In this document: positions 1-64,000 of the stretch, piece after piece
Numbering within the stretch: position 1 is the stretch's first letter
How the letters are laid out: the number at the start of each line of letters is the position of its first letter
Made by a program: the position numbers and the translations under genes
The notes under the pieces: model-generated
Seen by the model: the letters and a program-made list of their open reading frames with translations, nothing else
Database searches by the model: none
What the model was told of the DNA's origin: nothing
Assembly (NCBI GenBank): GCA_902774015.1
Contig: CACYHB010000002.1
Span: 1-64,000 of the forward strand
Source: Oscillospiraceae bacterium
Lineage (GTDB): Bacteria; Bacillota; Clostridia; Oscillospirales; Oscillospiraceae
Direction of reading: 5' to 3'
Length of the DNA stretch: 64,000 nucleotides

Positions 1-4175
<4,175 letters not shown>

Positions 4176-4192
4176 ACCGTCAATATACAGCA

Positions 4193-4223
4193 AAAAACGC
4201 ACACCGTTCGGTGTGCGTTTTTG
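4193..4223 (+). terminator. rho-independent terminator after rpoC
   Basis: Arms AACGCACACC and GGTGTGCGTT with a GTTC loop, followed by a T run. Because the stem is flanked by A and T runs it can also serve the convergent gene at 4236-5279. Confidence 0.9.
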
Positions 4224-4235
4224 CGTTTTGTGTTT

Positions 4236-5279
4236 TCATTTGTTCTGTGCGCCTTCCATCAATGCGCGGAGCCGGCGGATCTCACGGTGGAGCTGGTCGA
4301 CGGTCTCGCCGCTGCGGCAGTCGTAGTCCTCATCCGTGATCCGAAGCTGCCACTCGATCGCCTCGATGGCCTCCGCGTAGCGGTGCTGCATCTCGCGCAC
4401 ATGGGCGAGGGAGATGCAGCCGTCGGTAAAGCGCGGGGGCTGCTGAATTTCGACTGCGCGCTTGAAGTACGCCGCCGCCTCATCGTAGCAGCCCTCCATC
4501 GCCTTCACGTCGCCGAGGGAGAGACAGACCATCCAGTCGTCGGGAAAGCGCTCTTCCATCTCGCGCCAGATCTCCCAGGCTTTCGCGCGGTTGCCGGAAT
4601 ACCACTCGATGTACCCTGCGTAGAGGGGCGTGCGGCGCGTGTCGTCGACCTTCGCGAGCATTTTGTGCGCCTCGCGCGCTTCGTCAAAGCGATAGTCGTC
4701 CATCAGATTGTCCATCAGCCACATCCAGCCGCGCCAGCTCTCCGGATGCTCGGCAAGGTGCGCTTTCAAGACGTCTATGAGTTTGTGGTGGTTCCGCACA
4801 CACCAGTCGGGAAAATAGCCGCCCATTGCGGTGTTGAGCTCCGCATAGGCTCCGCGCTTCGAGGGCTCGAACTTGAGCGCCTCCCGCGCGAACTCGCCCG
4901 CCTTCTCACGGAAGCGGTCGGCCCGCTGGTTGTAGAGGCTTGCGAGCATTTCCCAGCAATCCGCCGGGCGGTAACCCTCCTTGATCTTCGACGTCAGCCA
5001 GCGCTCGGCCCTGTCGGCCTCCTCCTGCCGAACGTCCCGCTCGTCCCAGAGCATGTTCTGGATGCGGTCATATTCCTTGTCATCGGTCAGGGAGAACAGC
5101 TCGTCTATTGTGACGCCGAAATAGACAGCGATCTCCGGCAGCAGCTGAATGTCCGGAGCAGACTGGCCTGTTTCCCATTTGCTGACAGCCTGTGAGCTCA
5201 CGTTCAGGGCCCCTGCCAGCGTCTCCTGCGTGATGCCCTTCGCGCTTCTCAATCTTTTGATTTTGGTTCCTATTTCCAT
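4236..5279 (-). CDS. XRE-family regulator with C-terminal helical repeat region
   Basis: 347 aa. Residues 1-62 form a helix-turn-helix of the Cro/CI (XRE) type: IKRLRSAKGITQETLAGALN, then VSSQAVSKWETGQSAPDIQLL, the standard recognition-helix pattern. The remaining ~280 residues are helical with repeated W and Y positions and read like degenerate TPR units (for example PLYAGYIEWYSGNRAKAWEIW), as in XRE regulators whose C-terminal half senses a peptide or partner protein; that role is inferred. An upstream ATG at 5288 is in frame, but the ribosome binding site GGAAAGG touches it and sits 9 bases from the ATG at 5279, so the latter is preferred. The gene stands alone, convergent to rpoC and divergent from the V-ATPase operon. 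Target genes cannot be told from sequence. Confidence 0.85.
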   Translation of the reverse strand: MEIGTKIKRLRSAKGITQETLAGALNVSSQAVSKWETGQSAPDIQLLPEIAVYFGVTIDELFSLTDDKEYDRIQNMLWDERDVRQEEADRAERWLTSKIKEGYRPADCWEMLASLYNQRADRFREKAGEFAREALKFEPSKRGAYAELNTAMGGYFPDWCVRNHHKLIDVLKAHLAEHPESWRGWMWLMDNLMDDYRFDEAREAHKMLAKVDDTRRTPLYAGYIEWYSGNRAKAWEIWREMEERFPDDWMVCLSLGDVKAMEGCYDEAAAYFKRAVEIQQPPRFTDGCISLAHVREMQHRYAEAIEAIEWQLRITDEDYDCRSGETVDQLHREIRRLRALMEGAQNK

Positions 5280-5420
5280 ACTTCTCATCCTTTCCGGTGT
5301 CGTTGAGAAAAGTGTAGCACAGACGTGATAAAATGAAAAGCGAGGCGTACTTGATTTCCCTCAACCGGCGGTCGGGAAAAGAAGATATGGAAAACGAATA
5401 ATCAGTATACGCAAAACGAA

Positions 5421-5450
5421 TTGACGGAAAGTTAACAATTAGCGTATAAT
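5421..5450 (+). promoter_or_regulatory. sigma-A promoter P1 of the V-ATPase operon
   Basis: -35 TTGACG (5421-5426), 18-base spacer, -10 TATAAT (5445-5450). Near-perfect consensus facing the operon. Confidence 0.75.
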
Positions 5451-5502
5451 GCAAATACAGATCTCAGAAGGAAAAATGACCGGACAGAAGCGCATATTGT
5501 CC

Positions 5503-5531
5503 TTGAAACGGGGCGTGTTCTGCGGTAAAAT
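5503..5531 (+). promoter_or_regulatory. sigma-A promoter P2 of the V-ATPase operon
   Basis: -35 TTGAAA (5503-5508), 17-base spacer, -10 TAAAAT (5526-5531). It lies about 80 bases after P1 and about 87 bases before the first start codon. Confidence 0.65.
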
Positions 5532-5617
5532 AATAAGGTCAGAAACATAAGCAAAAGAAGAGCGACTATATTTTGCAACCCAAGATGACGGAATTCGAGA
5601 GAAGAGGGGGTGTGTCC

Positions 5618-5932
5618 ATGTCAATGGAAGCGATTGTGCGTGTCACCGCCGCGGAGAGCGAGGCGAAGGCCGCCGTCCAGGCGGCTGAGGCCAAAGCCAG
5701 GCAGAAGCTGGAGGAAGCGGAAGCTGCCGGCCGTGCCGCTGTGGAGGCTGCCGCTGCTAAGGCCGACGCCGAGCTGCGTGAGCTGCGCCTGAAAGCGGAG
5801 GAGAAATACCGGAGTGACGCCGCCGCACAGATGGAAACGCTGGAGGGCCGGAAAGCGGCGCTCCGCGCATCTGCCGGGGAGAAGCTCGACCAGGCAGCGG
5901 CGCTCATTGTGGAAAGGATAGTGAACAACTGA
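5618..5932 (+). CDS. ntpF: V-type ATPase subunit G/H (peripheral stalk)
   Basis: 104 aa and almost wholly alpha-helical: Ala, Glu, Lys and Arg dominate and heptads run through the middle (AEAKARQKLEEAEAAGRAAV). This is the pattern of the G/H subunit that pairs with subunit E to form the peripheral stalk of prokaryotic V/A-type ATPases. It is first in the operon, directly before subunit I, the usual place for this subunit. The ATG at 5618 is chosen because GAGGGGG lies 7 bases upstream; an in-frame TTG at 5573 has no ribosome binding site. The symbol follows Enterococcus hirae ntpF. The family is assigned from composition plus position, since the subunit is poorly conserved. Confidence 0.85.
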   Translation: MSMEAIVRVTAAESEAKAAVQAAEAKARQKLEEAEAAGRAAVEAAAAKADAELRELRLKAEEKYRSDAAAQMETLEGRKAALRASAGEKLDQAAALIVERIVNN

Positions 5933-5933
5933 C

Positions 5934-7910
5934 ATGGCCATTTTACGAATGAAACGGCTTCGACTGATCGCCGTTCGTTCCCGCAAGGAAGAACTGCTGC
6001 GCAGGCTGACCGAACTCGGCTGCGTGGAGATTTCCGAGAGCGGGGAAGAACTGCGGCAGAACGAAAGCCTCCGGCCGGAGAGCGGCGGCCTCATCGCCGC
6101 GCGCACCCGGCAGGCGTCCCTTGACCATGCGCTGGAACTACTGGGGCAGTATGTTCCGGTCAAGAGCAGGCTGCTCTCCGCAAAGCCCGAGCTGGCCGGC
6201 AGCGTTTTCCTGGAGGATGACGGGCTGGAAGAGGCCCTTGCATTCGCCGATCAGATCACCGAAGCTCACGAGCAGATCCGCCGCCTGAGCGCGGAGGAGA
6301 GCCGTCAGCGCGCGATCGTAGAATCGCTGCAGCCCTGGATGAGTCTGAATCAGCCGCTGGAATGCACAGGCACCGAGAGGACCGAACTGGTCCTGGGTAC
6401 GATTCCCGGCAAGGTCAGCCTGAACGCCGCCGTGGAGGCCCTGGGCGATGCGGCGGACGAGGCGGAACTCTTCCCCGTCAGCGAGGATAAGAGCGCGAGG
6501 TATCTTGCGCTGCTGTGCATCCGTGAGCAGATGGCCGCGGCGCAGGAATCGCTGCGCAGCTTCGGCTTTACCGCCGCAGCCCTCGGCGGGCTGAGCGGCA
6601 CTCCGAAGGAGGCGGCCGCCGCGGCGGAGGAAAGACTCAGGCAGCTTGGCGAAGAGAAGCAGACGCTGATCGATGACATCAAAGCCCTGAGCGTACACCG
6701 GGACGCGCTCAAGCTCGCCTGCGACAAGCTCACGACCCGCGTCGCCATGGCGGAGGCGGAGGAGAGGCTTGTCGGCACCGAGAGCACCCTCGTGCTGGAG
6801 GGCTGGATGCCTGCCGAGCGGGAAGAGGAACTGGAAAAGCTCTTTTCGGAATTCGACTGCGCCTGGGAGTGCCGGGATCCGGAGCCCGAGGAATATCCGG
6901 AAGTCCCCGTAAAGCTCAAAAACAATCAGGTGACAAATGCGCTGAACATGGTCACCAATATGTACAGTCTGCCGGCCTACGGCACGGTGGACCCGAACCC
7001 GCTGATGGCGCCCTTCTTCATCCTGTTCTACGGACTGATGATGGCGGACATGGGCTACGGCCTCATTATGATCGCTGCGGCGCTGATCGGCCTGAAAAAG
7101 CTCAAGCCCAGGGGAGGAAGCCTCGCTTTCTGCCAGCTGCTGCTCTACGGCGGCATTTCCACGTTTATTATGGGCGCGCTCACCGGCGGCCTCTTCGGCA
7201 ACGCACCGGAGGTCATTGCGGGGATGTTCGGCTCCGACTGGAAAGGCCTGCCCGCGCTGTTCAGCCCCGTGCGAGACAGTACCCTCGTGCTCTACGGCGC
7301 CATGGGACTGGGCGTCATCCACCTGAATGCCGGCATGCTCGTCTCCTTCCTGGAGAAGAAAAAGAACGGGCACCTGATGGACGGTATTTTCGAGGAGGGC
7401 CCGCTGTGGGTCATCCTGATCGGCGGCGTGCTGCTGGCGCTGGATATGCTGGGCATTGCTTCATCCCGCCTGCTGCACAACCTGGGCCTTGCGATCCTGA
7501 TCGTGGGCTGCGTGATGCTGCTTTTCGGCGCGGGGCGCCACAGCAAGGGCTTCGGCAAGGTTACGGCCGCTTTCGGCATCATCTACAATACCCTTACCGG
7601 CTGGTTCGGCGATGTTCTGAGCTATTCCCGTATCATGGCCCTGATGCTGGCCGGCGGCGTTGTGGCGCAGGTGTTCAACACCATCGCCGCCATGCCCTCG
7701 GCAAACGGCGTTACGCCGGTGTCCGGCCTCGTCTTTATCCTGATCTTCCTGGTCGGCCACGCGCTGAACTTCGGCCTGAATCTGCTGGGCTGCTTTGTGC
7801 ATGACCTGCGTCTCCAGTGCCTGGAGTTCTTCGGCAAGTTCTATCAGGACGGCGGCAAGCCCTTTGAACCGCTTGCGATCCGCACAAGGTTCATCAATCC
7901 GGAAGAATAA
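5934..7910 (+). CDS. ntpI: V-type ATPase subunit I (membrane stator subunit a)
   Basis: 658 aa. The N-terminal half (about 1-330) is soluble and rich in coiled coil; the C-terminal half (about 345-640) carries seven or eight hydrophobic helices with the family pattern NPLMAPFFILFYGLMMADMG and later GDVLSYSRIMALMLAGG. That last segment contains the conserved Arg (SYSRIMAL) that faces the rotor ring and releases the ion from the ring carboxylate. The protein anchors the peripheral stalks and forms the two half-channels next to subunit K. The start is one base after the preceding stop, with GGAAAGGA upstream. Length is normal for the family. Confidence 0.97.
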   Translation: MAILRMKRLRLIAVRSRKEELLRRLTELGCVEISESGEELRQNESLRPESGGLIAARTRQASLDHALELLGQYVPVKSRLLSAKPELAGSVFLEDDGLEEALAFADQITEAHEQIRRLSAEESRQRAIVESLQPWMSLNQPLECTGTERTELVLGTIPGKVSLNAAVEALGDAADEAELFPVSEDKSARYLALLCIREQMAAAQESLRSFGFTAAALGGLSGTPKEAAAAAEERLRQLGEEKQTLIDDIKALSVHRDALKLACDKLTTRVAMAEAEERLVGTESTLVLEGWMPAEREEELEKLFSEFDCAWECRDPEPEEYPEVPVKLKNNQVTNALNMVTNMYSLPAYGTVDPNPLMAPFFILFYGLMMADMGYGLIMIAAALIGLKKLKPRGGSLAFCQLLLYGGISTFIMGALTGGLFGNAPEVIAGMFGSDWKGLPALFSPVRDSTLVLYGAMGLGVIHLNAGMLVSFLEKKKNGHLMDGIFEEGPLWVILIGGVLLALDMLGIASSRLLHNLGLAILIVGCVMLLFGAGRHSKGFGKVTAAFGIIYNTLTGWFGDVLSYSRIMALMLAGGVVAQVFNTIAAMPSANGVTPVSGLVFILIFLVGHALNFGLNLLGCFVHDLRLQCLEFFGKFYQDGGKPFEPLAIRTRFINPEE

Positions 7911-7935
7911 ACAATATACATACACCACTTATTAG

Positions 7936-8433
<498 letters not shown>

Positions 8434-8451
8434 TCGCAGATAGGAGCAGAT

Positions 8452-9039
8452 ATGAAAGGCACTGAAAAAATCATCGCGCATATCCAGGCTGACGCGCAGG
8501 CGCAGGTGGACGCGATCCTCGCTCAGGCCGAGCAGCAGTGCGCCGAAATCAGGGACGGCTTTGAAAAGCAGGCGGCGGAACGATATTCCGAGCGGATCCG
8601 CGCCGGCGTGAAGGCCTGCCAGGACGAGGTGGACAGCCGACTCCGCATCGACCAGATGGAGGCCCGCAAGGGCATGCTGGCCGTGAAGCAGGAGCTGGTG
8701 GCCCGGTCCTTCGATCAGGCGCTTACGGCGCTCTGCGCCCTGCCGGAGGAGGAATATGTCGCCTTCCTCACTAAGCTCGCCGTCGGAGCCTCCGTCAGCG
8801 GAGACGAGGAGATCATCCTCAACCCGCGGGACCGGGCAGCAGTGGGAGAAAAGGTCGTGGAGGCCGCGAATGCTGCGCTTAACGGCGGAAAGCTGCGTCT
8901 CTCCGGCGAGACCCGCGATTTTGCCGGCGGCCTGATCCTGCGCCGCGGCAATGTGGAAGCCAACTGCACGGCGGAGCTTCTGGTGGAGCTCTCCCGGAGC
9001 GAGCTGTCCAACGAGATCGCGGGCATCCTCTTCGCATAA
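8452..9039 (+). CDS. ntpE: V-type ATPase subunit E (peripheral stalk)
   Basis: 195 aa. The N-terminal ~85 residues form a long helix rich in Ala, Gln and Glu (HIQADAQAQVDAILAQAEQQ) that pairs with subunit G/H. The C-terminal part is globular, with the family features ILNPRDRAAVGE and a Gly-rich strand DFAGGLILRRGNVEANCT, which contacts the top of the A3B3 head. It starts 18 bases after ntpK with TAGGAG upstream. Nothing unusual apart from normal operon placement between K and C. Confidence 0.95.
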   Translation: MKGTEKIIAHIQADAQAQVDAILAQAEQQCAEIRDGFEKQAAERYSERIRAGVKACQDEVDSRLRIDQMEARKGMLAVKQELVARSFDQALTALCALPEEEYVAFLTKLAVGASVSGDEEIILNPRDRAAVGEKVVEAANAALNGGKLRLSGETRDFAGGLILRRGNVEANCTAELLVELSRSELSNEIAGILFA

Positions 9040-9066
9040 GCCCTCGGTCAAAGGAGGGAAACAAAT

Positions 9067-10059
9067 TTGGCTACGAAGAAAGAAGCGTATCTCTTCCTCT
9101 CCGCCATGCTGCGGGCCAGAGAACCCGGCATGCTGACCCGGGAAAAGGCCGAGCGCATGCTGGACGCCGCTTCCTATGAGGAATGCGCCAAGCTTCTGAC
9201 CGACTGCGGCTATGAGGATATGTCCCAGAAGAAAGCCGGAGAGATCGAACAGCTTCTGGCACAGCGGCGCACGGCGGTCTGGAAGGAACTGGAGACCATG
9301 GTGCCCGACCGGGCGCTGGTGGACTTCTTCCGCATCAAGTATGATTACCACAATGCAAAGGTGATCCTCAAGGCTGACGCCCAGGGACTGGATGAGAGTG
9401 CACTGCTCTCCGACTCCGGCCGGGTCGGAGCGGATGTGCTGCTCCATGCCGTCCATGAGGACAACTACCGGGATCTGCCCGAGGCCATGGGCCGGGCGGT
9501 CCGCGAGGCCGCAGGCATCCTGGCGCGCACCGCCAATCCCCAACTGGCGGATTTCCATCTGGACAAGGCCTGTTTTTCCGAACTGACAGAGCTGAGCAAA
9601 AAGCTCGACAGCAGGTTTCTCCGAGGCTATGCGGCCATCATGGCCGACAGCACCAACCTTCGCTCCGCTGTGCGTACGCTGCGTATGGGCAAGGACAGCG
9701 GCTATCTGCAGGAGGCACTGGTCCCCGGGGGCACGGTCTCGCCGGAGCGTCTGGCTGCCGCTGCCAACGGCGAGGGCCTGGCGGCCCTGTTCCAGAGCTC
9801 CCGCCTCTCCGAGGCTGCCGCCCTGGGCGCCGCCGCCGTGGAGGGCGGCACCATGACCGCCTTTGAGCTTGCCTGCGACAATGCGGTGAATTCCTATATC
9901 AAAGAGGCCAAGCTCGTGGGCTACGGCGAAGAGCCGGTGATCGCCTATCTTGCGGCCGTGGAAAACGAGATCACCGCGGTGCGCATGATCCTGACGGGGA
10001 GACTTGCGGGCATTGCCCCCAGGGTGATCCGGGAAAGGCTGCGTGATCTGTATGCTTAA
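9067..10059 (+). CDS. ntpC: V-type ATPase subunit C (d-type socket subunit)
   Basis: 330 aa, all helical, with the three related domains typical of archaeal/bacterial subunit C (AC39/d family). Motifs such as DFFRIKYDYHNAKVILKA and the C-terminal EEPVIAYLAAVENEITAVRMIL are characteristic. The protein caps the rotor ring and links it to the D-F shaft. The start codon is TTG at 9067 with AAGGAGGG upstream; no ATG in frame fits the ribosome binding site. It overlaps the next gene by 8 bases, so translation is probably coupled. Confidence 0.95.
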   Translation: MATKKEAYLFLSAMLRAREPGMLTREKAERMLDAASYEECAKLLTDCGYEDMSQKKAGEIEQLLAQRRTAVWKELETMVPDRALVDFFRIKYDYHNAKVILKADAQGLDESALLSDSGRVGADVLLHAVHEDNYRDLPEAMGRAVREAAGILARTANPQLADFHLDKACFSELTELSKKLDSRFLRGYAAIMADSTNLRSAVRTLRMGKDSGYLQEALVPGGTVSPERLAAAANGEGLAALFQSSRLSEAAALGAAAVEGGTMTAFELACDNAVNSYIKEAKLVGYGEEPVIAYLAAVENEITAVRMILTGRLAGIAPRVIRERLRDLYA

Positions 10060-10372
10060 AATCGCTGTTATCGGAGGCAGAGAGACTGTGATGGGCTTCA
10101 AGGCCCTGGGGCTGGAGACCTGCCCCGCGGCCAACGCCCATGAGGCGCGGGAAGCGCTGCGCCGCCTCACCCGCGAGAGCGAGGACTATGCCATCATCTA
10201 CATTGAGGAGGGCCTTGCCCAGCAGCTTTCGGCGGAGATCGACAAGTATAAAGACAGTCCCACCCCGGCCATCATCCTGATCCCGGGCCGTGAGGGCTCC
10301 ATCGGCCTTGGCCAGTCGGCGCTGAAAGCCGCTGTCGAGCGGGCCGTCGGCACCAATATCCTGGGCGACTGA
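10052..10372 (+). CDS. ntpG: V-type ATPase subunit F (central shaft)
   Basis: 106 aa with a CheY-like alpha/beta fold: strand LKIAVIGGRETVMGFKALGL, strand YAIIYIEEGLA, then TPAIILIPG, all family hallmarks. It binds subunit D in the rotating shaft. The ATG at 10052 overlaps the end of ntpC; a GTG nine bases earlier (10043) is also in frame but would add residues the family lacks. Symbol after E. hirae ntpG. Confidence 0.94.
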   Translation: MLKIAVIGGRETVMGFKALGLETCPAANAHEAREALRRLTRESEDYAIIYIEEGLAQQLSAEIDKYKDSPTPAIILIPGREGSIGLGQSALKAAVERAVGTNILGD

Positions 10373-10396
10373 GCCAAAAAGGAAAGGAAGAGTGAA

Positions 10397-12166
10397 ATGA
10401 GCGGAAGAATTACCAAAGTATCCGGCCCGCTTGTCGTGGCGGAGGGCCTTGCGGACGCCAACGTCTCTGACGTGGTGCGCGTGGGCTCTCAGCGCCTGAT
10501 CGGCGAGATCCTGAATATGACCGGCGACCGCGCCTCCATCCAGGTCTACGAGGAGACCTCCGGCCTTGGACCCGGCGCCGAGGTCGTTACCACCGGCATG
10601 CCCATGTCCGTAGAGCTTGGACCCGGCATGCTGGACAATATCTACGACGGCATCCAGCGTCCGCTGCCCGAGATGCGCGCGCTCACCGGCGACTCCATCA
10701 CTCGCGGCACCGACGTGCCCTCTCTGAACCGGGAAAAGAAATGGGACTTCGTGCCCGTCGCCAAGCCCGGCGACAAGGTCATCCCGGGCGACGTGCTGGG
10801 CACCGTGCAGGAGACCAGCGCCATCCTCCACAAGATCATGGTGCCCCGCGGCGTGTCCGGCGAGGTGGTCTCCGTGGAGAGCGGCGAGCACGTGGTCACC
10901 GATGTGATCGCCGTCGTGCGCGACGAGAAGGGCAAGGATCATGAGCTGACCATGATGCAGCGCTGGCCCGTCCGTATCGCGAGACCCTATGAGAGAAAGT
11001 ACGTGCCTGCCCGCCCCATGAACTCCGGACAGCGCATTATCGACACCATGTTCCCCATTGCCAAGGGCGGCACCGCCGCCGTCCCCGGCCCCTTCGGCTC
11101 CGGCAAGACCGTCGTGCAGCATCAGCTTGCCAAATGGTCGGACGTGGATATCGTCATCTACATCGGCTGCGGTGAACGCGGCAACGAGATGACCGACGTT
11201 CTGATGGAGTTCCCCGAGCTGAAGGACCCAAGAAACGGCGAACCGCTGATGAAGCGCACCGTTTTGATCGCCAATACCTCCGATATGCCCGTGGCTGCCC
11301 GCGAAGCCTCCATTTATACCGGCATCACCATCGCCGAGTACTTCCGCGACATGGGCTATGACGTGGCCGTCCTGGCCGACTCCACCTCGCGCTGGGCCGA
11401 GGCGCTGCGCGAGATGTCCGGCCGCCTGGAGGAGATGCCCGGTGAGGAGGGCTATCCCGCCTACCTGGCCTCCCGCCTTGCGCAGTTCTATGAGCGCGCG
11501 GGTGTGGTCGAGTGCCTGGGCAGCGACGAGCGCCGCGGCTCCGTCACCGCCATCGGCGCCGTGTCACCCCCGGGCGGCGATATTTCCGAGCCCGTCTCCC
11601 AGGCCACGATGCGTATCGTCAAGGTCTTCTGGGCGCTGGACTCCAGTCTGGCCTATGCCCGCCATTTCCCGGCCATCAACTGGCTGACCTCCTATTCCCT
11701 GTATCTGGATTCGCTGGCCCCCTGGTATGCCGAGCAGTTCGGCGAGACCTACATGCATAACCGCACCAAGGCCATGCACATCCTCCAGGAGGAGAGTGAG
11801 CTGCAGGAGATCGTCCGACTGGTGGGTCAGGACGCCCTCTCGGCTGCGGACCGTCTCACCATGGAGACCGCCAAGAGCATCCGTGAGGATTTTCTGCAGC
11901 AGAACGCCTTCGTGGATGAGGACGCCTATTCCTCCTACGCCAAACAGTTTGCGCTGCTGGACCTGGTGCTTCGCTACGACACGCTCTGCCGCGAGGCGCT
12001 CGCCAAAGGCGCGAGTATGAACGGCCTTTTCGCCATCGCCGCCCGCGAAAAGCTGGGCCGCGCCAAGATGGCAGACGCCGACAGCTTCAAGGCTGCCTAT
12101 GACGCAATTGCCGCGCAGATGAAAGCTGAGATCGAGGATGTCATTGCCGGAGGTGAGGACGAATGA
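10397..12166 (+). CDS. ntpA: V-type ATPase catalytic subunit A
   Basis: 589 aa, the normal length. The N-terminal beta-barrel begins [16 protein letters not shown]. The V-type non-homologous insertion lies at about 110-190. The Walker A loop is GPFGSGKT at 231-238, followed by [12 protein letters not shown] with the catalytic glutamate, Walker [18 protein letters not shown], and the C-terminal helical bundle. Three copies alternate with subunit B to hydrolyse or make ATP. AAAGGAAAGGA lies before the ATG, and the stop overlaps ntpB by four bases (ATGA). Confidence 0.98.
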
Positions 12167-13536
12167 TCAAAGAGTACAAGACCATAAGAGAGATCGCAAG
12201 CCCTCTGATGATCGTGGAGCACGTTGAGGGCGTCACCTACGACGAACTGGGCGAGATCGAGCTGCCCAACGGTGAGACCCGCCGCTGCAAGGTACTTGAA
12301 GTGGAGGGCGACCGTGCGGTCGTTCAGCTCTTTGAGTCTGCCCAGGGCATCAACCTGGCGGAGTCCAAGGTCCGCTTCCTGGGGCATCCCCAGCAGCTCG
12401 CCGTGTCCGAGGATATGCTGGGCCGTGTTTTCAACGGCATGGGCCAGCCCATCGACGGCGGCCCCGATATCCTGGCCGACGCCCATATGGACATCAACGG
12501 CCTGCCCATGAACCCTGCCGCCCGCGCTTACCCCGCCGAGTTTATCCAGACCGGCGTGAGCACCATCGACGGCCTGAACACCCTGGTCCGCGGCCAGAAG
12601 CTGCCCATCTTCTCCGGCTCCGGCCTGCCCCATGCCGCGCTGGCCGCCCAGATTGCCCGCCAGGCCCGCGTGCTTGGCGACAACGAGACCTTCGCCGTCG
12701 TCTTTGCCGCCATCGGCATCACCTTCGAGGAATCCGAATACTTTATCAACGACTTCCGCCGTACCGGCGCCATTGACCGCACGGTAGTCTTCTCCAACCT
12801 GGCCAACGACCCCGCCGTCGAGCGCATCGCAACGCCGCGCGTTGCCCTGACCGCCGCCGAGTACCTGGCTTTTGAGAAAGACATGCAGGTGCTTGTCATT
12901 TTGACCGACATCACCAACTACGCCGAAGCGCTGCGTGAGGTCTCGGCCGCCAAGAAGGAAGTCCCCGGCCGCCGCGGTTACCCCGGCTACATGTATACCG
13001 ACCTTGCCACGCTCTATGAGCGCGCCGGCCGCCGGCAGGGCAAGAAGGGTTCCATCACCATGATCCCCATCCTGACCATGCCCGAGGACGACAAGACCCA
13101 CCCCATTCCCGACCTGACCGGCTACATCACCGAGGGCCAGATCATCCTGAGCCGTGAGCTGTTCCGCAAGGGCATCGTGCCGCCCGTGGATGTGCTGCCC
13201 TCTCTGAGCCGACTGAAGGACAAGGGCATCGGCGTCGGCAAGACCCGTGAGGATCATTCCGGCACCATGAACCAGCTCTTCGCCGCCTATTCCCGCGGCA
13301 AGGACGCCAAGGAGCTCATGACCATTCTGGGCGAGGCCGCTCTGAGCGAGGACGATAAGCTCTTCGCCAAGTTTGCCGAGGAATTTGAGAAGGTCTACGT
13401 GAGCCAGGGCAACAACACCAACCGCACGATCGAGGAGACGCTGAACATCGGCTGGGAACTGCTGAGCATTCTGCCCCGCCGCGAACTCAAACGCATCAAG
13501 CCTGAGTTCATCGAGAAGTATTTACCGGAAAACTGA
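12163..13536 (+). CDS. ntpB: V-type ATPase regulatory subunit B
   Basis: 457 aa. It resembles subunit A but has no Walker A loop: the equivalent place reads [20 protein letters not shown], as expected for the non-catalytic B subunit. The B-family motifs [20 protein letters not shown] and [23 protein letters not shown] are present. The start codon overlaps the ntpA stop, so the two head subunits are translationally coupled, which fits their equal stoichiometry. Confidence 0.98.
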
Positions 13537-13576
13537 GCTTCCGAAGAGCAAAATGAAAAAACGGAGGTGATACTTT

Positions 13577-14227
13577 TTGGCAAATACGACCGTAACCCCG
13601 ACCAGAATGGTGCTGAACCAGCTCAAGGGCCGCCTCAAGACCGCCCGTCGCGGCCATAAGCTGCTGAAAGACAAGCGGGACGAGCTGATGCGCCAGTTTA
13701 TGGACGTGGTGAAACGCAATAAAGAGCTGCGCTATCGCGTGGAAGATGGCCTGACCGGCGCCTTTGCCTCTCTGCAGGTCGCCAGCGCCATCATGTCGCC
13801 CGAGATGCTCGAACAGGCGCTTCTGTATCCGCGGCAGAGTGTGGAGCTGGGGATCAAATACAGGAATGTGATGAGCGTGAACGTGCCGCAGTACAGTTTC
13901 AAGACCAGGAATAACGATCCGTCCGAGATCTACCCCTACGGCTTTGCCCAGACTTCCGGCGAACTGGACGACGCGCTGGACAAGCTGGCGCGCGTGTTTG
14001 AAGATATGCTGGAGCTGGCGCAGGTCGAGAAAACCATGCAGCTGCTGGCCGAAGAGATCGAGAAGACCCGCCGCCGCGTGAACGCCCTGGAGTACGTCAT
14101 GATCCCGGATCTGGAGAAGAACATCAAATACATCACGATGAAGCTGGCGGAGAACGAAAACTCCACCAAGGTGCGTCTGATGAAGGTCAAGGAAATGGTG
14201 CTGCAGGAAGCCCACAATTACAAATAA
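13577..14227 (+). CDS. ntpD: V-type ATPase subunit D (central shaft)
   Basis: 216 aa, two long antiparallel helices enclosing a less ordered middle. The N-terminus (TRMVLNQLKGRLKTARRGHK) and C-terminal part (RRRVNALEYVMIPDLEKNIK) are family signatures. It forms the rotating axle inside A3B3 with subunit F. The start is TTG at 13577, served by an excellent GGAGGTGA 6 bases upstream; TTG starts occur three times in this neighbourhood and look like a trait of the genome. It is the last gene of the ATPase operon; no clear terminator follows before the GNAT gene. Confidence 0.96.
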   Translation: MANTTVTPTRMVLNQLKGRLKTARRGHKLLKDKRDELMRQFMDVVKRNKELRYRVEDGLTGAFASLQVASAIMSPEMLEQALLYPRQSVELGIKYRNVMSVNVPQYSFKTRNNDPSEIYPYGFAQTSGELDDALDKLARVFEDMLELAQVEKTMQLLAEEIEKTRRRVNALEYVMIPDLEKNIKYITMKLAENENSTKVRLMKVKEMVLQEAHNYK

Positions 14228-14234
14228 GTGCATT

Positions 14235-14330
14235 TGAAGATGTCATTCTGAGCGAAACGAAGAATCTCCTGATCGACAGCGGTTACTGCCGAAGAGGGGG
14301 ATTCTTCGCTGCTTTGTCCTTCAGAGAGGG
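14235..14330. repeat. fragment of a dispersed palindromic repeat
   Basis: The segment begins TGTCATTCTGAGCGAA, then GAAGAATCTCC, and later holds the reverse GGGATTCTTCGCTG and TCCTTCAGA. This looks like a truncated copy of the TCATTCTGAG...GAAGAATC repeats common between genes in Firmicutes. Only one copy is in the window, so family membership is inferred from recall. Confidence 0.45.
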
Positions 14331-14341
14331 GGAGAAAGACT

Positions 14342-14800
14342 ATGAAAATCGAATATCTTCCGGCGGACGAGACGGATGCTGCATCGATTCTGGAGCAGAG
14401 CCGGGCGCTGATCGAACGCTATGAGGATTTCAGCAGCATCGACATGGACGCGGTCTTTGCCTGGATGGAGCGGAAAACGGAGAAATGCATCGCGGAATAC
14501 AGCCGCATCCTCTGCGACGGGGAGACGGCCGGCTGGATCCGGGCCCATGACGACGGGGAAAAGCTGGAGCTGGACGATCTGTTCATTCTCCCGCAGTTCC
14601 GGAACCGCGGTATCGGTACGGCGACGCTGCGCAAATACCTCCGCGAGAGCGGAAAACCGATATATTTCTACGTGTTCTCGCAGAATGCGGGCGCTTTGCG
14701 CCTGTATGAGCGTCTTGGCTTTCGCGTAAGAGAGACGGTGAGCGACACACGCGTCATCATGGAACAAGAGCCTTGCCAGAAGACGACAAAGCAGTTATAA
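14342..14800 (+). CDS. GNAT family N-acetyltransferase
   Basis: 152 aa, one GNAT domain. The acetyl-CoA pyrophosphate loop Q/R-x-x-G-x-G/A appears as QFRNRGIGTATLRKYL at about 85-100, preceded by strand LELDDLFILP and followed by strand PIYFYVFSQN and the AGALRLYERLGFRV C-terminal motif. The substrate cannot be told; single-domain members acetylate amino groups of metabolites, antibiotics or protein N-termini. It starts 114 bases after ntpD with GGGGGAG before the ATG and may be read from the V-ATPase operon. Its stop codon lies at the left edge of structured repeat copy A. Confidence 0.88.
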   Translation: MKIEYLPADETDAASILEQSRALIERYEDFSSIDMDAVFAWMERKTEKCIAEYSRILCDGETAGWIRAHDDGEKLELDDLFILPQFRNRGIGTATLRKYLRESGKPIYFYVFSQNAGALRLYERLGFRVRETVSDTRVIMEQEPCQKTTKQL

Positions 14801-15005
14801 TGATCGTCGGATGTCGAAATCAATCGAGGCTTCGATTGATTTCGCTGTCAAACGACAGGTTCGGCAGCGAAGGATTCCTTGGAATCTTTCGCGCGATGTG
14901 CATTGCAGTGAATAAATGGCGCCCGGCCATGCTGCAGCGCTGAGCAGCAAAGCTGCCGGCGGAACGCTTTTTCGCGTTTTGCCATCCGACCTTCATTCAT
15001 AATAC
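14797..15005 (+). repeat. multi-hairpin repeat, copy A (~205 bp)
   Basis: Inverted and diverged partner of 16172-16380. Consecutive stems in this strand: 14815-14827 with 14832-14844 (13 bp), 14845-14853 with 14859-14867, 14868-14877 with 14882-14891, 14901-14905 with 14906-14910, 14944-14948 with 14952-14956, and 14958-14967 with 14974-14983. The ends TAATGATCGTCGGATG and GCCATCCGACCTTCATT form an imperfect terminal inverted repeat. Compared with copy B several paired positions change together or to G-T, so structure is kept while sequence drifts. Confidence 0.8.
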
Positions 15006-15025
15006 TCTCGAAAGAGGGCTTGTCC

Positions 15026-15757
15026 ATGGAACTGGAAAAGAAAAAGGGAATCTCCGGCGCTGTGCTCAAATGGGTCGCGGTAGTCTCCATGTTCGTAGAC
15101 CACTTCACGGCGGTGCTGGTGGAGGGAAGCTGGAAAATGGGGATCCGTGCGGTTTCCTATGACCAGTATCTTGTCCTGCGCGGGATCGGCCGTCTGGCCT
15201 TCCCGATCTACTGCTTTCTGCTGACGGAAGGATTGCTGCACACCCGGAACGTGAAAAAGTATCTGCTGCGTCTCGGGATATTTGCTCTGCTGTCCGACAT
15301 TCCCTTTGATCTTGCGTTCCGGCAGCGCTTTTTCGCCTGGGACTACCAGAACGTGTTCTTCACGCTCTGCTTCGGTCTGCTGGGGCTGAGCCTGTGGCGG
15401 CTCCTTACGGAGAAAAAGGATTTTCATGCCGCCTGGTGGCGTCAGCTGCTGGGGCTTCTGTGCATCGCCGCCATGGCGCTGGCCGCGGAACTCTGTCAGA
15501 CAGACTACGGCTGGCAGGGCGTGACGGTGATTTCCCTGATGTATCTGCTGCGTACGCTGCCGGCGCTGCGGGATGTGGGCAGCTTTGCCGTGCTGTATCT
15601 CTCCAGCCCGCTGGAGCTTGCCGCGCTGCCGGATCTGCTCCTGTTCCGGCTCTACAACGGCACCCGCGGCAGGCAGAGCAAATACTTTTTCTACGTTTTC
15701 TATCCCGCACATTTGCTGTTGCTGGCCGGCCTTCGCTGGTTCCTCTGGCGGATTTGA
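15026..15757 (+). CDS. TraX family membrane protein
   Basis: 243 aa with about seven hydrophobic helices. The N-terminal pattern KWVAVVSMFVDHFTAVLV followed by LRGIGRLAFPIYCFLLTEGL is the signature of the TraX family (Pfam TraX; F-pilin acetylase TraX is the named member). In Firmicutes such genes are chromosomal and not tied to conjugation; acyl transfer to a surface molecule is the likely activity but the substrate is unknown. The ATG at 15026 is chosen because AAAGAGGG lies 7 bases before it; an in-frame TTG at 15020 is too close. It lies between the two copies of the multi-hairpin repeat and ends at a bidirectional terminator. Confidence 0.85.
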   Translation: MELEKKKGISGAVLKWVAVVSMFVDHFTAVLVEGSWKMGIRAVSYDQYLVLRGIGRLAFPIYCFLLTEGLLHTRNVKKYLLRLGIFALLSDIPFDLAFRQRFFAWDYQNVFFTLCFGLLGLSLWRLLTEKKDFHAAWWRQLLGLLCIAAMALAAELCQTDYGWQGVTVISLMYLLRTLPALRDVGSFAVLYLSSPLELAALPDLLLFRLYNGTRGRQSKYFFYVFYPAHLLLLAGLRWFLWRI

Positions 15758-15776
15758 GCGAAGCAAAAAATGAAAA

Positions 15777-15815
15777 CGCGGCCTCCCTGCTTCTCACAGG
15801 GAGGCCGCGCTTTTT
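15777..15815. terminator. bidirectional terminator between convergent genes
   Basis: 13-bp stem CGCGGCCTCCCTG / CAGGGAGGCCGCG with a seven-base loop and a following CTTTTT; AAAA precedes it for the opposite strand. Confidence 0.88.
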
Positions 15816-15823
15816 GAAAATGC

Positions 15824-16150
15824 TCAGGCGGGTTCGTAGCTGCGGCTGATCTCCACGCCTTCGGCGTTATATTCCACGTCCTCCATCAGCATCGGATCGA
15901 CGCGGCTGCGCTTCTTCACCACCATGCCCTCACCCTGGTTGTTGAACACCCAGATGAAATAGCCGCGGAAATCGGGGTCAGGCTTGCGGAAGGCTCCGGA
16001 CTCGTTGAGCCGGCAGAACTTGGAGCGCCCCTCCGGGGTGTCCAGCAGATCGCCCGGCCCGGTGTAAAACAGCTCTTCCTTTGCCGCCTTCTTCTTGAAT
16101 TCTTCCCATTCCTCTTCGGGAACATTGTTCACGTCGTTCGGCTGATACAT
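15824..16150 (-). CDS. small conserved-looking protein of unknown function
   Basis: 108 aa, no family recognised. The protein is soluble and charged, starts MYQPNDVNNVPEEEWEEF, and contains a Phe/Trp-rich strand region (DPDFRGYFIWVFNNQGEGMV) followed by a basic VKKRSR stretch. No signal peptide or membrane helix is seen. The ATG at 16150 has GAGGG 6 bases upstream; the longer open frame to 16243 would run into the repeat element and is not believed. Its promoter would have to lie in or beside multi-hairpin repeat copy B. Codon use and GC match the neighbours, so it is probably a real gene. Confidence 0.7.
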   Translation of the reverse strand: MYQPNDVNNVPEEEWEEFKKKAAKEELFYTGPGDLLDTPEGRSKFCRLNESGAFRKPDPDFRGYFIWVFNNQGEGMVVKKRSRVDPMLMEDVEYNAEGVEISRSYEPA

Positions 16151-16171
16151 GATAACCCTCGCTTTTGCTGT

Positions 16172-16380
16172 TGAATGATTATATGATGGCGAAAAGACAA
16201 AAAGCTTTTCGCCGCGCCGCTTTGCGGCGCAGCAAAACAGCATGGCTTTTTTGCCATATATTCATTGCAATGAGCATCGGGCGAATGATTGAAAGAATCA
16301 TTCGCTGCCAAACCTGTTGTTTGGCAGCGGAATCAATCGAATCGTCGATTGATTTCGCCATCCGATGATCATTATATAGA
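16172..16380 (-). repeat. multi-hairpin repeat, copy B (~205 bp)
   Basis: Read on the minus strand it aligns end to end with 14797-15005. Stems: 16188-16196 with 16205-16213, 16214-16220 with 16224-16230, 16242-16246 with 16253-16257, palindrome CATTGCAATG at 16263-16272, 16281-16290 with 16296-16305 (10 bp), 16305-16313 with 16319-16327, and 16331-16340 with 16345-16354 (10 bp). The outer ends (AATGATTATATGATGGCGAAA and TTTCGCCATCCGATGATCATT) form an imperfect terminal inverted repeat. Most of the 313-base gap between the two flanking genes is this element; no open frame in it looks like a gene. Confidence 0.8.
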
Positions 16381-16417
16381 GAGAATACCACATAAAGCGC
16401 CGAAACACAACAGGAAA

Positions 16418-16447
16418 GAACGGACAGGCCTTACGACCTGTCCGTTC
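16418..16447 (-). terminator. hairpin after the surface-protein gene
   Basis: 11-bp stem GAACGGACAGG / CCTGTCCGTTC, eight-base loop; read leftward it is followed by only a modest T-rich run (TTCTTTCC). Confidence 0.7.
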
Positions 16448-16463
16448 ATGCGTTCTTACGGTT

Positions 16464-19400
16464 TTACTTTTCGTGATCCTTCTTCACCCGGGGCTTGGGG
16501 GCGGCCTTCTTCTTGTTCTTGAAGAAGAAGTAACCCGCAATACCGAGGACGATCAGAGCCGAAGCGGCCAACAGCCCGATCCACAGACCCAGATTGTTTT
16601 CGTCGCCGGTCTTGGGACTCTTGGTGTTGTTGCTGCCGTCGCCCTGCAGGACCTTGAGCGTCCCGTCCACCTTGGTGATCTCGTAATTCTTGGTCACGTC
16701 GCTGCCCTTGGCGTCCACGATGGTCACATCGGTAACCTTCTTGGTGTAAGTGCCGACGGAGACGGGACCGTTCTTGATGAGGTTGCCCTTGCTGTCGGTG
16801 ACGGCGAACTTCACCACGGAGAACTTGTGCCCGCTGACAAGCGCGGTGGCCTTTACGTTGTCGTTTTTCAGCGCAGTGCCGTCGTAGGTCTTTTCGGCGG
16901 AAACGGCGGTGAGGGTCACCTTGAAGGGATCGACCTTGAGCGTGCCGTCCACCAGGGTGAAGTTGTACTTGCCGGAGCCCTGGCCGTTGAGGGCGAAGGC
17001 GACAGCGGCGCCGTTTTTATCCTTGACGGTGACGGTGCTGATCTTGTTGGCGACCGTGCCGACGTTCGTGATCGTGCTGGAGGCGTCAAAGCTCACGGAG
17101 ATGGTATCGCCGTCGGAGAGCTGAGAAGAGAGGGTGTACTCCTTGGCTTCATGCGCGGCGCCGTCATAGGTCCAGGTCTGGGACTTGGCGGTGACGGTGA
17201 CGGGGGTCATGGCCGCAGGGGCGCCGGTGATGGTCAGGGTGCCCAGTTTGTAGGGCATGGGGCCGGAGAGCATATAGTCGGAAGTGACGTCATTGCCGCT
17301 GCCGTCCTTGACGGAGTAGTTGGTGAGCATGATGTCATAGCTGCCGGCGTCTCTGGCGGAAGCGACCTGCGCACCGTTCTGGTAGATAGACAGGCTCACG
17401 GAGACCGTGTGATTGGGGAGCTTGTCGGAGCTGATGCGGGAGGCGTACTCGCTCTGGAGATTGAAGGGATTGCCGTCGTACGTCTTCTGTACGTTCTGGC
17501 CGGTGACGGTCAGGGTGCGGGCCGTCACGACGACGGTGGCGTTCTCTACGGTGACGTTGTATTTGCTGTTGGTGACGTCAGCGCCGGAGCTGTCCTTGAT
17601 GGTGACCTTGGAGATGCTGGCCGTGGCGCCGTTGGTCACGTTGACGGAGCCGCCGCCGTACTCGACCTGGAGCGTGTCGCCGGCAAGCAGCGCGCCGCTT
17701 CTGATCTCATACTCGTTGGCGGTGATGTTCTCGCCGGTGTAGACAGCGGTACGGTCCTTGGGACGGACAGTCAGACTGGACTTTTCGGGGGCGGGGGGAT
17801 TCTCGATGGTGAACTCACCGGTGGAGACGGCGTCGGTGAAGACGATCTCGACCTTGGCGGTGCCGGCGTTCAGCTTTTCCAGGGTCTCGGGCTTGAGCTC
17901 AATGACCGTGCTGCCCTGGCGGGCGCTGTAGTCGGTATCCTTGGTCAGCAGGTTGCCGTTGAGCAGAACGGAGCTGAAGGTGCTGATGTCATGGTCGACG
18001 GTCAGGGTGAAAGCGGCGCCGCTGCCCTTGGTCCACTTCGCAGCGCTCATGGCAGGAGCGGGAAGCACTTTTCGCTCCAGCTTGGGCTGGATGTTGTCCC
18101 GGTAGTAGTCACCGCAGACAGAGCAGGTGTGCTCGGTGTATCCTTCGGCCTCGTAGGTGGGAGCAACGACGTTTTCCACATAGCTGTGCTGGCCGGTGGC
18201 GGGAATCTCCTCAGTCTTGGTGTGGCTGGGGTCATTCTGGCAGGTGAAAGTCTTGACGCCGGGGGCGACACAGGTAGCGGGAGTGGTAACTTCACCCTCG
18301 TTCCAGGCATGGCCGGTGGCGGGGATCTCCTCAGTCCTGGTGTGACTGGGGTCATTCTGGCAGGTGAAGGTTTTGACACCGGCAGTCTCACAGGTAGCGG
18401 GAGTGGTAACTTCACCCTCATTCCAGGCATGGCCGGTGGCGGGGATGACGGCGGTCAGCACATCGCCGCAGTTGGCGCAGGTCTGGGCCGTGGTACCCTC
18501 TTCGGTGCAGGTGGCGGGCTTGGTCACGACGACCTCACCGTAGCTGTGGCCGGTGGCGGGGATGACCTGGGAGGTCGCTTCGTTGCAGATGGAGCAGGTC
18601 AGGTACCGGACGCCGTCTTCGGTGCAGGTGGCGGCCACGGAACCGGTCTCCACCCAGTTGTGCTCATGCTCGCCGGGGTCGACAGGCACGGGATCCACAG
18701 GAACGGGATCGACAGGCACGGGATCAACGGGGGCGACCGCATCGTCCCACTGGGCGACCAGCGTGCAGTCGGCATAGGGCTGGATAGGGCTGCCGACGCT
18801 GACGTCAACTACAACGCCGCTGCCGTAGGTCAGCCTCCAGCCGGTGAAAACCTTTCCCTCCACAGTCGCGTCCATGCCGGCAACGGTAAAGACGGTGCCG
18901 ACACCGGCGGCCTGGGCCTCCGGAACGGGGACGTAGGCTTCGCCGCCGCTGTAGGAGACGGTCACGGTCTCCACGTCCTCAGTCAGACCCAGACGGAGCA
19001 GCAGCACGTAGCTGGAGCCGGTGTTGCAGAGCCGGGAGCTGTCAAAATAGCCGGTGTCCTCGTCGATGAAGTTCTCCTTCTTCAGCTTGACGGCGGTGCC
19101 TTCCAGATTGGCGGAGTAGGCTTCGCCCTCCAGAGAAGCGGGACTCTGGTCATAGGCCAGCTCGCCGGCGTAGAGATAGGCCTCCGTGACGTAGTATCCG
19201 TCCGGCGGGGTGATGTCCAGATCGTTGGTCATCAGATCGCCCAGACGAATGACGGAGCCGGAACTCAGCGGCGTGTCGCCGATCGTCAGGCCGAGGACGG
19301 AGCCCTCGGGCAGATTGACGTCTACATAGTTGAGCAGGGCGGAGCTTACGTTTCCGCTTTCATCCTTGACCGGGATGTACACCGCAATCGCCAGCGGCTC

Positions 19401-19511
19401 CTCTCCGGTGACGGAGGGGTCGTATTCGGCGACGGCGGTCATGCCTGCGATCTGAAGCATAAAGATCAGAACGAACAGGAAGCTCAGCGCGCTTTTCAGA
19501 TTCTTCTTCAT
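16464..19511 (-). CDS. large cell-wall anchored surface protein with repeats
   Basis: 1015 aa, exported and probably sortase-anchored. N-terminal signal peptide (MKKNLKSALSFLFVLIFMLQ). About 60-260: beta-rich domain. About 265-285: PVDPVPVDP spacer. About 285-460: repeats of ~40 aa with paired Cys (TCxxC and HxWNEGEVTTPATC), two of them almost identical in DNA with a 120-bp period. From ~480: Ig-like modules of the MBG/YDG type (TYDGTALKND, TYDGAAHEAKEY, KTYDGNPFN). C-terminus: sorting-like motif SPKTGD at 965-970, a hydrophobic helix, and a KNKKK basic tail. The ATG at 19511 has GAGGTG 7 bases upstream. The class B sortase gene lies directly upstream and is the likely partner. Ligand unknown; adhesion is inferred. 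Confidence 0.88.
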   Translation of the reverse strand: MKKNLKSALSFLFVLIFMLQIAGMTAVAEYDPSVTGEEPLAIAVYIPVKDESGNVSSALLNYVDVNLPEGSVLGLTIGDTPLSSGSVIRLGDLMTNDLDITPPDGYYVTEAYLYAGELAYDQSPASLEGEAYSANLEGTAVKLKKENFIDEDTGYFDSSRLCNTGSSYVLLLRLGLTEDVETVTVSYSGGEAYVPVPEAQAAGVGTVFTVAGMDATVEGKVFTGWRLTYGSGVVVDVSVGSPIQPYADCTLVAQWDDAVAPVDPVPVDPVPVDPVPVDPGEHEHNWVETGSVAATCTEDGVRYLTCSICNEATSQVIPATGHSYGEVVVTKPATCTEEGTTAQTCANCGDVLTAVIPATGHAWNEGEVTTPATCETAGVKTFTCQNDPSHTRTEEIPATGHAWNEGEVTTPATCVAPGVKTFTCQNDPSHTKTEEIPATGQHSYVENVVAPTYEAEGYTEHTCSVCGDYYRDNIQPKLERKVLPAPAMSAAKWTKGSGAAFTLTVDHDISTFSSVLLNGNLLTKDTDYSARQGSTVIELKPETLEKLNAGTAKVEIVFTDAVSTGEFTIENPPAPEKSSLTVRPKDRTAVYTGENITANEYEIRSGALLAGDTLQVEYGGGSVNVTNGATASISKVTIKDSSGADVTNSKYNVTVENATVVVTARTLTVTGQNVQKTYDGNPFNLQSEYASRISSDKLPNHTVSVSLSIYQNGAQVASARDAGSYDIMLTNYSVKDGSGNDVTSDYMLSGPMPYKLGTLTITGAPAAMTPVTVTAKSQTWTYDGAAHEAKEYTLSSQLSDGDTISVSFDASSTITNVGTVANKISTVTVKDKNGAAVAFALNGQGSGKYNFTLVDGTLKVDPFKVTLTAVSAEKTYDGTALKNDNVKATALVSGHKFSVVKFAVTDSKGNLIKNGPVSVGTYTKKVTDVTIVDAKGSDVTKNYEITKVDGTLKVLQGDGSNNTKSPKTGDENNLGLWIGLLAASALIVLGIAGYFFFKNKKKAAPKPRVKKDHEK
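18190..18432 (-). repeat. 120-bp tandem repeat inside the surface-protein gene
   Basis: Two near-identical 120-bp units encode 40-aa Cys-containing repeats; for instance GTGGTAACTTCACCCTC recurs at 18283 and 18403. More diverged units lie on both sides. Such repeats are prone to copy-number change. Confidence 0.8.
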
Positions 19512-19575
19512 ATCCATTCACCTCAAAAACTTTGTGGCCTGGCGGAACAGGTCGGCTCCGCGTTTTTACAATGTC

Positions 19576-19604
19576 ATTATAGTTTGCTCACGCGGGGAAA
19601 ACAA
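19576..19604 (-). promoter_or_regulatory. sigma-A promoter of the surface-protein gene
   Basis: Minus strand -35 TTGTTT (19599-19604), 17-base spacer, -10 TATAAT (19576-19581), between the sortase stop and the surface-protein start. Confidence 0.6.
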
Positions 19605-19646
19605 CATAAGAATTCTTAAGTCCGGACGCCCGGATTTTTCCAGGAT

Positions 19647-20441
19647 TCAGGCGATCGGAACCAGCTTTCCCAGCACCACATAGCGGGCGTCATACCATTC
19701 ATAGGAGCAGGTGGAAAGGGTGATGATGCGGTCTTCCGCGCCTACCTGTACGTCGGTGCTGAAATCGGACTGAGCCACCATACGGCCGAGCCAGTTCCGG
19801 AAGCTGTTATCATCGGGGAAACCGATGGTGTAGGTATCGGAGTCCGCGTCGCAGACGAAGCCGGCGAACACGTCCACCCGGTAGTTCTGGCCCGGTGTGT
19901 TGAGATAGAAGGTGGGGTGCTTTGAATAGTACTCGGGGTCGGTCTGATATTTTTTCAGACTGGCGAACATCGAGCCGTCGTTCATGTGGTGGCCGTAGAC
20001 GATGGAGTTGGGGTCGGAGAAATCCCGGTTGCACTTGAAGTCCATGAACAGGGTGCCGCCGCCGTTGTAGCTGCCGTCGATAAAACGGTGCAGATAATAG
20101 TCATTGTCCTGGCCGCGGACCATGGGGTAGTTGATCACGGTGTTTTCACAGTAGATCCAGCCGACGATGTCCGGGCACTGCTCCAGCAGCGCGTCAAAAT
20201 CCACGTCGATGGGGGAGCGCTCCACCTGCTCGGCGGCGATCTCCTGACCCGGCGCCGCAAAGGGGGCGGTGGTCACGCCGGGGGCGGCGGTGGAGGTCAC
20301 GGAATCGGCGACGCCGTCATACCTGCGCTCAGAGACTTTGTATTCATGCATGATGCTGTAGAGCTTGTATGCGCTGTATCCGAAAATGACGCCGAACAGG
20401 ATGACAAGCAACAGCAGCAGGGCCTTTACGGAATTTTTCAT
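19647..20441 (-). CDS. srtB: class B sortase
   Basis: 264 aa. One N-terminal membrane helix (about 7-25, VKALLLLLVILFGVIFGYSA), then a Thr/Ala/Pro linker and the sortase barrel. Catalytic residues: His in YGHHM (151-152), Cys245 in TLSTCSYE, Arg253 in YDARYVVLGKL. The order and the GWIYCENTVINYPMVRGQDNDYYL block are those of class B (SrtB). Sortase cleaves a T-G bond in a sorting motif and joins the protein to peptidoglycan. The ATG at 20441 has AAAGGAG 8 bases upstream; the extra 27 in-frame codons before it lack a signal and are rejected. Downstream lies the candidate substrate with SPKTG, which resembles the NPKTG-type motifs of class B enzymes rather than LPXTG. Confidence 0.94.
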   Translation of the reverse strand: MKNSVKALLLLLVILFGVIFGYSAYKLYSIMHEYKVSERRYDGVADSVTSTAAPGVTTAPFAAPGQEIAAEQVERSPIDVDFDALLEQCPDIVGWIYCENTVINYPMVRGQDNDYYLHRFIDGSYNGGGTLFMDFKCNRDFSDPNSIVYGHHMNDGSMFASLKKYQTDPEYYSKHPTFYLNTPGQNYRVDVFAGFVCDADSDTYTIGFPDDNSFRNWLGRMVAQSDFSTDVQVGAEDRIITLSTCSYEWYDARYVVLGKLVPIA

Positions 20442-20667
20442 GGGATGTGCTCCTTTGCGGTTGACCGGCCGCGCTGGTCTGCCTGCGCCGCTGGTCGTGT
20501 CGTTTCGCTGTGCGTTGTTCATTATACATCATTCGGCCGCAAAAGGAAAGCGGCGGCATCTTAAGATTTATTAAGGAAAATAAAGGAAAAATCGGCCGAA
20601 AAATCTGTTTGCTGTCCGGACAATGGGACACAAAGCCGGTATGGCGGCAATTGGCGGTGAAGATATC

Positions 20668-20697
20668 TTGACAAATCGCCGAATCTGCGACTATAAT
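20668..20697 (+). promoter_or_regulatory. sigma-A promoter of the Y-family polymerase operon
   Basis: -35 TTGACA (20668-20673), 18-base spacer, -10 TATAAT (20692-20697). Both hexamers match consensus exactly. Confidence 0.8.
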
Positions 20698-20705
20698 TGG
20701 CATAG

Positions 20706-20722
20706 ATAGCTTAATAAGCTAT
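20706..20722 (+). promoter_or_regulatory. palindrome at the transcription start, possible operator
   Basis: ATAGCTTA-A-TAAGCTAT, perfect 8-bp arms around a central A, placed just after the -10 box where a repressor would block transcription. It does not match the Gram-positive LexA box (GAAC-N4-GTTC). Confidence 0.5.
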
Positions 20723-20771
20723 TATAAAGGCGCGCAATCGCGCAGCCGGCGTTCGACGGGAGGTGAGAGCC

Positions 20772-22139
20772 ATGGCGTGGGAGCGCAGCTATCTCTGCAT
20801 CGACCTGAAGTCCTATTATGCCTCCGTGGAGTGCGTGGAGCGCGGACTCGATCCGCTGAAGACGAACCTGGTGGTGGCCGATCCCGAGCGGACGGATCGG
20901 ACGATCTGCCTTGCGGTCTCGCCCAGCCTGAAGGCGCTGGGCGTTCCGGGCAGGCCCCGGCTCTATGAGGTGATCGAGAAGGTGGCGGAGATCAACCGGG
21001 AGCGGCTGCGGCGCGCACCCCGGCGGCGGTTCACGGGCAGCTCCTGGTACGCGGAGGAGCTGCGGCGCGATCCGGGGCTGGAGCTGGATTATATCATCGC
21101 ACGGCCCCAGATGACCCACTATATGGCCTGCTCCGCGCGCATTCATCGGATCATGCTCAAATACGTGGCGGAGGACGACATCCATGTCTATTCCATCGAC
21201 GAGGCCTTTCTGGACGTGACGCGCTACATGGGGCCGCGGCATATGAACGTGCGGGAATTCGCCCAGATGATCCTGCGGGATATTCTGGAGACCACCGGGA
21301 TCACCGCCACCTGCGGGATCGGGGAGAACCTCTATCTGGCCAAGATCGCGCTGGACATCATTTCCAAGCACGCGCCGGACTATATCGGCGTCCTCGGCGA
21401 GGACGATTACCGGGAGAAGCTCTGGGACCATCTTCCGCTGACGGATTTCTGGTCCGTCAGCCACGGCACGGTGCGTCGGCTGGAGTCCATGGGCCTGCGC
21501 ACCATGCGTGACGTGGCCCACGGAAACGAGCGCTGGCTCTACAAGGTCTTCGGCATCAACGCCCAGCTTCTCATCGACCACGCCTGGGGCCGGGAGCCGG
21601 CCACGATCGCGGACATCAAGGCCTACGTGCCGAAGGAGCGGTCGCTGTCCTCCGGGCAGGTGCTGCACACCGGCTATGACATACCCGGAGCGAAGCTGCT
21701 GATCCTGGAGATGGCGGAGCTTCTCAGCCTGGAGCTGGTGGAGAAGGGCCTTTCCACCGCTTCCATCGGGATCACGCTGGCCTATTCCTTCTCTTCGGAT
21801 CTGAAGCCGGCCGTGGGCACGATCTCCACCGGCCCGCCCACCAGCTCCACGAAAAAGATCCTGGAGTACACGGCGGCCCTCTACGACCGTGTGGCTGTCC
21901 GGGACGTGCCGGTCTACCATGTGGGGGTGTGCTTCAACCGGGTGCAGCGTGAGGAGAGCTGGCAGTACGACATCTTTTCTCCGCCGCAAAAGCAGGAGCA
22001 GGAGAAGGAGCTGCAGAGGACGATCGTACGTATCAAGAAAAAATACGGAAAAAACGGGATCTTCAAGGGAATGAACCTGCTGGAGGGCGGGAAAACGCTG
22101 GAGAGAAACGCACAGGTAGGAGGGCATCGAGCGGGATGA
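20772..22139 (+). CDS. Y-family DNA polymerase, UvrX/YqjW-like
   Basis: 455 aa. Translesion polymerase of the UmuC/DinB superfamily. The first metal-binding Asp is D11 in YLCIDLKSYYASVE and the second acidic pair is in VYSIDEAFLDVT; a helix-hairpin-helix thumb region and a C-terminal little-finger domain follow. The start DLKSYYASVECVERGLDPL and the LVVAD strand are closest to the Gram-positive UvrX/YqjW branch rather than DinB (Pol IV). It copies damaged templates with low fidelity. The ATG at 20772 has GGGAGGT 8 bases upstream. The stop overlaps the next gene (ATGA), which encodes a YolD-like protein, the usual partner of this branch. A strong promoter with a palindrome precedes it. Confidence 0.93.
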   Translation: MAWERSYLCIDLKSYYASVECVERGLDPLKTNLVVADPERTDRTICLAVSPSLKALGVPGRPRLYEVIEKVAEINRERLRRAPRRRFTGSSWYAEELRRDPGLELDYIIARPQMTHYMACSARIHRIMLKYVAEDDIHVYSIDEAFLDVTRYMGPRHMNVREFAQMILRDILETTGITATCGIGENLYLAKIALDIISKHAPDYIGVLGEDDYREKLWDHLPLTDFWSVSHGTVRRLESMGLRTMRDVAHGNERWLYKVFGINAQLLIDHAWGREPATIADIKAYVPKERSLSSGQVLHTGYDIPGAKLLILEMAELLSLELVEKGLSTASIGITLAYSFSSDLKPAVGTISTGPPTSSTKKILEYTAALYDRVAVRDVPVYHVGVCFNRVQREESWQYDIFSPPQKQEQEKELQRTIVRIKKKYGKNGIFKGMNLLEGGKTLERNAQVGGHRAG

Positions 22140-22447
22140 CGAACGGACAGAGAGCAAAAATCTTCGCCCCATATGCGGCGCTGAAGGGCTTCGGCGACTG
22201 TATTCTGGGCGCCGAGTGCACAGCAGAGGAGCGGGTCATGCTGGGGGAGGACGCGCAGGAGGAGCTGGATCGGCAGCTGCAGCATCTGCACCGGGGCGAC
22301 CGGATCACCGTGACCTATTACGGCGCAGGGCGCTATGCGGAGGTCACGGGGACGGTGAAGCGCGTGGACGGGGAGGAGCGCCTGCTCTGCCTCGGCACGC
22401 GGCAGATCCCGCTGGAGGACGTTCTGGCGCTGCGCTGCGCGGAATAA
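22136..22447 (+). CDS. YolD-like protein, partner of the Y-family polymerase
   Basis: 103 aa. The N-terminal pattern RAKIFAPYAALKGFGDCI matches the RGxxKWAPFxAL-GF start of YolD-like proteins, which lie next to UvrX-type polymerases in Firmicutes and have been proposed as UmuD-like accessory factors. The rest is a small beta-barrel-like part (GDRITVTYYGAGRYAEVTGTVKRVD), consistent with the family. It is translationally coupled to the polymerase by a four-base overlap. The assignment rests on this motif plus position; overall similarity is low, as usual for this family. Confidence 0.78.
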   Translation: MTNGQRAKIFAPYAALKGFGDCILGAECTAEERVMLGEDAQEELDRQLQHLHRGDRITVTYYGAGRYAEVTGTVKRVDGEERLLCLGTRQIPLEDVLALRCAE

Positions 22448-22479
22448 AAAAATGATCCGTCTCAGACGGATCATTTTTT
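22446..22479. terminator. bidirectional terminator
   Basis: Stem AAAAAATGATCCGT / ACGGATCATTTTTT with a CTCAG loop. It ends the polymerase operon; the stop codon of the convergent EamA gene lies inside its right arm. Confidence 0.9.
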
Positions 22480-23361
22480 GTTCGGCAGACTCAGCAGAAC
22501 CACAGCGCCGAGGATCAGCAGAATACCGCAGACGGCGCTGAGCGCAAGCCGTTCCCGGAAGACAAGAACGCCAAGGAGACTTGCCACCATGGGCTCCACC
22601 GTGGCGAGGATGGCGGCTTTGCCGGCCTCGACGCTGCGCAGCCCGAGGGTATAAGACAGAAAAGGGATCACGGCGGTGACAAAGCCGGTGAGAAGAAAGA
22701 ACAGCACGGTGCCGCCCGGGGAGGGAGCGGCGGAGACCGTCGCGAGCATCAGCGCCGGACGGCAGATGCAGAAGGCGCCGAGGGCGGCGATCAGAAAGGT
22801 CCAGGCGGTGACGGTGAAAGCCGAGTAGCGGCGGAGGGCAATGCTGCCGAGGATGCTGTAGAGCCCGTAACCAAAGCCCGCGCCGAGACCGAAGAGCAGT
22901 CCGCGCGCCGTCAGCCCGCCGCCGAAGCCGGAGACCAGCACGCAGCCGCCGAAGGCCATGCAGAGCGCTGCGAGCTTTGCCGCGGTGAGCTTCTCGTGAA
23001 AGAGGAGAGCGGAGAGCAGCGTGACCCAGATGGGCGAGGTGTAGAGCAGGATGGCGGCGGCGGAGAGAGACATGAGGGAAATGGCGGAGAAATAGCAGAA
23101 AGTAAAAAACAATATGCTTGCGAGACCGAGCCCGAGAAAGAGCGGGAGATCGGCCAGGCGGATGCGCCGTTCCTGCGCCGGACGGCAGAGCAGGATGATC
23201 CAGAAGAAGAGCGCGGCAAAGCACAGACGTCCGGCCGTGATCTGCAGGGAGTCGAAGCCCAGCGCACTCAGCCTTCGCACGAAGAGTCCCATGCTGCCCC
23301 AGAGGATCCCTGCCAGCAGAATGAGCAGGGAACCGACCGTATCTTTGTTTTTCTTTTGCAT
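22471..23361 (-). CDS. DMT superfamily transporter, EamA type
   Basis: 296 aa with ten hydrophobic helices in two related halves, each an EamA domain: the first begins GSLLILLAGILWGSMGLFVRRLSALG, the second ARGLLFGLGAGFGYGLYSILG. This is the standard size for drug/metabolite transporters of the ten-helix group. The substrate cannot be predicted; many members export amino acids or other metabolites. The ATG at 23361 has GGAAGGTG upstream and begins right before helix 1; the longer frame to 23595 would run through a tRNA gene and is rejected. Convergent with the polymerase operon. Confidence 0.9.
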   Translation of the reverse strand: MQKKNKDTVGSLLILLAGILWGSMGLFVRRLSALGFDSLQITAGRLCFAALFFWIILLCRPAQERRIRLADLPLFLGLGLASILFFTFCYFSAISLMSLSAAAILLYTSPIWVTLLSALLFHEKLTAAKLAALCMAFGGCVLVSGFGGGLTARGLLFGLGAGFGYGLYSILGSIALRRYSAFTVTAWTFLIAALGAFCICRPALMLATVSAAPSPGGTVLFFLLTGFVTAVIPFLSYTLGLRSVEAGKAAILATVEPMVASLLGVLVFRERLALSAVCGILLILGAVVLLSLPNKK

Positions 23362-23430
23362 GATAGGATCACACCTTCCGATGAACGGGGAAAGCGCAAA
23401 GCGAAGGGGTCGCCGCGCAGCTGCGCCTTC

Positions 23431-23463
23431 AAAAAAACAGACGTCAAGAGACGTCTGTTTTTT
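23431..23463 (-). terminator. terminator of the tRNA cluster
   Basis: Stem CAGACGTC / GACGTCTG extended by A and T runs, loop of four bases, placed directly after the CCA end of tRNA-Cys on the minus strand. Confidence 0.88.
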
Positions 23464-23537
23464 GGAGGCGCCACCCAGACTTGAACTGGGGAATCGCGGA
23501 TTTGCAGTCCGCTGCCTTACCACTTGGCTATGGCGCC
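23463..23537 (-). tRNA. tRNA-Cys (GCA)
   Basis: Acceptor GGCGCC pairs with GGCGCC before U-CCA; anticodon loop in GCGGACTGCAAATCCGC gives GCA; T loop GTTCAAGTC. CCA is encoded. Last of four tRNAs in a minus-strand cluster. Confidence 0.96.
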
Positions 23538-23583
23538 ATATAACATTTGCGGGCGATAATCCGCGCCCGCAAATGCGCTTTTT

Positions 23584-23659
23584 TGGAGCGGGCAACGAGG
23601 CTCGAACTCGCTACCTCCACCTTGGCAAGGTGGCGCTCTACCGGATGAGCTATGCCCGC
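23584..23659 (-). tRNA. tRNA-Gly (GCC)
   Basis: 76 nt with encoded CCA. Acceptor GCGGGCA / TGCCCGC; anticodon arm CCACCTTGCCAAGGTGG gives GCC. Identical to the copy at 62918-62993. Confidence 0.97.
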
Positions 23660-23684
23660 AGATACCCCGTTTCACAAAACGGGG

Positions 23685-23760
<76 letters not shown>

Positions 23761-23790
23761 ATATCCAAAGCTGTCATCACTGGAAAAGGG

Positions 23791-23867
23791 TGGTGGGAAC
23801 AACTGGACTCGAACCAGTGACCCCCTGCTTGTAAGGCAGGTGCTCTAACCAGCTGAGCTATGCTCCC
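23791..23867 (-). tRNA. tRNA-Val (TAC)
   Basis: 77 nt with encoded CCA. Acceptor GGGAGCA / TGTTCCC; anticodon arm CCTGCCTTACAAGCAGG gives TAC. First gene of the cluster. Confidence 0.97.
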
Positions 23868-23881
23868 GCGACAGCTTTGTT

Positions 23882-23910
23882 ATAATACTAAATAAACAGA
23901 GAATTGTCAA
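23882..23910 (-). promoter_or_regulatory. promoter of the Val-Phe-Gly-Cys tRNA cluster
   Basis: Minus strand -35 TTGACA (23905-23910), 17-base spacer, -10 TATTAT (23882-23887), ending 15 bases before tRNA-Val. Confidence 0.8.
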
Positions 23911-23913
23911 GGG

Positions 23914-24804
23914 CTAAATTTCTTTTTTTTCATCTGCGGCGCGGCGCAGCGCGCGGAGATCCTCCGGTGTGAAGGCATAGCTCGCGTCGCAGAATTGGCA
24001 ATTGACCTCCACGGTATCGCCTGCGTCGATCATCTCCTGCAGTTCTTCTGCCTCGATGCAGGAGAGAGCCTCCGCCACGCGCTCCCGGCTGCAGCAGCAG
24101 CGGTAGCCCACGGGTACTTCGCCCACAAGATGGTATTCCAGGCCCTTGAGTACCTGCGCGAAAACGGCGTCGGTCCCGTCTTCATCCAGGATCGTGGTGA
24201 GTTGATCCATCATGAAGATGTTCTCTTCCAGCAAGCCGATCAGCGCCTCGTCCGCGCCGGGCATGAGCTGAACGATGAAACCGCCGGCAGCGCGGATGCT
24301 GCGGTCGGTGTCCACCAGCACGCCCAGGGCGCAGGCGGAGGGAACCTGCTCGCTCTCCAGCAGATAGGCGGTCAGATCCTCCGCGATCTCACCCGTGCGC
24401 AGCTCGGTGGAGCCGATATAGGGTTCCTTGAGGCCGATGTCACGGCTGACGGTGAGCATACCGTCCTGTCCCACGGCGGCGCCCACGTTGAGCTTCCCGT
24501 CGCCGCGGCGGGGCGGATCCACATGGGGATTTCCAAGCGTTCCGCGCACATAACCTTCCGAATCCGAGACGGCGACGATGCTCCCGATGGGGCCGCCGCC
24601 GTTGATGCGGATGGTCAGGCTGGCGTTTTCCTCTTTCATGGCTTCGCCCAGAAGCGACGCAGCACAGAGCGTGCGGCCCAGCGCGGCCGCAGCGGTGGGG
24701 GAGCAGTCGTGGATCTCCCTTGCACGCTCCACGGTATCCCGGGCAGTGATGACCGCCATCTTGACAAAGCCGTCGGCGGCGGTCGCACGAATGATTTTAT
24801 CCAT
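23914..24804 (-). CDS. hslO: Hsp33 redox-regulated chaperone
   Basis: 296 aa. Cytoplasmic holdase activated by oxidation. Core domain starts MDKIIRATAADGFVKMAVITARDTVE and has the Hsp33 block IRINGGGPIGSIVAVSDSEGYVRGTLGNP (split here as in the family). The C-terminal zinc site has Cys236 and Cys238 (CCCSRER) and Cys269 and Cys272 (NCQFCDAS), the CxC-(27-32)-CxxC pattern that forms disulfides when activated. The ATG at 24804 has AGGAAAGG upstream; 29 earlier codons are open but cross a repeat. It follows the methyltransferase on the same strand and could be co-transcribed with yerC and the methyltransferase. Confidence 0.96.
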   Translation of the reverse strand: MDKIIRATAADGFVKMAVITARDTVERAREIHDCSPTAAAALGRTLCAASLLGEAMKEENASLTIRINGGGPIGSIVAVSDSEGYVRGTLGNPHVDPPRRGDGKLNVGAAVGQDGMLTVSRDIGLKEPYIGSTELRTGEIAEDLTAYLLESEQVPSACALGVLVDTDRSIRAAGGFIVQLMPGADEALIGLLEENIFMMDQLTTILDEDGTDAVFAQVLKGLEYHLVGEVPVGYRCCCSRERVAEALSCIEAEELQEMIDAGDTVEVNCQFCDASYAFTPEDLRALRRAADEKKEI

Positions 24805-24813
24805 ACAGTATCC

Positions 24814-24873
24814 TTTCCTGAGAGGCTCCCCTGTCAAGGGGAACTGGCCGGCCGAAGCCGGGCTGAGGGGTTT
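24814..24873. repeat. dispersed palindromic intergenic repeat
   Basis: GAGAGGCTCCCCTGTCAAGG then GGAACTGGCCGGCCGAAGCC and GGGCTGAGGGGTTTG. Contains CCCCTGTCAAGGGG and a GGCCGGC...GCCGGGC stem, a layout common between genes in Clostridia. Single copy here; family inferred from recall. Confidence 0.5.
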
Positions 24874-24915
24874 GAACGTCTTTGTGTGCAAGTTTTCCGG
24901 AGAGGAAAGCGGAGA

Positions 24916-25638
24916 TCATCGCACAGCGGAAATGAACACCCGGCCCTGTTCCATCTGCGGGCAGTCCCGGATCAGGCGCACATCCGTGTAGCCCAGCCCC
25001 GTCAGAAGCGCAGAGAGGGAAGACAGCTCGTGGGCGTATTCCACATGCTCCTCGCCGCTGCGCCGCCACAGGCGGCCCTGCCGCTCAAAGAGATCCATGC
25101 CGTAGACGATTTTCTTTTCTTCTTCGTCAAAATCCGCACGCCAGAGACACAGCAGATCGTCGCTCTCATCCACAAAGATCTCTCCGTCCAGAGAACGGAA
25201 CCATTCCGGCGTGTGTACGTCAAACAAGAGAAGGCCGCCGGGGCGGATGAAATATCGCAGTCGGAAAAAGACCGTACGCAGCTTCTCGGGGGGGAGGTAA
25301 TTGAAGCCGTCAAGAGAACAGTACGCCGCGTCCACCGTGCCGTAGAGATCGATCTCCGCGGCGTCCTGACACAGCAGGAGGGGCGGAACGGGCAGAGAAG
25401 CGACTTTCTCCCGGGCCTGCATAAGCATGTCGGGCGAGGCGTCCACACCGATCATTTCATAGCCGCGCCGTGCCATTTCGGCGGTCAGCGTTCCGGTGCC
25501 GCAGCAGAGGTCCAAAAGGAGACGGAATTCGCCGCCGTCGCGGGCAAACTCCGTCTCGTAGAAATCCGCAAACTGTGTATAGGGCACGTCCCCGGTGAGA
25601 GAATCGTACCAGGCCGCAAGCGGGCCGTAGGCACTCAT
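24916..25638 (-). CDS. SAM-dependent methyltransferase (class I)
   Basis: 240 aa, Rossmann fold. Motif I is LLLDLCCGTGTLTAEMARRG (about 40-59), followed by the acidic end of strand 2 (MIGVDASPDMLMQARE), motif II QDAAEIDLYGTVDAAYCSLD and a post-motif GGLLLFDVHTPEWF. The start AYGPLAAWYDSLTGDVPYTQFA is typical of a small-molecule methyltransferase group found beside regulators in Firmicutes. The substrate is unknown. Its ATG overlaps the end of yerC by four bases (ATGA), so the two are translated together. Confidence 0.9.
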   Translation of the reverse strand: MSAYGPLAAWYDSLTGDVPYTQFADFYETEFARDGGEFRLLLDLCCGTGTLTAEMARRGYEMIGVDASPDMLMQAREKVASLPVPPLLLCQDAAEIDLYGTVDAAYCSLDGFNYLPPEKLRTVFFRLRYFIRPGGLLLFDVHTPEWFRSLDGEIFVDESDDLLCLWRADFDEEEKKIVYGMDLFERQGRLWRRSGEEHVEYAHELSSLSALLTGLGYTDVRLIRDCPQMEQGRVFISAVR

Positions 25639-25931
25639 TCGGTCTTCTCCTTGATGCGGCTGAAGGCAATGTCATATCCGCCGCTGCCGTACTGGAGAGA
25701 GCGGTTGACGCGGCTGATCGTTGCGCTGGAAGCACCGGTCTCGGCCAGAATGTCGTTGTAGATCATGCCATCGTTCAGGCAGGAGGCCACCTGGAAACGC
25801 TGTTCCATGGCCATAAGCTCGGAGATGGAGCAGAGATCGTCAAAAAACTTTTTGCACTCGTCCACGGTGCGAAGAGAGAGAATCGCCTCATACATTTTGT
25901 CGCTGCGCGGCTTTTTGCTGAGCTTGTTCAT
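25635..25931 (-). CDS. yerC: YerC/YecD family TrpR-related regulator
   Basis: 98 aa. One TrpR-like helix-turn-helix: MAMEQRFQVASCLNDGMIYN leads into DILAETGASSATISRVNRSLQYG, the recognition helix; the C-terminal YGSGGYDIAF is a hallmark of YerC/YecD. DNA-binding repressor of unknown ligand; the family is widespread in Firmicutes. The ATG at 25931 has TTGGAGG 5 bases upstream; the in-frame TTG inside that site is rejected. First gene of a probable operon with the methyltransferase and perhaps hslO. Confidence 0.93.
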   Translation of the reverse strand: MNKLSKKPRSDKMYEAILSLRTVDECKKFFDDLCSISELMAMEQRFQVASCLNDGMIYNDILAETGASSATISRVNRSLQYGSGGYDIAFSRIKEKTE

Positions 25932-25969
25932 GTGTGCCTCCAAGTACGGATAATTTTCTGTTAGACACT

Positions 25970-25998
25970 ATGTTACATCAGCGCATGAAAAATGTAAA
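25970..25998 (-). promoter_or_regulatory. possible sigma-A promoter of yerC
   Basis: Minus strand -35 TTTACA (25993-25998), 17-base spacer, -10 TAACAT (25970-25975). Moderate match. Confidence 0.45.
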
Positions 25999-26048
25999 GA
26001 GCTAAAGTGGCAAAGCAATGAAAAAATTACCGGACAAAGCGAAAGCTC

Positions 26049-26077
26049 TTGCGAAAAAACTGACAGCAAGATATAAT
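26049..26077 (+). promoter_or_regulatory. sigma-A promoter of the NfeD-SPFH operon
   Basis: -35 TTGCGA (26049-26054), 17-base spacer, -10 TATAAT (26072-26077), about 42 bases before the ATG. Confidence 0.65.
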
Positions 26078-26118
26078 AGGATTCGGTAAAAACTATCCTC
26101 AAGGAAAGGAGCATAATT

Positions 26119-26556
26119 ATGACTGCGTCCATAAACATGGCAGTCGTCTGGCTGATTGCCATGATCGTCCTGCTGGTCGTTGAGGGATTGGTACCCGGGC
26201 TGATTTCCATATGGTTTGCGCTGGGTGCGCTGGCTGCATTGATCGCGGCAGTTCTGCATGCGCCGCTGTGGCTGCAGCTGGTCTGGTTTTTCGTGGTCTC
26301 CGTGGCCGCTCTCGCCGTGACGAGACCCCTGGCCAAAAAGTACGTCAACAGCCGCGTCAAGCCCACCAATGCAGATATGATCATCGGAAGGGAATGCGTA
26401 GTGACCGAGGAGATCAACAACATTCGCGGCACCGGCGCGGTGAGCGTGGGCGGCAAGATCTGGACCGCCCGCATGGAAAATGACGAAACGACCGCCGCCG
26501 TCGGCGAGGTGCACAGCATCCTGCGCATCGAGGGCGTCAAACTGATCGTCCGCTGA
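26119..26556 (+). CDS. NfeD-like membrane protein
   Basis: 145 aa. Two or three hydrophobic helices in the first ~70 residues (AVVWLIAMIVLLVVEGLVPG, then ALGALAALIAAVLHAPLWLQ) and a C-terminal OB-fold domain of the NfeD type (IIGRECVVTEEINNIRGTGAV, then VGEVHSILRIEGVKLIV). NfeD short forms pair with SPFH/stomatin proteins and are thought to shape membrane microdomains. The partner SPFH gene follows 31 bases later, so the pair is the usual operon. AAAGGAG precedes the ATG. The exact role is not known. Confidence 0.92.
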   Translation: MTASINMAVVWLIAMIVLLVVEGLVPGLISIWFALGALAALIAAVLHAPLWLQLVWFFVVSVAALAVTRPLAKKYVNSRVKPTNADMIIGRECVVTEEINNIRGTGAVSVGGKIWTARMENDETTAAVGEVHSILRIEGVKLIVR

Positions 26557-26587
26557 ATCAAAAAATTCATATAAAGGAGTAATCTAT

Positions 26588-27475
26588 ATGCCTATCGTAA
26601 TCGCCGTCCTGATCCTTCTGATCATCGTGATCCTGATCCGCAACATCCGAATCGTGCAGCAGGCAAAGGCCTACGTCATCGAGCGTCTGGGCGCCTACAA
26701 GGAGACCTGGAACGTGGGCATGCACCTGAAGATCCCCTTCATTGAGAGAGTGGCCAAGGTCGTCACGCTCAAGGAGCAGGTGGCCGACTTCCCGCCCCAG
26801 CCCGTGATCACCAAGGACAACGTCACCATGCAGATCGACACAGTGGTCTACTTCCAGATCACCGATCCCAAGCTCTACACCTACGGCATCGAGCAGCCAA
26901 TGGTCGCCATCGAGAATCTGGCCGCCACTACGCTGCGTAATATCATCGGCGATCTCGAACTGGACCAGTGCCTGACCAGCCGCGACATCATCAACACCAA
27001 GATGCGTGCCATCCTGGACGAGGCGACCGACCCCTGGGGCATCAAGGTCAACCGCGTGGAGCTGAAGAACATCCTGCCTCCCAAGGAGATCCAGAACGCC
27101 ATGGAGAAGCAGATGAAGGCCGAGCGTGAACGCCGTGAGGCCATCCTCCGTGCCGAAGGCGAGAAGCGGGCCGCCATTCTGGAGGCCGAGGGCGAGAAGG
27201 AATCCGCGATCCTGCGGGCCGACGCCAAGAAGCAGCAGCAGATCCTGGAGGCCGAAGGCCAGGCCGAGGCCATCCTGAAGGTGCAGACCGCCACTGCCGA
27301 AGGCATCCGCCTCATCAACGAGGCCGCGCCCACCGACGCCGTGATCCGTATCAAGGCCCTGGAGTCTTTCGCCGCCGCCGCCAACGGCCAGGCCACCAAA
27401 ATCATCATCCCCAGCGAGATCCAGGGACTGGCCGGTCTTGCCAGCGGTGTGATCGAGGCATCGAAAGAGAAATAA
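26588..27475 (+). CDS. SPFH/stomatin/prohibitin family protein (QmcA-like)
   Basis: 295 aa. N-terminal membrane helix (about 3-19, VIAVLILLIIVILIRNIRIV) followed by the SPFH domain (VQQAKAYVIERLGAYKETWN, VTMQIDTVVYFQITDPKLYT) and a long Glu/Ala/Lys coiled coil (about 175-240: REAILRAEGEKRAAILEAEG). The C-terminal IIPSEIQGLAGLASGVIEA is typical of QmcA/stomatin-like proteins. Forms oligomeric rafts in the membrane and may modulate membrane proteases. Operon partner of the NfeD-like gene; AAGGAG precedes the ATG. Confidence 0.95.
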   Translation: MPIVIAVLILLIIVILIRNIRIVQQAKAYVIERLGAYKETWNVGMHLKIPFIERVAKVVTLKEQVADFPPQPVITKDNVTMQIDTVVYFQITDPKLYTYGIEQPMVAIENLAATTLRNIIGDLELDQCLTSRDIINTKMRAILDEATDPWGIKVNRVELKNILPPKEIQNAMEKQMKAERERREAILRAEGEKRAAILEAEGEKESAILRADAKKQQQILEAEGQAEAILKVQTATAEGIRLINEAAPTDAVIRIKALESFAAAANGQATKIIIPSEIQGLAGLASGVIEASKEK

Positions 27476-27544
27476 TTGAGCAGGTCTCTTTGCGGCAGCT
27501 TCACTCCGAAGAATCCATTACAGTATGAGATAAAAGAAAGGAAA

Positions 27545-27566
27545 GCGGGCGGCCTCTGCCGCCCGC
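27545..27566 (+). promoter_or_regulatory. 9-bp hairpin in front of the hexokinase start
   Basis: GCGGGCGGC / GCCGCCCGC with a CTCT loop. It separates the purine-rich AAAGGAAAG (27537-27545) from the ATG at 27579. No T run follows, so it is not a good intrinsic terminator. Confidence 0.6.
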
Positions 27567-27578
27567 CGCTTGAGCGTT

Positions 27579-28850
27579 ATGAACACGGCAGCAGAGTTTC
27601 TGAAGAGACACGGTATGGACCCGGCACAGGTGGAACCCGCCAGGGACGCCTGGAAGATGAAGGACGAAATGGAGCGCGGTCTGGCCGGAGAGGGCGGCTC
27701 GCTCCCTATGATCCCAACTTACTTAAGCGACGACGGTGTGATCCCCAGAGACACGCCGGTGGTGGTGATCGACGCCGGCGGCACCAACTTCCGCAAGGCG
27801 CTGATCACCTTTGACGATTCCGGCTATAAGGTGGACGGCCTGAGCAAGTGGAAGATGCCCGGCACCGAGCGTCCGGCCACCTGGGAGGAGTTTGTTTCCT
27901 TCACGGCAAACGCCATTATCCCTCTGATGGACAAAACCGAAAAGGTGGGCTTCTGCTTCTCTTTCTCGGCGGAAGTCACGCCGGAGATCGACGGCCGCGT
28001 GCAGCGCATTGACAAGGAAGTGGTCATCACCGGCTGCGAAGGGCAGTTGGTTGCAGCCTCTTTGAAGGCTGAACTGGAGCGCCGCGGTGTCTTCGGCAAG
28101 AAGGTCGTCATTCTCAATGACACCGTCGCCGTCCTGCTGGGCGGACTGGCCGCCGTACGGCGCAGCGATTACAGCGGCTTTGTGGGTCAGGTCAGCGGCA
28201 CCGGCACCAACACCTGCTGCTCTCTGCCTGCAAAACGCATCGGCAAGCTGGGCCTGGATTCCGAGCGCAGCATGATCGTGAATCTCGAGTCCGGCATGTA
28301 TGACGGCATCCGGGGAGGCGACTTTGACCGCATCCTGGACGAGAGAAGCCACAATCCCGGCGAGAAGCACTTTGAGAAGCTGACAGCCGGCGTATATCTG
28401 GGCGAGCTCTGCCACCTGATGCTGCGCGCCGCTGCCGATGAAGGCCTGCTGAGCGATGAGGCCTCCGAGCGCGTGAGGGCGATGGGCTGGATCGATTCGG
28501 CTGTGATCGACGCCTGGGCCAGCGGCGAACGCCTGGAGCAGATCTGCGAGACCAAAGAAGACGAGGCCTTCGTGGAGGAGATCTGCAAGGCCATGTTTGA
28601 GCGCTCCGCCCGCTGCATGTGCACGAACCTGGCTGCGATCCTGCTCTTGACCGGCGCCGGGAAGAACGCAGACAAGCCCGCCTGCATCTGTGCCGAGGGT
28701 TCCCTGGTGCAGAAGGGCCGGGCCTATCGGCCCGTGCTGGAGCAGCTGCTGCGCGACGAGGTTGGCGGCAAGCTGGGACTCTTTGCGGAGTACCGCATCG
28801 GAAACGAGACCACGCTGCCCGGCTCTGCCGCGGCAGCCCTGCTGAACTGA
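27579..28850 (+). CDS. hexokinase family sugar kinase (eukaryotic-type fold)
   Basis: 423 aa. Phosphorylates hexoses with ATP. The first phosphate loop is VVVIDAGGTNFRKAL (61-75, with Asp65 and the GGTN turn), the catalytic base is Asp181 in VVILNDTVAVLLGG, the second phosphate loop is QVSGTGTNTC, and the sugar-side Glu is in NLESGMYDGI. Length and order match the hexokinase family proper (Pfam Hexokinase_1 and _2) rather than the shorter ROK or Glk kinases usual in bacteria. Sugar specificity is not readable. No normal ribosome binding site lies beside the ATG at 27579; a hairpin intervenes, and an in-frame TTG at 27570 is no better placed. Followed by a strong terminator. Confidence 0.9.
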   Translation: MNTAAEFLKRHGMDPAQVEPARDAWKMKDEMERGLAGEGGSLPMIPTYLSDDGVIPRDTPVVVIDAGGTNFRKALITFDDSGYKVDGLSKWKMPGTERPATWEEFVSFTANAIIPLMDKTEKVGFCFSFSAEVTPEIDGRVQRIDKEVVITGCEGQLVAASLKAELERRGVFGKKVVILNDTVAVLLGGLAAVRRSDYSGFVGQVSGTGTNTCCSLPAKRIGKLGLDSERSMIVNLESGMYDGIRGGDFDRILDERSHNPGEKHFEKLTAGVYLGELCHLMLRAAADEGLLSDEASERVRAMGWIDSAVIDAWASGERLEQICETKEDEAFVEEICKAMFERSARCMCTNLAAILLLTGAGKNADKPACICAEGSLVQKGRAYRPVLEQLLRDEVGGKLGLFAEYRIGNETTLPGSAAAALLN

Positions 28851-28874
28851 TTCTTCGCATTTCTTTTCGCTTTG

Positions 28875-28902
28875 AAAAGGCGGCCGTTTTGGCCGCCTTT
28901 TT
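28875..28902 (+). terminator. terminator after hexokinase
   Basis: AAAAGGCGGCC / GGCCGCCTTTT with a GTTTT loop and more T after it. Confidence 0.92.
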
Positions 28903-28932
28903 CGCGTTCTTTTCAGTTTGTACAGCGGAGGA

Positions 28933-29301
28933 TCAGTTTTTATCCTTCGGCTTTGAGAGCAGAGCGGCCAGGAACCCGAAAACGACTGCCGCGCAGATCC
29001 CGCCGGACGAGGCGGTCAGCCCGCCGGTGAAGGCGCCCAGCAGCCCCGACTCGGCGACCGCTTTTTTCACGCCCTTTGCCAGCGTGTTCCCAAAGCCCGT
29101 AAGCGGAACAGCGGCGCCTGCGCCGGCCCAGTCCGCCAGCGGCTGATAGAGGCCCAAGGCGCCGAGCACGACGCCTGCAACGACGTACAGCGTAAGGATG
29201 CGGGCGGGCGTCAGCCTGGTGCAGTCAATCAGCAGCTGGCCCACGACGCAGAAAAGGCCGCCCACCGCAAAGCATTTTGCGTAGCTCCAAAAGGTCTCCA
29301 T
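28933..29301 (-). CDS. spoVAE: stage V sporulation protein AE (SpoVAEb type)
   Basis: 122 aa, three or four hydrophobic helices. The start WSYAKCFAVGGLFCVVGQLL and the strongly conserved VPLTGFGNTLAKGV motif identify SpoVAE of the SpoVAC/AEb family. SpoVA proteins form the channel in the spore inner membrane that moves dipicolinic acid in during sporulation and out during germination. It starts three bases after spoVAD with GGGAGG upstream. Normally a spoVAC gene precedes spoVAD; none is present here. Confidence 0.94.
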   Translation of the reverse strand: METFWSYAKCFAVGGLFCVVGQLLIDCTRLTPARILTLYVVAGVVLGALGLYQPLADWAGAGAAVPLTGFGNTLAKGVKKAVAESGLLGAFTGGLTASSGGICAAVVFGFLAALLSKPKDKN

Positions 29302-29304
29302 CTC

Positions 29305-30318
29305 TCAGTCCTCCCTCTCAATCGCAAGCGCGTGGCAGATGCCGGGGATGCTCTCTCCCTGCATGGCACTGGTGGGGGACATGAGCGCTCCGGTCGCTGC
29401 AAAGAGTACCCGCTTCCAGACCCCGCGCTCCATGCCCGGCAGGATATGCCCGCAGAGGACAGAAGCGCTGCAGCCGCAGCCGGAGCCGCCCGCATTGACT
29501 TTCTGCGCGGCCAGGTCATAAATCAGTACTCCGCAGTCCATATAGCGCGGACCCAGCGCCACCCCTTCCCGGGCAAACAGAGATTCCAGCAGATCGTGGC
29601 CGAGCGCCCCCAAATCGCCGGTGAAGATGGCGTCGTAATCGCCCGGGCCGCGCCCGGTGTCGGCAAAATGGGCACGGAGGGTGTCGAGCGCGGCGGGCGC
29701 CATGGCGGCTCCCATGGCGGAAGGATCGGTGATTCCGGCATCCACGATGCAGCCGGGGGTAAAGTGCGTCACATGCAGTCTTGAGCCGCCGCTTCCCAGA
29801 ATGACCGCCCCGGCGCCGGTGACGGTCCATTGGGAGCTGGGCGTACGCTGGCCGCCGTATTCCAGCGGGAAGCGGTATTGCCGCTCCGCCGAGCAGAAGT
29901 GCGATCCTGTCATGGCGCAGACGGTTTCGGCAAAGCCGCCCTCCAGAGCGAGCGCCGCAAGCCCCAGACTTTCCGCCATGGTGGAGCAGGCGCCGTAAAG
30001 CCCCAGATAGGGGATGCCGCTGTCCCGCAGGGCAAAACTGGAGGAGACGCATTGATTCAGCAGATCCCCTGCAAATACGCAGCCCAGAGACGAGGGAGCG
30101 AGATCTGCCTTGTCGCAGGCCAGGGAAAAGCATTGCCGCAGCATGTGGCTTTCGGCCTTTTCCCAGCTCTCCTCGCCGAAATAGGAGTCCTCCGAGATGG
30201 AGTCGAAGCCATGCTTCAGAGGACCTTCCCCCTCTTTTTTCCCCACTACCGCCGCATAGGATCTCACAGCCGGTGCTTTCTTCAGCGCCAGCGTCCGCGT
30301 TCCAGGCCGTCTGTTCAT
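29305..30318 (-). CDS. spoVAD: stage V sporulation protein AD
   Basis: 337 aa, thiolase-like fold without the usual catalytic set; SpoVAD binds dipicolinic acid on the spore inner membrane. Hallmarks: VFAGDLLNQCVSSSFALRDSGIP, LGLYGACSTMAESL, SHFCSAERQYRFPLEYGGQR, and GGSGCGCSASVLCGHILPGM. Length is normal. The ATG at 30318 has GGAGG 7 bases upstream; the 11 codons before it are not supported. Expected to be read by a forespore sigma factor; no clear sigma-G or sigma-F box was found by eye. The upstream neighbour is the divergent mscS gene, so the transcript probably starts in the 150-base gap. Confidence 0.95.
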   Translation of the reverse strand: MNRRPGTRTLALKKAPAVRSYAAVVGKKEGEGPLKHGFDSISEDSYFGEESWEKAESHMLRQCFSLACDKADLAPSSLGCVFAGDLLNQCVSSSFALRDSGIPYLGLYGACSTMAESLGLAALALEGGFAETVCAMTGSHFCSAERQYRFPLEYGGQRTPSSQWTVTGAGAVILGSGGSRLHVTHFTPGCIVDAGITDPSAMGAAMAPAALDTLRAHFADTGRGPGDYDAIFTGDLGALGHDLLESLFAREGVALGPRYMDCGVLIYDLAAQKVNAGGSGCGCSASVLCGHILPGMERGVWKRVLFAATGALMSPTSAMQGESIPGICHALAIERED

Positions 30319-30396
30319 GTACTGCCCTCCGTTTCCCGCGTGTGTTTGCACATACTTGCTTCTGCCTGTAGTCTGCCCGAAACGGCGTATTTTATT

Positions 30397-30425
30397 TTGA
30401 CAAAGATGCTGCAGAGCGATACAAT
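30397..30425 (+). promoter_or_regulatory. sigma-A promoter of mscS
   Basis: -35 TTGACA (30397-30402), 17-base spacer, -10 TACAAT (30420-30425). Confidence 0.75.
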
Positions 30426-30470
30426 ACCATTGTAAGAATCTGGAACACTATGAAACGGAGGAAAAGAGAT

Positions 30471-31319
30471 ATGCAGAAACCGGTACGATCCACGCTGCTC
30501 CGCCTGCTCATCTGCCTGCTCGTCGCTGCGGGCGCGTTTGCCATGGAGCATTTTGTGTTCGGGCACGCGCTGTTTCGCGTGCTGGGCATGGCGGCCTGTA
30601 CGCTGCTGTGCGCCAATCTGCTGAGCCTTCTGCTGCAGCTGATGAAGCCAAAGTCCGGCCGCGGCAGAACCCTGGTCACGCTGTTTTCCAGCCTGGTCCA
30701 TTATGTGGCCGCGCTGGTGATCCTGTGCTGGGGTCTTACGCTTCTGGGCGTGGATGTGCGCACGATCCTCGCCAGCGTCGGGATCGTAGCCCTGATCGTC
30801 GGATTCGGTGCGGAGAGTCTGATCGCAGATGTGGTGACAGGCATCTTCATGCTGTTTGAAAACCAGTACAACGTGGGGGATATCGTGGAGGTCAACGGCT
30901 TCCGCGGTACAGTGAAGGAGATCGGCATCCGTACGACGGCGATCGTGGACACAGGCGACAACATCAAGATCATCAACAACTCCGACATGAAAAACATCCT
31001 CAACCGGTCGGACAACATTTCCCGCGCCGTCAGCGACATCTGCATCCCATACGAGACCGATCTGGAGAGTCTGGAGAAAAAGCTTCCCGCCCTGGCGGAG
31101 GAGATCTTCAAGGCGAGAGGCGACGTGCTGCTCGCGCCGCCTCGTTATCTCGGCGTGCAGAGCCTGAGCGAATCCTCCGTGGTGCTGCGCTTTGTAGCGG
31201 ATGTGGCGGAAAAGGATATTTTTTCCGGCGCGCGCATCCTGAACCGCGACCTGTGGCTGGGCTTCCGCCGCCTGGGGGTCGAGTGCCCCTTCCCGCAGGT
31301 GGACGTCCACAATCGCTGA
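30471..31319 (+). CDS. mscS: small-conductance mechanosensitive channel, MscS family
   Basis: 282 aa. Three N-terminal helices (from about 7 to 115); the pore helix and following beta domain show the MscS signature GFGAESLIADVVTGIFMLFE and NQYNVGDIVEVNGFRGTVKEIGIRTT (shown in two parts). The channel opens on membrane stretch and releases solutes during osmotic downshock. A first ATG at 30450 is in frame, but GGAGG lies inside that stretch and 9 bases before the ATG at 30471, which is preferred. The next gene follows after 13 bases on the same strand. Confidence 0.93.
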   Translation: MQKPVRSTLLRLLICLLVAAGAFAMEHFVFGHALFRVLGMAACTLLCANLLSLLLQLMKPKSGRGRTLVTLFSSLVHYVAALVILCWGLTLLGVDVRTILASVGIVALIVGFGAESLIADVVTGIFMLFENQYNVGDIVEVNGFRGTVKEIGIRTTAIVDTGDNIKIINNSDMKNILNRSDNISRAVSDICIPYETDLESLEKKLPALAEEIFKARGDVLLAPPRYLGVQSLSESSVVLRFVADVAEKDIFSGARILNRDLWLGFRRLGVECPFPQVDVHNR

Positions 31320-31332
31320 AAGGCGGCTTCGC

Positions 31333-32427
31333 ATGGAGGGAAAAAACCGGGAATATCCCATGCCGGGACCGGAATATACGCCGCCGGAGGCGGAGTATAC
31401 GCCGGTCGGAGCAGAAGTCCCGCCCGGGGGAAAGAAAAAGCGGAGGAAGCATTTGCTGCTGCTGGGCGCGGCGGCGCTTACGCTTTGGCTGCTGTTCGGC
31501 CCTGCTGTGACACAGACGCCGGAAGTCACGGCGACACCGGAGCCGCGTGTTCCGGCCGAGACAGCTGCTCCAACGCCGGAACCAACCCCGGAACCTGCCC
31601 CGGAGCCGACACCGGAACCCACTCCGGAGCCGACACCGGAACCCACTCCGGAGCCGACACCGGAACCGCTCCCGAGCAAACCGGTGATCGAGACGGATTT
31701 CTTCTTCTTCTCCCACGAGCACCACGGGCGGGTCCGAATCGCAGAGGCCGGCAGCCTTCGCTCTGTTCATGTCCGGGTATACGACACGGTGCTCGGCTAC
31801 GAACTCTATGAGCATGAGCTCTCGGCGGAAGAGATGGCCGGCGGCCTCTTTGAGCTGCCCATGCTTTCCACTGGAGATCTGTACATGGAGCACATGGACG
31901 AGTATGACGCCGACAACGGCTGGCCAAAGTTGGAGATGACGGTCGCCGTTCGCTTCACAAGTGAGGACGGCTCCGGCGAGGAGGAGTTCAGCATCGTCCG
32001 GGAGCCGGACTTTGAGTTGGGGATCGGCTTCAGCTATATGTCTCCCGACTGGAGCTGGAGCGAATCCATACCGCCCGACAGCTTTTATCTCACGCCCTGG
32101 GAGGAGACGGAAGAGATCCGCTACGTCGTCAACGACCCCGAAGCGGCGAAGGATCCGCTCACCTTCAGTGTGGATGTGTCGTACGACGGACGGCATGCGT
32201 CAGCCGAAGAATTTGAAGACGTCCTGCAGAAAGAAGAATACACTCTCGTCCATTCGGACGGAACGGAAACGCCAACGGTCGCCTGCACCCGCCTGCTTGT
32301 GCTGCGCCGCCCGGCCTGGATGCCGGAGCAGGGCACGGTGCATGTCCGTATCGTGCAGTTCCTGGCAAGCACCGGGGAACAGTGGGTCCGTGAGTTTGAC
32401 TATGAATACCCGGAGAGCTTTGACTGA
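31333..32427 (+). CDS. membrane-anchored protein with TPEP-repeat linker
   Basis: 364 aa, function unknown. Residues 1-38 are cytoplasmic and Pro-rich, ending KKKRRK; 39-60 is one hydrophobic helix (HLLLLGAAALTLWLLFGPAV); 70-115 is a repetitive TPEP linker; the rest is an extracellular beta-rich domain of ~250 residues with no recognised family (FFFFSHEHHGRVRIAEAG near its start). A type II membrane topology fits. The linker likely spans the cell wall. It follows mscS closely, so they share a transcript. A lipoprotein at 42318 has the same linker type but no similar domain. Confidence 0.8.
   Translation: MEGKNREYPMPGPEYTPPEAEYTPVGAEVPPGGKKKRRKHLLLLGAAALTLWLLFGPAVTQTPEVTATPEPRVPAETAAPTPEPTPEPAPEPTPEPTPEPTPEPTPEPTPEPLPSKPVIETDFFFFSHEHHGRVRIAEAGSLRSVHVRVYDTVLGYELYEHELSAEEMAGGLFELPMLSTGDLYMEHMDEYDADNGWPKLEMTVAVRFTSEDGSGEEEFSIVREPDFELGIGFSYMSPDWSWSESIPPDSFYLTPWEETEEIRYVVNDPEAAKDPLTFSVDVSYDGRHASAEEFEDVLQKEEYTLVHSDGTETPTVACTRLLVLRRPAWMPEQGTVHVRIVQFLASTGEQWVREFDYEYPESFD
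31565..31675 (+). repeat. tandem repeat encoding TPEP linker
   Basis: Short repeats such as CCGGAACCCACTCCGGAGCC recur; several 24-bp units are identical. Slippage could alter linker length. Confidence 0.75.
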
Positions 32428-32446
32428 GCGTCCCGAGTCCGGGAAC

Positions 32447-32488
32447 AAAAAAAGCTGTGAAAAACACAAGGTTTTTCACAGCTTTTTT
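32447..32488. terminator. bidirectional terminator
   Basis: Stem AAAAAAGCTGTGAAAAAC with its complement, loop ACAAG; T runs on both strands. Serves the gene at 31333 and the convergent potABCD operon. Confidence 0.92.
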
Positions 32489-32499
32489 GTCGGATTCGA

Positions 32500-33609
32500 T
32501 TACGCGATCTTCAGCTCTTCCCAAAGCGTATTGAGATAGTCGAGGGTCTCGCCGTCCAGATTGCGGTAGGCGAACTTGTTATACAGCTCGCTGAAGTTCT
32601 CAATGCCGGGATAGAGGATCTCCATGGCCTCTTCACCCAGCTCTTCGGCGTAGTCGGCGCTCTCGTAAACAAGGGCGTTGGGAGAGGCGTAGTAGATATA
32701 CTCGGCGTTGGCGATTGCCGGCTCCTCGGAGAGCATGTAGTTGATGAAGATCTCGGCCAGCTCCTTGTGCTGGCAGGAGGAGGGGATGCACATGGCGTCC
32801 ACAAAATAGTTGGTGTTGGCGGGGTAGTAGAAGCGCAGATCCACACTGTCGCTGGCGGCGTCGAGCATGGTGAAATAGTCTCCTGCGTAATAGGTTCCGA
32901 CAGCGGCTTCGCCCGACTCCATCATGTTATAGATCTCATCCATTACGTAGCTCTTGACCAGAGGCGCCTGGGCCTTGAGTTCGGCAAGGGCGGCGTCCCA
33001 ATTGGCGTGATCGGTGGAGTTGACGTCCAGACCGAGCTTGTACTGGGCGGTACCGAAGGCGTCGCGGGGATTGTTGAACTGCACAATGTTGCCGGCGTAC
33101 TTGGAGTTCCACATCAGATCCCAATCGGAGGCGTCCGCCTCGTCGACCACGTTGGCATTGTAGATGATGCCTACCACACCGTAAGTGTAGGGGACAGAGT
33201 ACAGGTTGTCGGGATCGTAGTACAGTCCGCGGAAGCTCTCGTCGATATACTGGTAATTGGGGATGTTGTCAAAATTCAGGGGCAGAAGCATGCCCTCATC
33301 TGCCATGCGGGCGATCATGTAGTCGGAAGGGACGATCACGTCATAGCTGACGGCGCCGGTGGAGAGCTTGTTGTACATGTCCTCATTGCTGGCAAAGGTG
33401 TCATAGTTGACCTTCAGTTTCTGACCGTACTCGGCCTCGTACCATTTCTCAAACTCACGGATCGTGTCGAAGGAATCCTCGGAGCCGTCGGAAATGTACT
33501 CGCCCCAGTTGTAGACGTTAAGAGTCAGGCTACCCTTGCTGCCGCAGCCGCTGAGCAGGACGGCGGAGAGGACGGCGCAGATGACCAGAAGAGATACGAG
33601 CTTTTTCAT
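32500..33609 (-). CDS. potD: spermidine/putrescine-binding lipoprotein
   Basis: 369 aa. Lipoprotein signal peptide with lipobox LLSGC (Cys22). The mature start LTLNVYNWGEYI is the PotD/PotF signature, followed by KVNYDTFASNEDMYNKLSTG and VVGIIYNANVVDEADASDWD, all typical of polyamine-binding proteins of cluster D. Captures spermidine or putrescine outside the membrane and delivers it to PotBC. Last gene of the operon; its ATG overlaps the potC stop (ATGA). Polyamine preference cannot be read with certainty. Confidence 0.95.
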   Translation of the reverse strand: MKKLVSLLVICAVLSAVLLSGCGSKGSLTLNVYNWGEYISDGSEDSFDTIREFEKWYEAEYGQKLKVNYDTFASNEDMYNKLSTGAVSYDVIVPSDYMIARMADEGMLLPLNFDNIPNYQYIDESFRGLYYDPDNLYSVPYTYGVVGIIYNANVVDEADASDWDLMWNSKYAGNIVQFNNPRDAFGTAQYKLGLDVNSTDHANWDAALAELKAQAPLVKSYVMDEIYNMMESGEAAVGTYYAGDYFTMLDAASDSVDLRFYYPANTNYFVDAMCIPSSCQHKELAEIFINYMLSEEPAIANAEYIYYASPNALVYESADYAEELGEEAMEILYPGIENFSELYNKFAYRNLDGETLDYLNTLWEELKIA

Positions 33610-34451
33610 TTGAGTTTCTCCTTTTTTGCTTTTCTTTTTTCCTTCGCTTTCCTGACGGTCTCAGCGCTCTCGCTGTCAGCCAGATTGGACAGGAGCAGCA
33701 TGAACAGGATCACGAAAAAGATGATGGTTGCCAGAGCGTACATTTTGGGAGTGACCGTCTTTTTGGTCATGTTGTAAATGCGGATGGGCAGGGTCTGGAA
33801 GCCGTTGCCTGCCGTAAAATAGGAGATCACGAAGTCGTCCAGCGAGAGGGTGAAGGCCATGATCAGCCCTGTGATGATGCCGGGCAGAATCTCGGGGATC
33901 TCCACCTTGAAGAAAGCCCGCAGCGGGGTGCAGCCCAGATCCATGGCAGCCTCCGGCAGAGATTTGTCCATCTGCTGGAGCTTCGGCAGCACCTGCAGGA
34001 TCACATAGGGAAGGCAGAAGGTAATGTGGGCGATCAGCATGGTCCAGAAGCTCAGGCTGGTGGCGGCGCCGAAGAGGCGCCCAACAAAGACAAACATGAG
34101 CATCAGGGAGATGCCGGTGATGATGTCGGGGTTGATCATGGGGATGTTGGTCACGGTGTCCATCACGGTGCGGAGGTACTTGGAGCGCAGCTTATGGATG
34201 CCGACCGCGGCGGCGGTGCCCATAACGGTGGAGATGAGCGAAGCGCTGACAGCCAGAACAAGCGTGTTGCGCACGGCGCCCAGCGTGTCGGAATCGCGGA
34301 ACAGCTCCCGGTACCAGTAGAGGGAGAAGCCGGAGAACACCGAGAGGCTCTTGGCCTCGTTAAAGGAGAAGACCAGCAGGATCGCAATGGGAGCGAAGAG
34401 AAAAATCATCACCAGAGCGGTATAGAACCTGGCGAGAGGTTTCATTTTCAT
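33606..34451 (-). CDS. potC: spermidine/putrescine ABC transporter permease
   Basis: 281 aa, six hydrophobic helices. Starts with a basic segment and FYTALVMIFLFAPIAILLVF. The coupling-helix motif EAA---G appears as LPEAAMDLGCTPLRAFFKVE (about 164-183), which contacts PotA. PotC-type signature SFNEAKSLSVFSGFSLYWY in the first loop. The C-terminus is long and basic (KAKEKRKAKKEK). Begins 14 bases after potB; GGGGG lies 7 bases before the ATG. Confidence 0.95.
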   Translation of the reverse strand: MKMKPLARFYTALVMIFLFAPIAILLVFSFNEAKSLSVFSGFSLYWYRELFRDSDTLGAVRNTLVLAVSASLISTVMGTAAAVGIHKLRSKYLRTVMDTVTNIPMINPDIITGISLMLMFVFVGRLFGAATSLSFWTMLIAHITFCLPYVILQVLPKLQQMDKSLPEAAMDLGCTPLRAFFKVEIPEILPGIITGLIMAFTLSLDDFVISYFTAGNGFQTLPIRIYNMTKKTVTPKMYALATIIFFVILFMLLLSNLADSESAETVRKAKEKRKAKKEKLK

Positions 34452-34465
34452 CCTGACGCCCCCTT

Positions 34466-35350
34466 TCAGACCGCGGCGCGCTTGTTGGCGGCGCGTTGGA
34501 AGATGGCCATGCAGAAGAGGAGGATGACCATCAGGATAAAGGCGATGGCGGCGGCAAAGTGCAGGTTGTTGGCCACGTACTGGCCCTCAATGGCGTCGCC
34601 GATCAGATAGAACTTGCCGTTGCCAAGCTTCTGGGAAATGTAGAAGGTGGAAATGGAGGGCACCAGCACCATGGTGATGCCGGAAAACACGCCCGGCAAG
34701 CTCAGCGGCCAGATCACCCGGCGCAGCACGCCGAAGCTGCCGCAGCCCAGGTCGCGCGCAGCCTCGATGAGCTTCTCGTCCATCTTGGCCATGACCGAGT
34801 AGATGGGCAGGATCATATAGGGAAAGTAGTCGTATACCATGCCGATCACAACGGCGGATTCGGTGCCGATGATGTGGATGGGCTTCAAACCGATCAGGCC
34901 GATCAGACTGTTGAAAATGCCCGTGTCCTGCAGAATGGTCATCCAGGCGTAGGTGCGGATCAGGAAGTTCATCCACATGGGGATCATGATGAGCGTAATG
35001 AGGATGCTCTGGACCCGGGCCGAGGCCTTGGAGATGATATAGGCGGCGGGATAGCCCATCAGCAGACAGAGGAAGGTGGAGATCACCGCGAGCTTCAGGG
35101 AGCGCATGAAGATCAGCAGATAGGTGCGAACCTCGCGGGTCACGCCGGCCTCGTCCGCAACGGAGGAGGTGGCGGTGAAAAAGCGGGTGATGTTGCTGAA
35201 GGTGAATTGGAAGTCGTTGTCGGTGAAGGCGTAATAGGCCACGAAGAGCAGCGGCACCACGATAAAGAGCGCTGCCCAGACCGAGTAGGGGGACAGACAC
35301 AGCCGCTGGATCACAAGCTGGCGGCGGGAAACGGTGTTCTGATTTTTCAA
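34466..35350 (-). CDS. potB: spermidine/putrescine ABC transporter permease
   Basis: 294 aa, six hydrophobic helices. The N-terminal helix [23 protein letters not shown], the loop motif [15 protein letters not shown] and the EAA motif [20 protein letters not shown] are those of PotB. It forms the translocation pore with PotC. Its ATG overlaps the end of potA by four bases, so the proteins are made in a coupled way. Confidence 0.95.
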
Positions 35351-36507
35351 CTCTCGCCCTCGCTTTCCTGCGCGGCGACCTCGCCCAGCTCCGTCAGGTC
35401 TGTCTCCTCCAGCTCGCCGATCTCGTCCATCTCCATGGAGAAGGACGAGTAGTCGCCGAACATGCCGGAGTATTCGGACTTTTTCATGATGTGGATGGCG
35501 TCGGGCTCAATGTACAGGCCGATATGCTCGTCCACGTCCACAAAGTCCGTGGTCTGGATCATCCACTTGAAGCCGTTGATGTCCACGATGATCTCATAGT
35601 GCACGCCGAGGAAGGTGACGGAGGTGACAACACCCCGGAGCATGCCCTTCTCTTCGGGTACGATGTCCACGTCCTCGGGCCGCACCACCACGTCCACCGG
35701 CTCCTTCGGGTCGAAGCCGCCGTCCACACAGGTGAAGGTGTGGCCGTGGAAACGGACCTTTTTATCCTCCAGCATCACGCCGTCCAGAATGTTGCTCTCG
35801 CCGATGAAGTCCGCCACGAACGCGTTTGTGGGCTCGTTGTAGATGTCCACGGGGGTGCCGATCTGCTGGATGCGGCCCTCGGACATGACCACCACCGTAT
35901 CGGACATGGAGAGCGCTTCCTCCTGGTCGTGGGTGACAAAGACGAAGGTGATGCCCGTTGCCTTCTGGATCTTTTTCAGCTCCTGCTGCATGTCCTTGCG
36001 CAGCTTCAGGTCCAGGGCAGCCAGCGGCTCGTCCAGCAGCAGGACCTTTGGGCTGTTCACCAGAGCGCGTGCAATGGCCACGCGCTGCTGCTGACCGCCG
36101 GAGAGACTGGTGACGCTGCGCTTTTCAAAGCCGGAGAGGGCCACGAGCTTGAGCATCTCGGTGACTTTTTCCTCGATCTCCGCCTTGGGAACGCGCTTTT
36201 CCCGCAGAGGAAAGGCTACGTTTTCAAATACGTTCAGATGGGGGAACAGAGCGTAGCGCTGGAACACGGTGTTCACGTTGCGCTTGTGGGGCGGCACGTC
36301 CTTGATGTCCTCACCGAGGAAGATGATATCGCCCCGGTCGGCGCTCTCGAAGCCCGCGATCAGACGCAGCGTGGTGGTTTTGCCGCAGCCGGAGGGACCC
36401 AGAAGCGTCAGAAACTCGTTGTCGTAAATGTCCAGATTGATGTTGTCAAGCACGACCTCACCGTCGAAGGATTTGGTCACGTTTTTCAGCTCAATGATCT
36501 TTTTCAT
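35347..36507 (-). CDS. potA: spermidine/putrescine ABC transporter ATPase
   Basis: 386 aa. ATP-binding domain with Walker [10 protein letters not shown], signature LSGGQQQR, Walker [13 protein letters not shown] and the H-loop [11 protein letters not shown]. The C-terminal ~140 residues form the TOBE-type regulatory domain ([19 protein letters not shown]). The tail after ~360 is acidic and unusual in being rich in E, but there is no sign of fusion. The ATG at 36507 has GGGAG 7 bases upstream; 26 further in-frame codons would run through the leader hairpin. First gene of potABCD. A ~350 nt leader ending in a terminator-like hairpin suggests regulation by attenuation. Confidence 0.96.
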
Positions 36508-36860
36508 GCTCTTTCTCCCACATAAAACAAAAAGGTGACGTATACCCCTGGTATACATCACCTTGGAAAAACGTTCCAATTCCACGGCGTGCCGCGGCGT
36601 CTCGTTTTGGTTTCAGAGTCTATATAGCAAAGATTACTCTTACTACTCTTATTGACCATTTCACAAGTTTGTATACCGGTTGTTAGTAACCAACTTATAA
36701 AACTGCGCTCTTAACGCAATCAATAAGGCAACAGAAGTTGCCGCCGCGTTCCGCGGAGATTCGGCATTCGACCCGGCTGTCCGTATGGCCTTGGCTCCCG
36801 GTGCGAAAACACCGTTTGCGGTCGACATCCTGCTTCAGATAGACCCTATCCGATTGAGAC
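36508..36860 (-). promoter_or_regulatory. long structured 5' leader of potABCD
   Basis: About 350 nt between the promoter and potA with no gene. Visible stems: 36799-36803 with 36810-36814, 36727-36732 with 36737-36742 (GGCAAC / GTTGCC), 36563-36568 with 36574-36579 (TTGGAA / TTCCAA), and the large terminal hairpin at 36532-36564. A second copy of GTATACC at 36671-36677 could pair with the left arm of that hairpin. No riboswitch class I know was matched with confidence. Confidence 0.6.
36524..36564 (-). terminator. terminator-like hairpin just before potA (possible attenuator)
   Basis: Arms 36532-36546 and 36550-36564, 15 bp, loop of three; read leftward a T-rich run TTTTTGTTTT follows. The only non-Watson-Crick position is a G-U in the leftward transcript but a C-A mismatch on the other strand, so it is suited to RNA made toward potA. 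It ends 25 bases before the potA ATG. Confidence 0.8.
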
Positions 36861-36865
36861 GACTT

Positions 36866-36894
36866 ATTTTAACAGGATTCCCCAGACCTGTCAA
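36866..36894 (-). promoter_or_regulatory. sigma-A promoter of potABCD
   Basis: Minus strand -35 TTGACA (36889-36894), 17-base spacer, -10 TAAAAT (36866-36871). Confidence 0.75.
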
Positions 36895-36977
36895 TATAAC
36901 AAAAAGAAAGATATTCCACGAATTTGGTACGGTAAAATGCACTGCTTTTGCCGCATTTGACGAAGCGGAGAGACGCT

Positions 36978-37721
36978 CTATTTGCCGTAACGGACTTCCC
37001 AAAGCGTAAGGCCCCGAGCGGGAGCGGTGGGGCCGGCCTGCATACGGTCGCAGGAGTCGAGGATCGCCGGCACGCTCTCCGCTTCCCGGAGACCGAGGCC
37101 GACTTCCAGGAGCGTCCCCGTGAGGATGCGCACCATGTTGTAGAGAAAACCGTCCGCGGTAAAGAAAATGCGAAGCTCGCCTTCCGTTTCCTCCAGCCGG
37201 ATGGCGCTCACAGTCCGCACGGCGGACTTCTTCCTGTGCCTGAGAGAACAGAAGGCGGAATAATCGTGCTTCCCGCACAGGAGCGCCGCCGCTTTTTTCA
37301 TGGCGGACAGGTCCAGCGCACCGGGGCAGGGGAGCACCCAGCGGCGGGAAAAGACGTCCGGCGTATCGTCAATGCGGATGCGGTAGCAATAGGTTTTGCC
37401 GGTGCAGCTCAGACGGGCGTGAAAGCGCGGCTCCGCTTCCTCCAGCGAGAGCGCGCCGATATCTTCCGGCAGCTGCTGCCGCAGCCGCTGGAGCGTCTCT
37501 CCGCAGTCGAGGGGCTTGACGGTCCGAAAAGAGCAGACCTGCATGCGGGCGTGGACGCCCGCGTCGGTACGGCCGCAGCCCGCTGCCTCCACCGGCTCCG
37601 AGAGCAGGCGGGAGAGCGTACTCTCCAGCTTCTCCTGGATCGTATTGCCCGTGTTGCCCTGCTTCTGCCAGCCGCGGTAGCGCGTTCCCTCGTAGCTGAG
37701 CGTCAGTTTGTAATTCGGCAT
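36978..37721 (-). CDS. truA: tRNA pseudouridine(38-40) synthase
   Basis: 247 aa. Modifies uridines 38-40 in the anticodon stem-loop of many tRNAs. Start motif YKLTLSYEGTRYRGWQKQ; catalytic Asp in GCGRTDAGVHA (about 50-60); later KTYCYRIRIDDTP and the conserved FTADGFLYNMVRILTGTLLEVG (given here in part). Normal length. The ATG at 37721 has GAGGGAGGG upstream. Monocistronic, with its own promoter, divergent from the LRR gene. Confidence 0.95.
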   Translation of the reverse strand: MPNYKLTLSYEGTRYRGWQKQGNTGNTIQEKLESTLSRLLSEPVEAAGCGRTDAGVHARMQVCSFRTVKPLDCGETLQRLRQQLPEDIGALSLEEAEPRFHARLSCTGKTYCYRIRIDDTPDVFSRRWVLPCPGALDLSAMKKAAALLCGKHDYSAFCSLRHRKKSAVRTVSAIRLEETEGELRIFFTADGFLYNMVRILTGTLLEVGLGLREAESVPAILDSCDRMQAGPTAPARGLTLWEVRYGK

Positions 37722-37759
37722 GACCGAACCCTCCCTCGCGTCCATGGATCTCATTGACG

Positions 37760-37789
37760 ATTATATCAGAAATGCGGCGTCGGGAACAA
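37760..37789 (-). promoter_or_regulatory. sigma-A promoter of truA
   Basis: Minus strand -35 TTGTTC (37784-37789), 18-base spacer, -10 TATAAT (37760-37765). Confidence 0.6.
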
Positions 37790-37801
37790 GGGCGAAAACG
37801 C

Positions 37802-37830
37802 TTGCATTGCTTCGGTCAGGAGAATATAAT
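37802..37830 (+). promoter_or_regulatory. sigma-A promoter of the LRR-surface protein operon
   Basis: -35 TTGCAT (37802-37807), 17-base spacer, -10 TATAAT (37825-37830), about 37 bases before the ATG. Confidence 0.65.
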
Positions 37831-37866
37831 AATCACACGCTGAATTCTCATGCACGGGAGCCTGCC

Positions 37867-39393
37867 ATGAAAACAAAAAAGGCAATCTGGATCCTGCTCA
37901 CGGTTTTTTTGCTGCTCGCGCTCGCGTTCGGCGCCGTGACGCTGTACCGCGAGAGGGCCGCACGTCTGGCTGCCGAGGAGCGGCAGCGGGCGCTGGACGC
38001 GGTAACGGAATATACAGGCGTCCTGACCGCGGAGGAGCTGCAGGAGCTTGAGCGGTTTCGGAACCTGAAGCGGCTCGATCTGCGCGGGAGCGACTGCTAT
38101 GAGGCCATGCTGGCCTATGCACAGGCGCACCCGGAGCAGGAGCTGCTTTATTCGGTGCCGCTCGGCGCTTACACGGCGGAGAATACCGAGTCCGAGCTGA
38201 CGCTGCTCCCGGAGGCCTTCAGCTACGATGCGCTTCGGGACGGACTGACGGTCCTCCCAAAACTGAAGAAGCTGCATCTCCCGCGGACGACACTTCAGCC
38301 GGAACAGATCGCGCAGCTGCGTGAGCTCCGCCCGGACTGCGACGTATCCTACACAGTGCAGCTGCTGGGGCGGGAAATCGACGAGGATTGTGAAGAATTG
38401 GATCTGACGGCGCTGACCGGTACGGAGCTGGACAATGCCGCAGCTGCGATGCTGCTGCTGCCGGAACTGAAGCGCGCGGAGCTGACAGACCCGGAGGGCG
38501 GGAACAAACTCTCTCTGGAGCAACTGCGAGCGCTGCAGGAAACGCTGCCCCGGGTCTGCTTTGCCTATCGCTTTGAGCTTTTCGGGCAGACGGTCTCCAC
38601 TGAAGACGAGAGGATCGAATACGTCCGCATACCCATCGGTAACGAGGGCGTTCCGGAGCTGCGGCGCGCTCTGGCTGTTCTTGGCAATTGCCGCTATTTC
38701 CTGCTGGATAACTGCGGCATTGACAACGAACTGCTGGCCGCGCTCCGGGAAGAGTTTCCCGCCACCAAGATCGTCTGGCGGCTTTATATCGAGTACATCG
38801 GCTTCCTGACGGATATCAAGGTGCTGCACCTGACCTGGATGTGGACCAACCAGAACATTCAAATTCTGAAATACTGCAACGAAATGGAGTATTTTGACAT
38901 AGGGCACAACACCATTTCGGACATCAGCTTCATGGCCTATATGCCCAATCTGAAATATGCGATCCTCTCCTACAACTGGGTGCGGGATCTGACGCCGCTC
39001 TCCAACTGCAAGAAGCTGGAGATGCTGGAGCTGAACTTCTGCCATCTGCTGCAGGATATTTCGCCCCTGGCCGCGTGCGAGAGCCTGAAGCTGCTGAACA
39101 TCAGCGCGACCAAGGTGCAGGACATCAGCCCCGTGTTCGCTCTGAAGGATCTGGAGCGCTTCTACTGCATCATGAACTACGGCATCCCCGAGGAGCAGAA
39201 GGAACAGATTTATGAGGAACTGCCCGACTGCTGGATCACCTTTGACCAGCAGATCGCCAAGGCGGTGGGCTGGAGCTTTGACGCTGAGGGCGTACGCGCC
39301 CAGTGGTATCTGGACATGTACAAAATCCTCCGCTACCGGGTCGAGCCCTACTATTTCGGCTACTATCCGGAAGAATTTCAGCATAGGGAGTGA
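37867..39393 (+). CDS. membrane-anchored leucine-rich-repeat-like protein
   Basis: 508 aa. N-terminal signal anchor (IWILLTVFLLLALAFGAVTL, about 7-26). The rest is extracellular. Two weak LRR-like segments at ~50-160, then from ~245 a module also found in the lipoprotein at 42318: it opens FELFGQTVSTEDERIEYVRI, continues with RALAVLGNCRYFLLDNCGI, and carries LRR-like units (MEYFDIGHNTISDISFMAYM, LKYAILSYNWVRDLTPLSNC, LEMLELNFCHLLQDISPLAA). Probably binds a surface or cell-wall ligand; function unknown. GGGAG lies 6 bases before the ATG at 37867; the longer frame from 37720 overlaps truA and its promoter. First gene of a three-gene run. Confidence 0.82.
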   Translation: MKTKKAIWILLTVFLLLALAFGAVTLYRERAARLAAEERQRALDAVTEYTGVLTAEELQELERFRNLKRLDLRGSDCYEAMLAYAQAHPEQELLYSVPLGAYTAENTESELTLLPEAFSYDALRDGLTVLPKLKKLHLPRTTLQPEQIAQLRELRPDCDVSYTVQLLGREIDEDCEELDLTALTGTELDNAAAAMLLLPELKRAELTDPEGGNKLSLEQLRALQETLPRVCFAYRFELFGQTVSTEDERIEYVRIPIGNEGVPELRRALAVLGNCRYFLLDNCGIDNELLAALREEFPATKIVWRLYIEYIGFLTDIKVLHLTWMWTNQNIQILKYCNEMEYFDIGHNTISDISFMAYMPNLKYAILSYNWVRDLTPLSNCKKLEMLELNFCHLLQDISPLAACESLKLLNISATKVQDISPVFALKDLERFYCIMNYGIPEEQKEQIYEELPDCWITFDQQIAKAVGWSFDAEGVRAQWYLDMYKILRYRVEPYYFGYYPEEFQHRE

Positions 39394-39400
39394 GACGGCG

Positions 39401-40435
39401 ATGGTGCCGAACAAACGAATACCGCCCTGGCTGCTGGTTCTGCTGCAGCTGCTGCTGACAGGAGCCGTTCTTTGTGTTTTTTCGCTGTTTCACCATGTGA
39501 TCCCGCACTATCAGACGAAAACACAGGGGATGCCCGCCCCCATCGCCTCCGTGGAGCGGAAGCAGACGCCCGCACCGACGGCGGCGCCGGAGCAGCCCGC
39601 CCTGCAGACCGGAGAGGCTCCCGAGGAACCGGAGCCGGCAGAGGAGGTAGTCCCGCTGAGCTGGCGCGAGCGCTTTGCGGAGCATTTCTCCGATGAAGCA
39701 GTTTGGACAGAGAACAGCTACAGCAGCCCCACCATGGCGGTGACGGTGAGCAAATATGAATACACGGAGCTTCTCCCCAAAAGCGTCTACTTTGTGGCGG
39801 ATATTTACCTGAGCGACGTGGAGCAGCTTCAGGCGGCCTTCCCCCTGAACGGCTATACCTTTGCACAGCCTGCGGCGATCGCGCGTGACGCGGAAGCTGT
39901 GATCGCCGTCAACGGCGACTGCTTTGTGGATCAGCGCGGCGGCTTCGTGGTGCGAAACGGAGAGATCTACAGCAACAACGAGACGACGGCGGATCTCTGC
40001 ATTCTCTACTACGACGGGAGAATGGAGACCTTCGGCCCCGGTGAATACGAGCCGGAAGAAGTGGTGGCGGGGGAGCCCTGGCAAATCTGGCATTTCGGTC
40101 CCCGGCTGCTGAACGCCGACGGCAGCCCCTGCGAGAGCTTCAATATCTCAGAAGCGCTGGTTCCTGCGCATCCGCGCACGGCGCTGGGCTATTATGAACC
40201 GGGACATTATTGTTTCGTGGTGGTGGACGGTCGGCAGGGAGGCTACTCCCTCGGCGCGGATCTGAGCAGCCTGGCCGCCGTCATGCAGGATCTTGGCTGC
40301 GCCTGCGCCTACAATCTGGACGGCGGCGCTTCGTCGGTGATGATCTTCCACGGCGAAGTCATGAACCACCCCTATGGCGACCGTTACCTGAACGATCTGG
40401 TCATCGCTTCAGACAGGAAGGAGGCGGCGGATTGA
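39401..40435 (+). CDS. phosphodiester glycosidase (NAGPA) domain protein, membrane anchored
   Basis: 344 aa. N-terminal membrane helix (about 8-30, PPWLLVLLQLLLTGAVLCVF), Pro/Ala/Glu linker, then a NAGPA domain (Pfam NAGPA, named for the human uncovering enzyme). Family features: AVIAVNGDCFVDQRGG, HPRTALGYYEPGHYCFVVVD, GGYSLGADLSSLAAVMQDLG and NLDGGASSVMIF. Bacterial members act on sugar-phosphate diester bonds in cell-wall or extracellular glycans; the actual substrate is not readable. Follows the LRR gene after 7 bases and overlaps the next small gene, so the three form an operon. A second NAGPA protein is encoded at 48708, with low similarity outside the motifs. Confidence 0.9.
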   Translation: MVPNKRIPPWLLVLLQLLLTGAVLCVFSLFHHVIPHYQTKTQGMPAPIASVERKQTPAPTAAPEQPALQTGEAPEEPEPAEEVVPLSWRERFAEHFSDEAVWTENSYSSPTMAVTVSKYEYTELLPKSVYFVADIYLSDVEQLQAAFPLNGYTFAQPAAIARDAEAVIAVNGDCFVDQRGGFVVRNGEIYSNNETTADLCILYYDGRMETFGPGEYEPEEVVAGEPWQIWHFGPRLLNADGSPCESFNISEALVPAHPRTALGYYEPGHYCFVVVDGRQGGYSLGADLSSLAAVMQDLGCACAYNLDGGASSVMIFHGEVMNHPYGDRYLNDLVIASDRKEAAD

Positions 40436-40626
40436 AACGCTTCAAGATGCTTCTGGCCATGCTGGCCAACGCCCTTCTGCTGGGGCTGGCGGTACTTGTG
40501 ATCGTGGACGCCAGAAACCCCTATATGCGTTTTCTCACCAGCAGGGTGTCCCATGTTTATCTGCTGCTGCTGGCCGCGCTCGGCGTCGCAGTCGTGTCCC
40601 TGTATATTGCTTCCTTGAGGAAATAA
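40432..40626 (+). CDS. small two-helix membrane protein
   Basis: 64 aa. Start TTG at 40432, overlapping the TGA of the preceding gene and preceded by AGGAGG 7 bases upstream, which makes this start convincing despite the rare codon. Two hydrophobic helices: [20 protein letters not shown] and VYLLLLAALGVAVVSLYIAS, joined by a basic loop (DARNPYMRFLTSRVSH). No family recognised. Probably accessory to the NAGPA protein encoded just before it. Confidence 0.75.
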   Translation: MKRFKMLLAMLANALLLGLAVLVIVDARNPYMRFLTSRVSHVYLLLLAALGVAVVSLYIASLRK

Positions 40627-40630
40627 GACA

Positions 40631-40684
40631 AAGACATACAGAAACTCCCGCGGGTTAAATCCCGCGGGAGTTTCTGTATGTCTT
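40631..40684. terminator. 24-bp perfect hairpin between convergent genes
   Basis: Left arm 40631-40654 (AAGACATACAGAAACT... then CCCGCGGG), right arm 40661-40684, six-base loop TTAAAT. Perfect over 24 bp. There is no T run after it on either strand, so it is a terminator of atypical kind or a transcript stabiliser. Confidence 0.7.
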
Positions 40685-40701
40685 GAGGTTTCGGAAAGGG
40701 A

Positions 40702-42105
40702 TCAGCCTTTGACGAAGACGGCCTCAGCGGCAATGTTCTCCTTGTCGTCGACCCAGGTCACGCTGGAGCCGTCGGCGGAAAAGCTCAGCTTGCCGGTACC
40801 GTCGGTGTACTCGGTGAGGAAGGAGCCGGAGCCGTCGCTGCTCATGGTAGTCGTGACCTTGGTGCAGTTGGTGTACTGCAGGACGCCGGAAGCGTCGACC
40901 GCGCCGGCGAAGTTCCAGTCAGAGGACTCCGCAGCGGAACCTGCCCAGTGGATCTTGACCTGATAGAGGGTGGAGTTGCCGGTGACTTCGATGATGCCGC
41001 GATGGGCATTGCTCTCGGTATAGGTACCGGCAAAGGTGGTGGTGGCGGGCGCCGCGGTCGGGGTCACAGGCGCAGGGGCCGGACCGCCCTTGATGGTGAT
41101 GGTGGCGGAATCGGTATTGGTGGTGCCGAAGTTGTTGGTGTAGGCACAGTAGACCTTCCAGCCGTTGAGCTCGGCCGGGATATTCTTGAGCTGCATGGTG
41201 CTGCGGTCACCGTCGATAATCTTCAGCGTGGTGTAGCGGTTGGCCATATCCACATAGCTCAGATCGGTCTGTCCGTCGGGGCTGACGAAATGCCAGACAG
41301 CCCAGGTGGCGTTTTTGTACTTTGCAACAAAGTAGGCGGAGCCGCCGGCATTCACGACCTCAGAGGTGGGGCTCTTGGTCACGACGGGCAGCTTGTTGTT
41401 ATCCACGGTGCCCTTGGAAGTGACAGTAATGGTGGCGGCGTTGGTGTCAGAGTAGCCGGAGCGGTTGCTGTAGCGGCAGTAAACCTTCCAGCCGTTCATC
41501 TCCACCGGGATGTTGTTGAGCTGCAGCGTGCTGTACATACCGTTCTTGATGTCAAGATACGGGAAGAGCTTGGCGAGCTCGGCGGAGTTGTACTCCAGGT
41601 CGGTCTGCCCGTCGGGGCTGACGAAGTGCCACACGGCCCAGAGCGCGTTGTCATACTTGGCGACGAACCAGGCGGAGCCGCCCTCCGGAACGTCTTCGTT
41701 GGTGGGGCTCTTACGGATCACGGGGAGATTGGCGGATGCGGGGGTAGGGGCAGGCGCGGGAGTCGCGGCAGGAGCTGCAGTAGCCGCGGGAACCTCAACA
41801 GCGGCGGGAGCCGCGGTGGCCGCGGGCGCTTCCGTCTGCGTGGGAGCGGGCGTCACAAGCACGGGCGCCTGCGTAACGACGGGAATGGGCGTTGCAACGG
41901 GCTCAACGGCGGGGGCGGCCGTTTCTTCGGTCGCCTGAATGGTTGCCTCGGTGCCGTCACCGGGAGCCGGAGTGATCACAGTTACAGTGGGGACGGGCGC
42001 CGCAGTGACATCGGCCGCGGTATTCTTGCGGAGACCGCAGGCGCACAGCAGCAGAACGACACACAGAAGGCACACAAGAATCCCAAGTGTTTTTTTGGTA
42101 TTCAT
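40702..42105 (-). CDS. lipoprotein with two Ig-like repeats
   Basis: 467 aa. Lipoprotein signal with lipobox ending at Cys23 (VVLLLCAC). Residues ~30-130 are a Thr/Ala/Pro linker. Then two ~100-aa repeats, each beginning LPVI/VxKSPT and sharing GGSAWFVAKYDNALWAVWHF, VSPDGQTDL and NGWKVYCRYSN; they look like Ig-like domains. The C-terminal ~110 residues form another beta-rich domain (TYTESNAHRGIIEVTGNSTL). Surface exposed and membrane tethered; ligand unknown. GAGAGGAA precedes the ATG. Divergent from the LRR lipoprotein at 42318. Confidence 0.85.
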   Translation of the reverse strand: MNTKKTLGILVCLLCVVLLLCACGLRKNTAADVTAAPVPTVTVITPAPGDGTEATIQATEETAAPAVEPVATPIPVVTQAPVLVTPAPTQTEAPAATAAPAAVEVPAATAAPAATPAPAPTPASANLPVIRKSPTNEDVPEGGSAWFVAKYDNALWAVWHFVSPDGQTDLEYNSAELAKLFPYLDIKNGMYSTLQLNNIPVEMNGWKVYCRYSNRSGYSDTNAATITVTSKGTVDNNKLPVVTKSPTSEVVNAGGSAYFVAKYKNATWAVWHFVSPDGQTDLSYVDMANRYTTLKIIDGDRSTMQLKNIPAELNGWKVYCAYTNNFGTTNTDSATITIKGGPAPAPVTPTAAPATTTFAGTYTESNAHRGIIEVTGNSTLYQVKIHWAGSAAESSDWNFAGAVDASGVLQYTNCTKVTTTMSSDGSGSFLTEYTDGTGKLSFSADGSSVTWVDDKENIAAEAVFVKG

Positions 42106-42148
42106 AATAAGTATTCCTCTCTTCCATGGGTGGTGTTATGACAACCAT

Positions 42149-42177
42149 AGTATAGTACGCTTTTTTGCTTTTGACAA
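42149..42177 (-). promoter_or_regulatory. sigma-A promoter of the Ig-like lipoprotein gene
   Basis: Minus strand -35 TTGTCA (42172-42177), 17-base spacer, -10 TATACT (42149-42154). Confidence 0.65.
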
Positions 42178-42244
42178 GAGATAAGTCAAAAAAATAAGAA
42201 AACGGAAGAAAAAACAGGAGAAGAAAGAAAAGCTCGAAACGCTA

Positions 42245-42274
42245 TTGCTCAGGGTGAGAAAACTGTGATACAAT
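42245..42274 (+). promoter_or_regulatory. sigma-A promoter of the LRR lipoprotein gene
   Basis: -35 TTGCTC (42245-42250), 18-base spacer, -10 TACAAT (42269-42274). Confidence 0.55.
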
Positions 42275-42317
42275 TCAGGCGGCCCGAGGACTGCACGGAA
42301 GGAAAGGAGGGGGGCGC

Positions 42318-43400
42318 TTGCACAGAAAAAAATGTTTGCTGATCCTGCTTCTGGCAGGGCTGCTCCTCTTTTGCGCCTGCGGACGGGACGCAGGAACGGC
42401 GGAAGCGCCGCCGAGCGCGGCGGTCGAAAGTTCCACGCCGGAACCCACGCCCGAACCGACCCCGGAGTCGGTCCCCGAAACTACCCCCGAAGCGACGCCG
42501 GAACCGACCCCGAAACCGACCCCGGAACCGACGATCGAAGCAACCCCGGAACCGACGCCGGAACCGACGCCCGCGCTGCCGGAGCGCTTTGAACTCTTCG
42601 GGACAGAGGTGGATCGGAATCAGGATCGGCTGGAATTTGTCCGCGTCAAGATCGGAGACGAGGGCCTGCCGGAGATCCGCAGGGCGCTGGACGGCATGCC
42701 GAACTGCACCTATCTGCTGATGGACGACTGCGGCACCAGCAACGAGGCGATGGCGCAGCTGCGAGACGACTATGAGGGAAGGACCAAAGTCGTCTGGCGC
42801 GTCCACTTCGGCATGTTCTCCGATCTGACGGACACGAAGATCATTCATGCCGTAGCGCCGGAACAGGACACCTGGCTTGACGACCGGATGTGTGAGGTGC
42901 TTCGCTACTGCACGGAGACCGAGTACATCGACATCGGCCACGATCCGCTGACGAGCATTGAATTCTGCCGCTACATGCCCAAGCTCCGGCTTGCGATCCT
43001 GTCCTACAATAATATCACCGACCTGAGCCCGCTGGCCGAATGCCCGGAGCTCTATCTGCTGGAGCTCTTCTGCTGCAGAAAGCTCAGCGATCTGAGCCCG
43101 CTGGCGCAATGTGGGAACCTGGAGTATCTGAACTTCGCCTTTACCGCGGTGACCGACATCAGTCCAATCTATGAGCTGAAGAAGCTCCGCTTGCTGGACG
43201 GTGCAAAGAATGCAATCCCACAGGAGCAGATCGAGGAGATCACGGTACGGATGCCGGACTGCAGGATGACCTTTGAGGGGGACGATATCCACGAGGTCGG
43301 CTGGCGGAAAGAGTATGCCGGAAAGTACTATGACTGGTATCTGGAGGCGAAAGAGATCTTCGGCTATGCCCGCAATGATTACAGCGGAAAACGCAAATAA
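42318..43400 (+). CDS. LRR-like lipoprotein with TPEP linker
   Basis: 360 aa. Lipoprotein signal with Cys21 (LLLFCAC). A TPEP-type repetitive linker (about 38-87) spans the wall. The remaining ~270 residues match the C-terminal module of the protein at 37867: FELFGTEVDRNQDRLEFVRV, RALDGMPNCTYLLMDDCGTS, TEYIDIGHDPLTSIEFCRYM, LRLAILSYNNITDLSPLAEC and LEYLNFAFTAVTDISPIYEL, i.e. leucine-rich-repeat-like units. The start is TTG at 42318 with GGAGG upstream; it is the only start that keeps the whole signal peptide. Function unknown; surface binding is likely. Confidence 0.84.
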   Translation: MHRKKCLLILLLAGLLLFCACGRDAGTAEAPPSAAVESSTPEPTPEPTPESVPETTPEATPEPTPKPTPEPTIEATPEPTPEPTPALPERFELFGTEVDRNQDRLEFVRVKIGDEGLPEIRRALDGMPNCTYLLMDDCGTSNEAMAQLRDDYEGRTKVVWRVHFGMFSDLTDTKIIHAVAPEQDTWLDDRMCEVLRYCTETEYIDIGHDPLTSIEFCRYMPKLRLAILSYNNITDLSPLAECPELYLLELFCCRKLSDLSPLAQCGNLEYLNFAFTAVTDISPIYELKKLRLLDGAKNAIPQEQIEEITVRMPDCRMTFEGDDIHEVGWRKEYAGKYYDWYLEAKEIFGYARNDYSGKRK

Positions 43401-43433
43401 ACAGGAGCGACCGCAGCGGTCGCTCCTGTTTTC
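43399..43433 (+). terminator. terminator after the LRR lipoprotein gene
   Basis: 14-bp stem AACAGGAGCGACCG / CGGTCGCTCCTGTT with a CAG loop, then TTTTC. Confidence 0.88.
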
Positions 43434-43519
43434 AATGGTTTTCAACGAAAAGTGCAGGCCTCAACGCATCTTTCTGACCGAGCCTGCGCCGGATGATTAA
43501 GGCCGAAACGGAGCAAGGC

Positions 43520-45061
43520 TCAGGCGACGCTCTCATACTCCTCGACAATGGCCGGCTCCGGCGCTTTCGTGAGGAGGCTCACTACGACAATGGCGAGGCT
43601 CGCCGCGAGGAAGGCGGGCAGCAGCTCGTAGATGTTCCACGCGCCGCCGAGAGGACGGACCAGGAACTTCCACAGGAAGATCGTCGCGCCGCCGGTGAGC
43701 ATACCGGCAATGGCGCCGTATTTGTTGCAGCGCTTCCAGAACAGGGCGAAGAGCATCAGCGGGCCGAAAGCGGCGCCGAAGCCGGCCCAGGCGAAAGAGA
43801 CGATGCCAAAGACGGAGCTGTTCGGGTCGCGGGCAAAGAACACCGCGATCGCGGCGACGGCGAGCACGGCGATGCGCGCGATGGCCATTTCCTGCTTGTT
43901 GTTCAGCTCCCTGCGGAACACGCCCTTGATGATATTGTGCGACACGCCGGAAGCGGCGGCCAGCAGCTGCGCATCGGCCGTGGACATCGTGGAGGACAGG
44001 ATGCCCGCCAGCACCACGCCGCCGAGCAGCGCGGGGATGACGCCGTATTCGCTCAGCAGCCGGGCAATTCGCACCAGAATGGCCTCGGCGGCGGAGTTGC
44101 TGGCAAAACCCTCGATCACACCGGCGCTGTTGCTCATGGCAAAGCCGACGATACCGACGATGATCGCCACGGTCATGGAGATCACGACCCAGACGGAGCC
44201 GATGCGCCGGGAGATCTTCAGCTTGTTTGCGTCATCGATGGCCATGAAGTGGTTCAGGATGTGGGGCATGCCGAAATAGCCCAGACCCCAGGCGAGCGTG
44301 GATACGATCGTGATAAAACCGTATTTCCCCACGCCGTCCAGACTCGTGACGGTGATGTTCGTGCTGGCGAACACGTCCAGATAGCCGGGGACGGTCTGCG
44401 CGTTGGCAACGACCGCGCTCCAGCCGCCGGCGCTGTGGATGCCGAAAACGAGAATCACGAACAGGGCGATCGTCATCACAAAGGACTGGATCAGGCTCGT
44501 GATCGAGGCCGCGAGGAAGCCGCCCAGCGCGCAGTAGCCGACAATGACGGCTGCGGAAATGAGCATGGCGCCCATATAGTTCATGTCCGGGAAAAGGTTG
44601 GTAAAGAGCTTGCCGCAGGCCGCGAAGCCCGAGGCGGTATAGGGGACGAAGAAGACGATGATGACAACGGCGGCAATGCCCTCGATCAGTCCGCTGTTGT
44701 CCCGGAAGCGGTGAGAGAAGAAATCCGGGATCGTAATGGCGCCGAGCTTTGCCGAATAGCTGCGCAGACGCTTGGCAACGATGAGCCAGTTGAGATAGGT
44801 GCCGACCGCAAGGCCGACGACGGTCCACACGGCTTCCGACAAACCGCAGAAATAGGCCAGACCGGGCACGCCCATCAGCAGCCAGCTGCTCATATCCGAG
44901 GCCTCGGTGCTCATGGCGATCACAACGGGACCGAGCTTTCGGCCGCCGAGATAAAAATCTCCGGCCGTTTTGTTGTGTCTGGAATTGACTGCGCCGATCG
45001 CAAGCATACCCACAAGGTATACAACGATGGCGATGATGATGCAGATATTGGCGGTAGTCAT
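43520..45061 (-). CDS. putP: sodium:solute symporter, PutP (Na+/proline) type
   Basis: 513 aa with about 13 hydrophobic helices; SSS family. N-terminal features GDFYLGGRKLGPVVIAMSTE and SDMSSWLLMGVPGLAYFCGL carry the residues that in PutP bind Na+ and proline (the AxxDMSSWLL motif). Later GILSSTMSTADAQLLAAASG is the second sodium-site signature. Imports proline, or a related substrate, with Na+, which would draw on the same ion gradient that the sodium-type V-ATPase maintains. The ATG at 45061 has AGAGGA upstream. Divergent from the LysR gene. Confidence 0.92.
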   Translation of the reverse strand: MTTANICIIIAIVVYLVGMLAIGAVNSRHNKTAGDFYLGGRKLGPVVIAMSTEASDMSSWLLMGVPGLAYFCGLSEAVWTVVGLAVGTYLNWLIVAKRLRSYSAKLGAITIPDFFSHRFRDNSGLIEGIAAVVIIVFFVPYTASGFAACGKLFTNLFPDMNYMGAMLISAAVIVGYCALGGFLAASITSLIQSFVMTIALFVILVFGIHSAGGWSAVVANAQTVPGYLDVFASTNITVTSLDGVGKYGFITIVSTLAWGLGYFGMPHILNHFMAIDDANKLKISRRIGSVWVVISMTVAIIVGIVGFAMSNSAGVIEGFASNSAAEAILVRIARLLSEYGVIPALLGGVVLAGILSSTMSTADAQLLAAASGVSHNIIKGVFRRELNNKQEMAIARIAVLAVAAIAVFFARDPNSSVFGIVSFAWAGFGAAFGPLMLFALFWKRCNKYGAIAGMLTGGATIFLWKFLVRPLGGAWNIYELLPAFLAASLAIVVVSLLTKAPEPAIVEEYESVA

Positions 45062-45096
45062 AAAATCACGTCCTCTTTTTTGTGGAAGATGCTTAA

Positions 45097-45124
45097 AGTA
45101 TAGCGTTTTTCTGCCCGGCGGCAA
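45097..45124 (-). promoter_or_regulatory. sigma-A promoter of putP
   Basis: Minus strand -35 TTGCCG (45119-45124), 16-base spacer, -10 TATACT (45097-45102). Confidence 0.5.
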
Positions 45125-45146
45125 GCGGGAAAAAGCGAAAAAAGAC

Positions 45147-45174
45147 TTGCAATCGGCAATTCTTCCCTTATAAT
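45147..45174 (+). promoter_or_regulatory. sigma-A promoter of the LysR gene
   Basis: -35 TTGCAA (45147-45152), 16-base spacer, -10 TATAAT (45169-45174). It lies back to back with the putP promoter, the usual layout for a LysR gene and its divergent target. Confidence 0.6.
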
Positions 45175-45222
45175 AGAAATAAAGTTAATTATGTTCATGT
45201 TTGAATGAAAGGAATTCATGAT

Positions 45223-46098
45223 ATGAACCTGTCAAAATACGAAGCGCTGGCGGCAGTGGTGGAGCAGGGGAGTCTGACACGGGCGGCCCAGACCCTCCGC
45301 TGCACCCAGTCCAACCTGAGCCACAGCCTGGACAGCCTGGAGAAAGAGCTGGGGTTTCCGCTTGTAAAGCGCGGTCGGGGCGGCGCCTATCTCACGGCCG
45401 AGGGGGAAAAACTGATGCCCGCCGTGCGCGCACTCCTTTCCAGTGCCGAGCAGCTCAGACAGACGGCGTCCTCCATCCGCGGCATCGACACCGGCACGGT
45501 GCGCGTCGGCGCCTTTACCTCGGTTGCCGTCCACTGGCTGCCGGGCGTGCTGAAGGAATTCCAGGCAGACTTCCCGAATGTGGATTTCAAGCTCCTCAAC
45601 GGCGACTATCACGATGTGGAACAGTGGCTCTCCGACGGGAGCGTGGATATCGGTTTTGTGAACGTTCCCTGCGCGCTGGACTGTGAGTGCATCACACTGA
45701 TGGAGGACCGGCTTCTGGCCATCCTGCCGGAAGGGAGCCGCTTTGCCAGCTATCCAAAGTTTCCGCTGGTAGAATGTGAGACGGAACCCTTTATCAGCCT
45801 GCTGGAGAGCTCGGACCATGACGCGCGGCGGGCGCTGGAGGCCGCCGGCGTCCATCCGAACGTTCGGTTTTACACCAAGGACGACTATGCGATCCTGGCC
45901 ATGGTGGAGCAGGGCCTGGGCATGAGCATCATGCCGGAGCTGCTGCTCAAGGGGAGAAACGACCGACTTCAGATCCTGCCTCTGATCCCGGAGGCGAAAC
46001 GAACCATCGGCATGGCCATCGCCGCCTCCGAAAAGGCCGGCCCCGCCACCCGCCGCTTTGCCGACTACGTGGTACGCTACGTGAAGGCAAATGCCTGA
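45223..46098 (+). CDS. LysR family transcriptional regulator
   Basis: 291 aa. Winged helix at 1-60 (YEALAAVVEQGSLTRAAQTL, then CTQSNLSHSLDSLEKELGFP) and a periplasmic-binding-like effector domain from ~90 (GTVRVGAFTSVAVHWLPGVL). It may control the divergent putP gene, because LysR proteins often regulate the neighbour read in the opposite direction; that is inference, and the effector is unknown. An in-frame ATG at 45205 exists, but AAAGGA lies after it and 8-9 bases before the ATG at 45223, which is chosen. Confidence 0.93.
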   Translation: MNLSKYEALAAVVEQGSLTRAAQTLRCTQSNLSHSLDSLEKELGFPLVKRGRGGAYLTAEGEKLMPAVRALLSSAEQLRQTASSIRGIDTGTVRVGAFTSVAVHWLPGVLKEFQADFPNVDFKLLNGDYHDVEQWLSDGSVDIGFVNVPCALDCECITLMEDRLLAILPEGSRFASYPKFPLVECETEPFISLLESSDHDARRALEAAGVHPNVRFYTKDDYAILAMVEQGLGMSIMPELLLKGRNDRLQILPLIPEAKRTIGMAIAASEKAGPATRRFADYVVRYVKANA

Positions 46099-46142
46099 GG
46101 GCACTTTCGGCGTTTTGACGGTGTAAAATTCAGACACAAGGT

Positions 46143-46171
46143 TTGACATTGTATGGAATCTGGGCTAAAAT
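46143..46171 (+). promoter_or_regulatory. sigma-A promoter of nfnAB
   Basis: -35 TTGACA (46143-46148), 17-base spacer, -10 TAAAAT (46166-46171), about 40 bases before the ATG. Confidence 0.75.
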
Positions 46172-46211
46172 ATAAAAGCACCATTCTATATAAATTATAT
46201 GAGGTGAAAAG

Positions 46212-47078
46212 ATGTATAAAGTTGTGACAAAGCGTTTTCTGAACGACGCCAAAACGATCTGCCTTTTCGAGATCGAAGCGCCGCTGATTGCCCGTCACGC
46301 CCAGGCCGGCCAGTTTGTGGTCTTCCGTCTGGACGAACAGGGCGAGCGCGTTCCTGTTTCCGTGGCCGGCTATGATCGGGAAAAGGGTACTGTGACTGTG
46401 ATGGTCCAGGCCGCCGGCAAGACGACCAAAATGCTGCACACCGTGGAAGAGGGCGACGTGATCTCCGATATCGTCGGACCGCTGGGCAAGGCCACTGAGA
46501 TGGAAGGCCTGAAGAAGGTCTGCGTGGTCGGCGGCGGCGTCGGCTGCGCCATCGCGTACCCCATCGCCAAGGAGATGCACGCCAGGGGGATCGACGTGAC
46601 CTTTATCGCCGGCTTCCGCAGCGCGGACATCGTGATCCTCAAGGAGGAACTGAAGGCTGCGTCCAACAAGCTCATCATCGCCACGGACGACGGCTCCTAT
46701 GGGGAGAAGGGCTTCACCACCGTGTTCCTGAAGAACGAGATCGAACAGAACATCGCCGAGGGCAAGCCCCAGTTTGACCGCGTCATCGCCATCGGACCCG
46801 ACATCATGATGAAGTTCCTGGCCGATGTGACCCGCCCCTATGGGATCAGCACCATCATCTCCCTCGACCCCATCATGGTCGACGGCACCGGCATGTGCGG
46901 CTGCTGCCGCGTGATCGTGGACGGCGAAACCAAGTTCGCCTGCGTCGACGGCCCGGATTTTGACGCCCACAAAGTGGACTTCGACTCTCTCATCAAACGC
47001 GCCGCCTTCTACAAGGACGAGCAGGACGAAGCGGCACAGCATATCTGCCGCATCACGGGAGGTAAGAGAAATGGCTAA
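46212..47078 (+). CDS. nfnA: NADH-dependent ferredoxin:NADP+ oxidoreductase, small subunit
   Basis: 288 aa. FAD domain of the ferredoxin-NADP reductase type with VPVSVAGYD (FAD-binding) and NAD-binding strand VCVVGGGVGCAIAYPIAKEM. Near the C-terminus GTGMCGCCRV and FACVDGPDF supply the Cys ligands of a [2Fe-2S] cluster. This is the alpha subunit (NfnA, also called SudB or GltB-like) of the flavin-based electron-bifurcating complex that links NADH, ferredoxin and NADPH in anaerobes. It overlaps the large subunit gene by 8 bases. Whether it bifurcates in this organism is inferred from the family. Confidence 0.92.
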   Translation: MYKVVTKRFLNDAKTICLFEIEAPLIARHAQAGQFVVFRLDEQGERVPVSVAGYDREKGTVTVMVQAAGKTTKMLHTVEEGDVISDIVGPLGKATEMEGLKKVCVVGGGVGCAIAYPIAKEMHARGIDVTFIAGFRSADIVILKEELKAASNKLIIATDDGSYGEKGFTTVFLKNEIEQNIAEGKPQFDRVIAIGPDIMMKFLADVTRPYGISTIISLDPIMVDGTGMCGCCRVIVDGETKFACVDGPDFDAHKVDFDSLIKRAAFYKDEQDEAAQHICRITGGKRNG

Positions 47079-48474
47079 TCTGAAAGTCAACATGAGCCTG
47101 ACCAAGGCCGAGATGCCGGAGCAGGATCCGGTGGTCCGCGCCACCAATTTTGATGAGGTCGCCCTGGGCTACGATGCGGAAACCGCCATGAAAGAGGCGG
47201 CCCGCTGCCTGGACTGCAAGAACTCCCCCTGCCGCACCGGATGTCCCGTCGCCGTGAAGATCCCCCGCTTCCTGGAGAAGGTCAGAGACGGGGACTTCGA
47301 CGCCGCCTATGAGATCATCACCTCCACCAACTCCCTGCCCGCTGTCTGCGGCCGTGTCTGCCCGCAGGAGAAGCAGTGCGAGTCCAAGTGCGTCCGCGGC
47401 ATCAAGGGCGAATCTGTCGGCATCGGCCGGCTGGAACGCTTTGTGGCCGACTATCACATGGCGAAACAGGACAAGCCCGATCCCGTGGCTCCCGAATCCA
47501 ACGGCCACCGCGTGGCGGTCATCGGCTCCGGCCCTGCCGGCCTGACCTGCGCGGGCGACCTGAGAAAGCTCGGCTACGACGTGACCGTCTACGAGGCCTT
47601 TCACAAGAGCGGCGGCGTTCTGGTATACGGCATCCCACAGTTCCGTCTGCCGAAGGAGATCGTGGCGGCAGAGATCGCAAACCTGGAAAAGATGGGCGTC
47701 AAGATCGTCAACAACGCCATCATCGGCAAGTCCATCACCGTAGACGAGCTGTTCGAGGACGGCTATGAGGCAGTGTTCATCGGCTCCGGCGCCGGCCTCC
47801 CGCAGTTCCTGCACATCCCCGGCGAGAACCTGCTGGGCGTGTACAGCGCTAACGAGCTGCTTACCCGCACGAACCTGATGAAGGCCTATCGCCCCGACTA
47901 CGATACGCCCATCAAGAAATTCGGCAGAGTTGCCGTCGTGGGCGCCGGCAACGTGGCCATGGACGCGGCGCGCGTCGCCAAGCGTCTGGGCGCGGAGCAT
48001 GTGTATGTGGTCTACCGCCGCGGCAGAGACGAGCTGCCCGCCCGTAAGGAGGAAGTGGAGCACGCCGAGGCCGAGGGCATCGAGTTCAGGCTGCTCAACA
48101 ATCCCTGCGCGATCCATGGGGATGAGAACGGACACGTGACCGGCATCGAGTGCATCAAGCAGGAGTTGGGCGAGCCCGACGAGAAGGGCCGCCGCAGACC
48201 CGTGGCCGTCGAGGGGTCGAACTGGATCCTGGACGTGGACACCGTTATCATTGCCATCGGTACCAGCCCCAACCCCCTGATCCGCAACACCACCTCCGGC
48301 CTGGAGTTCACCAAAAAGGGCGGCATCCAGGCGGATGAGGGCGGCGTGACATCCCGTCCCGGCGTGTTCGCCGGCGGCGATGCGGTCACCGGCTCCGCCA
48401 CCGTTATCCTCGCCATGGGCGCGGGCAAGGCCGGCGCCAAGAGCATCGACGAGTATATCCGCAGCAAAGGCTGA
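47071..48474 (+). CDS. nfnB: NADH-dependent ferredoxin:NADP+ oxidoreductase, large subunit
   Basis: 467 aa. Glutamate-synthase-small-chain-like flavoprotein. N-terminal [4Fe-4S] ligands in ARCLDCKNSPCRTGCPVAVK and in CGRVCPQEKQCESKC; FAD-binding AVIGSGPAGLTCAGDLRKLG; NAD(P)-binding VAVVGAGNVAMDAARVAKRL; C-terminal FAD motif GVFAGGDAVTGSATVILAMG. It carries the bifurcating FAD of NfnAB. It could also be called gltA-like, but the gene pair order and the overlap with nfnA, and the absence of a GltB large subunit, favour NfnB. GGGAGG lies before the ATG at 47071. Confidence 0.92.
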   Translation: MANLKVNMSLTKAEMPEQDPVVRATNFDEVALGYDAETAMKEAARCLDCKNSPCRTGCPVAVKIPRFLEKVRDGDFDAAYEIITSTNSLPAVCGRVCPQEKQCESKCVRGIKGESVGIGRLERFVADYHMAKQDKPDPVAPESNGHRVAVIGSGPAGLTCAGDLRKLGYDVTVYEAFHKSGGVLVYGIPQFRLPKEIVAAEIANLEKMGVKIVNNAIIGKSITVDELFEDGYEAVFIGSGAGLPQFLHIPGENLLGVYSANELLTRTNLMKAYRPDYDTPIKKFGRVAVVGAGNVAMDAARVAKRLGAEHVYVVYRRGRDELPARKEEVEHAEAEGIEFRLLNNPCAIHGDENGHVTGIECIKQELGEPDEKGRRRPVAVEGSNWILDVDTVIIAIGTSPNPLIRNTTSGLEFTKKGGIQADEGGVTSRPGVFAGGDAVTGSATVILAMGAGKAGAKSIDEYIRSKG

Positions 48475-48496
48475 GCCAAATCAATCCTGTTGTCGG

Positions 48497-48527
48497 GAAA
48501 GCCCGCGATCCATGATCGCGGGCTTTC
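48497..48527 (+). terminator. hairpin after nfnAB
   Basis: 14-bp stem GAAAGCCCGCGATC / GATCGCGGGCTTTC with a CAT loop; T run is short. Confidence 0.75.
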
Positions 48528-48631
48528 GTGCTGTCTCCCTGTGCTGAAGGGAAAAACAGGGGATATGAGACCGGGGGTCGGGAGCGGATCAACAAAATAC
48601 TGCCAGTTTTCTGAATTTCTGACAATTAGCC

Positions 48632-48660
48632 TTGCCAGACGGCAGAGCTTGTGATAAAAT
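48632..48660 (+). promoter_or_regulatory. sigma-A promoter of the envelope operon at 48.7-52.2 kb
   Basis: -35 TTGCCA (48632-48637), 17-base spacer, -10 TAAAAT (48655-48660). Confidence 0.65.
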
Positions 48661-48707
48661 GTCCTCCGTATGTACGTCTACATAACAACATTATTCGAGG
48701 GATTCAT

Positions 48708-49859
48708 GTGAAAAATCAAGTAGAGGAAATGCAGGAACTGAGCCCTGAGCAGCAGGAAGCGGAGCGCTCCCGCCGCAAGAGGAAAGCCAGACGCAAGGCG
48801 GTCGGCCGCGTCATCAACCGGATCTTCGGTTTTGTGATGGCAACGGTCATCATGGCTGGACTCGGCGGCCTGGGGCTTGAATATGTGATGCTGAAAGGCC
48901 CGTCCGAGACGCTGCGTAACACCTTCGCCATGACGATGTTCGAGACCAGGCGTTTTACCTGGATCCCGAATATCTTCCTGACGGAGGAAGAGATCGCCGC
49001 GATCCGAGCGACGCGCAATCAGCACGTGGAAGAGGATTTTGACGCCTCTCTGATCACGCTCAACACAGAGGAGCCGGATGCCGATGAAGAGACCGGCCCC
49101 CTTCCCGACGCGTATGGCCTGATCGACGAGGACGGCGACGGACTCGTCATTGAGGATATTCGCGGAAGCGGATACGTCGGCTATATGATCGTCGTCAAGG
49201 ATCCCCACCGCGTGATCGTCGGCGCTGCCAACCGCGGGAGCGGTTCCGGCCTGACACTGGAGCAGATGTGCGAGAAATACGGTGCCATCGGCGGCATCAA
49301 CGGCGGCGCCTATGTGGACTATAACGGCACGGGCTCCGGCGACCAGCCGGACGGCCTGACCATCCTGGGCGGCGACGTGGTGAACTCCGGCTACGGCGCG
49401 GACGCTTTTGTCGGCCTCGATAAGGATGGCAAGCTGCACGTGGGGTATTACACGCTCAATGACGCGCTGGCCTGCAACATCACCGACGGCGTCAGCTTCG
49501 GCCCGGTGCTGATCATCAACGGCAATGTGACCGACTCCGCCAAGATCCCCAGCGGCGTCAACCCCCGTACCGCCATCGGCCAGCGGGCCGACGGCGCCGT
49601 TCTGCTGCTGGTCATCGACGGCCGCCAGGTGCACAGCATCGGCGCCACCTACACGGATCTGGCCCGCATCATGGCCGATCACGGCGCGATCAATGCCTGC
49701 AATCTGGACGGCGGCTCCTCCTCCAGCATTTACTGCTACGGGGAGTATCTCAACAGCAGCTCTTCTGCCAACGGGGTTGCCCGCGCGCTGCCCGACGCTT
49801 TTCTCATCCTGCCGCAGAGCGGCGCGGAGACTGCCGACAACGCGGCAGAGAATTCCTGA
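48708..49859 (+). CDS. phosphodiester glycosidase (NAGPA) domain protein
   Basis: 383 aa. Basic N-terminus, one membrane helix (FGFVMATVIMAGLGGLGLEY) and an extracellular NAGPA domain from about 145. Typical features: GYMIVVKDPHRVIVGAANRG, YGAIGGINGGAYVDYNGTGS, GVNPRTAIGQRADGAVLLLV and INACNLDGGSSSSIYCYGEY. The start is GTG at 48708, with GAGGG 6 bases before it; neither the upstream ATG (48651) nor the later ATG (48729) has suitable spacing. First gene of a four-gene operon with an unknown membrane protein, a GT2 glycosyltransferase and GtrA, so a role in trimming or finishing a wall glycan is inferred. Confidence 0.88.
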   Translation: MKNQVEEMQELSPEQQEAERSRRKRKARRKAVGRVINRIFGFVMATVIMAGLGGLGLEYVMLKGPSETLRNTFAMTMFETRRFTWIPNIFLTEEEIAAIRATRNQHVEEDFDASLITLNTEEPDADEETGPLPDAYGLIDEDGDGLVIEDIRGSGYVGYMIVVKDPHRVIVGAANRGSGSGLTLEQMCEKYGAIGGINGGAYVDYNGTGSGDQPDGLTILGGDVVNSGYGADAFVGLDKDGKLHVGYYTLNDALACNITDGVSFGPVLIINGNVTDSAKIPSGVNPRTAIGQRADGAVLLLVIDGRQVHSIGATYTDLARIMADHGAINACNLDGGSSSSIYCYGEYLNSSSSANGVARALPDAFLILPQSGAETADNAAENS

Positions 49860-49871
49860 GGGGGTGTCGAG

Positions 49872-50999
49872 ATGGCAGGAAGAGTACGGAAAAACACCCA
49901 TGGCGCCGGCGTTTATGCTGCGTTTCTGATTGTCTATGTTCTTGTTCTGGCCGGCGTGATCCTCTTTGGCCTCAATCGCCTCTGGGAATATGCGAAGACC
50001 GTTGACACAGTCGGCCCCGAAGGCGTAATGGACGCCTACGTGGCCCAGCTGCATGACACTGTCTGGAACGAAGGCATGGCACAGACTGTCGCTGCGCTGC
50101 CGCACGAATTCCAGACCGACGAGGAATGCGTGGAGATCGTACGGAACATGCTGGAGGGCGAGTGGAGCTACCATCGCAGAGAGGGCAGCACCGACGAATC
50201 CGGCAGTGTGGACTTTGACCTGATCTGCGGGAAAAACCTGATCGGCAAGGCAACGGTGGTGCGTGACGAAAGCAAGCGCGGACAGATGCCGGATCTGCAG
50301 CTTCCCTGGATCATTCAGAGCAATGAGTTCTACGTCGACGGGCTGTATACCTCGCTGAAGCTCACAGTTCCCGCTTCCTACAGAGTTTTCATCAACGGCC
50401 ATGAGGTCGGCGAGGAGTATATCGTGGAGCGCGGTATCCATTACGACGCGCTGGAGTCCTACTACAGCCAGTATCCCAATCTGCCCACCAAGGTGACCTA
50501 TGAAGTCCACAATCTCTTCGGCGTGCAGGAGGCCGTCGTCTACGACGAAGACGGCAACCTCTTTATCCGCGACGAAGCGAAAAACGACATGCAGTATATC
50601 AAGAAGCCCGATCCGGAAACCTGGGCGAGGCTGGAGGCCTTTGCGATCGCCTTTTCCGACCAGTATAAGCATTTCAGCGCCGGCACGGGCGATCCCTCGG
50701 TGGCCATTTCCATGCTCAAGCCCTATCTCGTTGAGGGCAGCGAGCTGGAGCAGCGCCTGTGGATGGCCATGGACGGCTACGGCTGGGCCCACACGGTTTC
50801 TTACCAGTTCAACGGGGCCGTCCTCAACAGCGCGATCTCTGTCGGCAACGGCCTGTACATCCTGGACGTGACCACGGAGACCACGGTCGTCTATCCCAAC
50901 AAGGGCGACAACGGGACGCTTCACGAGTTTGACGGCCTGACCATTATCGCGCAGGACTACGGCGAGGAGATCCGCGCAGTGACCGTTGAAAATGCCTGA
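49872..50999 (+). CDS. single-pass membrane protein of unknown function
   Basis: 375 aa. N-terminal helix YAAFLIVYVLVLAGVILFGL (about 15-35), the rest outside. No family recognised. The extracellular part has a short module SLKLTVPASYRVFINGHEVG (about 155-175) that resembles the small Ig-like/TcaA-like beta domains of Firmicute membrane proteins, and several ordered alpha/beta parts. It lies 12 bases after the NAGPA gene and 13 before the GT2 gene, so it probably works with them at the envelope. Confidence 0.8.
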   Translation: MAGRVRKNTHGAGVYAAFLIVYVLVLAGVILFGLNRLWEYAKTVDTVGPEGVMDAYVAQLHDTVWNEGMAQTVAALPHEFQTDEECVEIVRNMLEGEWSYHRREGSTDESGSVDFDLICGKNLIGKATVVRDESKRGQMPDLQLPWIIQSNEFYVDGLYTSLKLTVPASYRVFINGHEVGEEYIVERGIHYDALESYYSQYPNLPTKVTYEVHNLFGVQEAVVYDEDGNLFIRDEAKNDMQYIKKPDPETWARLEAFAIAFSDQYKHFSAGTGDPSVAISMLKPYLVEGSELEQRLWMAMDGYGWAHTVSYQFNGAVLNSAISVGNGLYILDVTTETTVVYPNKGDNGTLHEFDGLTIIAQDYGEEIRAVTVENA

Positions 51000-51012
51000 G
51001 CGAGGTCGTACT

Positions 51013-51729
51013 ATGGAGGAAACACAATCCTGCCGGGAAAGCGTGGCGGTGATCCTGCCTTCGCTGAACCCCGACGTAAAATTTTCCCGCGTGGTGGACG
51101 GCCTGGTGGAAGACGGCTTCCGGCACATCGTGATCGTGGATGACGGGAGCGACGACGCCCATCAGCAGTGGTTTGAAAAAGCGGCGCAGCATCCCCAGTG
51201 CACAGTGCTGCACCATGGCGTGAACAAGGGCAAGGGACGCGCACTGAAAACGGCCTTTACCCATGTGGCGGAGCAGCTGCCGGAGATTGCCGGCGTCATC
51301 ACCATCGACGGCGACGGCCAGCATCTGCTGCCGGACATCGTAGCCTGTGCGGACAGCATGCTGAAAAACCGGGACAAGGTGGTGTTGGGCTGCCGGGATT
51401 TCGACGCTCCCGGCGTTCCGCCGCGCAGCGTGGCGGGCAACAAAACCACAAATCGCCTCTTCAAGATCTTCTACGGCATCACGATCTCCGACACGCAGAC
51501 CGGACTTCGCGCCATCCCGCGGCAGTATCTGGAACGTTTCTGCGAGATGGAAGGGGAGCGTTTTGAGTACGAGACCAACATGCTCCTGCAGATGAAGAAG
51601 CAGCATATCGCTTTTCTGGAGCAGCCCATCGCCACGGTTTACGATCCCGAGGACTACAGCTCGCACTATAATGCGGTCAAGGACTCATGGCGGATCTTCA
51701 AGATCATGATGAAAAACAAGTTCAGGTAA
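51013..51729 (+). CDS. family 2 glycosyltransferase (DPM1/dolichol-phosphate-mannose-synthase-like)
   Basis: 238 aa. GT-A fold: start VAVILPSLNPDVKF, nucleotide strand HIVIVDDGSDDAHQQWFE, the GKGRALKTAFTH motif, metal site ITIDGDGQHLLPDIV (DxD-like), and TQTGLRAIPRQYLERF. No C-terminal membrane helices, so it acts on the cytoplasmic face, probably to make a polyprenyl-phosphate sugar. The following GtrA gene encodes the kind of membrane partner that flips such a lipid sugar. GAGG precedes the ATG at 51013. Confidence 0.92.
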   Translation: MEETQSCRESVAVILPSLNPDVKFSRVVDGLVEDGFRHIVIVDDGSDDAHQQWFEKAAQHPQCTVLHHGVNKGKGRALKTAFTHVAEQLPEIAGVITIDGDGQHLLPDIVACADSMLKNRDKVVLGCRDFDAPGVPPRSVAGNKTTNRLFKIFYGITISDTQTGLRAIPRQYLERFCEMEGERFEYETNMLLQMKKQHIAFLEQPIATVYDPEDYSSHYNAVKDSWRIFKIMMKNKFR

Positions 51730-51733
51730 GGGC

Positions 51734-52168
51734 ATGGGCAAATTTTCACAGATCATCAAATACTCTCTCAGCTCTGTGGCCTCCTGGGTCGTCGACAACG
51801 GCATTTTCCTGCTGCTCAAGACTCTGCTGGCAGAAACGCTAGGGCCCTTTGCGGATCTGGTATGCACGGCGGCAGCGAGGGCGGTGTCCTCTTTCTTCAA
51901 CTTCAACGCCAACAACCGCCTTGTTTTTGAGCACCGGGGCGGCTACGGGAAGGCTCTGCTGCGCTACTACTGCCTGGCGATCCCCATCATGCTCTGCTCC
52001 GCGGGGCTTGTAACGCTGCTGGATCGTGTCTTCGGGGTCACGGCGCCGACGCTCTCCACGGCGATCAAGATCTGCGTGGACGCGGTGCTCTTCCTGGCAA
52101 GTTATACGATCCAGAAGAAATGGGTCTTTTCCAAAACGGGAACGGATGAAAAAACGGACAGCCGATAA
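51734..52168 (+). CDS. GtrA family membrane protein
   Basis: 144 aa, four hydrophobic helices. Opening IIKYSLSSVASWVVDNGIFL, then FFNFNANNRLVFEH (the conserved NFxxNRxxVF element) and the C-terminal IQKKWVFSK are the GtrA signature. GtrA proteins help move polyprenyl-linked sugars across the membrane. It is the last gene of the operon and its stop codon lies within the loop of the terminator. Close linkage to a GT2 gene supports the role. Confidence 0.93.
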   Translation: MGKFSQIIKYSLSSVASWVVDNGIFLLLKTLLAETLGPFADLVCTAAARAVSSFFNFNANNRLVFEHRGGYGKALLRYYCLAIPIMLCSAGLVTLLDRVFGVTAPTLSTAIKICVDAVLFLASYTIQKKWVFSKTGTDEKTDSR

Positions 52169-52182
52169 GGCTGTCCGTTTTT
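52151..52182. terminator. bidirectional terminator
   Basis: 13-bp stem AAAACGGACAGCC / GGCTGTCCGTTTT with a GATAA loop containing the gtrA stop codon; serves the convergent RluA-type gene as well. Confidence 0.92.
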
Positions 52183-52193
52183 CGTGTTCGCGG

Positions 52194-52820
52194 TTATTCA
52201 GAAAAAACAGTCCAGGGGAATACGTCAGGCAGAGCGGCACGGAAAGAGAGCGCTTCACCGCTTTTCGGATGGAGAAAGCTGATTTCATAAGACCAGAGTG
52301 CGAGCGTATCCGCCGCACCGCCGCCGTATCGTCTGTCTCCCAGAAGGGGCAGCTGCCGGGAGGCAAACTGAACACGGATCTGGTGAGAGCGTCCCGTCAG
52401 CAGCTCGATCTTCACCAGGTTCAGGCCGTCGCGGCGATCCAGCGTCTCATAGCGCAGCACGGCCTCACGCACGCCCTTGCGCATCCGTTTGACCACGTAG
52501 CTCTTGTTTCGGGAGGCGTCGTGAAAAAGCAGATCCCGCATCTCTCCGGCATCCGGAGCGTCGCCCTGACACACGGCAAGATATCGTTTTCCGCTTTGCC
52601 CCCCGGCGAACCGGCTGGAAAGAGCGGCGGCAGCCTCCTTTGTTTTCGCGTAAACCATCAGGCCGCCCACGGCACGGTCCAGCCTGTGCACGCAAAAGAT
52701 CTCCCGCGCGCCGGTCTGCGTTCGCAGAAGCCCGGGCATTCCGCCCTCCTCGGACAGGACGCCCGCAGGCTTGATGCAGACAAGGATCTGTGCATCCTGA
52801 TAGAGGATCTCCAAAGACAT
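52194..52820 (-). CDS. RluA-family pseudouridine synthase
   Basis: 208 aa, shorter than RluD because it has no N-terminal S4 domain. The catalytic Asp is in FCVHRLDRAVGGLMVYAKT (HRLD motif), followed by RYLAVCQG, the conserved KIELLTGRSHQIRVQFA and PLLGDRRYGG. Converts uridine to pseudouridine in rRNA or tRNA; the exact site cannot be named. The ATG at 52820 follows GGAGGTGG closely. Convergent with the glycosyltransferase operon. Confidence 0.93.
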   Translation of the reverse strand: MSLEILYQDAQILVCIKPAGVLSEEGGMPGLLRTQTGAREIFCVHRLDRAVGGLMVYAKTKEAAAALSSRFAGGQSGKRYLAVCQGDAPDAGEMRDLLFHDASRNKSYVVKRMRKGVREAVLRYETLDRRDGLNLVKIELLTGRSHQIRVQFASRQLPLLGDRRYGGGAADTLALWSYEISFLHPKSGEALSFRAALPDVFPWTVFSE

Positions 52821-52877
52821 AAGACCACCTCCCGCCTCCATTGTACGTTTCTTTTCCGGGAAAAACAAGGGCCTGTC

Positions 52878-52906
52878 TTGCGCATCATCGGAGCTCGTGA
52901 TATAAT
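52878..52906 (+). promoter_or_regulatory. sigma-A promoter of the Na/Pi symporter gene
   Basis: -35 TTGCGC (52878-52883), 17-base spacer, -10 TATAAT (52901-52906). Confidence 0.6.
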
Positions 52907-52969
52907 TATATTCGGTGAGATATAGCTTTCACCGACAGCGCCTCATTTTTTCAGCATGGGAGTGATCTT

Positions 52970-54724
52970 TTGGATATCAGCAATTTTATCAGCCTGCTTG
53001 GCGGCGTCGCGCTTTTCCTCTTCGGCATGAGCCTGATGGGCGACGGCCTGAAGAAGGTCGCGGGCAACCAACTGGAGCTGGTGCTCTATCGCCTGACGGG
53101 GACGCCCCTTCGCGGCGTGCTGCTGGGAGCCGGTGTCACCGCCGTGATTCAGTCTTCTTCCGCCACCTCTGTAATGGTGGTCGGCTTTGTCAACTCCGGC
53201 GTCATGAAATTGCATCAGGCGATTTCTGTAATCCAGGGTGCGCTCATCGGCACCAGCATCACCGGCTGGATCATCGCCCTCTCCAGCGTGGAGGGCGCCG
53301 GCTGGACGGCGCTGCTGTCCACCTCCAACCTGTCGGCGCTGGTAGCCATTGCGGGCATTCTGCTGCGGATGTTCTCCAAAAAGCAGTCCCACCACCATCT
53401 GGGCGATATTATGCTGGGCTTTGCCGTGCTGATGTTCGGCATGCACAGCATGAGCGGCGCGGTGGCACCGCTGAAGGATGACGCGCATTTCCTGCATCTG
53501 ATGTCCAGCGTGGCCAACCCGCTGCTGGGCATTCTGGTCGGCGCGGCCTTCACGGCAGTGCTGCAGAGCGCCTCTGCCGCTGTAGGTATCCTGCAGGCTC
53601 TGTCCATGACGGGTGCCATCACCTTTGCTGAGGCCTATCCGCTGATCCTCGGCATTGCCATCGGCTCCTCGCTGCCGGTACTGATGTCTGCGCTGGGAGC
53701 GAAGGTGGACGGCAGACGGGCCGCCTGGTCCTATCTGGTGATTGAGATTCTGGGCGTTCTGATTTTTGGCTTGCTGTATTACATTCTGGACGCCGTTTTC
53801 CATTTCGGACTGGACAACTGGGTGGTCGGTACTTTCTCCATCGCGCTGATCAATACGGTTTTCCGCGTTGCGACATCCTTTGTACTTCTGCCCTTTGGCA
53901 AGCAGATCGAAAAACTCACGGTGGCCTTCGTCAAGGAGAGCGAGGACGAGAAATCCCTCGCCGGCGAGTTGGACCGCCTGGACGAGCGCTTCCTGCAGCA
54001 TCCGGCCCTCGCCGTCGAGCAGAGCCGTATGACCGTCAATGCCATGGCCCGCACGGCGCGGGAGAATCTGCTTCGCGCGGTCGGGCTTGTGAGCAGCTTC
54101 AGCGAAGCCGCAGCCCATAAGGTGGAGCTGACCGAGGATCTGATCGACCTTTACGAGGACAAGCTCGGTACCTATCTTGTAAAGCTCAATACCAACGAGC
54201 TGAATGAGATGCAGAATGAGAGCGTTTCCAAATACCTGCATACGCTCTCCGACTTCGAGCGCATCGGCGACCACGCCATGAACATTATGGAGGTTGCCAG
54301 AGAGATCCATGAAAAGAAGGTCGTTTTCTCCGGCGCTGCTGTGAAGGAGCTTCAGGTCCTGACCGGCGCGCTGCGGGAGATCCTGCAGATGTCCGTGGAT
54401 TCCTTCGTCAACGAGGATCTTGAGACTGCCTACCGCGTAGAGCCGCTGGAGGAGCGGATCGACATCCTCTGCGACGAGATGAAGCTCAACCATGTGGAGC
54501 GCCTGCAGCAGGGCGTCTGTTCCCTCAACCAGGGCTTTGTGTTCAACGATTTGCTCACCAATTATGAGCGCGTGGCGGACCACTGCTCCAACATCGCCAT
54601 TGCCATGATCGAGCTGCAGTCGGACGAGTACGACACCCACGGTTATATCATCAATCTCAAGGAGCTCCATTCCCACAACTTCGATGAGCTCTATGAGGAA
54701 TATACAAAGAAATACGAGATCTGA
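52970..54724 (+). CDS. Na/phosphate symporter (NptA/PNaS) with C-terminal PhoU domain
   Basis: 584 aa. Two related membrane repeats: GVTAVIQSSSATSVMVVGFV in the first (the QSSSATS motif of type II Na/Pi symporters) and AFTAVLQSASAAVGILQALS in the second. From about 350 to the end is a helical PhoU-like domain (SDFERIGDHAMNIMEVAREI, NYERVADHCSNIAIAMIEL) with acidic E/DxxxD metal-site patterns. Imports phosphate with Na+; the PhoU part probably regulates it. The start is TTG at 52970 with GGGAG upstream; the nearest ATG (52956) is out of frame. Confidence 0.93.
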   Translation: MDISNFISLLGGVALFLFGMSLMGDGLKKVAGNQLELVLYRLTGTPLRGVLLGAGVTAVIQSSSATSVMVVGFVNSGVMKLHQAISVIQGALIGTSITGWIIALSSVEGAGWTALLSTSNLSALVAIAGILLRMFSKKQSHHHLGDIMLGFAVLMFGMHSMSGAVAPLKDDAHFLHLMSSVANPLLGILVGAAFTAVLQSASAAVGILQALSMTGAITFAEAYPLILGIAIGSSLPVLMSALGAKVDGRRAAWSYLVIEILGVLIFGLLYYILDAVFHFGLDNWVVGTFSIALINTVFRVATSFVLLPFGKQIEKLTVAFVKESEDEKSLAGELDRLDERFLQHPALAVEQSRMTVNAMARTARENLLRAVGLVSSFSEAAAHKVELTEDLIDLYEDKLGTYLVKLNTNELNEMQNESVSKYLHTLSDFERIGDHAMNIMEVAREIHEKKVVFSGAAVKELQVLTGALREILQMSVDSFVNEDLETAYRVEPLEERIDILCDEMKLNHVERLQQGVCSLNQGFVFNDLLTNYERVADHCSNIAIAMIELQSDEYDTHGYIINLKELHSHNFDELYEEYTKKYEI

Positions 54725-54742
54725 CGGAATCGTTTCCGGAAA

Positions 54743-54772
54743 AGCGGCGGCCCGCATTTGCGGGCCGCCGCT
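54743..54772. terminator. hairpin between convergent genes
   Basis: 13-bp stem AGCGGCGGCCCGC / GCGGGCCGCCGCT with an ATTT loop; no T run, so it is a weak intrinsic terminator at best. Confidence 0.65.
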
Positions 54773-54785
54773 GATATTTGCCTTT

Positions 54786-55049
54786 TCAGAACAACAGCTT
54801 CAGAAGGATCAGAAAGAGCACGCCCGGAATCCCGCCGAAGCCGGTGATCAGGCCGGTTGCAAGCGTGATGGGGATGGAGATGCCGAACGAAGCGCCGAAG
54901 CGATTGACGAGAAAGAGCACGCCGAAACCAAGCCCCGCATGGAGCGCCAGCTTGAAAATCAGCTTAATTGGGGCGGCGAGCATTTTGACAAGCAGAAAAA
55001 TGAAAAGCCCGGTGGCGGCGAGCATCATAAGCGTGGAGAGAGTTTCCAA
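54786..55049 (-). CDS. bofA: BofA family pro-sigma-K processing inhibitor
   Basis: 87 aa, two or three hydrophobic helices with the BofA family ending FGISIPITLATGLITGFGGI. In Bacillus, BofA holds the SpoIVFB protease inactive in the outer forespore membrane until sigma-K should be activated. The length fits the family. The gene adds to spoVAD/spoVAE as evidence for sporulation. GGTGATC precedes the ATG. A sigma-A-like promoter lies about 110 bases upstream. Confidence 0.88.
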   Translation of the reverse strand: METLSTLMMLAATGLFIFLLVKMLAAPIKLIFKLALHAGLGFGVLFLVNRFGASFGISIPITLATGLITGFGGIPGVLFLILLKLLF

Positions 55050-55157
55050 TAGATCACCTCAATAATTCAAATCCGGCGGCGCATACTAAAGGCGGACGGT
55101 TTTCCGGGCGCGAGAGAAAGAACAGCGCCGGATGCGGAATCCTGTATTCCTGATATA

Positions 55158-55186
55158 GAGATACATCCAAAACGGGAAATTGTCAA
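55158..55186 (-). promoter_or_regulatory. possible promoter of bofA
   Basis: Minus strand -35 TTGACA (55181-55186), 17-base spacer, -10 TATCTC (55158-55163). The -10 is weak; sporulation control by sigma-E would be expected instead. Confidence 0.4.
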
Positions 55187-55333
55187 GCGGCCGAAGGGGC
55201 CGCGGGGCGGGGCGCGGACGCGTCCCGCCTTTTGGCGGCGTCAAACAAAGCGCGTTTTCTTTCTGCTTTTGAAAGCCCGGGAAGCGAGACTTCAGCAGAC
55301 GAAGACAGGAAGCGCAGGGCGCGTGCAGCGCCG

Positions 55334-55369
55334 CGAAAGAGGGAGGGGTATAAGCCCCTCCCTCTTTCG
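55334..55369. terminator. terminator after the secreted-protein gene
   Basis: 15-bp stem CGAAAGAGGGAGGGG / CCCCTCCCTCTTTCG with a TATAAG loop. Confidence 0.8.
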
Positions 55370-55403
55370 TATCTGTGGTTTTCGCGCCGTAGGGCGTCTG
55401 CCT

Positions 55404-55916
55404 TTATACTGCGTATCCTTCCAGCTCCGGGTAGGCCTCGTCAACGACGGTGACAATGTAGTACAGCGCATCGTATGCGATCTCGCCGGCGTTGGCGTCA
55501 TCCCGCAGCGGGCAGTCGATCTTGGCGTCTACGGAATAGTCTTCCAGATCCACTACGAACGTCACATACTTATAATCGCTGTTGAGCTTGTTGACAAGCA
55601 GCAGCACGTCGTTGAGATCAGCCTCGTCAAAGCTGATGACATACCAGCTTCGCATGCTGACCGAATCCAACTCCACGTCAAAATAGATTTCGACCTCGAT
55701 TTCATCCATGTAATCCCCGGAGAAGACTACGTTGACGCGCTCATTATCCGACTCGTCGATACCCATGTAGTTGTAGCTGTGGTCCTCCCGATCCATGACC
55801 TTCAGGAATTCTTTTGTCGGACCGTACTGTGCGTTTGCTGCGGAGGCGGGAACGCTCAGGCCCATGAACAGGCCCAGAACAAGGAATATGGCAAACAGCT
55901 TTTTCATGGTTTTCAT
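55404..55916 (-). CDS. secreted protein, possibly YbjN-like fold
   Basis: 170 aa. Signal peptide with cleavage likely after ASA (LFAIFLVLGLFMGLSVPASA). The mature part is acidic and alternates strands and helices: VNVVFSGDYMDEIEVEIYFD, DLNDVLLLVNKLNSDYKYVT, VVDLEDYSVDAKIDCPL and NAGEIAYDALYYIVTVVDEA. This order recalls YbjN-type domains, but the match is weak. Function unknown. The ATG at 55916 has GGAGAG 6 bases upstream; nine in-frame codons before it are rejected. Confidence 0.78.
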   Translation of the reverse strand: MKTMKKLFAIFLVLGLFMGLSVPASAANAQYGPTKEFLKVMDREDHSYNYMGIDESDNERVNVVFSGDYMDEIEVEIYFDVELDSVSMRSWYVISFDEADLNDVLLLVNKLNSDYKYVTFVVDLEDYSVDAKIDCPLRDDANAGEIAYDALYYIVTVVDEAYPELEGYAV

Positions 55917-55963
55917 GGTGTTCTCTCCTTTTTTCCGGCGCAAAACGACCGGTTACTGCCATT

Positions 55964-55992
55964 ACTATATAACAGAAGGGAATAAAAAACAA
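55964..55992 (-). promoter_or_regulatory. sigma-A promoter of the secreted-protein gene
   Basis: Minus strand -35 TTGTTT (55987-55992), 17-base spacer, -10 TATAGT (55964-55969). Confidence 0.5.
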
Positions 55993-56058
55993 GTATCTTG
56001 ATCGCGGAGGGAAGAAAAGAAGGCCAAAGCAGGCTGCCAATTCGTTACCGTTGTGTTG

Positions 56059-56087
56059 TTGAAATCATTTTTTTTCGATGGTATACT
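56059..56087 (+). promoter_or_regulatory. sigma-A promoter of the topoisomerase operon
   Basis: -35 TTGAAA (56059-56064), 17-base spacer, -10 TATACT (56082-56087), about 70 bases before the ATG. Confidence 0.7.
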
Positions 56088-56164
56088 AAATCAGTTAAAA
56101 TAGGACTGCTATGCGATACAAGATATAGTGTTCTGCTTCAGATTTTGTAAAGGATCAGGTTTTT

Positions 56165-58159
56165 ATGAGCAAAAGCACCGCACAGTACGGAAACGACAGT
56201 ATATCCCAGCTCAAGGGCGCCGACCGCGTCCGCAAGCGTCCGGGCGTCATCTTCGGCTCCGATGGGCTGGACGGCTGTGAACATGCCGTTTTTGAAATCC
56301 TCTCCAACTCCATCGACGAGGCGCGCGAGGGTCACGGCAACCTTATCACGCTGACCTGCTTTGAGGACAAATCCATCGAGGTGGAGGACTTCGGCCGCGG
56401 CTGCCCGCTGGACTGGAATCCCAATGAAAAGCGCTTCAACTGGGAGCTTGTTTTCTGTGAACTGTACGCCGGCGGCAAATACAAAAACGCCGACGGCGGC
56501 GACTATGAGTATTCCCTGGGCCTCAACGGCCTGGGCTCCTGCGCCACCCAGTACGCCTCCGAGTATATGGATGTGACGGTCTGGCGCGACAATCAGAAGT
56601 ATTCCCTGCATTTCAAAAAAGGAAAACCCCTCGGTAAAAAGGGCCAGGAACTGCTCGTCGAGCCGGCCGACCGGAAAAAGACGGGCACCACCATCCGCTG
56701 GCGGCCGGACCTCGAAGTCTTCACCGATATCGACATTCCCGTGGCGTATTTTGAGGACGTGCTGCACCGCCAGGCCGTTGTCAACGCCGGCGTTACCTTC
56801 CGGCTGAGGATCCAGAAGGGCCGGAGCTTTGAAACCCGGGACTTCTGCTACGAAAACGGCATCATGGACTATGTGACGGAGCTCGCCGGGGAGGGAACCC
56901 TTACCGCGCCCTACTTCGTCTCTACCGAGCGCAAGGGGCGCGACCGGGACGACAAGCCCGAGTACAAGGTCAAGATCTCGGCGGCCTTCTGCTTCTCCAA
57001 CAAGACGAACATCCTGGAGTATTACCACAACTCCTCCTGGCTGGAAAACGGCGGCGCGCCGGACAAGGCGGTGAAAAGCGCCTTCCTCTCCGCCATAGAC
57101 GCCTATCTCAAGCAGCAGAACAAATACCAGAAGAACGAAAGCTCCATCAAATTCCAGGATGTGCAGGACTGCCTGGTGCTGGTCACCAACTGCTTCTCCA
57201 CCCAGACATCCTATGAGAACCAGACCAAGAAAGCCATCAACAACCGCTTTATCCAGCAGGCCATGACCGAGTTTTTCAAGGCCCAGCTGGAGGTCTATTT
57301 CATCGAGAACAAGCCCGAGGCGGACCGGATCGCCGAGCAGGTGCTCATCAACAAACGCAGCCGCGAGACGGCTGAGAAAGCCCGCCAGGGCATGAAGAAA
57401 AAGCTTTCCGGCTCCATCGACATCGCCAACCGCGTCCAAAAATTCGTGGACTGCCGCAGCCGTGACCCGGAGAAGCGGGAGATCTACATCGTGGAGGGCG
57501 ACTCCGCTCTGGGCGCCTGCAAGCTCTCGCGTGATGCGGAGTTTCAGGGCATCATGCCCGTGCGGGGCAAGATCCTCAACTGCCTGAAGGCGGACTACGT
57601 GCGTATCTTCAAGAGCGACGTCATCACCGATCTGATGAAGGTCCTGGGCTGCGGCGTGGAGGTCCGGGACAAGCATACCAAGGAGCTTTCGAGCTTCGAC
57701 CTCAACAATCTGCGCTGGAGCAAGGTCATCATCTGCACCGACGCGGATGTAGACGGCTTCCATATCCGGACGCTGATCCTCACCATGCTCTACCGGCTGG
57801 TGCCCACGCTGATCCGCGAGGGCTATGTATTCATCGCCGAATCTCCCCTGTATGAGATCGAGAGCAAGGGCAAGACCTGGTTTGCCTACTCCGACCGGGA
57901 AAAGGCCGAGATCGTGGAGAGCCTCAAGGGTGCGAAGGCCACCATCAACCGAAGCAAGGGCCTTGGCGAAAACGACCCGGACATGATGTGGATGACCACC
58001 ATGAACCCGGAGACCCGCCGCCTCATCAAGGTCATGCCGGAGGACGCCGAGCGCATGGCGCAGGTCTTTGATCTGCTGCTGGGGGACGATCTGGAGGGCC
58101 GCAAGAATCATATCGCGGAGTTCGGGGCCCAGTATCTGGATCTGGCGGATATATCCTGA
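56165..58159 (+). CDS. parE: type II topoisomerase B subunit (topoisomerase IV ParE-like)
   Basis: 664 aa. GHKL ATPase: EILSNSIDEA with Glu44, Asn48 and Asp51; VEDFGRGCPLD; and the ATP-lid GGKYKNADGGDYEYSLGLNG. Transducer domain follows, then TOPRIM (YIVEGDSALGACKLSRDAEF, with EGDSA and later DADVDG). It resolves DNA links together with the A subunit at 58501. It is clearly diverged from canonical GyrB (for instance KLSRDAEFQGIMPVRGKILN keeps only part of the gyrase QAKSGRDR...GKILNVE pattern). The small gene between the two subunits is unusual. ParE is a working name; gyrase versus topo IV activity cannot be fixed by sequence alone. Confidence 0.9.
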   Translation: MSKSTAQYGNDSISQLKGADRVRKRPGVIFGSDGLDGCEHAVFEILSNSIDEAREGHGNLITLTCFEDKSIEVEDFGRGCPLDWNPNEKRFNWELVFCELYAGGKYKNADGGDYEYSLGLNGLGSCATQYASEYMDVTVWRDNQKYSLHFKKGKPLGKKGQELLVEPADRKKTGTTIRWRPDLEVFTDIDIPVAYFEDVLHRQAVVNAGVTFRLRIQKGRSFETRDFCYENGIMDYVTELAGEGTLTAPYFVSTERKGRDRDDKPEYKVKISAAFCFSNKTNILEYYHNSSWLENGGAPDKAVKSAFLSAIDAYLKQQNKYQKNESSIKFQDVQDCLVLVTNCFSTQTSYENQTKKAINNRFIQQAMTEFFKAQLEVYFIENKPEADRIAEQVLINKRSRETAEKARQGMKKKLSGSIDIANRVQKFVDCRSRDPEKREIYIVEGDSALGACKLSRDAEFQGIMPVRGKILNCLKADYVRIFKSDVITDLMKVLGCGVEVRDKHTKELSSFDLNNLRWSKVIICTDADVDGFHIRTLILTMLYRLVPTLIREGYVFIAESPLYEIESKGKTWFAYSDREKAEIVESLKGAKATINRSKGLGENDPDMMWMTTMNPETRRLIKVMPEDAERMAQVFDLLLGDDLEGRKNHIAEFGAQYLDLADIS

Positions 58160-58188
58160 GATACGGGACAGACAGTGGAGGAACATAA

Positions 58189-58491
58189 ATGAAAGCTAGA
58201 TATGAGAGCAGCTTCGAACGCGGGCAGTATCTGGTCCGCTATTGCATGGTCGGGGCCATTGCCTGCGGCGTCTGCGCCCTGTTCTTCACGCAGACGGGTA
58301 CGCCCGCCAATATGGTGCTGATCTTCCTGTCCATGGCCCTGCTGATCGGAATGATCGTCTGCGCCTGGAAGCTTTGCCGCTGCCCCTACTGCGGCAGGCG
58401 CATCATCGCGGGGGCGCTGGCGGTCACCGTCTGCCCCGCCTGCAGCAGGGATCTGCGCAGCGGTAAAAAAGTCAAAAAATCCAGAAGATAA
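58189..58491 (+). CDS. small membrane protein with zinc-ribbon tail
   Basis: 100 aa. Two hydrophobic helices (MVGAIACGVCALFFTQTG and MVLIFLSMALLIGMIVCAW), then a zinc-ribbon-like CRCPYCGRRI...VCPACSRDL with two CxxC pairs, and a basic tail (KKVKKSRR). No named family. It lies 29 bases after parE and 9 before parC, so the three genes are co-transcribed. GTGGAGG precedes the ATG. Whether it has anything to do with topoisomerase is unknown. Confidence 0.78.
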   Translation: MKARYESSFERGQYLVRYCMVGAIACGVCALFFTQTGTPANMVLIFLSMALLIGMIVCAWKLCRCPYCGRRIIAGALAVTVCPACSRDLRSGKKVKKSRR

Positions 58492-58500
58492 GGGGCATAT

Positions 58501-60741
58501 ATGGCAAAGAAAAAAGAAGCGGAAAAGAAAAAATACGACAATCCCAACGTCATCGGTCTGCGTGCCGCCGTGCTGGAGCAGCCGATCACCGAGACGCTGG
58601 AGACGAACTTCATGCCTTATGCCATGTCGGTCATCGTCTCCCGCGCCATTCCCGAGATCGACGGCTTCAAGCCCTCCCACCGCAAACTGCTCTACACCAT
58701 GTTCAAGATGGGGCTGCTGGGCGGCAGCCGGACCAAGAGCGCCAACATCGTGGGGCAGACCATGAAGCTCAATCCCCACGGGGACGCCGCCATCTATGAG
58801 ACCATGGTGCGTCTCTCCGCGGGCTATCAGGCGCTGCTGACGCCCTTTGTGGACTCCAAGGGCAATTTCGGCAAGGTCTACTCCCGGGATATGTCCTGCG
58901 CCGCTTCCCGCTATACCGAGGCGCGGCTTTCCGCCATCTGCGCGGAGCTTTTCCGGGATATTGACCGCGATACCGTGGATTTCACCGACAACTACGACGG
59001 CAGCATGAAGGAGCCTGCGCTCCTGCCCACGGCTTTCCCAAACGTATTGGTTTCCGCCAACTCCGGCATTGCCGCCGGCATGGCCAGCCAGATCTGCGGC
59101 TTCAACCTGGGCGAGGTGTGTGAAACAACGGTGGCCTATCTGAAGGACCCGGAGTGCGACATTCACGCCACCCTCCCCGCACCGGACTTTCCCACCGGCG
59201 GCGAGATCATCTATGACCGGCGGGAGATGGAGAGCATCTATCTCACCGGCCGAGGCAGCTTCAAGGTCCGCGCCCGGTGGCGCTATCTGCAGAAGGAAAA
59301 CATCATCGAGATCTATGAGATCCCATACACCACCACCTCCGAGGCCGTCATCGACAAGGTGGCGGAGCTCATCAAGACCGGCAAGGTGCGGGAGATCAAC
59401 GACATGCGCGACGAGACGGACCTGGGCGGCCTGCGCCTGGCGATCGACCTGAAGCGCGGCGCGGATCCCGACAAGCTGATGCAGAAGCTCTTCAAGATGA
59501 CCACCCTGCAGGACGCCTTCCCATGCAACTTCAACATCCTCGTGGGCGGCAATCCCCGGGTCATGGGCGTCCGGGAGATCCTGGAGGAGTGGACAGCCTG
59601 GCGGATGGACTGTGTGCGCCGCCGGGTGTTCTACGAGCTGCAGAAGAAGAAGGACAAGCTGCATCTTCTGCAGGGTTTGGAGAGGATCCTGCTGGACATT
59701 GACAGGGCCATCGAGATCATCCGCAACACGGAACTGGAGAGCGAGGTCGTGCCCAATCTGATGATGGGCTTCGGCATCGACCAGATCCAGGCGGAATATG
59801 TGGCCGAGATCAAGCTGCGCAACATCAACCGCGAGTATATCCTCAAGCGCACCGCGGAGACCGAGGCCCTTGAGAAGGACATCGAGGAGCTGGAGGCCAC
59901 GCTCCACAACCGCAGGCGCATCAAGAGCATCATCACGGATGAACTCAGGCAGATCCAGAAGAAGTACGCCGCGCCTCGGAAAACCGCGATTGTCTATGCC
60001 GACGAGATCGAGGAGTTTGACGAGACGGAGAACGTGCCCGACTATCCGGTGACGGTGTTCCTGTCCCGTGAGGGCTATCTGAAGAAGATCACGGCCCAGT
60101 CCCTGCGCATGAGCGGGGAGCAGAAATACAAGGAGGGCGACGGCCCGGCCCGCAGCTTTGAGGCAAACAACCGCAGCGAGCTTCTGGTTTTCACGGACAG
60201 ACAGCAGGTTTACAAGACCCGCCTGAGCGAGTTTGAGGACCAGAAGGCCTCTTCTCTCGGCACCTATCTGCCCGCCAAGCTCCAGATGGACGAGGGGGAG
60301 AGCGTGTTCGCTGTGGTGGAACCCGGCGATTACCGGGCACACCTCCTGTTCGTGTTTGAAAACGGCAAGGCCGCGCGTGTGGAGCTCTCGGCCTACGAGA
60401 CCAAGACCAACCGGAAGAAGCTGATCGGCGCCTATTCCGACAAGAGCCCCCTCAAGGCTCTGCTGGTTCTGAAGGAGGAGAAGGAAGTGGTCTGCTACGC
60501 AAGTGACGGCCGCTGCCTCCTGTTTCATACGAGCCTTCTGCAGGCCAAGACGAGCCGCAGCACCCAGGGCGTGGGCGTGATGGCCCTCAAGCCCCGCAGG
60601 ACGCTGGAGCGGGCCGCCTTCCTCACAGATACCCCGCTGCAGAACCAGAGCCGCTACCGTGTAAGAAGCCTGCCCGCCGCCGGCGCGCTGCTCAAGCCGG
60701 AGGACAGGGGAGAAGAACAGTTATCGCTGATCGAGGAGTGA
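58501..60741 (+). CDS. parC: type II topoisomerase A subunit (topoisomerase IV ParC-like)
   Basis: 746 aa. Breakage-reunion domain with catalytic Tyr138 preceded by Arg137 (SCAASRYTEARLS). Start of the domain: ETNFMPYAMSVIVSRAIPEI. Later the C-gate and a C-terminal region of beta-propeller-like repeats, shorter than in GyrA and without the gyrase box QRRGGKG, which argues for topoisomerase IV-like decatenation. The quinolone-determining helix reads NPHGDAAIYETMVRL, with Ala96 and Glu100 at the places of E. coli GyrA Ser83 and Asp87. Forms an A2B2 enzyme with the parE product. Nine bases after the small membrane-protein gene. Confidence 0.92.
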   Translation: MAKKKEAEKKKYDNPNVIGLRAAVLEQPITETLETNFMPYAMSVIVSRAIPEIDGFKPSHRKLLYTMFKMGLLGGSRTKSANIVGQTMKLNPHGDAAIYETMVRLSAGYQALLTPFVDSKGNFGKVYSRDMSCAASRYTEARLSAICAELFRDIDRDTVDFTDNYDGSMKEPALLPTAFPNVLVSANSGIAAGMASQICGFNLGEVCETTVAYLKDPECDIHATLPAPDFPTGGEIIYDRREMESIYLTGRGSFKVRARWRYLQKENIIEIYEIPYTTTSEAVIDKVAELIKTGKVREINDMRDETDLGGLRLAIDLKRGADPDKLMQKLFKMTTLQDAFPCNFNILVGGNPRVMGVREILEEWTAWRMDCVRRRVFYELQKKKDKLHLLQGLERILLDIDRAIEIIRNTELESEVVPNLMMGFGIDQIQAEYVAEIKLRNINREYILKRTAETEALEKDIEELEATLHNRRRIKSIITDELRQIQKKYAAPRKTAIVYADEIEEFDETENVPDYPVTVFLSREGYLKKITAQSLRMSGEQKYKEGDGPARSFEANNRSELLVFTDRQQVYKTRLSEFEDQKASSLGTYLPAKLQMDEGESVFAVVEPGDYRAHLLFVFENGKAARVELSAYETKTNRKKLIGAYSDKSPLKALLVLKEEKEVVCYASDGRCLLFHTSLLQAKTSRSTQGVGVMALKPRRTLERAAFLTDTPLQNQSRYRVRSLPAAGALLKPEDRGEEQLSLIEE

Positions 60742-60745
60742 TCCC

Positions 60746-61627
60746 ATGGGCAATCTTTTTTCGGATAAACCGCTGCTCAGAGTCGCCTGGAAGTACCTGA
60801 TGATCGTTGTGGGCGCGGTGATCTACGCCGTTTCCTTTCAGTTTTTCCTGTTCCCCAATGAGATCGTGGCGGGCGGCGTGACCGGTATCGCCATGATCGT
60901 CAATGCCATGACCCACTGGCCGGTCGGCGTAATGATCATTGTGATGAACGTGCCGCTGTTCCTGTTTTCCTGGCGCTTTTTCGGGATGGACTATATGATC
61001 GCCTCCCTGGTAGGCATGGGCCTGTCCTCCGTGCTGGTGGACCTGTTTTCTCTCAGCGGTCTGGTGCTCACGAACGATCCCATGCTTGCCGCCATCATCG
61101 GCGGCGTCATCAAGGGCGCGGGCCTCGGCCTGATCTACTATGTCAACGGCTCCACCGGCGGTATCGACATTGTGATCAAGATCCTGCGCCAGCGCTACAA
61201 TCACATCAACTTCGGCACGATCATGCTCATCGTGGACGCGGCCATCGTCATGGCCTATGCCATGGTCCTGGGCAAATACCAGAGCGCCATGTATTCCATT
61301 ATCGCCATGTTCGTGGTGACCAAGGTGGTGGATCTGTTCCTCTACGGCATCGACAATTCCGCCCTTTGTCTCATCGTGAGCGATCAGAGCGAGACCCTGA
61401 CCGACAAAATCCTCTCCGGGCACGTACATAGAGGCGTGACGATCCTGGAGGGCGAGGGCGCCTACTCCCACAGCAAGAAACACGTGATTATGTGCGTCGT
61501 CAAGCGCACCCAGATCCCGGAGCTGCGCCGCCTGGTCAGAAGCGTGGACGAGCGGGCTTTCTTCGTTGTCACAGACGCCAAGAACGTGTTCGGCAAGGGC
61601 TTTGAGAGCATTTCGGAGGTCCGCTGA
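60746..61627 (+). CDS. YitT family membrane protein
   Basis: 293 aa. Five or six hydrophobic helices (YLMIVVGAVIYAVSFQFFLF, then GGVTGIAMIVNAMTHWPVGV and GAGLGLIYYVNGSTGGIDIV) followed by a cytoplasmic C-terminal DUF2179 domain (GVTILEGEGAYSHSKKHVIM, VDERAFFVVTDAKNVFGKGF). Typical of YitT/UPF0750 proteins of Firmicutes; function unknown, transport suspected. It follows parC by four bases, and its stop overlaps the ATG of the next gene by one base. Confidence 0.93.
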   Translation: MGNLFSDKPLLRVAWKYLMIVVGAVIYAVSFQFFLFPNEIVAGGVTGIAMIVNAMTHWPVGVMIIVMNVPLFLFSWRFFGMDYMIASLVGMGLSSVLVDLFSLSGLVLTNDPMLAAIIGGVIKGAGLGLIYYVNGSTGGIDIVIKILRQRYNHINFGTIMLIVDAAIVMAYAMVLGKYQSAMYSIIAMFVVTKVVDLFLYGIDNSALCLIVSDQSETLTDKILSGHVHRGVTILEGEGAYSHSKKHVIMCVVKRTQIPELRRLVRSVDERAFFVVTDAKNVFGKGFESISEVR

Positions 61628-62868
61628 TGAAACGCGCCTGCGCTGTACTGCTCTGTCTGACTGCCCTGCTCTGCCTCTCCGGCTGCGGCAGCATGTTTCC
61701 GAAGGAATATGTGGTGGTGGGCGATTACACGCCCGTTATACCCGCAGACGATGCGGAGGAGGGACGGGTCACCGTCTCCGACCTTCCGCAGCTGCGGCGC
61801 GCCCTGCTGGAGATGGTCTCTGCCGGCGAGCAGGAGAGCAGCATCATCTTCGATGCGGACTACGAGGGGGAAATCAGCGAGGACATGGCCAGCGCCTGCT
61901 GGCAGGTCCGTACGCAGGACGCCCTCTGTGCCTACTGCGTGGAGAACATCTCCTACGATCTGACCAAGATCGTCAACCATACCGAGGCGAAAATGACGGT
62001 GCGCTACAGCGACGCGGTCTGTTCCCCGACCGATGTGCAGCGCCGGACCTATTCCAGCGGCATGGACGAGCTTATCCGGGAGATGCTGACCAAGGGCAGC
62101 ACCCGGGAGGCCGTGCTCATCAACCAAAGCTATTACAGCTCCGAGGGAATGGAGGAACTCATTGCGGACGTCTACCGGACCGACCCGATCCTATCGCCCC
62201 AGGCGCCGTCCATCAGCGTAATGATGCTCAGCGGCAGCGGGACCCAGCGGCTGTACGAGATCGACCTGGACTACGGCATGAACGAGCAGGAGCGCCAGCG
62301 CCGTCTGGAGGCGCTGCAGGCGCTGGAACCCTTTGCGGGGATGGAACTGGAGGCGGCGGACGAAGCGCACCGGGCACTGGCGGCTGCCGAATGGCTCTCC
62401 GCCCATTGCCGCTATGCGCCGGATGGCAACGGCGACCTCTATTCTGCCCTCATTGAGGGAGCTGCCAATGACGAGGGCATGGCGTATGCGTATGTCTATC
62501 TGTGCCGGCTGCTGAATCTGGACTGCCGGATGGTCTACGGCCAGAAAAACTGGGAGGACGGCTGCTGGAATATCATCTCCGCCGAAGGGAGCTATTACCA
62601 TGTGGACCCAACGGTCTGCGCTGCGGGCGACTATAACGGCGGCTTCCTGCTGCGCGACGAGGTCATGTGGGAAAACTGCCGTTGGGATGTGTCCGCTTAT
62701 CCCGCCTGCACGGGTGAACTGAGCTGGTACACCCTCGCCGTGCAGGACGGATTGATAGAACCGCCTCCGGATGAGAGCGGCGGAGAGATTCCTGCGGAAG
62801 AATCCGCCCAGGAGGCGGTGGTGGAGATCGAGGAAGAAAGCGAAGCCGAAACCGCGGAGGAATCGTAA
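61627..62868 (+). CDS. lipoprotein with degenerate transglutaminase-like domain
   Basis: 413 aa. Lipoprotein signal with lipobox LSGC (Cys20). The first ~220 residues are a mixed domain of unknown kind. The C-terminal half resembles a transglutaminase-like fold: NDEGMAYAYVYLCRLLNLDC corresponds to the CEGYAxA...LGI segment, GCWNIIS to HAWNxV and YYHVDPT to WYHVDPT. The nucleophile Cys is Asp282 and the catalytic His is Gly312, while the last acid (Asp327) remains. The domain is therefore probably inactive and used for binding. An acidic tail (EIEEESEAETAEES) ends the protein. Last gene of the operon begun by parE. Confidence 0.8.
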   Translation: MKRACAVLLCLTALLCLSGCGSMFPKEYVVVGDYTPVIPADDAEEGRVTVSDLPQLRRALLEMVSAGEQESSIIFDADYEGEISEDMASACWQVRTQDALCAYCVENISYDLTKIVNHTEAKMTVRYSDAVCSPTDVQRRTYSSGMDELIREMLTKGSTREAVLINQSYYSSEGMEELIADVYRTDPILSPQAPSISVMMLSGSGTQRLYEIDLDYGMNEQERQRRLEALQALEPFAGMELEAADEAHRALAAAEWLSAHCRYAPDGNGDLYSALIEGAANDEGMAYAYVYLCRLLNLDCRMVYGQKNWEDGCWNIISAEGSYYHVDPTVCAAGDYNGGFLLRDEVMWENCRWDVSAYPACTGELSWYTLAVQDGLIEPPPDESGGEIPAEESAQEAVVEIEEESEAETAEES

Positions 62869-62876
62869 AAATCTTC

Positions 62877-62904
62877 TTGACAAGACGGCAGATTGTGATA
62901 TAAT
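62877..62904 (+). promoter_or_regulatory. promoter of tRNA-Gly
   Basis: -35 TTGACA (62877-62882), 16-base spacer, -10 TATAAT (62899-62904), ending 13 bases before the tRNA. Confidence 0.75.
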
Positions 62905-62917
62905 CCTTTCTGCTGAC

Positions 62918-62993
62918 GCGGGCATAGCTCATCCGGTAGAGCGCCACCTTGCCAAGGTGGAGGTAGCGAGTTCGAGCCTCGTTGCCCGCTCCA
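62918..62993 (+). tRNA. tRNA-Gly (GCC), second copy
   Basis: 76 nt with encoded CCA, identical in sequence to the copy at 23584-23659; anticodon arm CCACCTTGCCAAGGTGG. Confidence 0.97.
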
Positions 62994-62996
62994 TAT

Positions 62997-63030
62997 TGGC
63001 CTATCGCTTCGGCGATAGGCCATTTTCTTT
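62997..63030 (+). terminator. hairpin between tRNA-Gly and tRNA-Leu
   Basis: 11-bp stem TGGCCTATCGC / GCGATAGGCCA with a TTCG tetraloop, then TTTTCTTT. It may end the Gly transcript; read-through to tRNA-Leu is required unless another promoter exists. Confidence 0.7.
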
Positions 63031-63036
63031 CCCTTT

Positions 63037-63119
63037 GCGGGTATGGTGGAATTGGCAGACACGCTGGATTTAGGTTCCAGTGGGCAACCGTGCAGGTTCA
63101 AGTCCTGTTACCCGCACCA
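63037..63119 (+). tRNA. tRNA-Leu (TAG)
   Basis: 83 nt with encoded CCA. Acceptor GCGGGTA / TACCCGC; anticodon arm CTGGATTTAGGTTCCAG gives TAG; long variable arm TGGGCAACCG as expected for Leu; T arm CAGGTTCAAGTCCTG. Confidence 0.95.
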
Positions 63120-63152
63120 AAAGAGGAGCCGCCGCCTGGCGGCTCCTCTTTT
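63119..63152 (+). terminator. terminator after tRNA-Leu
   Basis: 15-bp stem AAAAGAGGAGCCGCC / GGCGGCTCCTCTTTT with a GCCT loop. Its right arm is also the start of the 136-bp repeat unit. Confidence 0.88.
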
Positions 63153-63460
63153 GGTGCAGGCAAGGGATGACTGGGTTCTGCCTGCCCGAGGGGCAGTGGC
63201 AGCGACGGACGACGCGAAGCGGCGTCCTAGTCCCTTCAGGGAGTTCAAGTCCTGTTGACACGGAATGCCGCCTGGCGGCTCCTCTTTTGGTGCGGGCAAG
63301 GGATGACTGGGTTCTGCCTGCCCGAGGGGCAGTGGCAGCGACGGACGACGCGAAGCGGCGTCCTAGTCCCTTTAGGGAGTTCAAGTCCTGTTGACACGGA
63401 ATGCCGCCTGACGGCTCCTCTTTTGGTGCAGGCAAGGGATGACTGGGTTCTGCCTGCCGG
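63131..63460 (+). repeat. 136-bp tandem repeat, 2.4 copies
   Basis: Units at 63131-63266, 63267-63402 and 63403-63460 (partial). They differ at only a few bases. Each full unit holds the terminator right arm GGCGGCTCCTCTTTT, hairpins CTGCCTGCCC-GAG-GGGCA-GT-GGCAG and GGACGACGC-GAA-GCGGCGTCC, and GTTCAAGTCCTGTT, a 14-base copy of the T arm of the adjacent tRNA-Leu. Codon-like open frames across the repeat are not convincing. The remaining ~160 bases up to the next gene hold nothing else recognised. Confidence 0.85.
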
Positions 63461-63623
63461 GAAAAGGGCCGGCCGGTCGCTGCGGGAAACGCGATGCGGA
63501 AAACCAGATAGAGCATCCGGCCAGAACCGTTGTTCCTTCGTATAAAAAAATATAACGGAAGGGAACTATTCCGTTTCTTGCACGTCTGATTGTATGCAAG
63601 TATACATGACAGGAGATAAAATA

Positions 63624-64000
63624 ATGAGATATCGTTCTTTCAAAAGTCTATTCTCTATGGCGCTCTCCGCCGCGCTGCTGCTGGGCCTGGGCTGCACGGC
63701 CTTTGCCGCTGAGGATGTGAGCAGATCGGTCACTGTCAGCGCCGCCGGCGCAGACGCCACGGCGACCTACGGTACGGTCAGCGTCTCCATCTCGGACGCG
63801 CTGCAGTCCAACAACGCGCTGGAGGTCCTCTCCGAGAACGGTCACCGCGCCGAGGTCACGGCAGACTCCGTTTCGGCCGGCGGGGAATTTCCCACGGGTC
63901 TGTCCGTCTCCTCCAAGGCGAACGGCAGCCTGAGCCGTGTCACGGCGGGCGGGGTTTCCGCCAGGGGGGAGGACAGCGCCATTGCGCTGGGCGTCACCGT
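63624..64000 (+). CDS. secreted surface protein, N-terminal part (cut by window end)
   Basis: First 125 residues. Start ATG at 63624 with CAGGAG 9 bases upstream. Signal peptide SLFSMALSAALLLGLGCTAFA with likely cleavage after AFA, then a Ser/Ala/Gly/Val-rich mature part with short strand-like repeats (VTADSVSAGGEFPTGLSVSS, SRVTAGGVSARGEDSAIALG). The pattern suggests a beta-helix or trimeric-adhesin-like passenger, but too little is present to name a family. No stop occurs before the edge. Confidence 0.75.
   Translation, partial: MRYRSFKSLFSMALSAALLLGLGCTAFAAEDVSRSVTVSAAGADATATYGTVSVSISDALQSNNALEVLSENGHRAEVTADSVSAGGEFPTGLSVSSKANGSLSRVTAGGVSARGEDSAIALGVT

Follow-up and report, generated by a model that had tools for sequence, protein, structure and literature searches.

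Several MITE families with a link to bacterial promoters have been described. According to the review PMC10969869, the Correia elements, which are MITEs of Neisseria, contain sigma-70-like promoters, the MITEs MITEAba12, BrickBuilt, QMITE1 and SonMITE_1 are reported with sigma-70-like promoter sequences, and the small pneumococcal repeats BOX, RUP and SPRITE are classed as MITE-like. The abstract of PMC11894529 describes how outside and inside sequence were joined into one fusion promoter when IS5 inserted at fucAO of E. coli.

The element studied here lies in a window of 64,000 nucleotides (the whole stretch of DNA that was analysed). Its two copies, A and B, are likely to be two insertions of a non-autonomous, MITE-like double-cloverleaf element of about 200 bp with AATGA...TCATT ends, a probable AT duplication and a TATAAT rebuilt on both sides. 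Like the Correia elements, the family is short, has inverted ends, often lies just 5' of genes and is related to promoters. It differs from them in that the native -35 is situated outside the element, whose end completes the -10 box, and in its double-cloverleaf body. Correia elements have a TA target duplication, whereas the duplication here is probably AT. MITEAba12, BrickBuilt, QMITE1 and SonMITE_1, compared by description only, carry the promoter-like sequence on the element. At fucAO a single activating event was caused by a full insertion sequence, whereas here a family would do so routinely. The double-cloverleaf plan and a -10 target are, to our knowledge, not known from BOX, RUP and SPRITE, from which the family is set apart by description only. 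Among the literature matches listed, titles and abstract openings described neither this family nor a MITE in -10 boxes. No named family had been recognised in the preliminary description, and a search of Rfam with the element matched none; the element family is apparently undescribed.

Architecture and predicted fold

The inverted pair reported earlier is present, with A at 14797-15001 (plus) and B at 16172-16375 (minus), about 79% identical. With AATGA and TCATT taken as the ends, the limits of the copies proper and the adjoining motifs are the following.

14773..14778, plus strand: TTGCCA resembling a -35 box, to the left of copy A and 17 bp away from the TATAAT of the junction (from the sequence and orthologous promoters in the related genomes G090 and G114)
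14796..14801, plus strand: TATAAT -10 box spanning the left junction of copy A; bases 1-3 are flank/duplication, bases 4-6 the element end
14797..14798, plus strand: target dinucleotide AT on the left side of copy A (duplication inferred from the empty sites of other copies)
14799..14997, plus strand: copy A, double-cloverleaf element (AATGA...TCATT), a diverged member (R1 match 14797-14999, 145.8 bits)
14799..14904, plus strand: cloverleaf 1 of copy A, closing stem and three hairpins (boundaries from the sequence)
14907..14997, plus strand: cloverleaf 2 of copy A (boundaries from the sequence)
16174..16373, minus strand: copy B, double-cloverleaf element near the family consensus (R1 215.4 bits)
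16269..16373, minus strand: cloverleaf 1 of copy B (boundaries from the sequence)
16174..16266, minus strand: cloverleaf 2 of copy B (boundaries from the sequence)
16374..16375, minus strand: target dinucleotide AT on the 5' side of copy B (from the sequence)

At the right ends the dinucleotide is CA, not AT, in both copies (14998-14999 for copy A; 16172-16173, minus strand, for copy B).

The element consists of two tandem cloverleaves, each with a closing stem and three hairpins, between the ends AATGA and TCATT. The terminal inverted repeats are ATAATGATNATNNGATGGCGAAA at both ends, and a scan of the own genome yielded 23 end-motif matches against 0 for a control pattern. Folded as RNA, copies A and B are predicted at -99.5 and -95.9 kcal/mol (z -7.8 and -9.7), and none of 200 shuffles was as good. 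The shape of the double cloverleaf is kept while the sequence diverges. The joint change of paired positions, first noted from the two copies, is strong in the genus (88 cells changed on both sides, against 16.2 +- 3.1) and across families (208 against 64.7 +- 6.4), where the alignment was fitted to the structure and thereby biases covariation in its favour.

Some details of the preliminary description had to be revised. The loop-closing stem GCAGC/GCTGC of copy A, GCCGC/GCGGC in copy B, is present, and the 'about five main hairpins' correspond to eight helices in the consensus, six hairpins and two closing stems. The supposed pair CATTG/CAGTG belongs to the linker between the cloverleaves (consensus TCATT-GC-AATGA) and forms no hairpin in the consensus fold. 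For copy A, where five G-T and one A-C had been counted, the consensus structure gives 9 G-T, 3 A-C and 10 other mismatches; three of the consensus pairs are themselves G-T, which bears on the 9 G-T.

Empty sites and target duplication

A search for empty sites, proposed earlier as a check, was performed with the joined flanks of six own-genome copies against five relatives, and eight alignments were examined. Empty sites were found at the locus between a GNAT acetyltransferase gene and a TraX-like gene, where the genes are 229 bp apart in the window and 27 bp apart in G090, and for other own-genome copies. Because relatives show empty sites, the element is inserted DNA.

A single AT between the flanks scored best in five of the eight alignments (loci L002, L006, L010 and two of four for L007); the preference for 2 bp is clear for L002, L010 and the two L007 alignments and amounts to one point only for L006. 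In three of the eight a spacing of 0 or 4 bp scored higher, and the empty sites of copy A itself do not discriminate between duplication lengths. Both ends are bordered by AT in 141 of 156 copies, A and B not being among these. Judged from these alignments and ends, the target duplication is probably a 2-bp AT. Both insertion orientations occur, and site pairs among the fetched loci were either too diverged or independent insertions (L111/L123). The earlier suggestion of a gene-free element mobilised by its ends agrees with the short length, lack of coding capacity, multiple copies, inverted ends and empty sites, and the MITE reading is supported.

Promoter -10 boxes as insertion sites

The sites are strongly enriched for T-AT-AAT-like sequence and promoter -10 boxes, and one favoured insertion site, not noted in the preliminary description, is the promoter -10 box, split as T-AT-AAT. 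For 92/156 copies the predicted empty site agrees with TATAAT in at least 5 of its 6 positions, compared with 14.5% of control AT sites. A -35-like TTG occurs at exactly 17 bp from 29 of 310 ends, where about 5 were expected: 14/154 left ends (control mean 2.1, maximum 6, p 3e-8) and 15/156 right ends (control mean 2.9, maximum 7, p 3e-7), two of the 156 left flanks being too short or containing N. These 29 ends belong to 27 copies. The 17-bp hypothesis arose from ten own-genome copies; eight own copies are within the tested 156, and one own-genome end is among the 29. The test set comprised end pairs separated by 110-400 bp and enclosing a central CAATGA with no more than 1 mismatch, after removal of copies with identical 25-bp flanks and exclusion of distant-family loci. 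At 27 of the 29 ends the next gene is so oriented that it would be read through the element, against a baseline of 189/312 (61%).

Promoters could also be seen at empty sites, namely TTGCAA-17-TATAAT at L010 and, on the other strand, TTGACA-16-TATAAT at L006. Without the element, the copy A site reads TTGTCA-17-TATACT in G090 and TTGCCA-17-TATAAT in G114. No recognisable -10 box was found at the L007 empty sites and the copy A site of G102. None of the 156 copies is inside a called gene, the nearest start codon is at a median of 40 bp (137 copies), and 13 of the 145 copies with both neighbouring genes called lie between convergent genes, a type of gap that accounts for 22% of the intergenic sequence at the loci scanned. 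In distant families 4/55 ends have TTG at 17 bp (p 0.05; one control spacing likewise gave 4), and a promoter association there is only suggestive.

In the proposed insertion, the left junction would be composed of flank-TAT and AAT-element, and the right junction of element-T, AT and AAT-flank. TATAAT would thus be rebuilt at both junctions, and a native -35 would retain its 17-bp spacing. As the ends restore the split promoter motif, the host gene can probably remain switched on after insertion, to judge from the junction sequences. The promoter would stay active, RNA would begin just inside the element, and the downstream gene would acquire a structured leader of about 190 nt; the leader of the TraX-like gene would contain copy A. 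If true, many genes of gut and rumen bacteria would share a similar 190-nt structured leader. A promoter-repairing parasite would explain how hairpin-rich repeats pile up 5' of genes without silencing them.

A serious alternative, to which we give somewhat less than an even chance, is that of an ordinary MITE whose target is simply AT-rich (TTATAA); the promoter sites would then be harmless survivors and the rebuilt -10 a coincidence of AT-rich ends. A preference for TTATAA together with selection against harmful insertions could account for the promoter bias with no dedicated targeting. In these genomes TATAAT between genes is promoter-like in its own right, with TTG at 17 bp in 59/209 cases, and occurs 209 times in intergenic against 56 times in coding sequence; in the AT-rich relatives a T precedes the element at 48/55 ends and the -35 signal is weak. 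A coincidence is, however, harder to reconcile with the rebuilding of TATAAT on both sides by end bases that are at least 93% conserved, a value inflated by the gathering of copies by their end pattern (up to 5 mismatches allowed), and with the return of AAYG/CATT-type ends across families.

Strand symmetry of mismatches

The selected molecule had been proposed to be an RNA read with AATCAATCGA first. Mismatches at pairs with a Watson-Crick consensus were counted in the 119 of 156 copies that are full-length (198-210 bp, no N), and 110 G-T and 100 A-C were obtained (46 and 47 distinct types). G-T and A-C are about equally common, the G-T excess noted in copy A being lost in the family, and an RNA of one direction is therefore not supported; the reading in the proposed direction was rejected on this symmetry. 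Early totals had seemed rich in G-T (192 against 58) because three consensus pairs are G-T, and these were later excluded. Divided by the nearest start codon within 150 bp, G-T/A-C amount to 46/54 where the gene runs along the element and 40/33 where it runs against it. Copies without a start codon within 150 bp show a small G-T excess (24/13), and 15 diverged copies gave 26 G-T and 17 A-C with the consensus G-T pairs still included.

A cis-acting structured RNA (leader or riboswitch-like) travelling with promoters would account for the strong predicted fold, the covariation and the location 5' of genes. Covariation alone is no proof of RNA, and we consider this explanation very unlikely, given that G-T does not exceed A-C in either orientation, that relatives have empty sites, that Rfam gave no match and that the element is oriented with the near downstream gene in 66 copies and against it in 53. 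A mild bias was seen in co-directional contexts (50 vs 30, p 0.03).

Pairing kept without strand preference, richness in hairpins and an intergenic location would equally suit a palindrome of the REP/BIME type that depends for its movement on a Y1 (RAYT-like) single-strand transposase. The symmetric inverted ends, the likely AT duplication and the occurrence of both orientations misfit the REP/Y1 scheme, and this origin appears very unlikely indeed.

Genes around the copies

The genes next to the two copies are the following.

14342..14800, plus strand: GNAT acetyltransferase gene (family search), with its stop codon TAA inside the copy A junction -10 box
15026..15757, plus strand: TraX-like gene (PF05857, E 3.2e-45), 3' of copy A (coordinates by a simple gene caller)
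15824..16150, minus strand: small gene of 108 aa directly 3' of copy B, without Pfam family

Exactly two genes, the TraX-like and the small gene, sit between the inverted copies, an arrangement that could be taken for a composite transposon in which A and B moved them jointly. GNAT and TraX adjoin each other in G090, G102 and G114, where copy A is missing, and in G073, which retains a decayed remnant of the element, and the small-gene homologues are preceded by other sequence in the relatives looked at. The intervening genes do not move with the flanking copies in these relatives, and the composite transposon, hardly credible on this evidence, was rejected.

Possible mobilising enzyme

The shape kept despite divergence, with G-T not above A-C, raises the question whether the mobilising enzyme reads folded DNA. 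The hairpins may be kept perfect as DNA, for an enzyme acting in trans or by hairpin-templated repair, and not as an RNA from one of the strands. Serine resolvase core sites are TTATAA with a central AT, and the element resembles them in its AT core dinucleotide within TTATAA and its palindromic junction. An AT-core enzyme of this kind, a serine recombinase, might move the element by joining a circular TCATT-AT-AATGA junction to TTATAA, a proposal drawn from the AT core only; a DDE transposase with a 2-bp duplication could be the mover instead. More broadly, and tentatively, the elements may form a class-wide family specialised for -10 boxes, whose ends and AT duplication rebuild TATAAT and so make insertions nearly harmless, and whose recombinase recognises a DNA-level double cloverleaf that keeps its shape, though not its sequence, across at least eleven bacterial families; we hold this to be possible but rather doubtful.

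A search for an autonomous partner sharing these ends gave none in the own genome, in G042 and G085 (listed completely) and in G087 (in part), among the matches listed (incomplete MAGs, pairing by eye). The one long inverted pair, in G042 (L322), was rejected as an autonomous element: it is partly masked, one of its ends is a solo cloverleaf 2, and none of its listed reading frames, judged by eye, is transposase-like. No autonomous partner was seen at the ends examined in five distant genomes, and no transposase in twelve regions of G034 and G280, with ends scanned in all and reading frames in two.

Distribution of the family

The own genome gave 18 BLAST matches, some of them second-strand or partial. 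As the preliminary description had led one to expect, many further copies exist in related genomes: of 102 genomes from the genus, 53 carry the repeat, the own genome counted. Copy B had no match among plasmids and phages, and viral carriage was rejected, as two viral contigs contain the 18-mer, yet neither matched the family model. The matches L226, L227 and L342, which are GC-rich arrays of hairpins lacking the family ends, were discounted. Ten further families of the class contain diverged relatives, and AAYG/CATT-type ends were found again across families. A variant with a nested 152-bp insert was observed at four sites of one genome.

Copies in the window

The window carries two inverted copies of a MITE-like double-cloverleaf element, among the following features.

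14342..14800, plus strand: GNAT gene
14799..14997, plus strand: copy A
15026..15757, plus strand: TraX-like gene
15824..16150, minus strand: small gene
16174..16373, minus strand: copy B

The positions and inverted orientation given in the preliminary description were confirmed, the copies being about 79% identical. Their folds beat dinucleotide shuffles (z -7.8 for A and -9.7 for B; 0 of 200 shuffles equal), and an Rfam search of both copies matched no family. With family model R1, built from 58 copies, copy B scored as a typical member (215.4 bits) and copy A as a diverged one (145.8 bits). Each gene between the copies has an element just upstream in its own direction, so that transcription of both copies would run cloverleaf 1 first. 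This arrangement could also be read as a composite transposon in which A and B move the enclosed genes. That reading looks unlikely: GNAT-TraX adjacency is kept without copy A in genomes G090, G102 and G114, and homologues of the small gene in the relatives examined are preceded by different sequence.

The gap between the TraX-like and small genes holds a short, strong inverted repeat (15773-15814) that looks like a shared bidirectional terminator. At 36761-36824 (minus strand), Rfam SpF59_sRNA (RF02440) was matched with 58.2 bits, above the gathering score, in a host genome unlike Streptococcus.

Empty sites and probable target duplication

Empty sites and target-site duplications in relatives had been proposed as checks, and empty sites were found. 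At the copy A locus, GNAT and TraX are separated by 229 bp in the window and by 27 bp in G090. Joined flanks of six copies from the window's genome were searched against five relatives, giving eight alignments for five copies (L004 had none), and each was scored with its flanks set 0, 2 (one AT) or 4 bp apart. The 2-bp spacing scored best in five of the eight: at L002 (151 vs 143 and 148), L010 (200 vs 191 and 198), L006 (93 vs 92 and 89) and in two of the four L007 alignments, the other two favouring 4 and 0 bp. L005 favoured 0 bp, and the copy A empty sites preferred none of the three spacings. A 2-bp AT target duplication is therefore likely, though not clean.

The empty-site sequence is TATAATAG at L002, TTGCAA-17-TATAATGA at L010 (hexamer-spacing in bp-hexamer) and, on the other strand, TTGACA-16-TATAAT at L006; a -10 box was absent from the L007 empty sites. 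The copy A locus reads TTGTCA-17-TATACT in G090 and TTGCCA-17-TATAAT in G114, has no clear -10 box in G102 and holds a decayed element in G073. The TAA stop codon of the GNAT gene is part of the copy A junction -10 box; in G090 an earlier TGA stop is found. Among 156 empty sites predicted with one AT, TATAAT was present in 40, and 92 matched it with at most one of the six positions different; for control AT sites taken from the flanks that share was 14.5%.

Promoter position and gene context

With the junction TATAAT taken as the -10 box, TTG was sought as the start of an upstream hexamer. At a spacing of exactly 17 bp, 14 of the 154 left ends had it, where controls averaged 2.1 (p 3e-8), as did 15 of the 156 right ends, where controls averaged 2.9 (p 3e-7). 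Counts at spacings of 15, 16, 18 and 19 bp were within the control range (left 4, 6, 4, 4; right 1, 3, 4, 6). The next gene reads through the element at 27 of the 29 17-bp ends, vs 189 of all 312 ends. Of 209 ordinary intergenic TATAAT sites at the same loci, 59 had TTG at 17 bp. After control correction the rates are 15% of copies vs 26% of ordinary sites, which suggests that roughly 60% of copies occupy a genuine -10 box. The signal was weak in distant families, where 4 of 55 ends had it (p 0.05) and the control maximum was likewise 4, but single cases are clear, such as TTGACA-17-TATAAT ahead of an element in G034 (L369).

According to gene calls made with a simple script rather than a standard gene finder, none of the 156 copies lies inside a gene, and the nearest start codon is a median 40 bp away. 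Of 145 copies classified by context, 50 were co-directional with the element, 30 against it, 52 divergent and 13 convergent. Shine-Dalgarno-like words were also counted outside the ends: offsets 9-14 held 40 on the left and 45 on the right, with 16 and 15 expected from offsets 35-69.

Proposed mechanism

Insertion would split T|AT|AAT and duplicate the AT, giving TAT+AAT at the left junction and T+AT+AAT at the right; TATAAT would be rebuilt at both because the element ends supply AAT and ATT. Since the spacing of the native -35 would be unchanged, the gene should stay transcribed, with the element as its new leader. Two enzyme types fit the AT core, the symmetry of the ends and the occurrence of both orientations: a serine recombinase using a circular junction (TCATT-AT-AATGA), or a DDE enzyme making a 2-bp duplication. 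Inspection of parts of the genomes turned up no candidate gene for either. Among the literature matches listed, judged by titles and abstract openings, none reports this family or a MITE that restores a -10 box in bacteria. According to a 2024 review of prokaryotic MITEs (PMC10969869), Correia elements are among those that carry sigma-70-like promoters, and stable transcripts of MITEs might give rise to riboswitches or terminators.

Maintenance of base pairing

In the 58 copies, 30 of 84 pairs were changed on both sides (shuffled mean 6.9), with 88 double-changed cells vs 16.2 +- 3.1 in shuffles; sliding the pairing partners by 1-3 columns gave 15-20. Across families, in an alignment fitted to the structure, 58 of 84 pairs and 208 cells were double-changed vs 29.5 and 64.7 in shuffles. 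This excess shows that pairing is truly maintained, in agreement with the earlier remark that paired positions drift together.

The accompanying proposal of an RNA read in one direction was not supported. An RNA transcribed from one strand should clearly favour G-T mismatches, and the spectrum was near-symmetric (G-T 110 vs A-C 100; distinct types 46 vs 47). With the nearest start codon within 150 bp, G-T/A-C was 46/54 where the gene reads with the element and 40/33 where it reads against it; copies lacking such a start codon gave 24/13, and 15 diverged copies gave 26 and 17, consensus G-T pairs included. The symmetry fits maintenance of DNA palindromes, through folded-DNA recognition or hairpin-templated correction.

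Anatomy, variants and distribution

The element reads AATGA, cloverleaf 1, TCATT, two bases, AATGA, cloverleaf 2, TCATT, each cloverleaf comprising a closing stem and three hairpins. In distant families the plan and ends are largely kept, while the hairpins differ considerably in sequence. Copies often have internal deletions or nested inserts, and solo cloverleaf derivatives occur. One 355-356-bp variant, whose third hairpin holds a 152-bp insert, occupies four sites of one genome (L073, L103, L113, L183); thus the element still spread with its body changed and its ends intact. The insert is perhaps another small mobile element, later copied along with the element that it had entered. L144 and L178 carry a different nested insert, and L372:269-332 (G034) is a 64-bp mini-element with little beyond two ends and one hairpin.

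The window's genome gave 18 BLAST matches, second-strand and partial ones counted, and 23 end-motif matches vs 0 with a control pattern. A scan with an 18-base core returned at least 116 stretches; among the matches listed, most were from uncultured Ruminococcaceae, Oscillospiraceae and other Clostridia, with rumen or gut samples as the origin of several, and chance matches in unrelated phyla also occurred. Further copies in related genomes, another proposed check, were found with R1 (E <= 1e-5, up to 24 candidates scored per genome): in the genus, 53 of 102 genomes were positive, the window's own included. R1 positives numbered 10 of 295 genomes in the order and 4 of 391 in the class, own genome counted in both; G359, G374 and G748 were set aside on inspection. 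R2, a model from the 15 diverged copies, gave 13 of 394 genomes in the order and 3 of 391 in the class, own genome counted, and in its order search none of the 20 listed same-family genomes of other genera had the element. Ends checked by eye (R2 order positives without G221 and G856) place the element in the window's bacterial family and ten more (f10, f11, f16, f18, f20, f21, f23, f26, f43, f89).

In genome G228, end motifs lie about 115-141 bases into many contigs (C3, C8, C12, C16, C46, C69, C85, C86), a pattern pointing to breaks within copies in short-read assemblies and to copy numbers that are counted too low. Loci L342, L226 and L227, in other genomes of the class, hold arrays of perfect hairpins that are rich in GC; one array resembles the element in its cloverleaf-like plan and has different ends.
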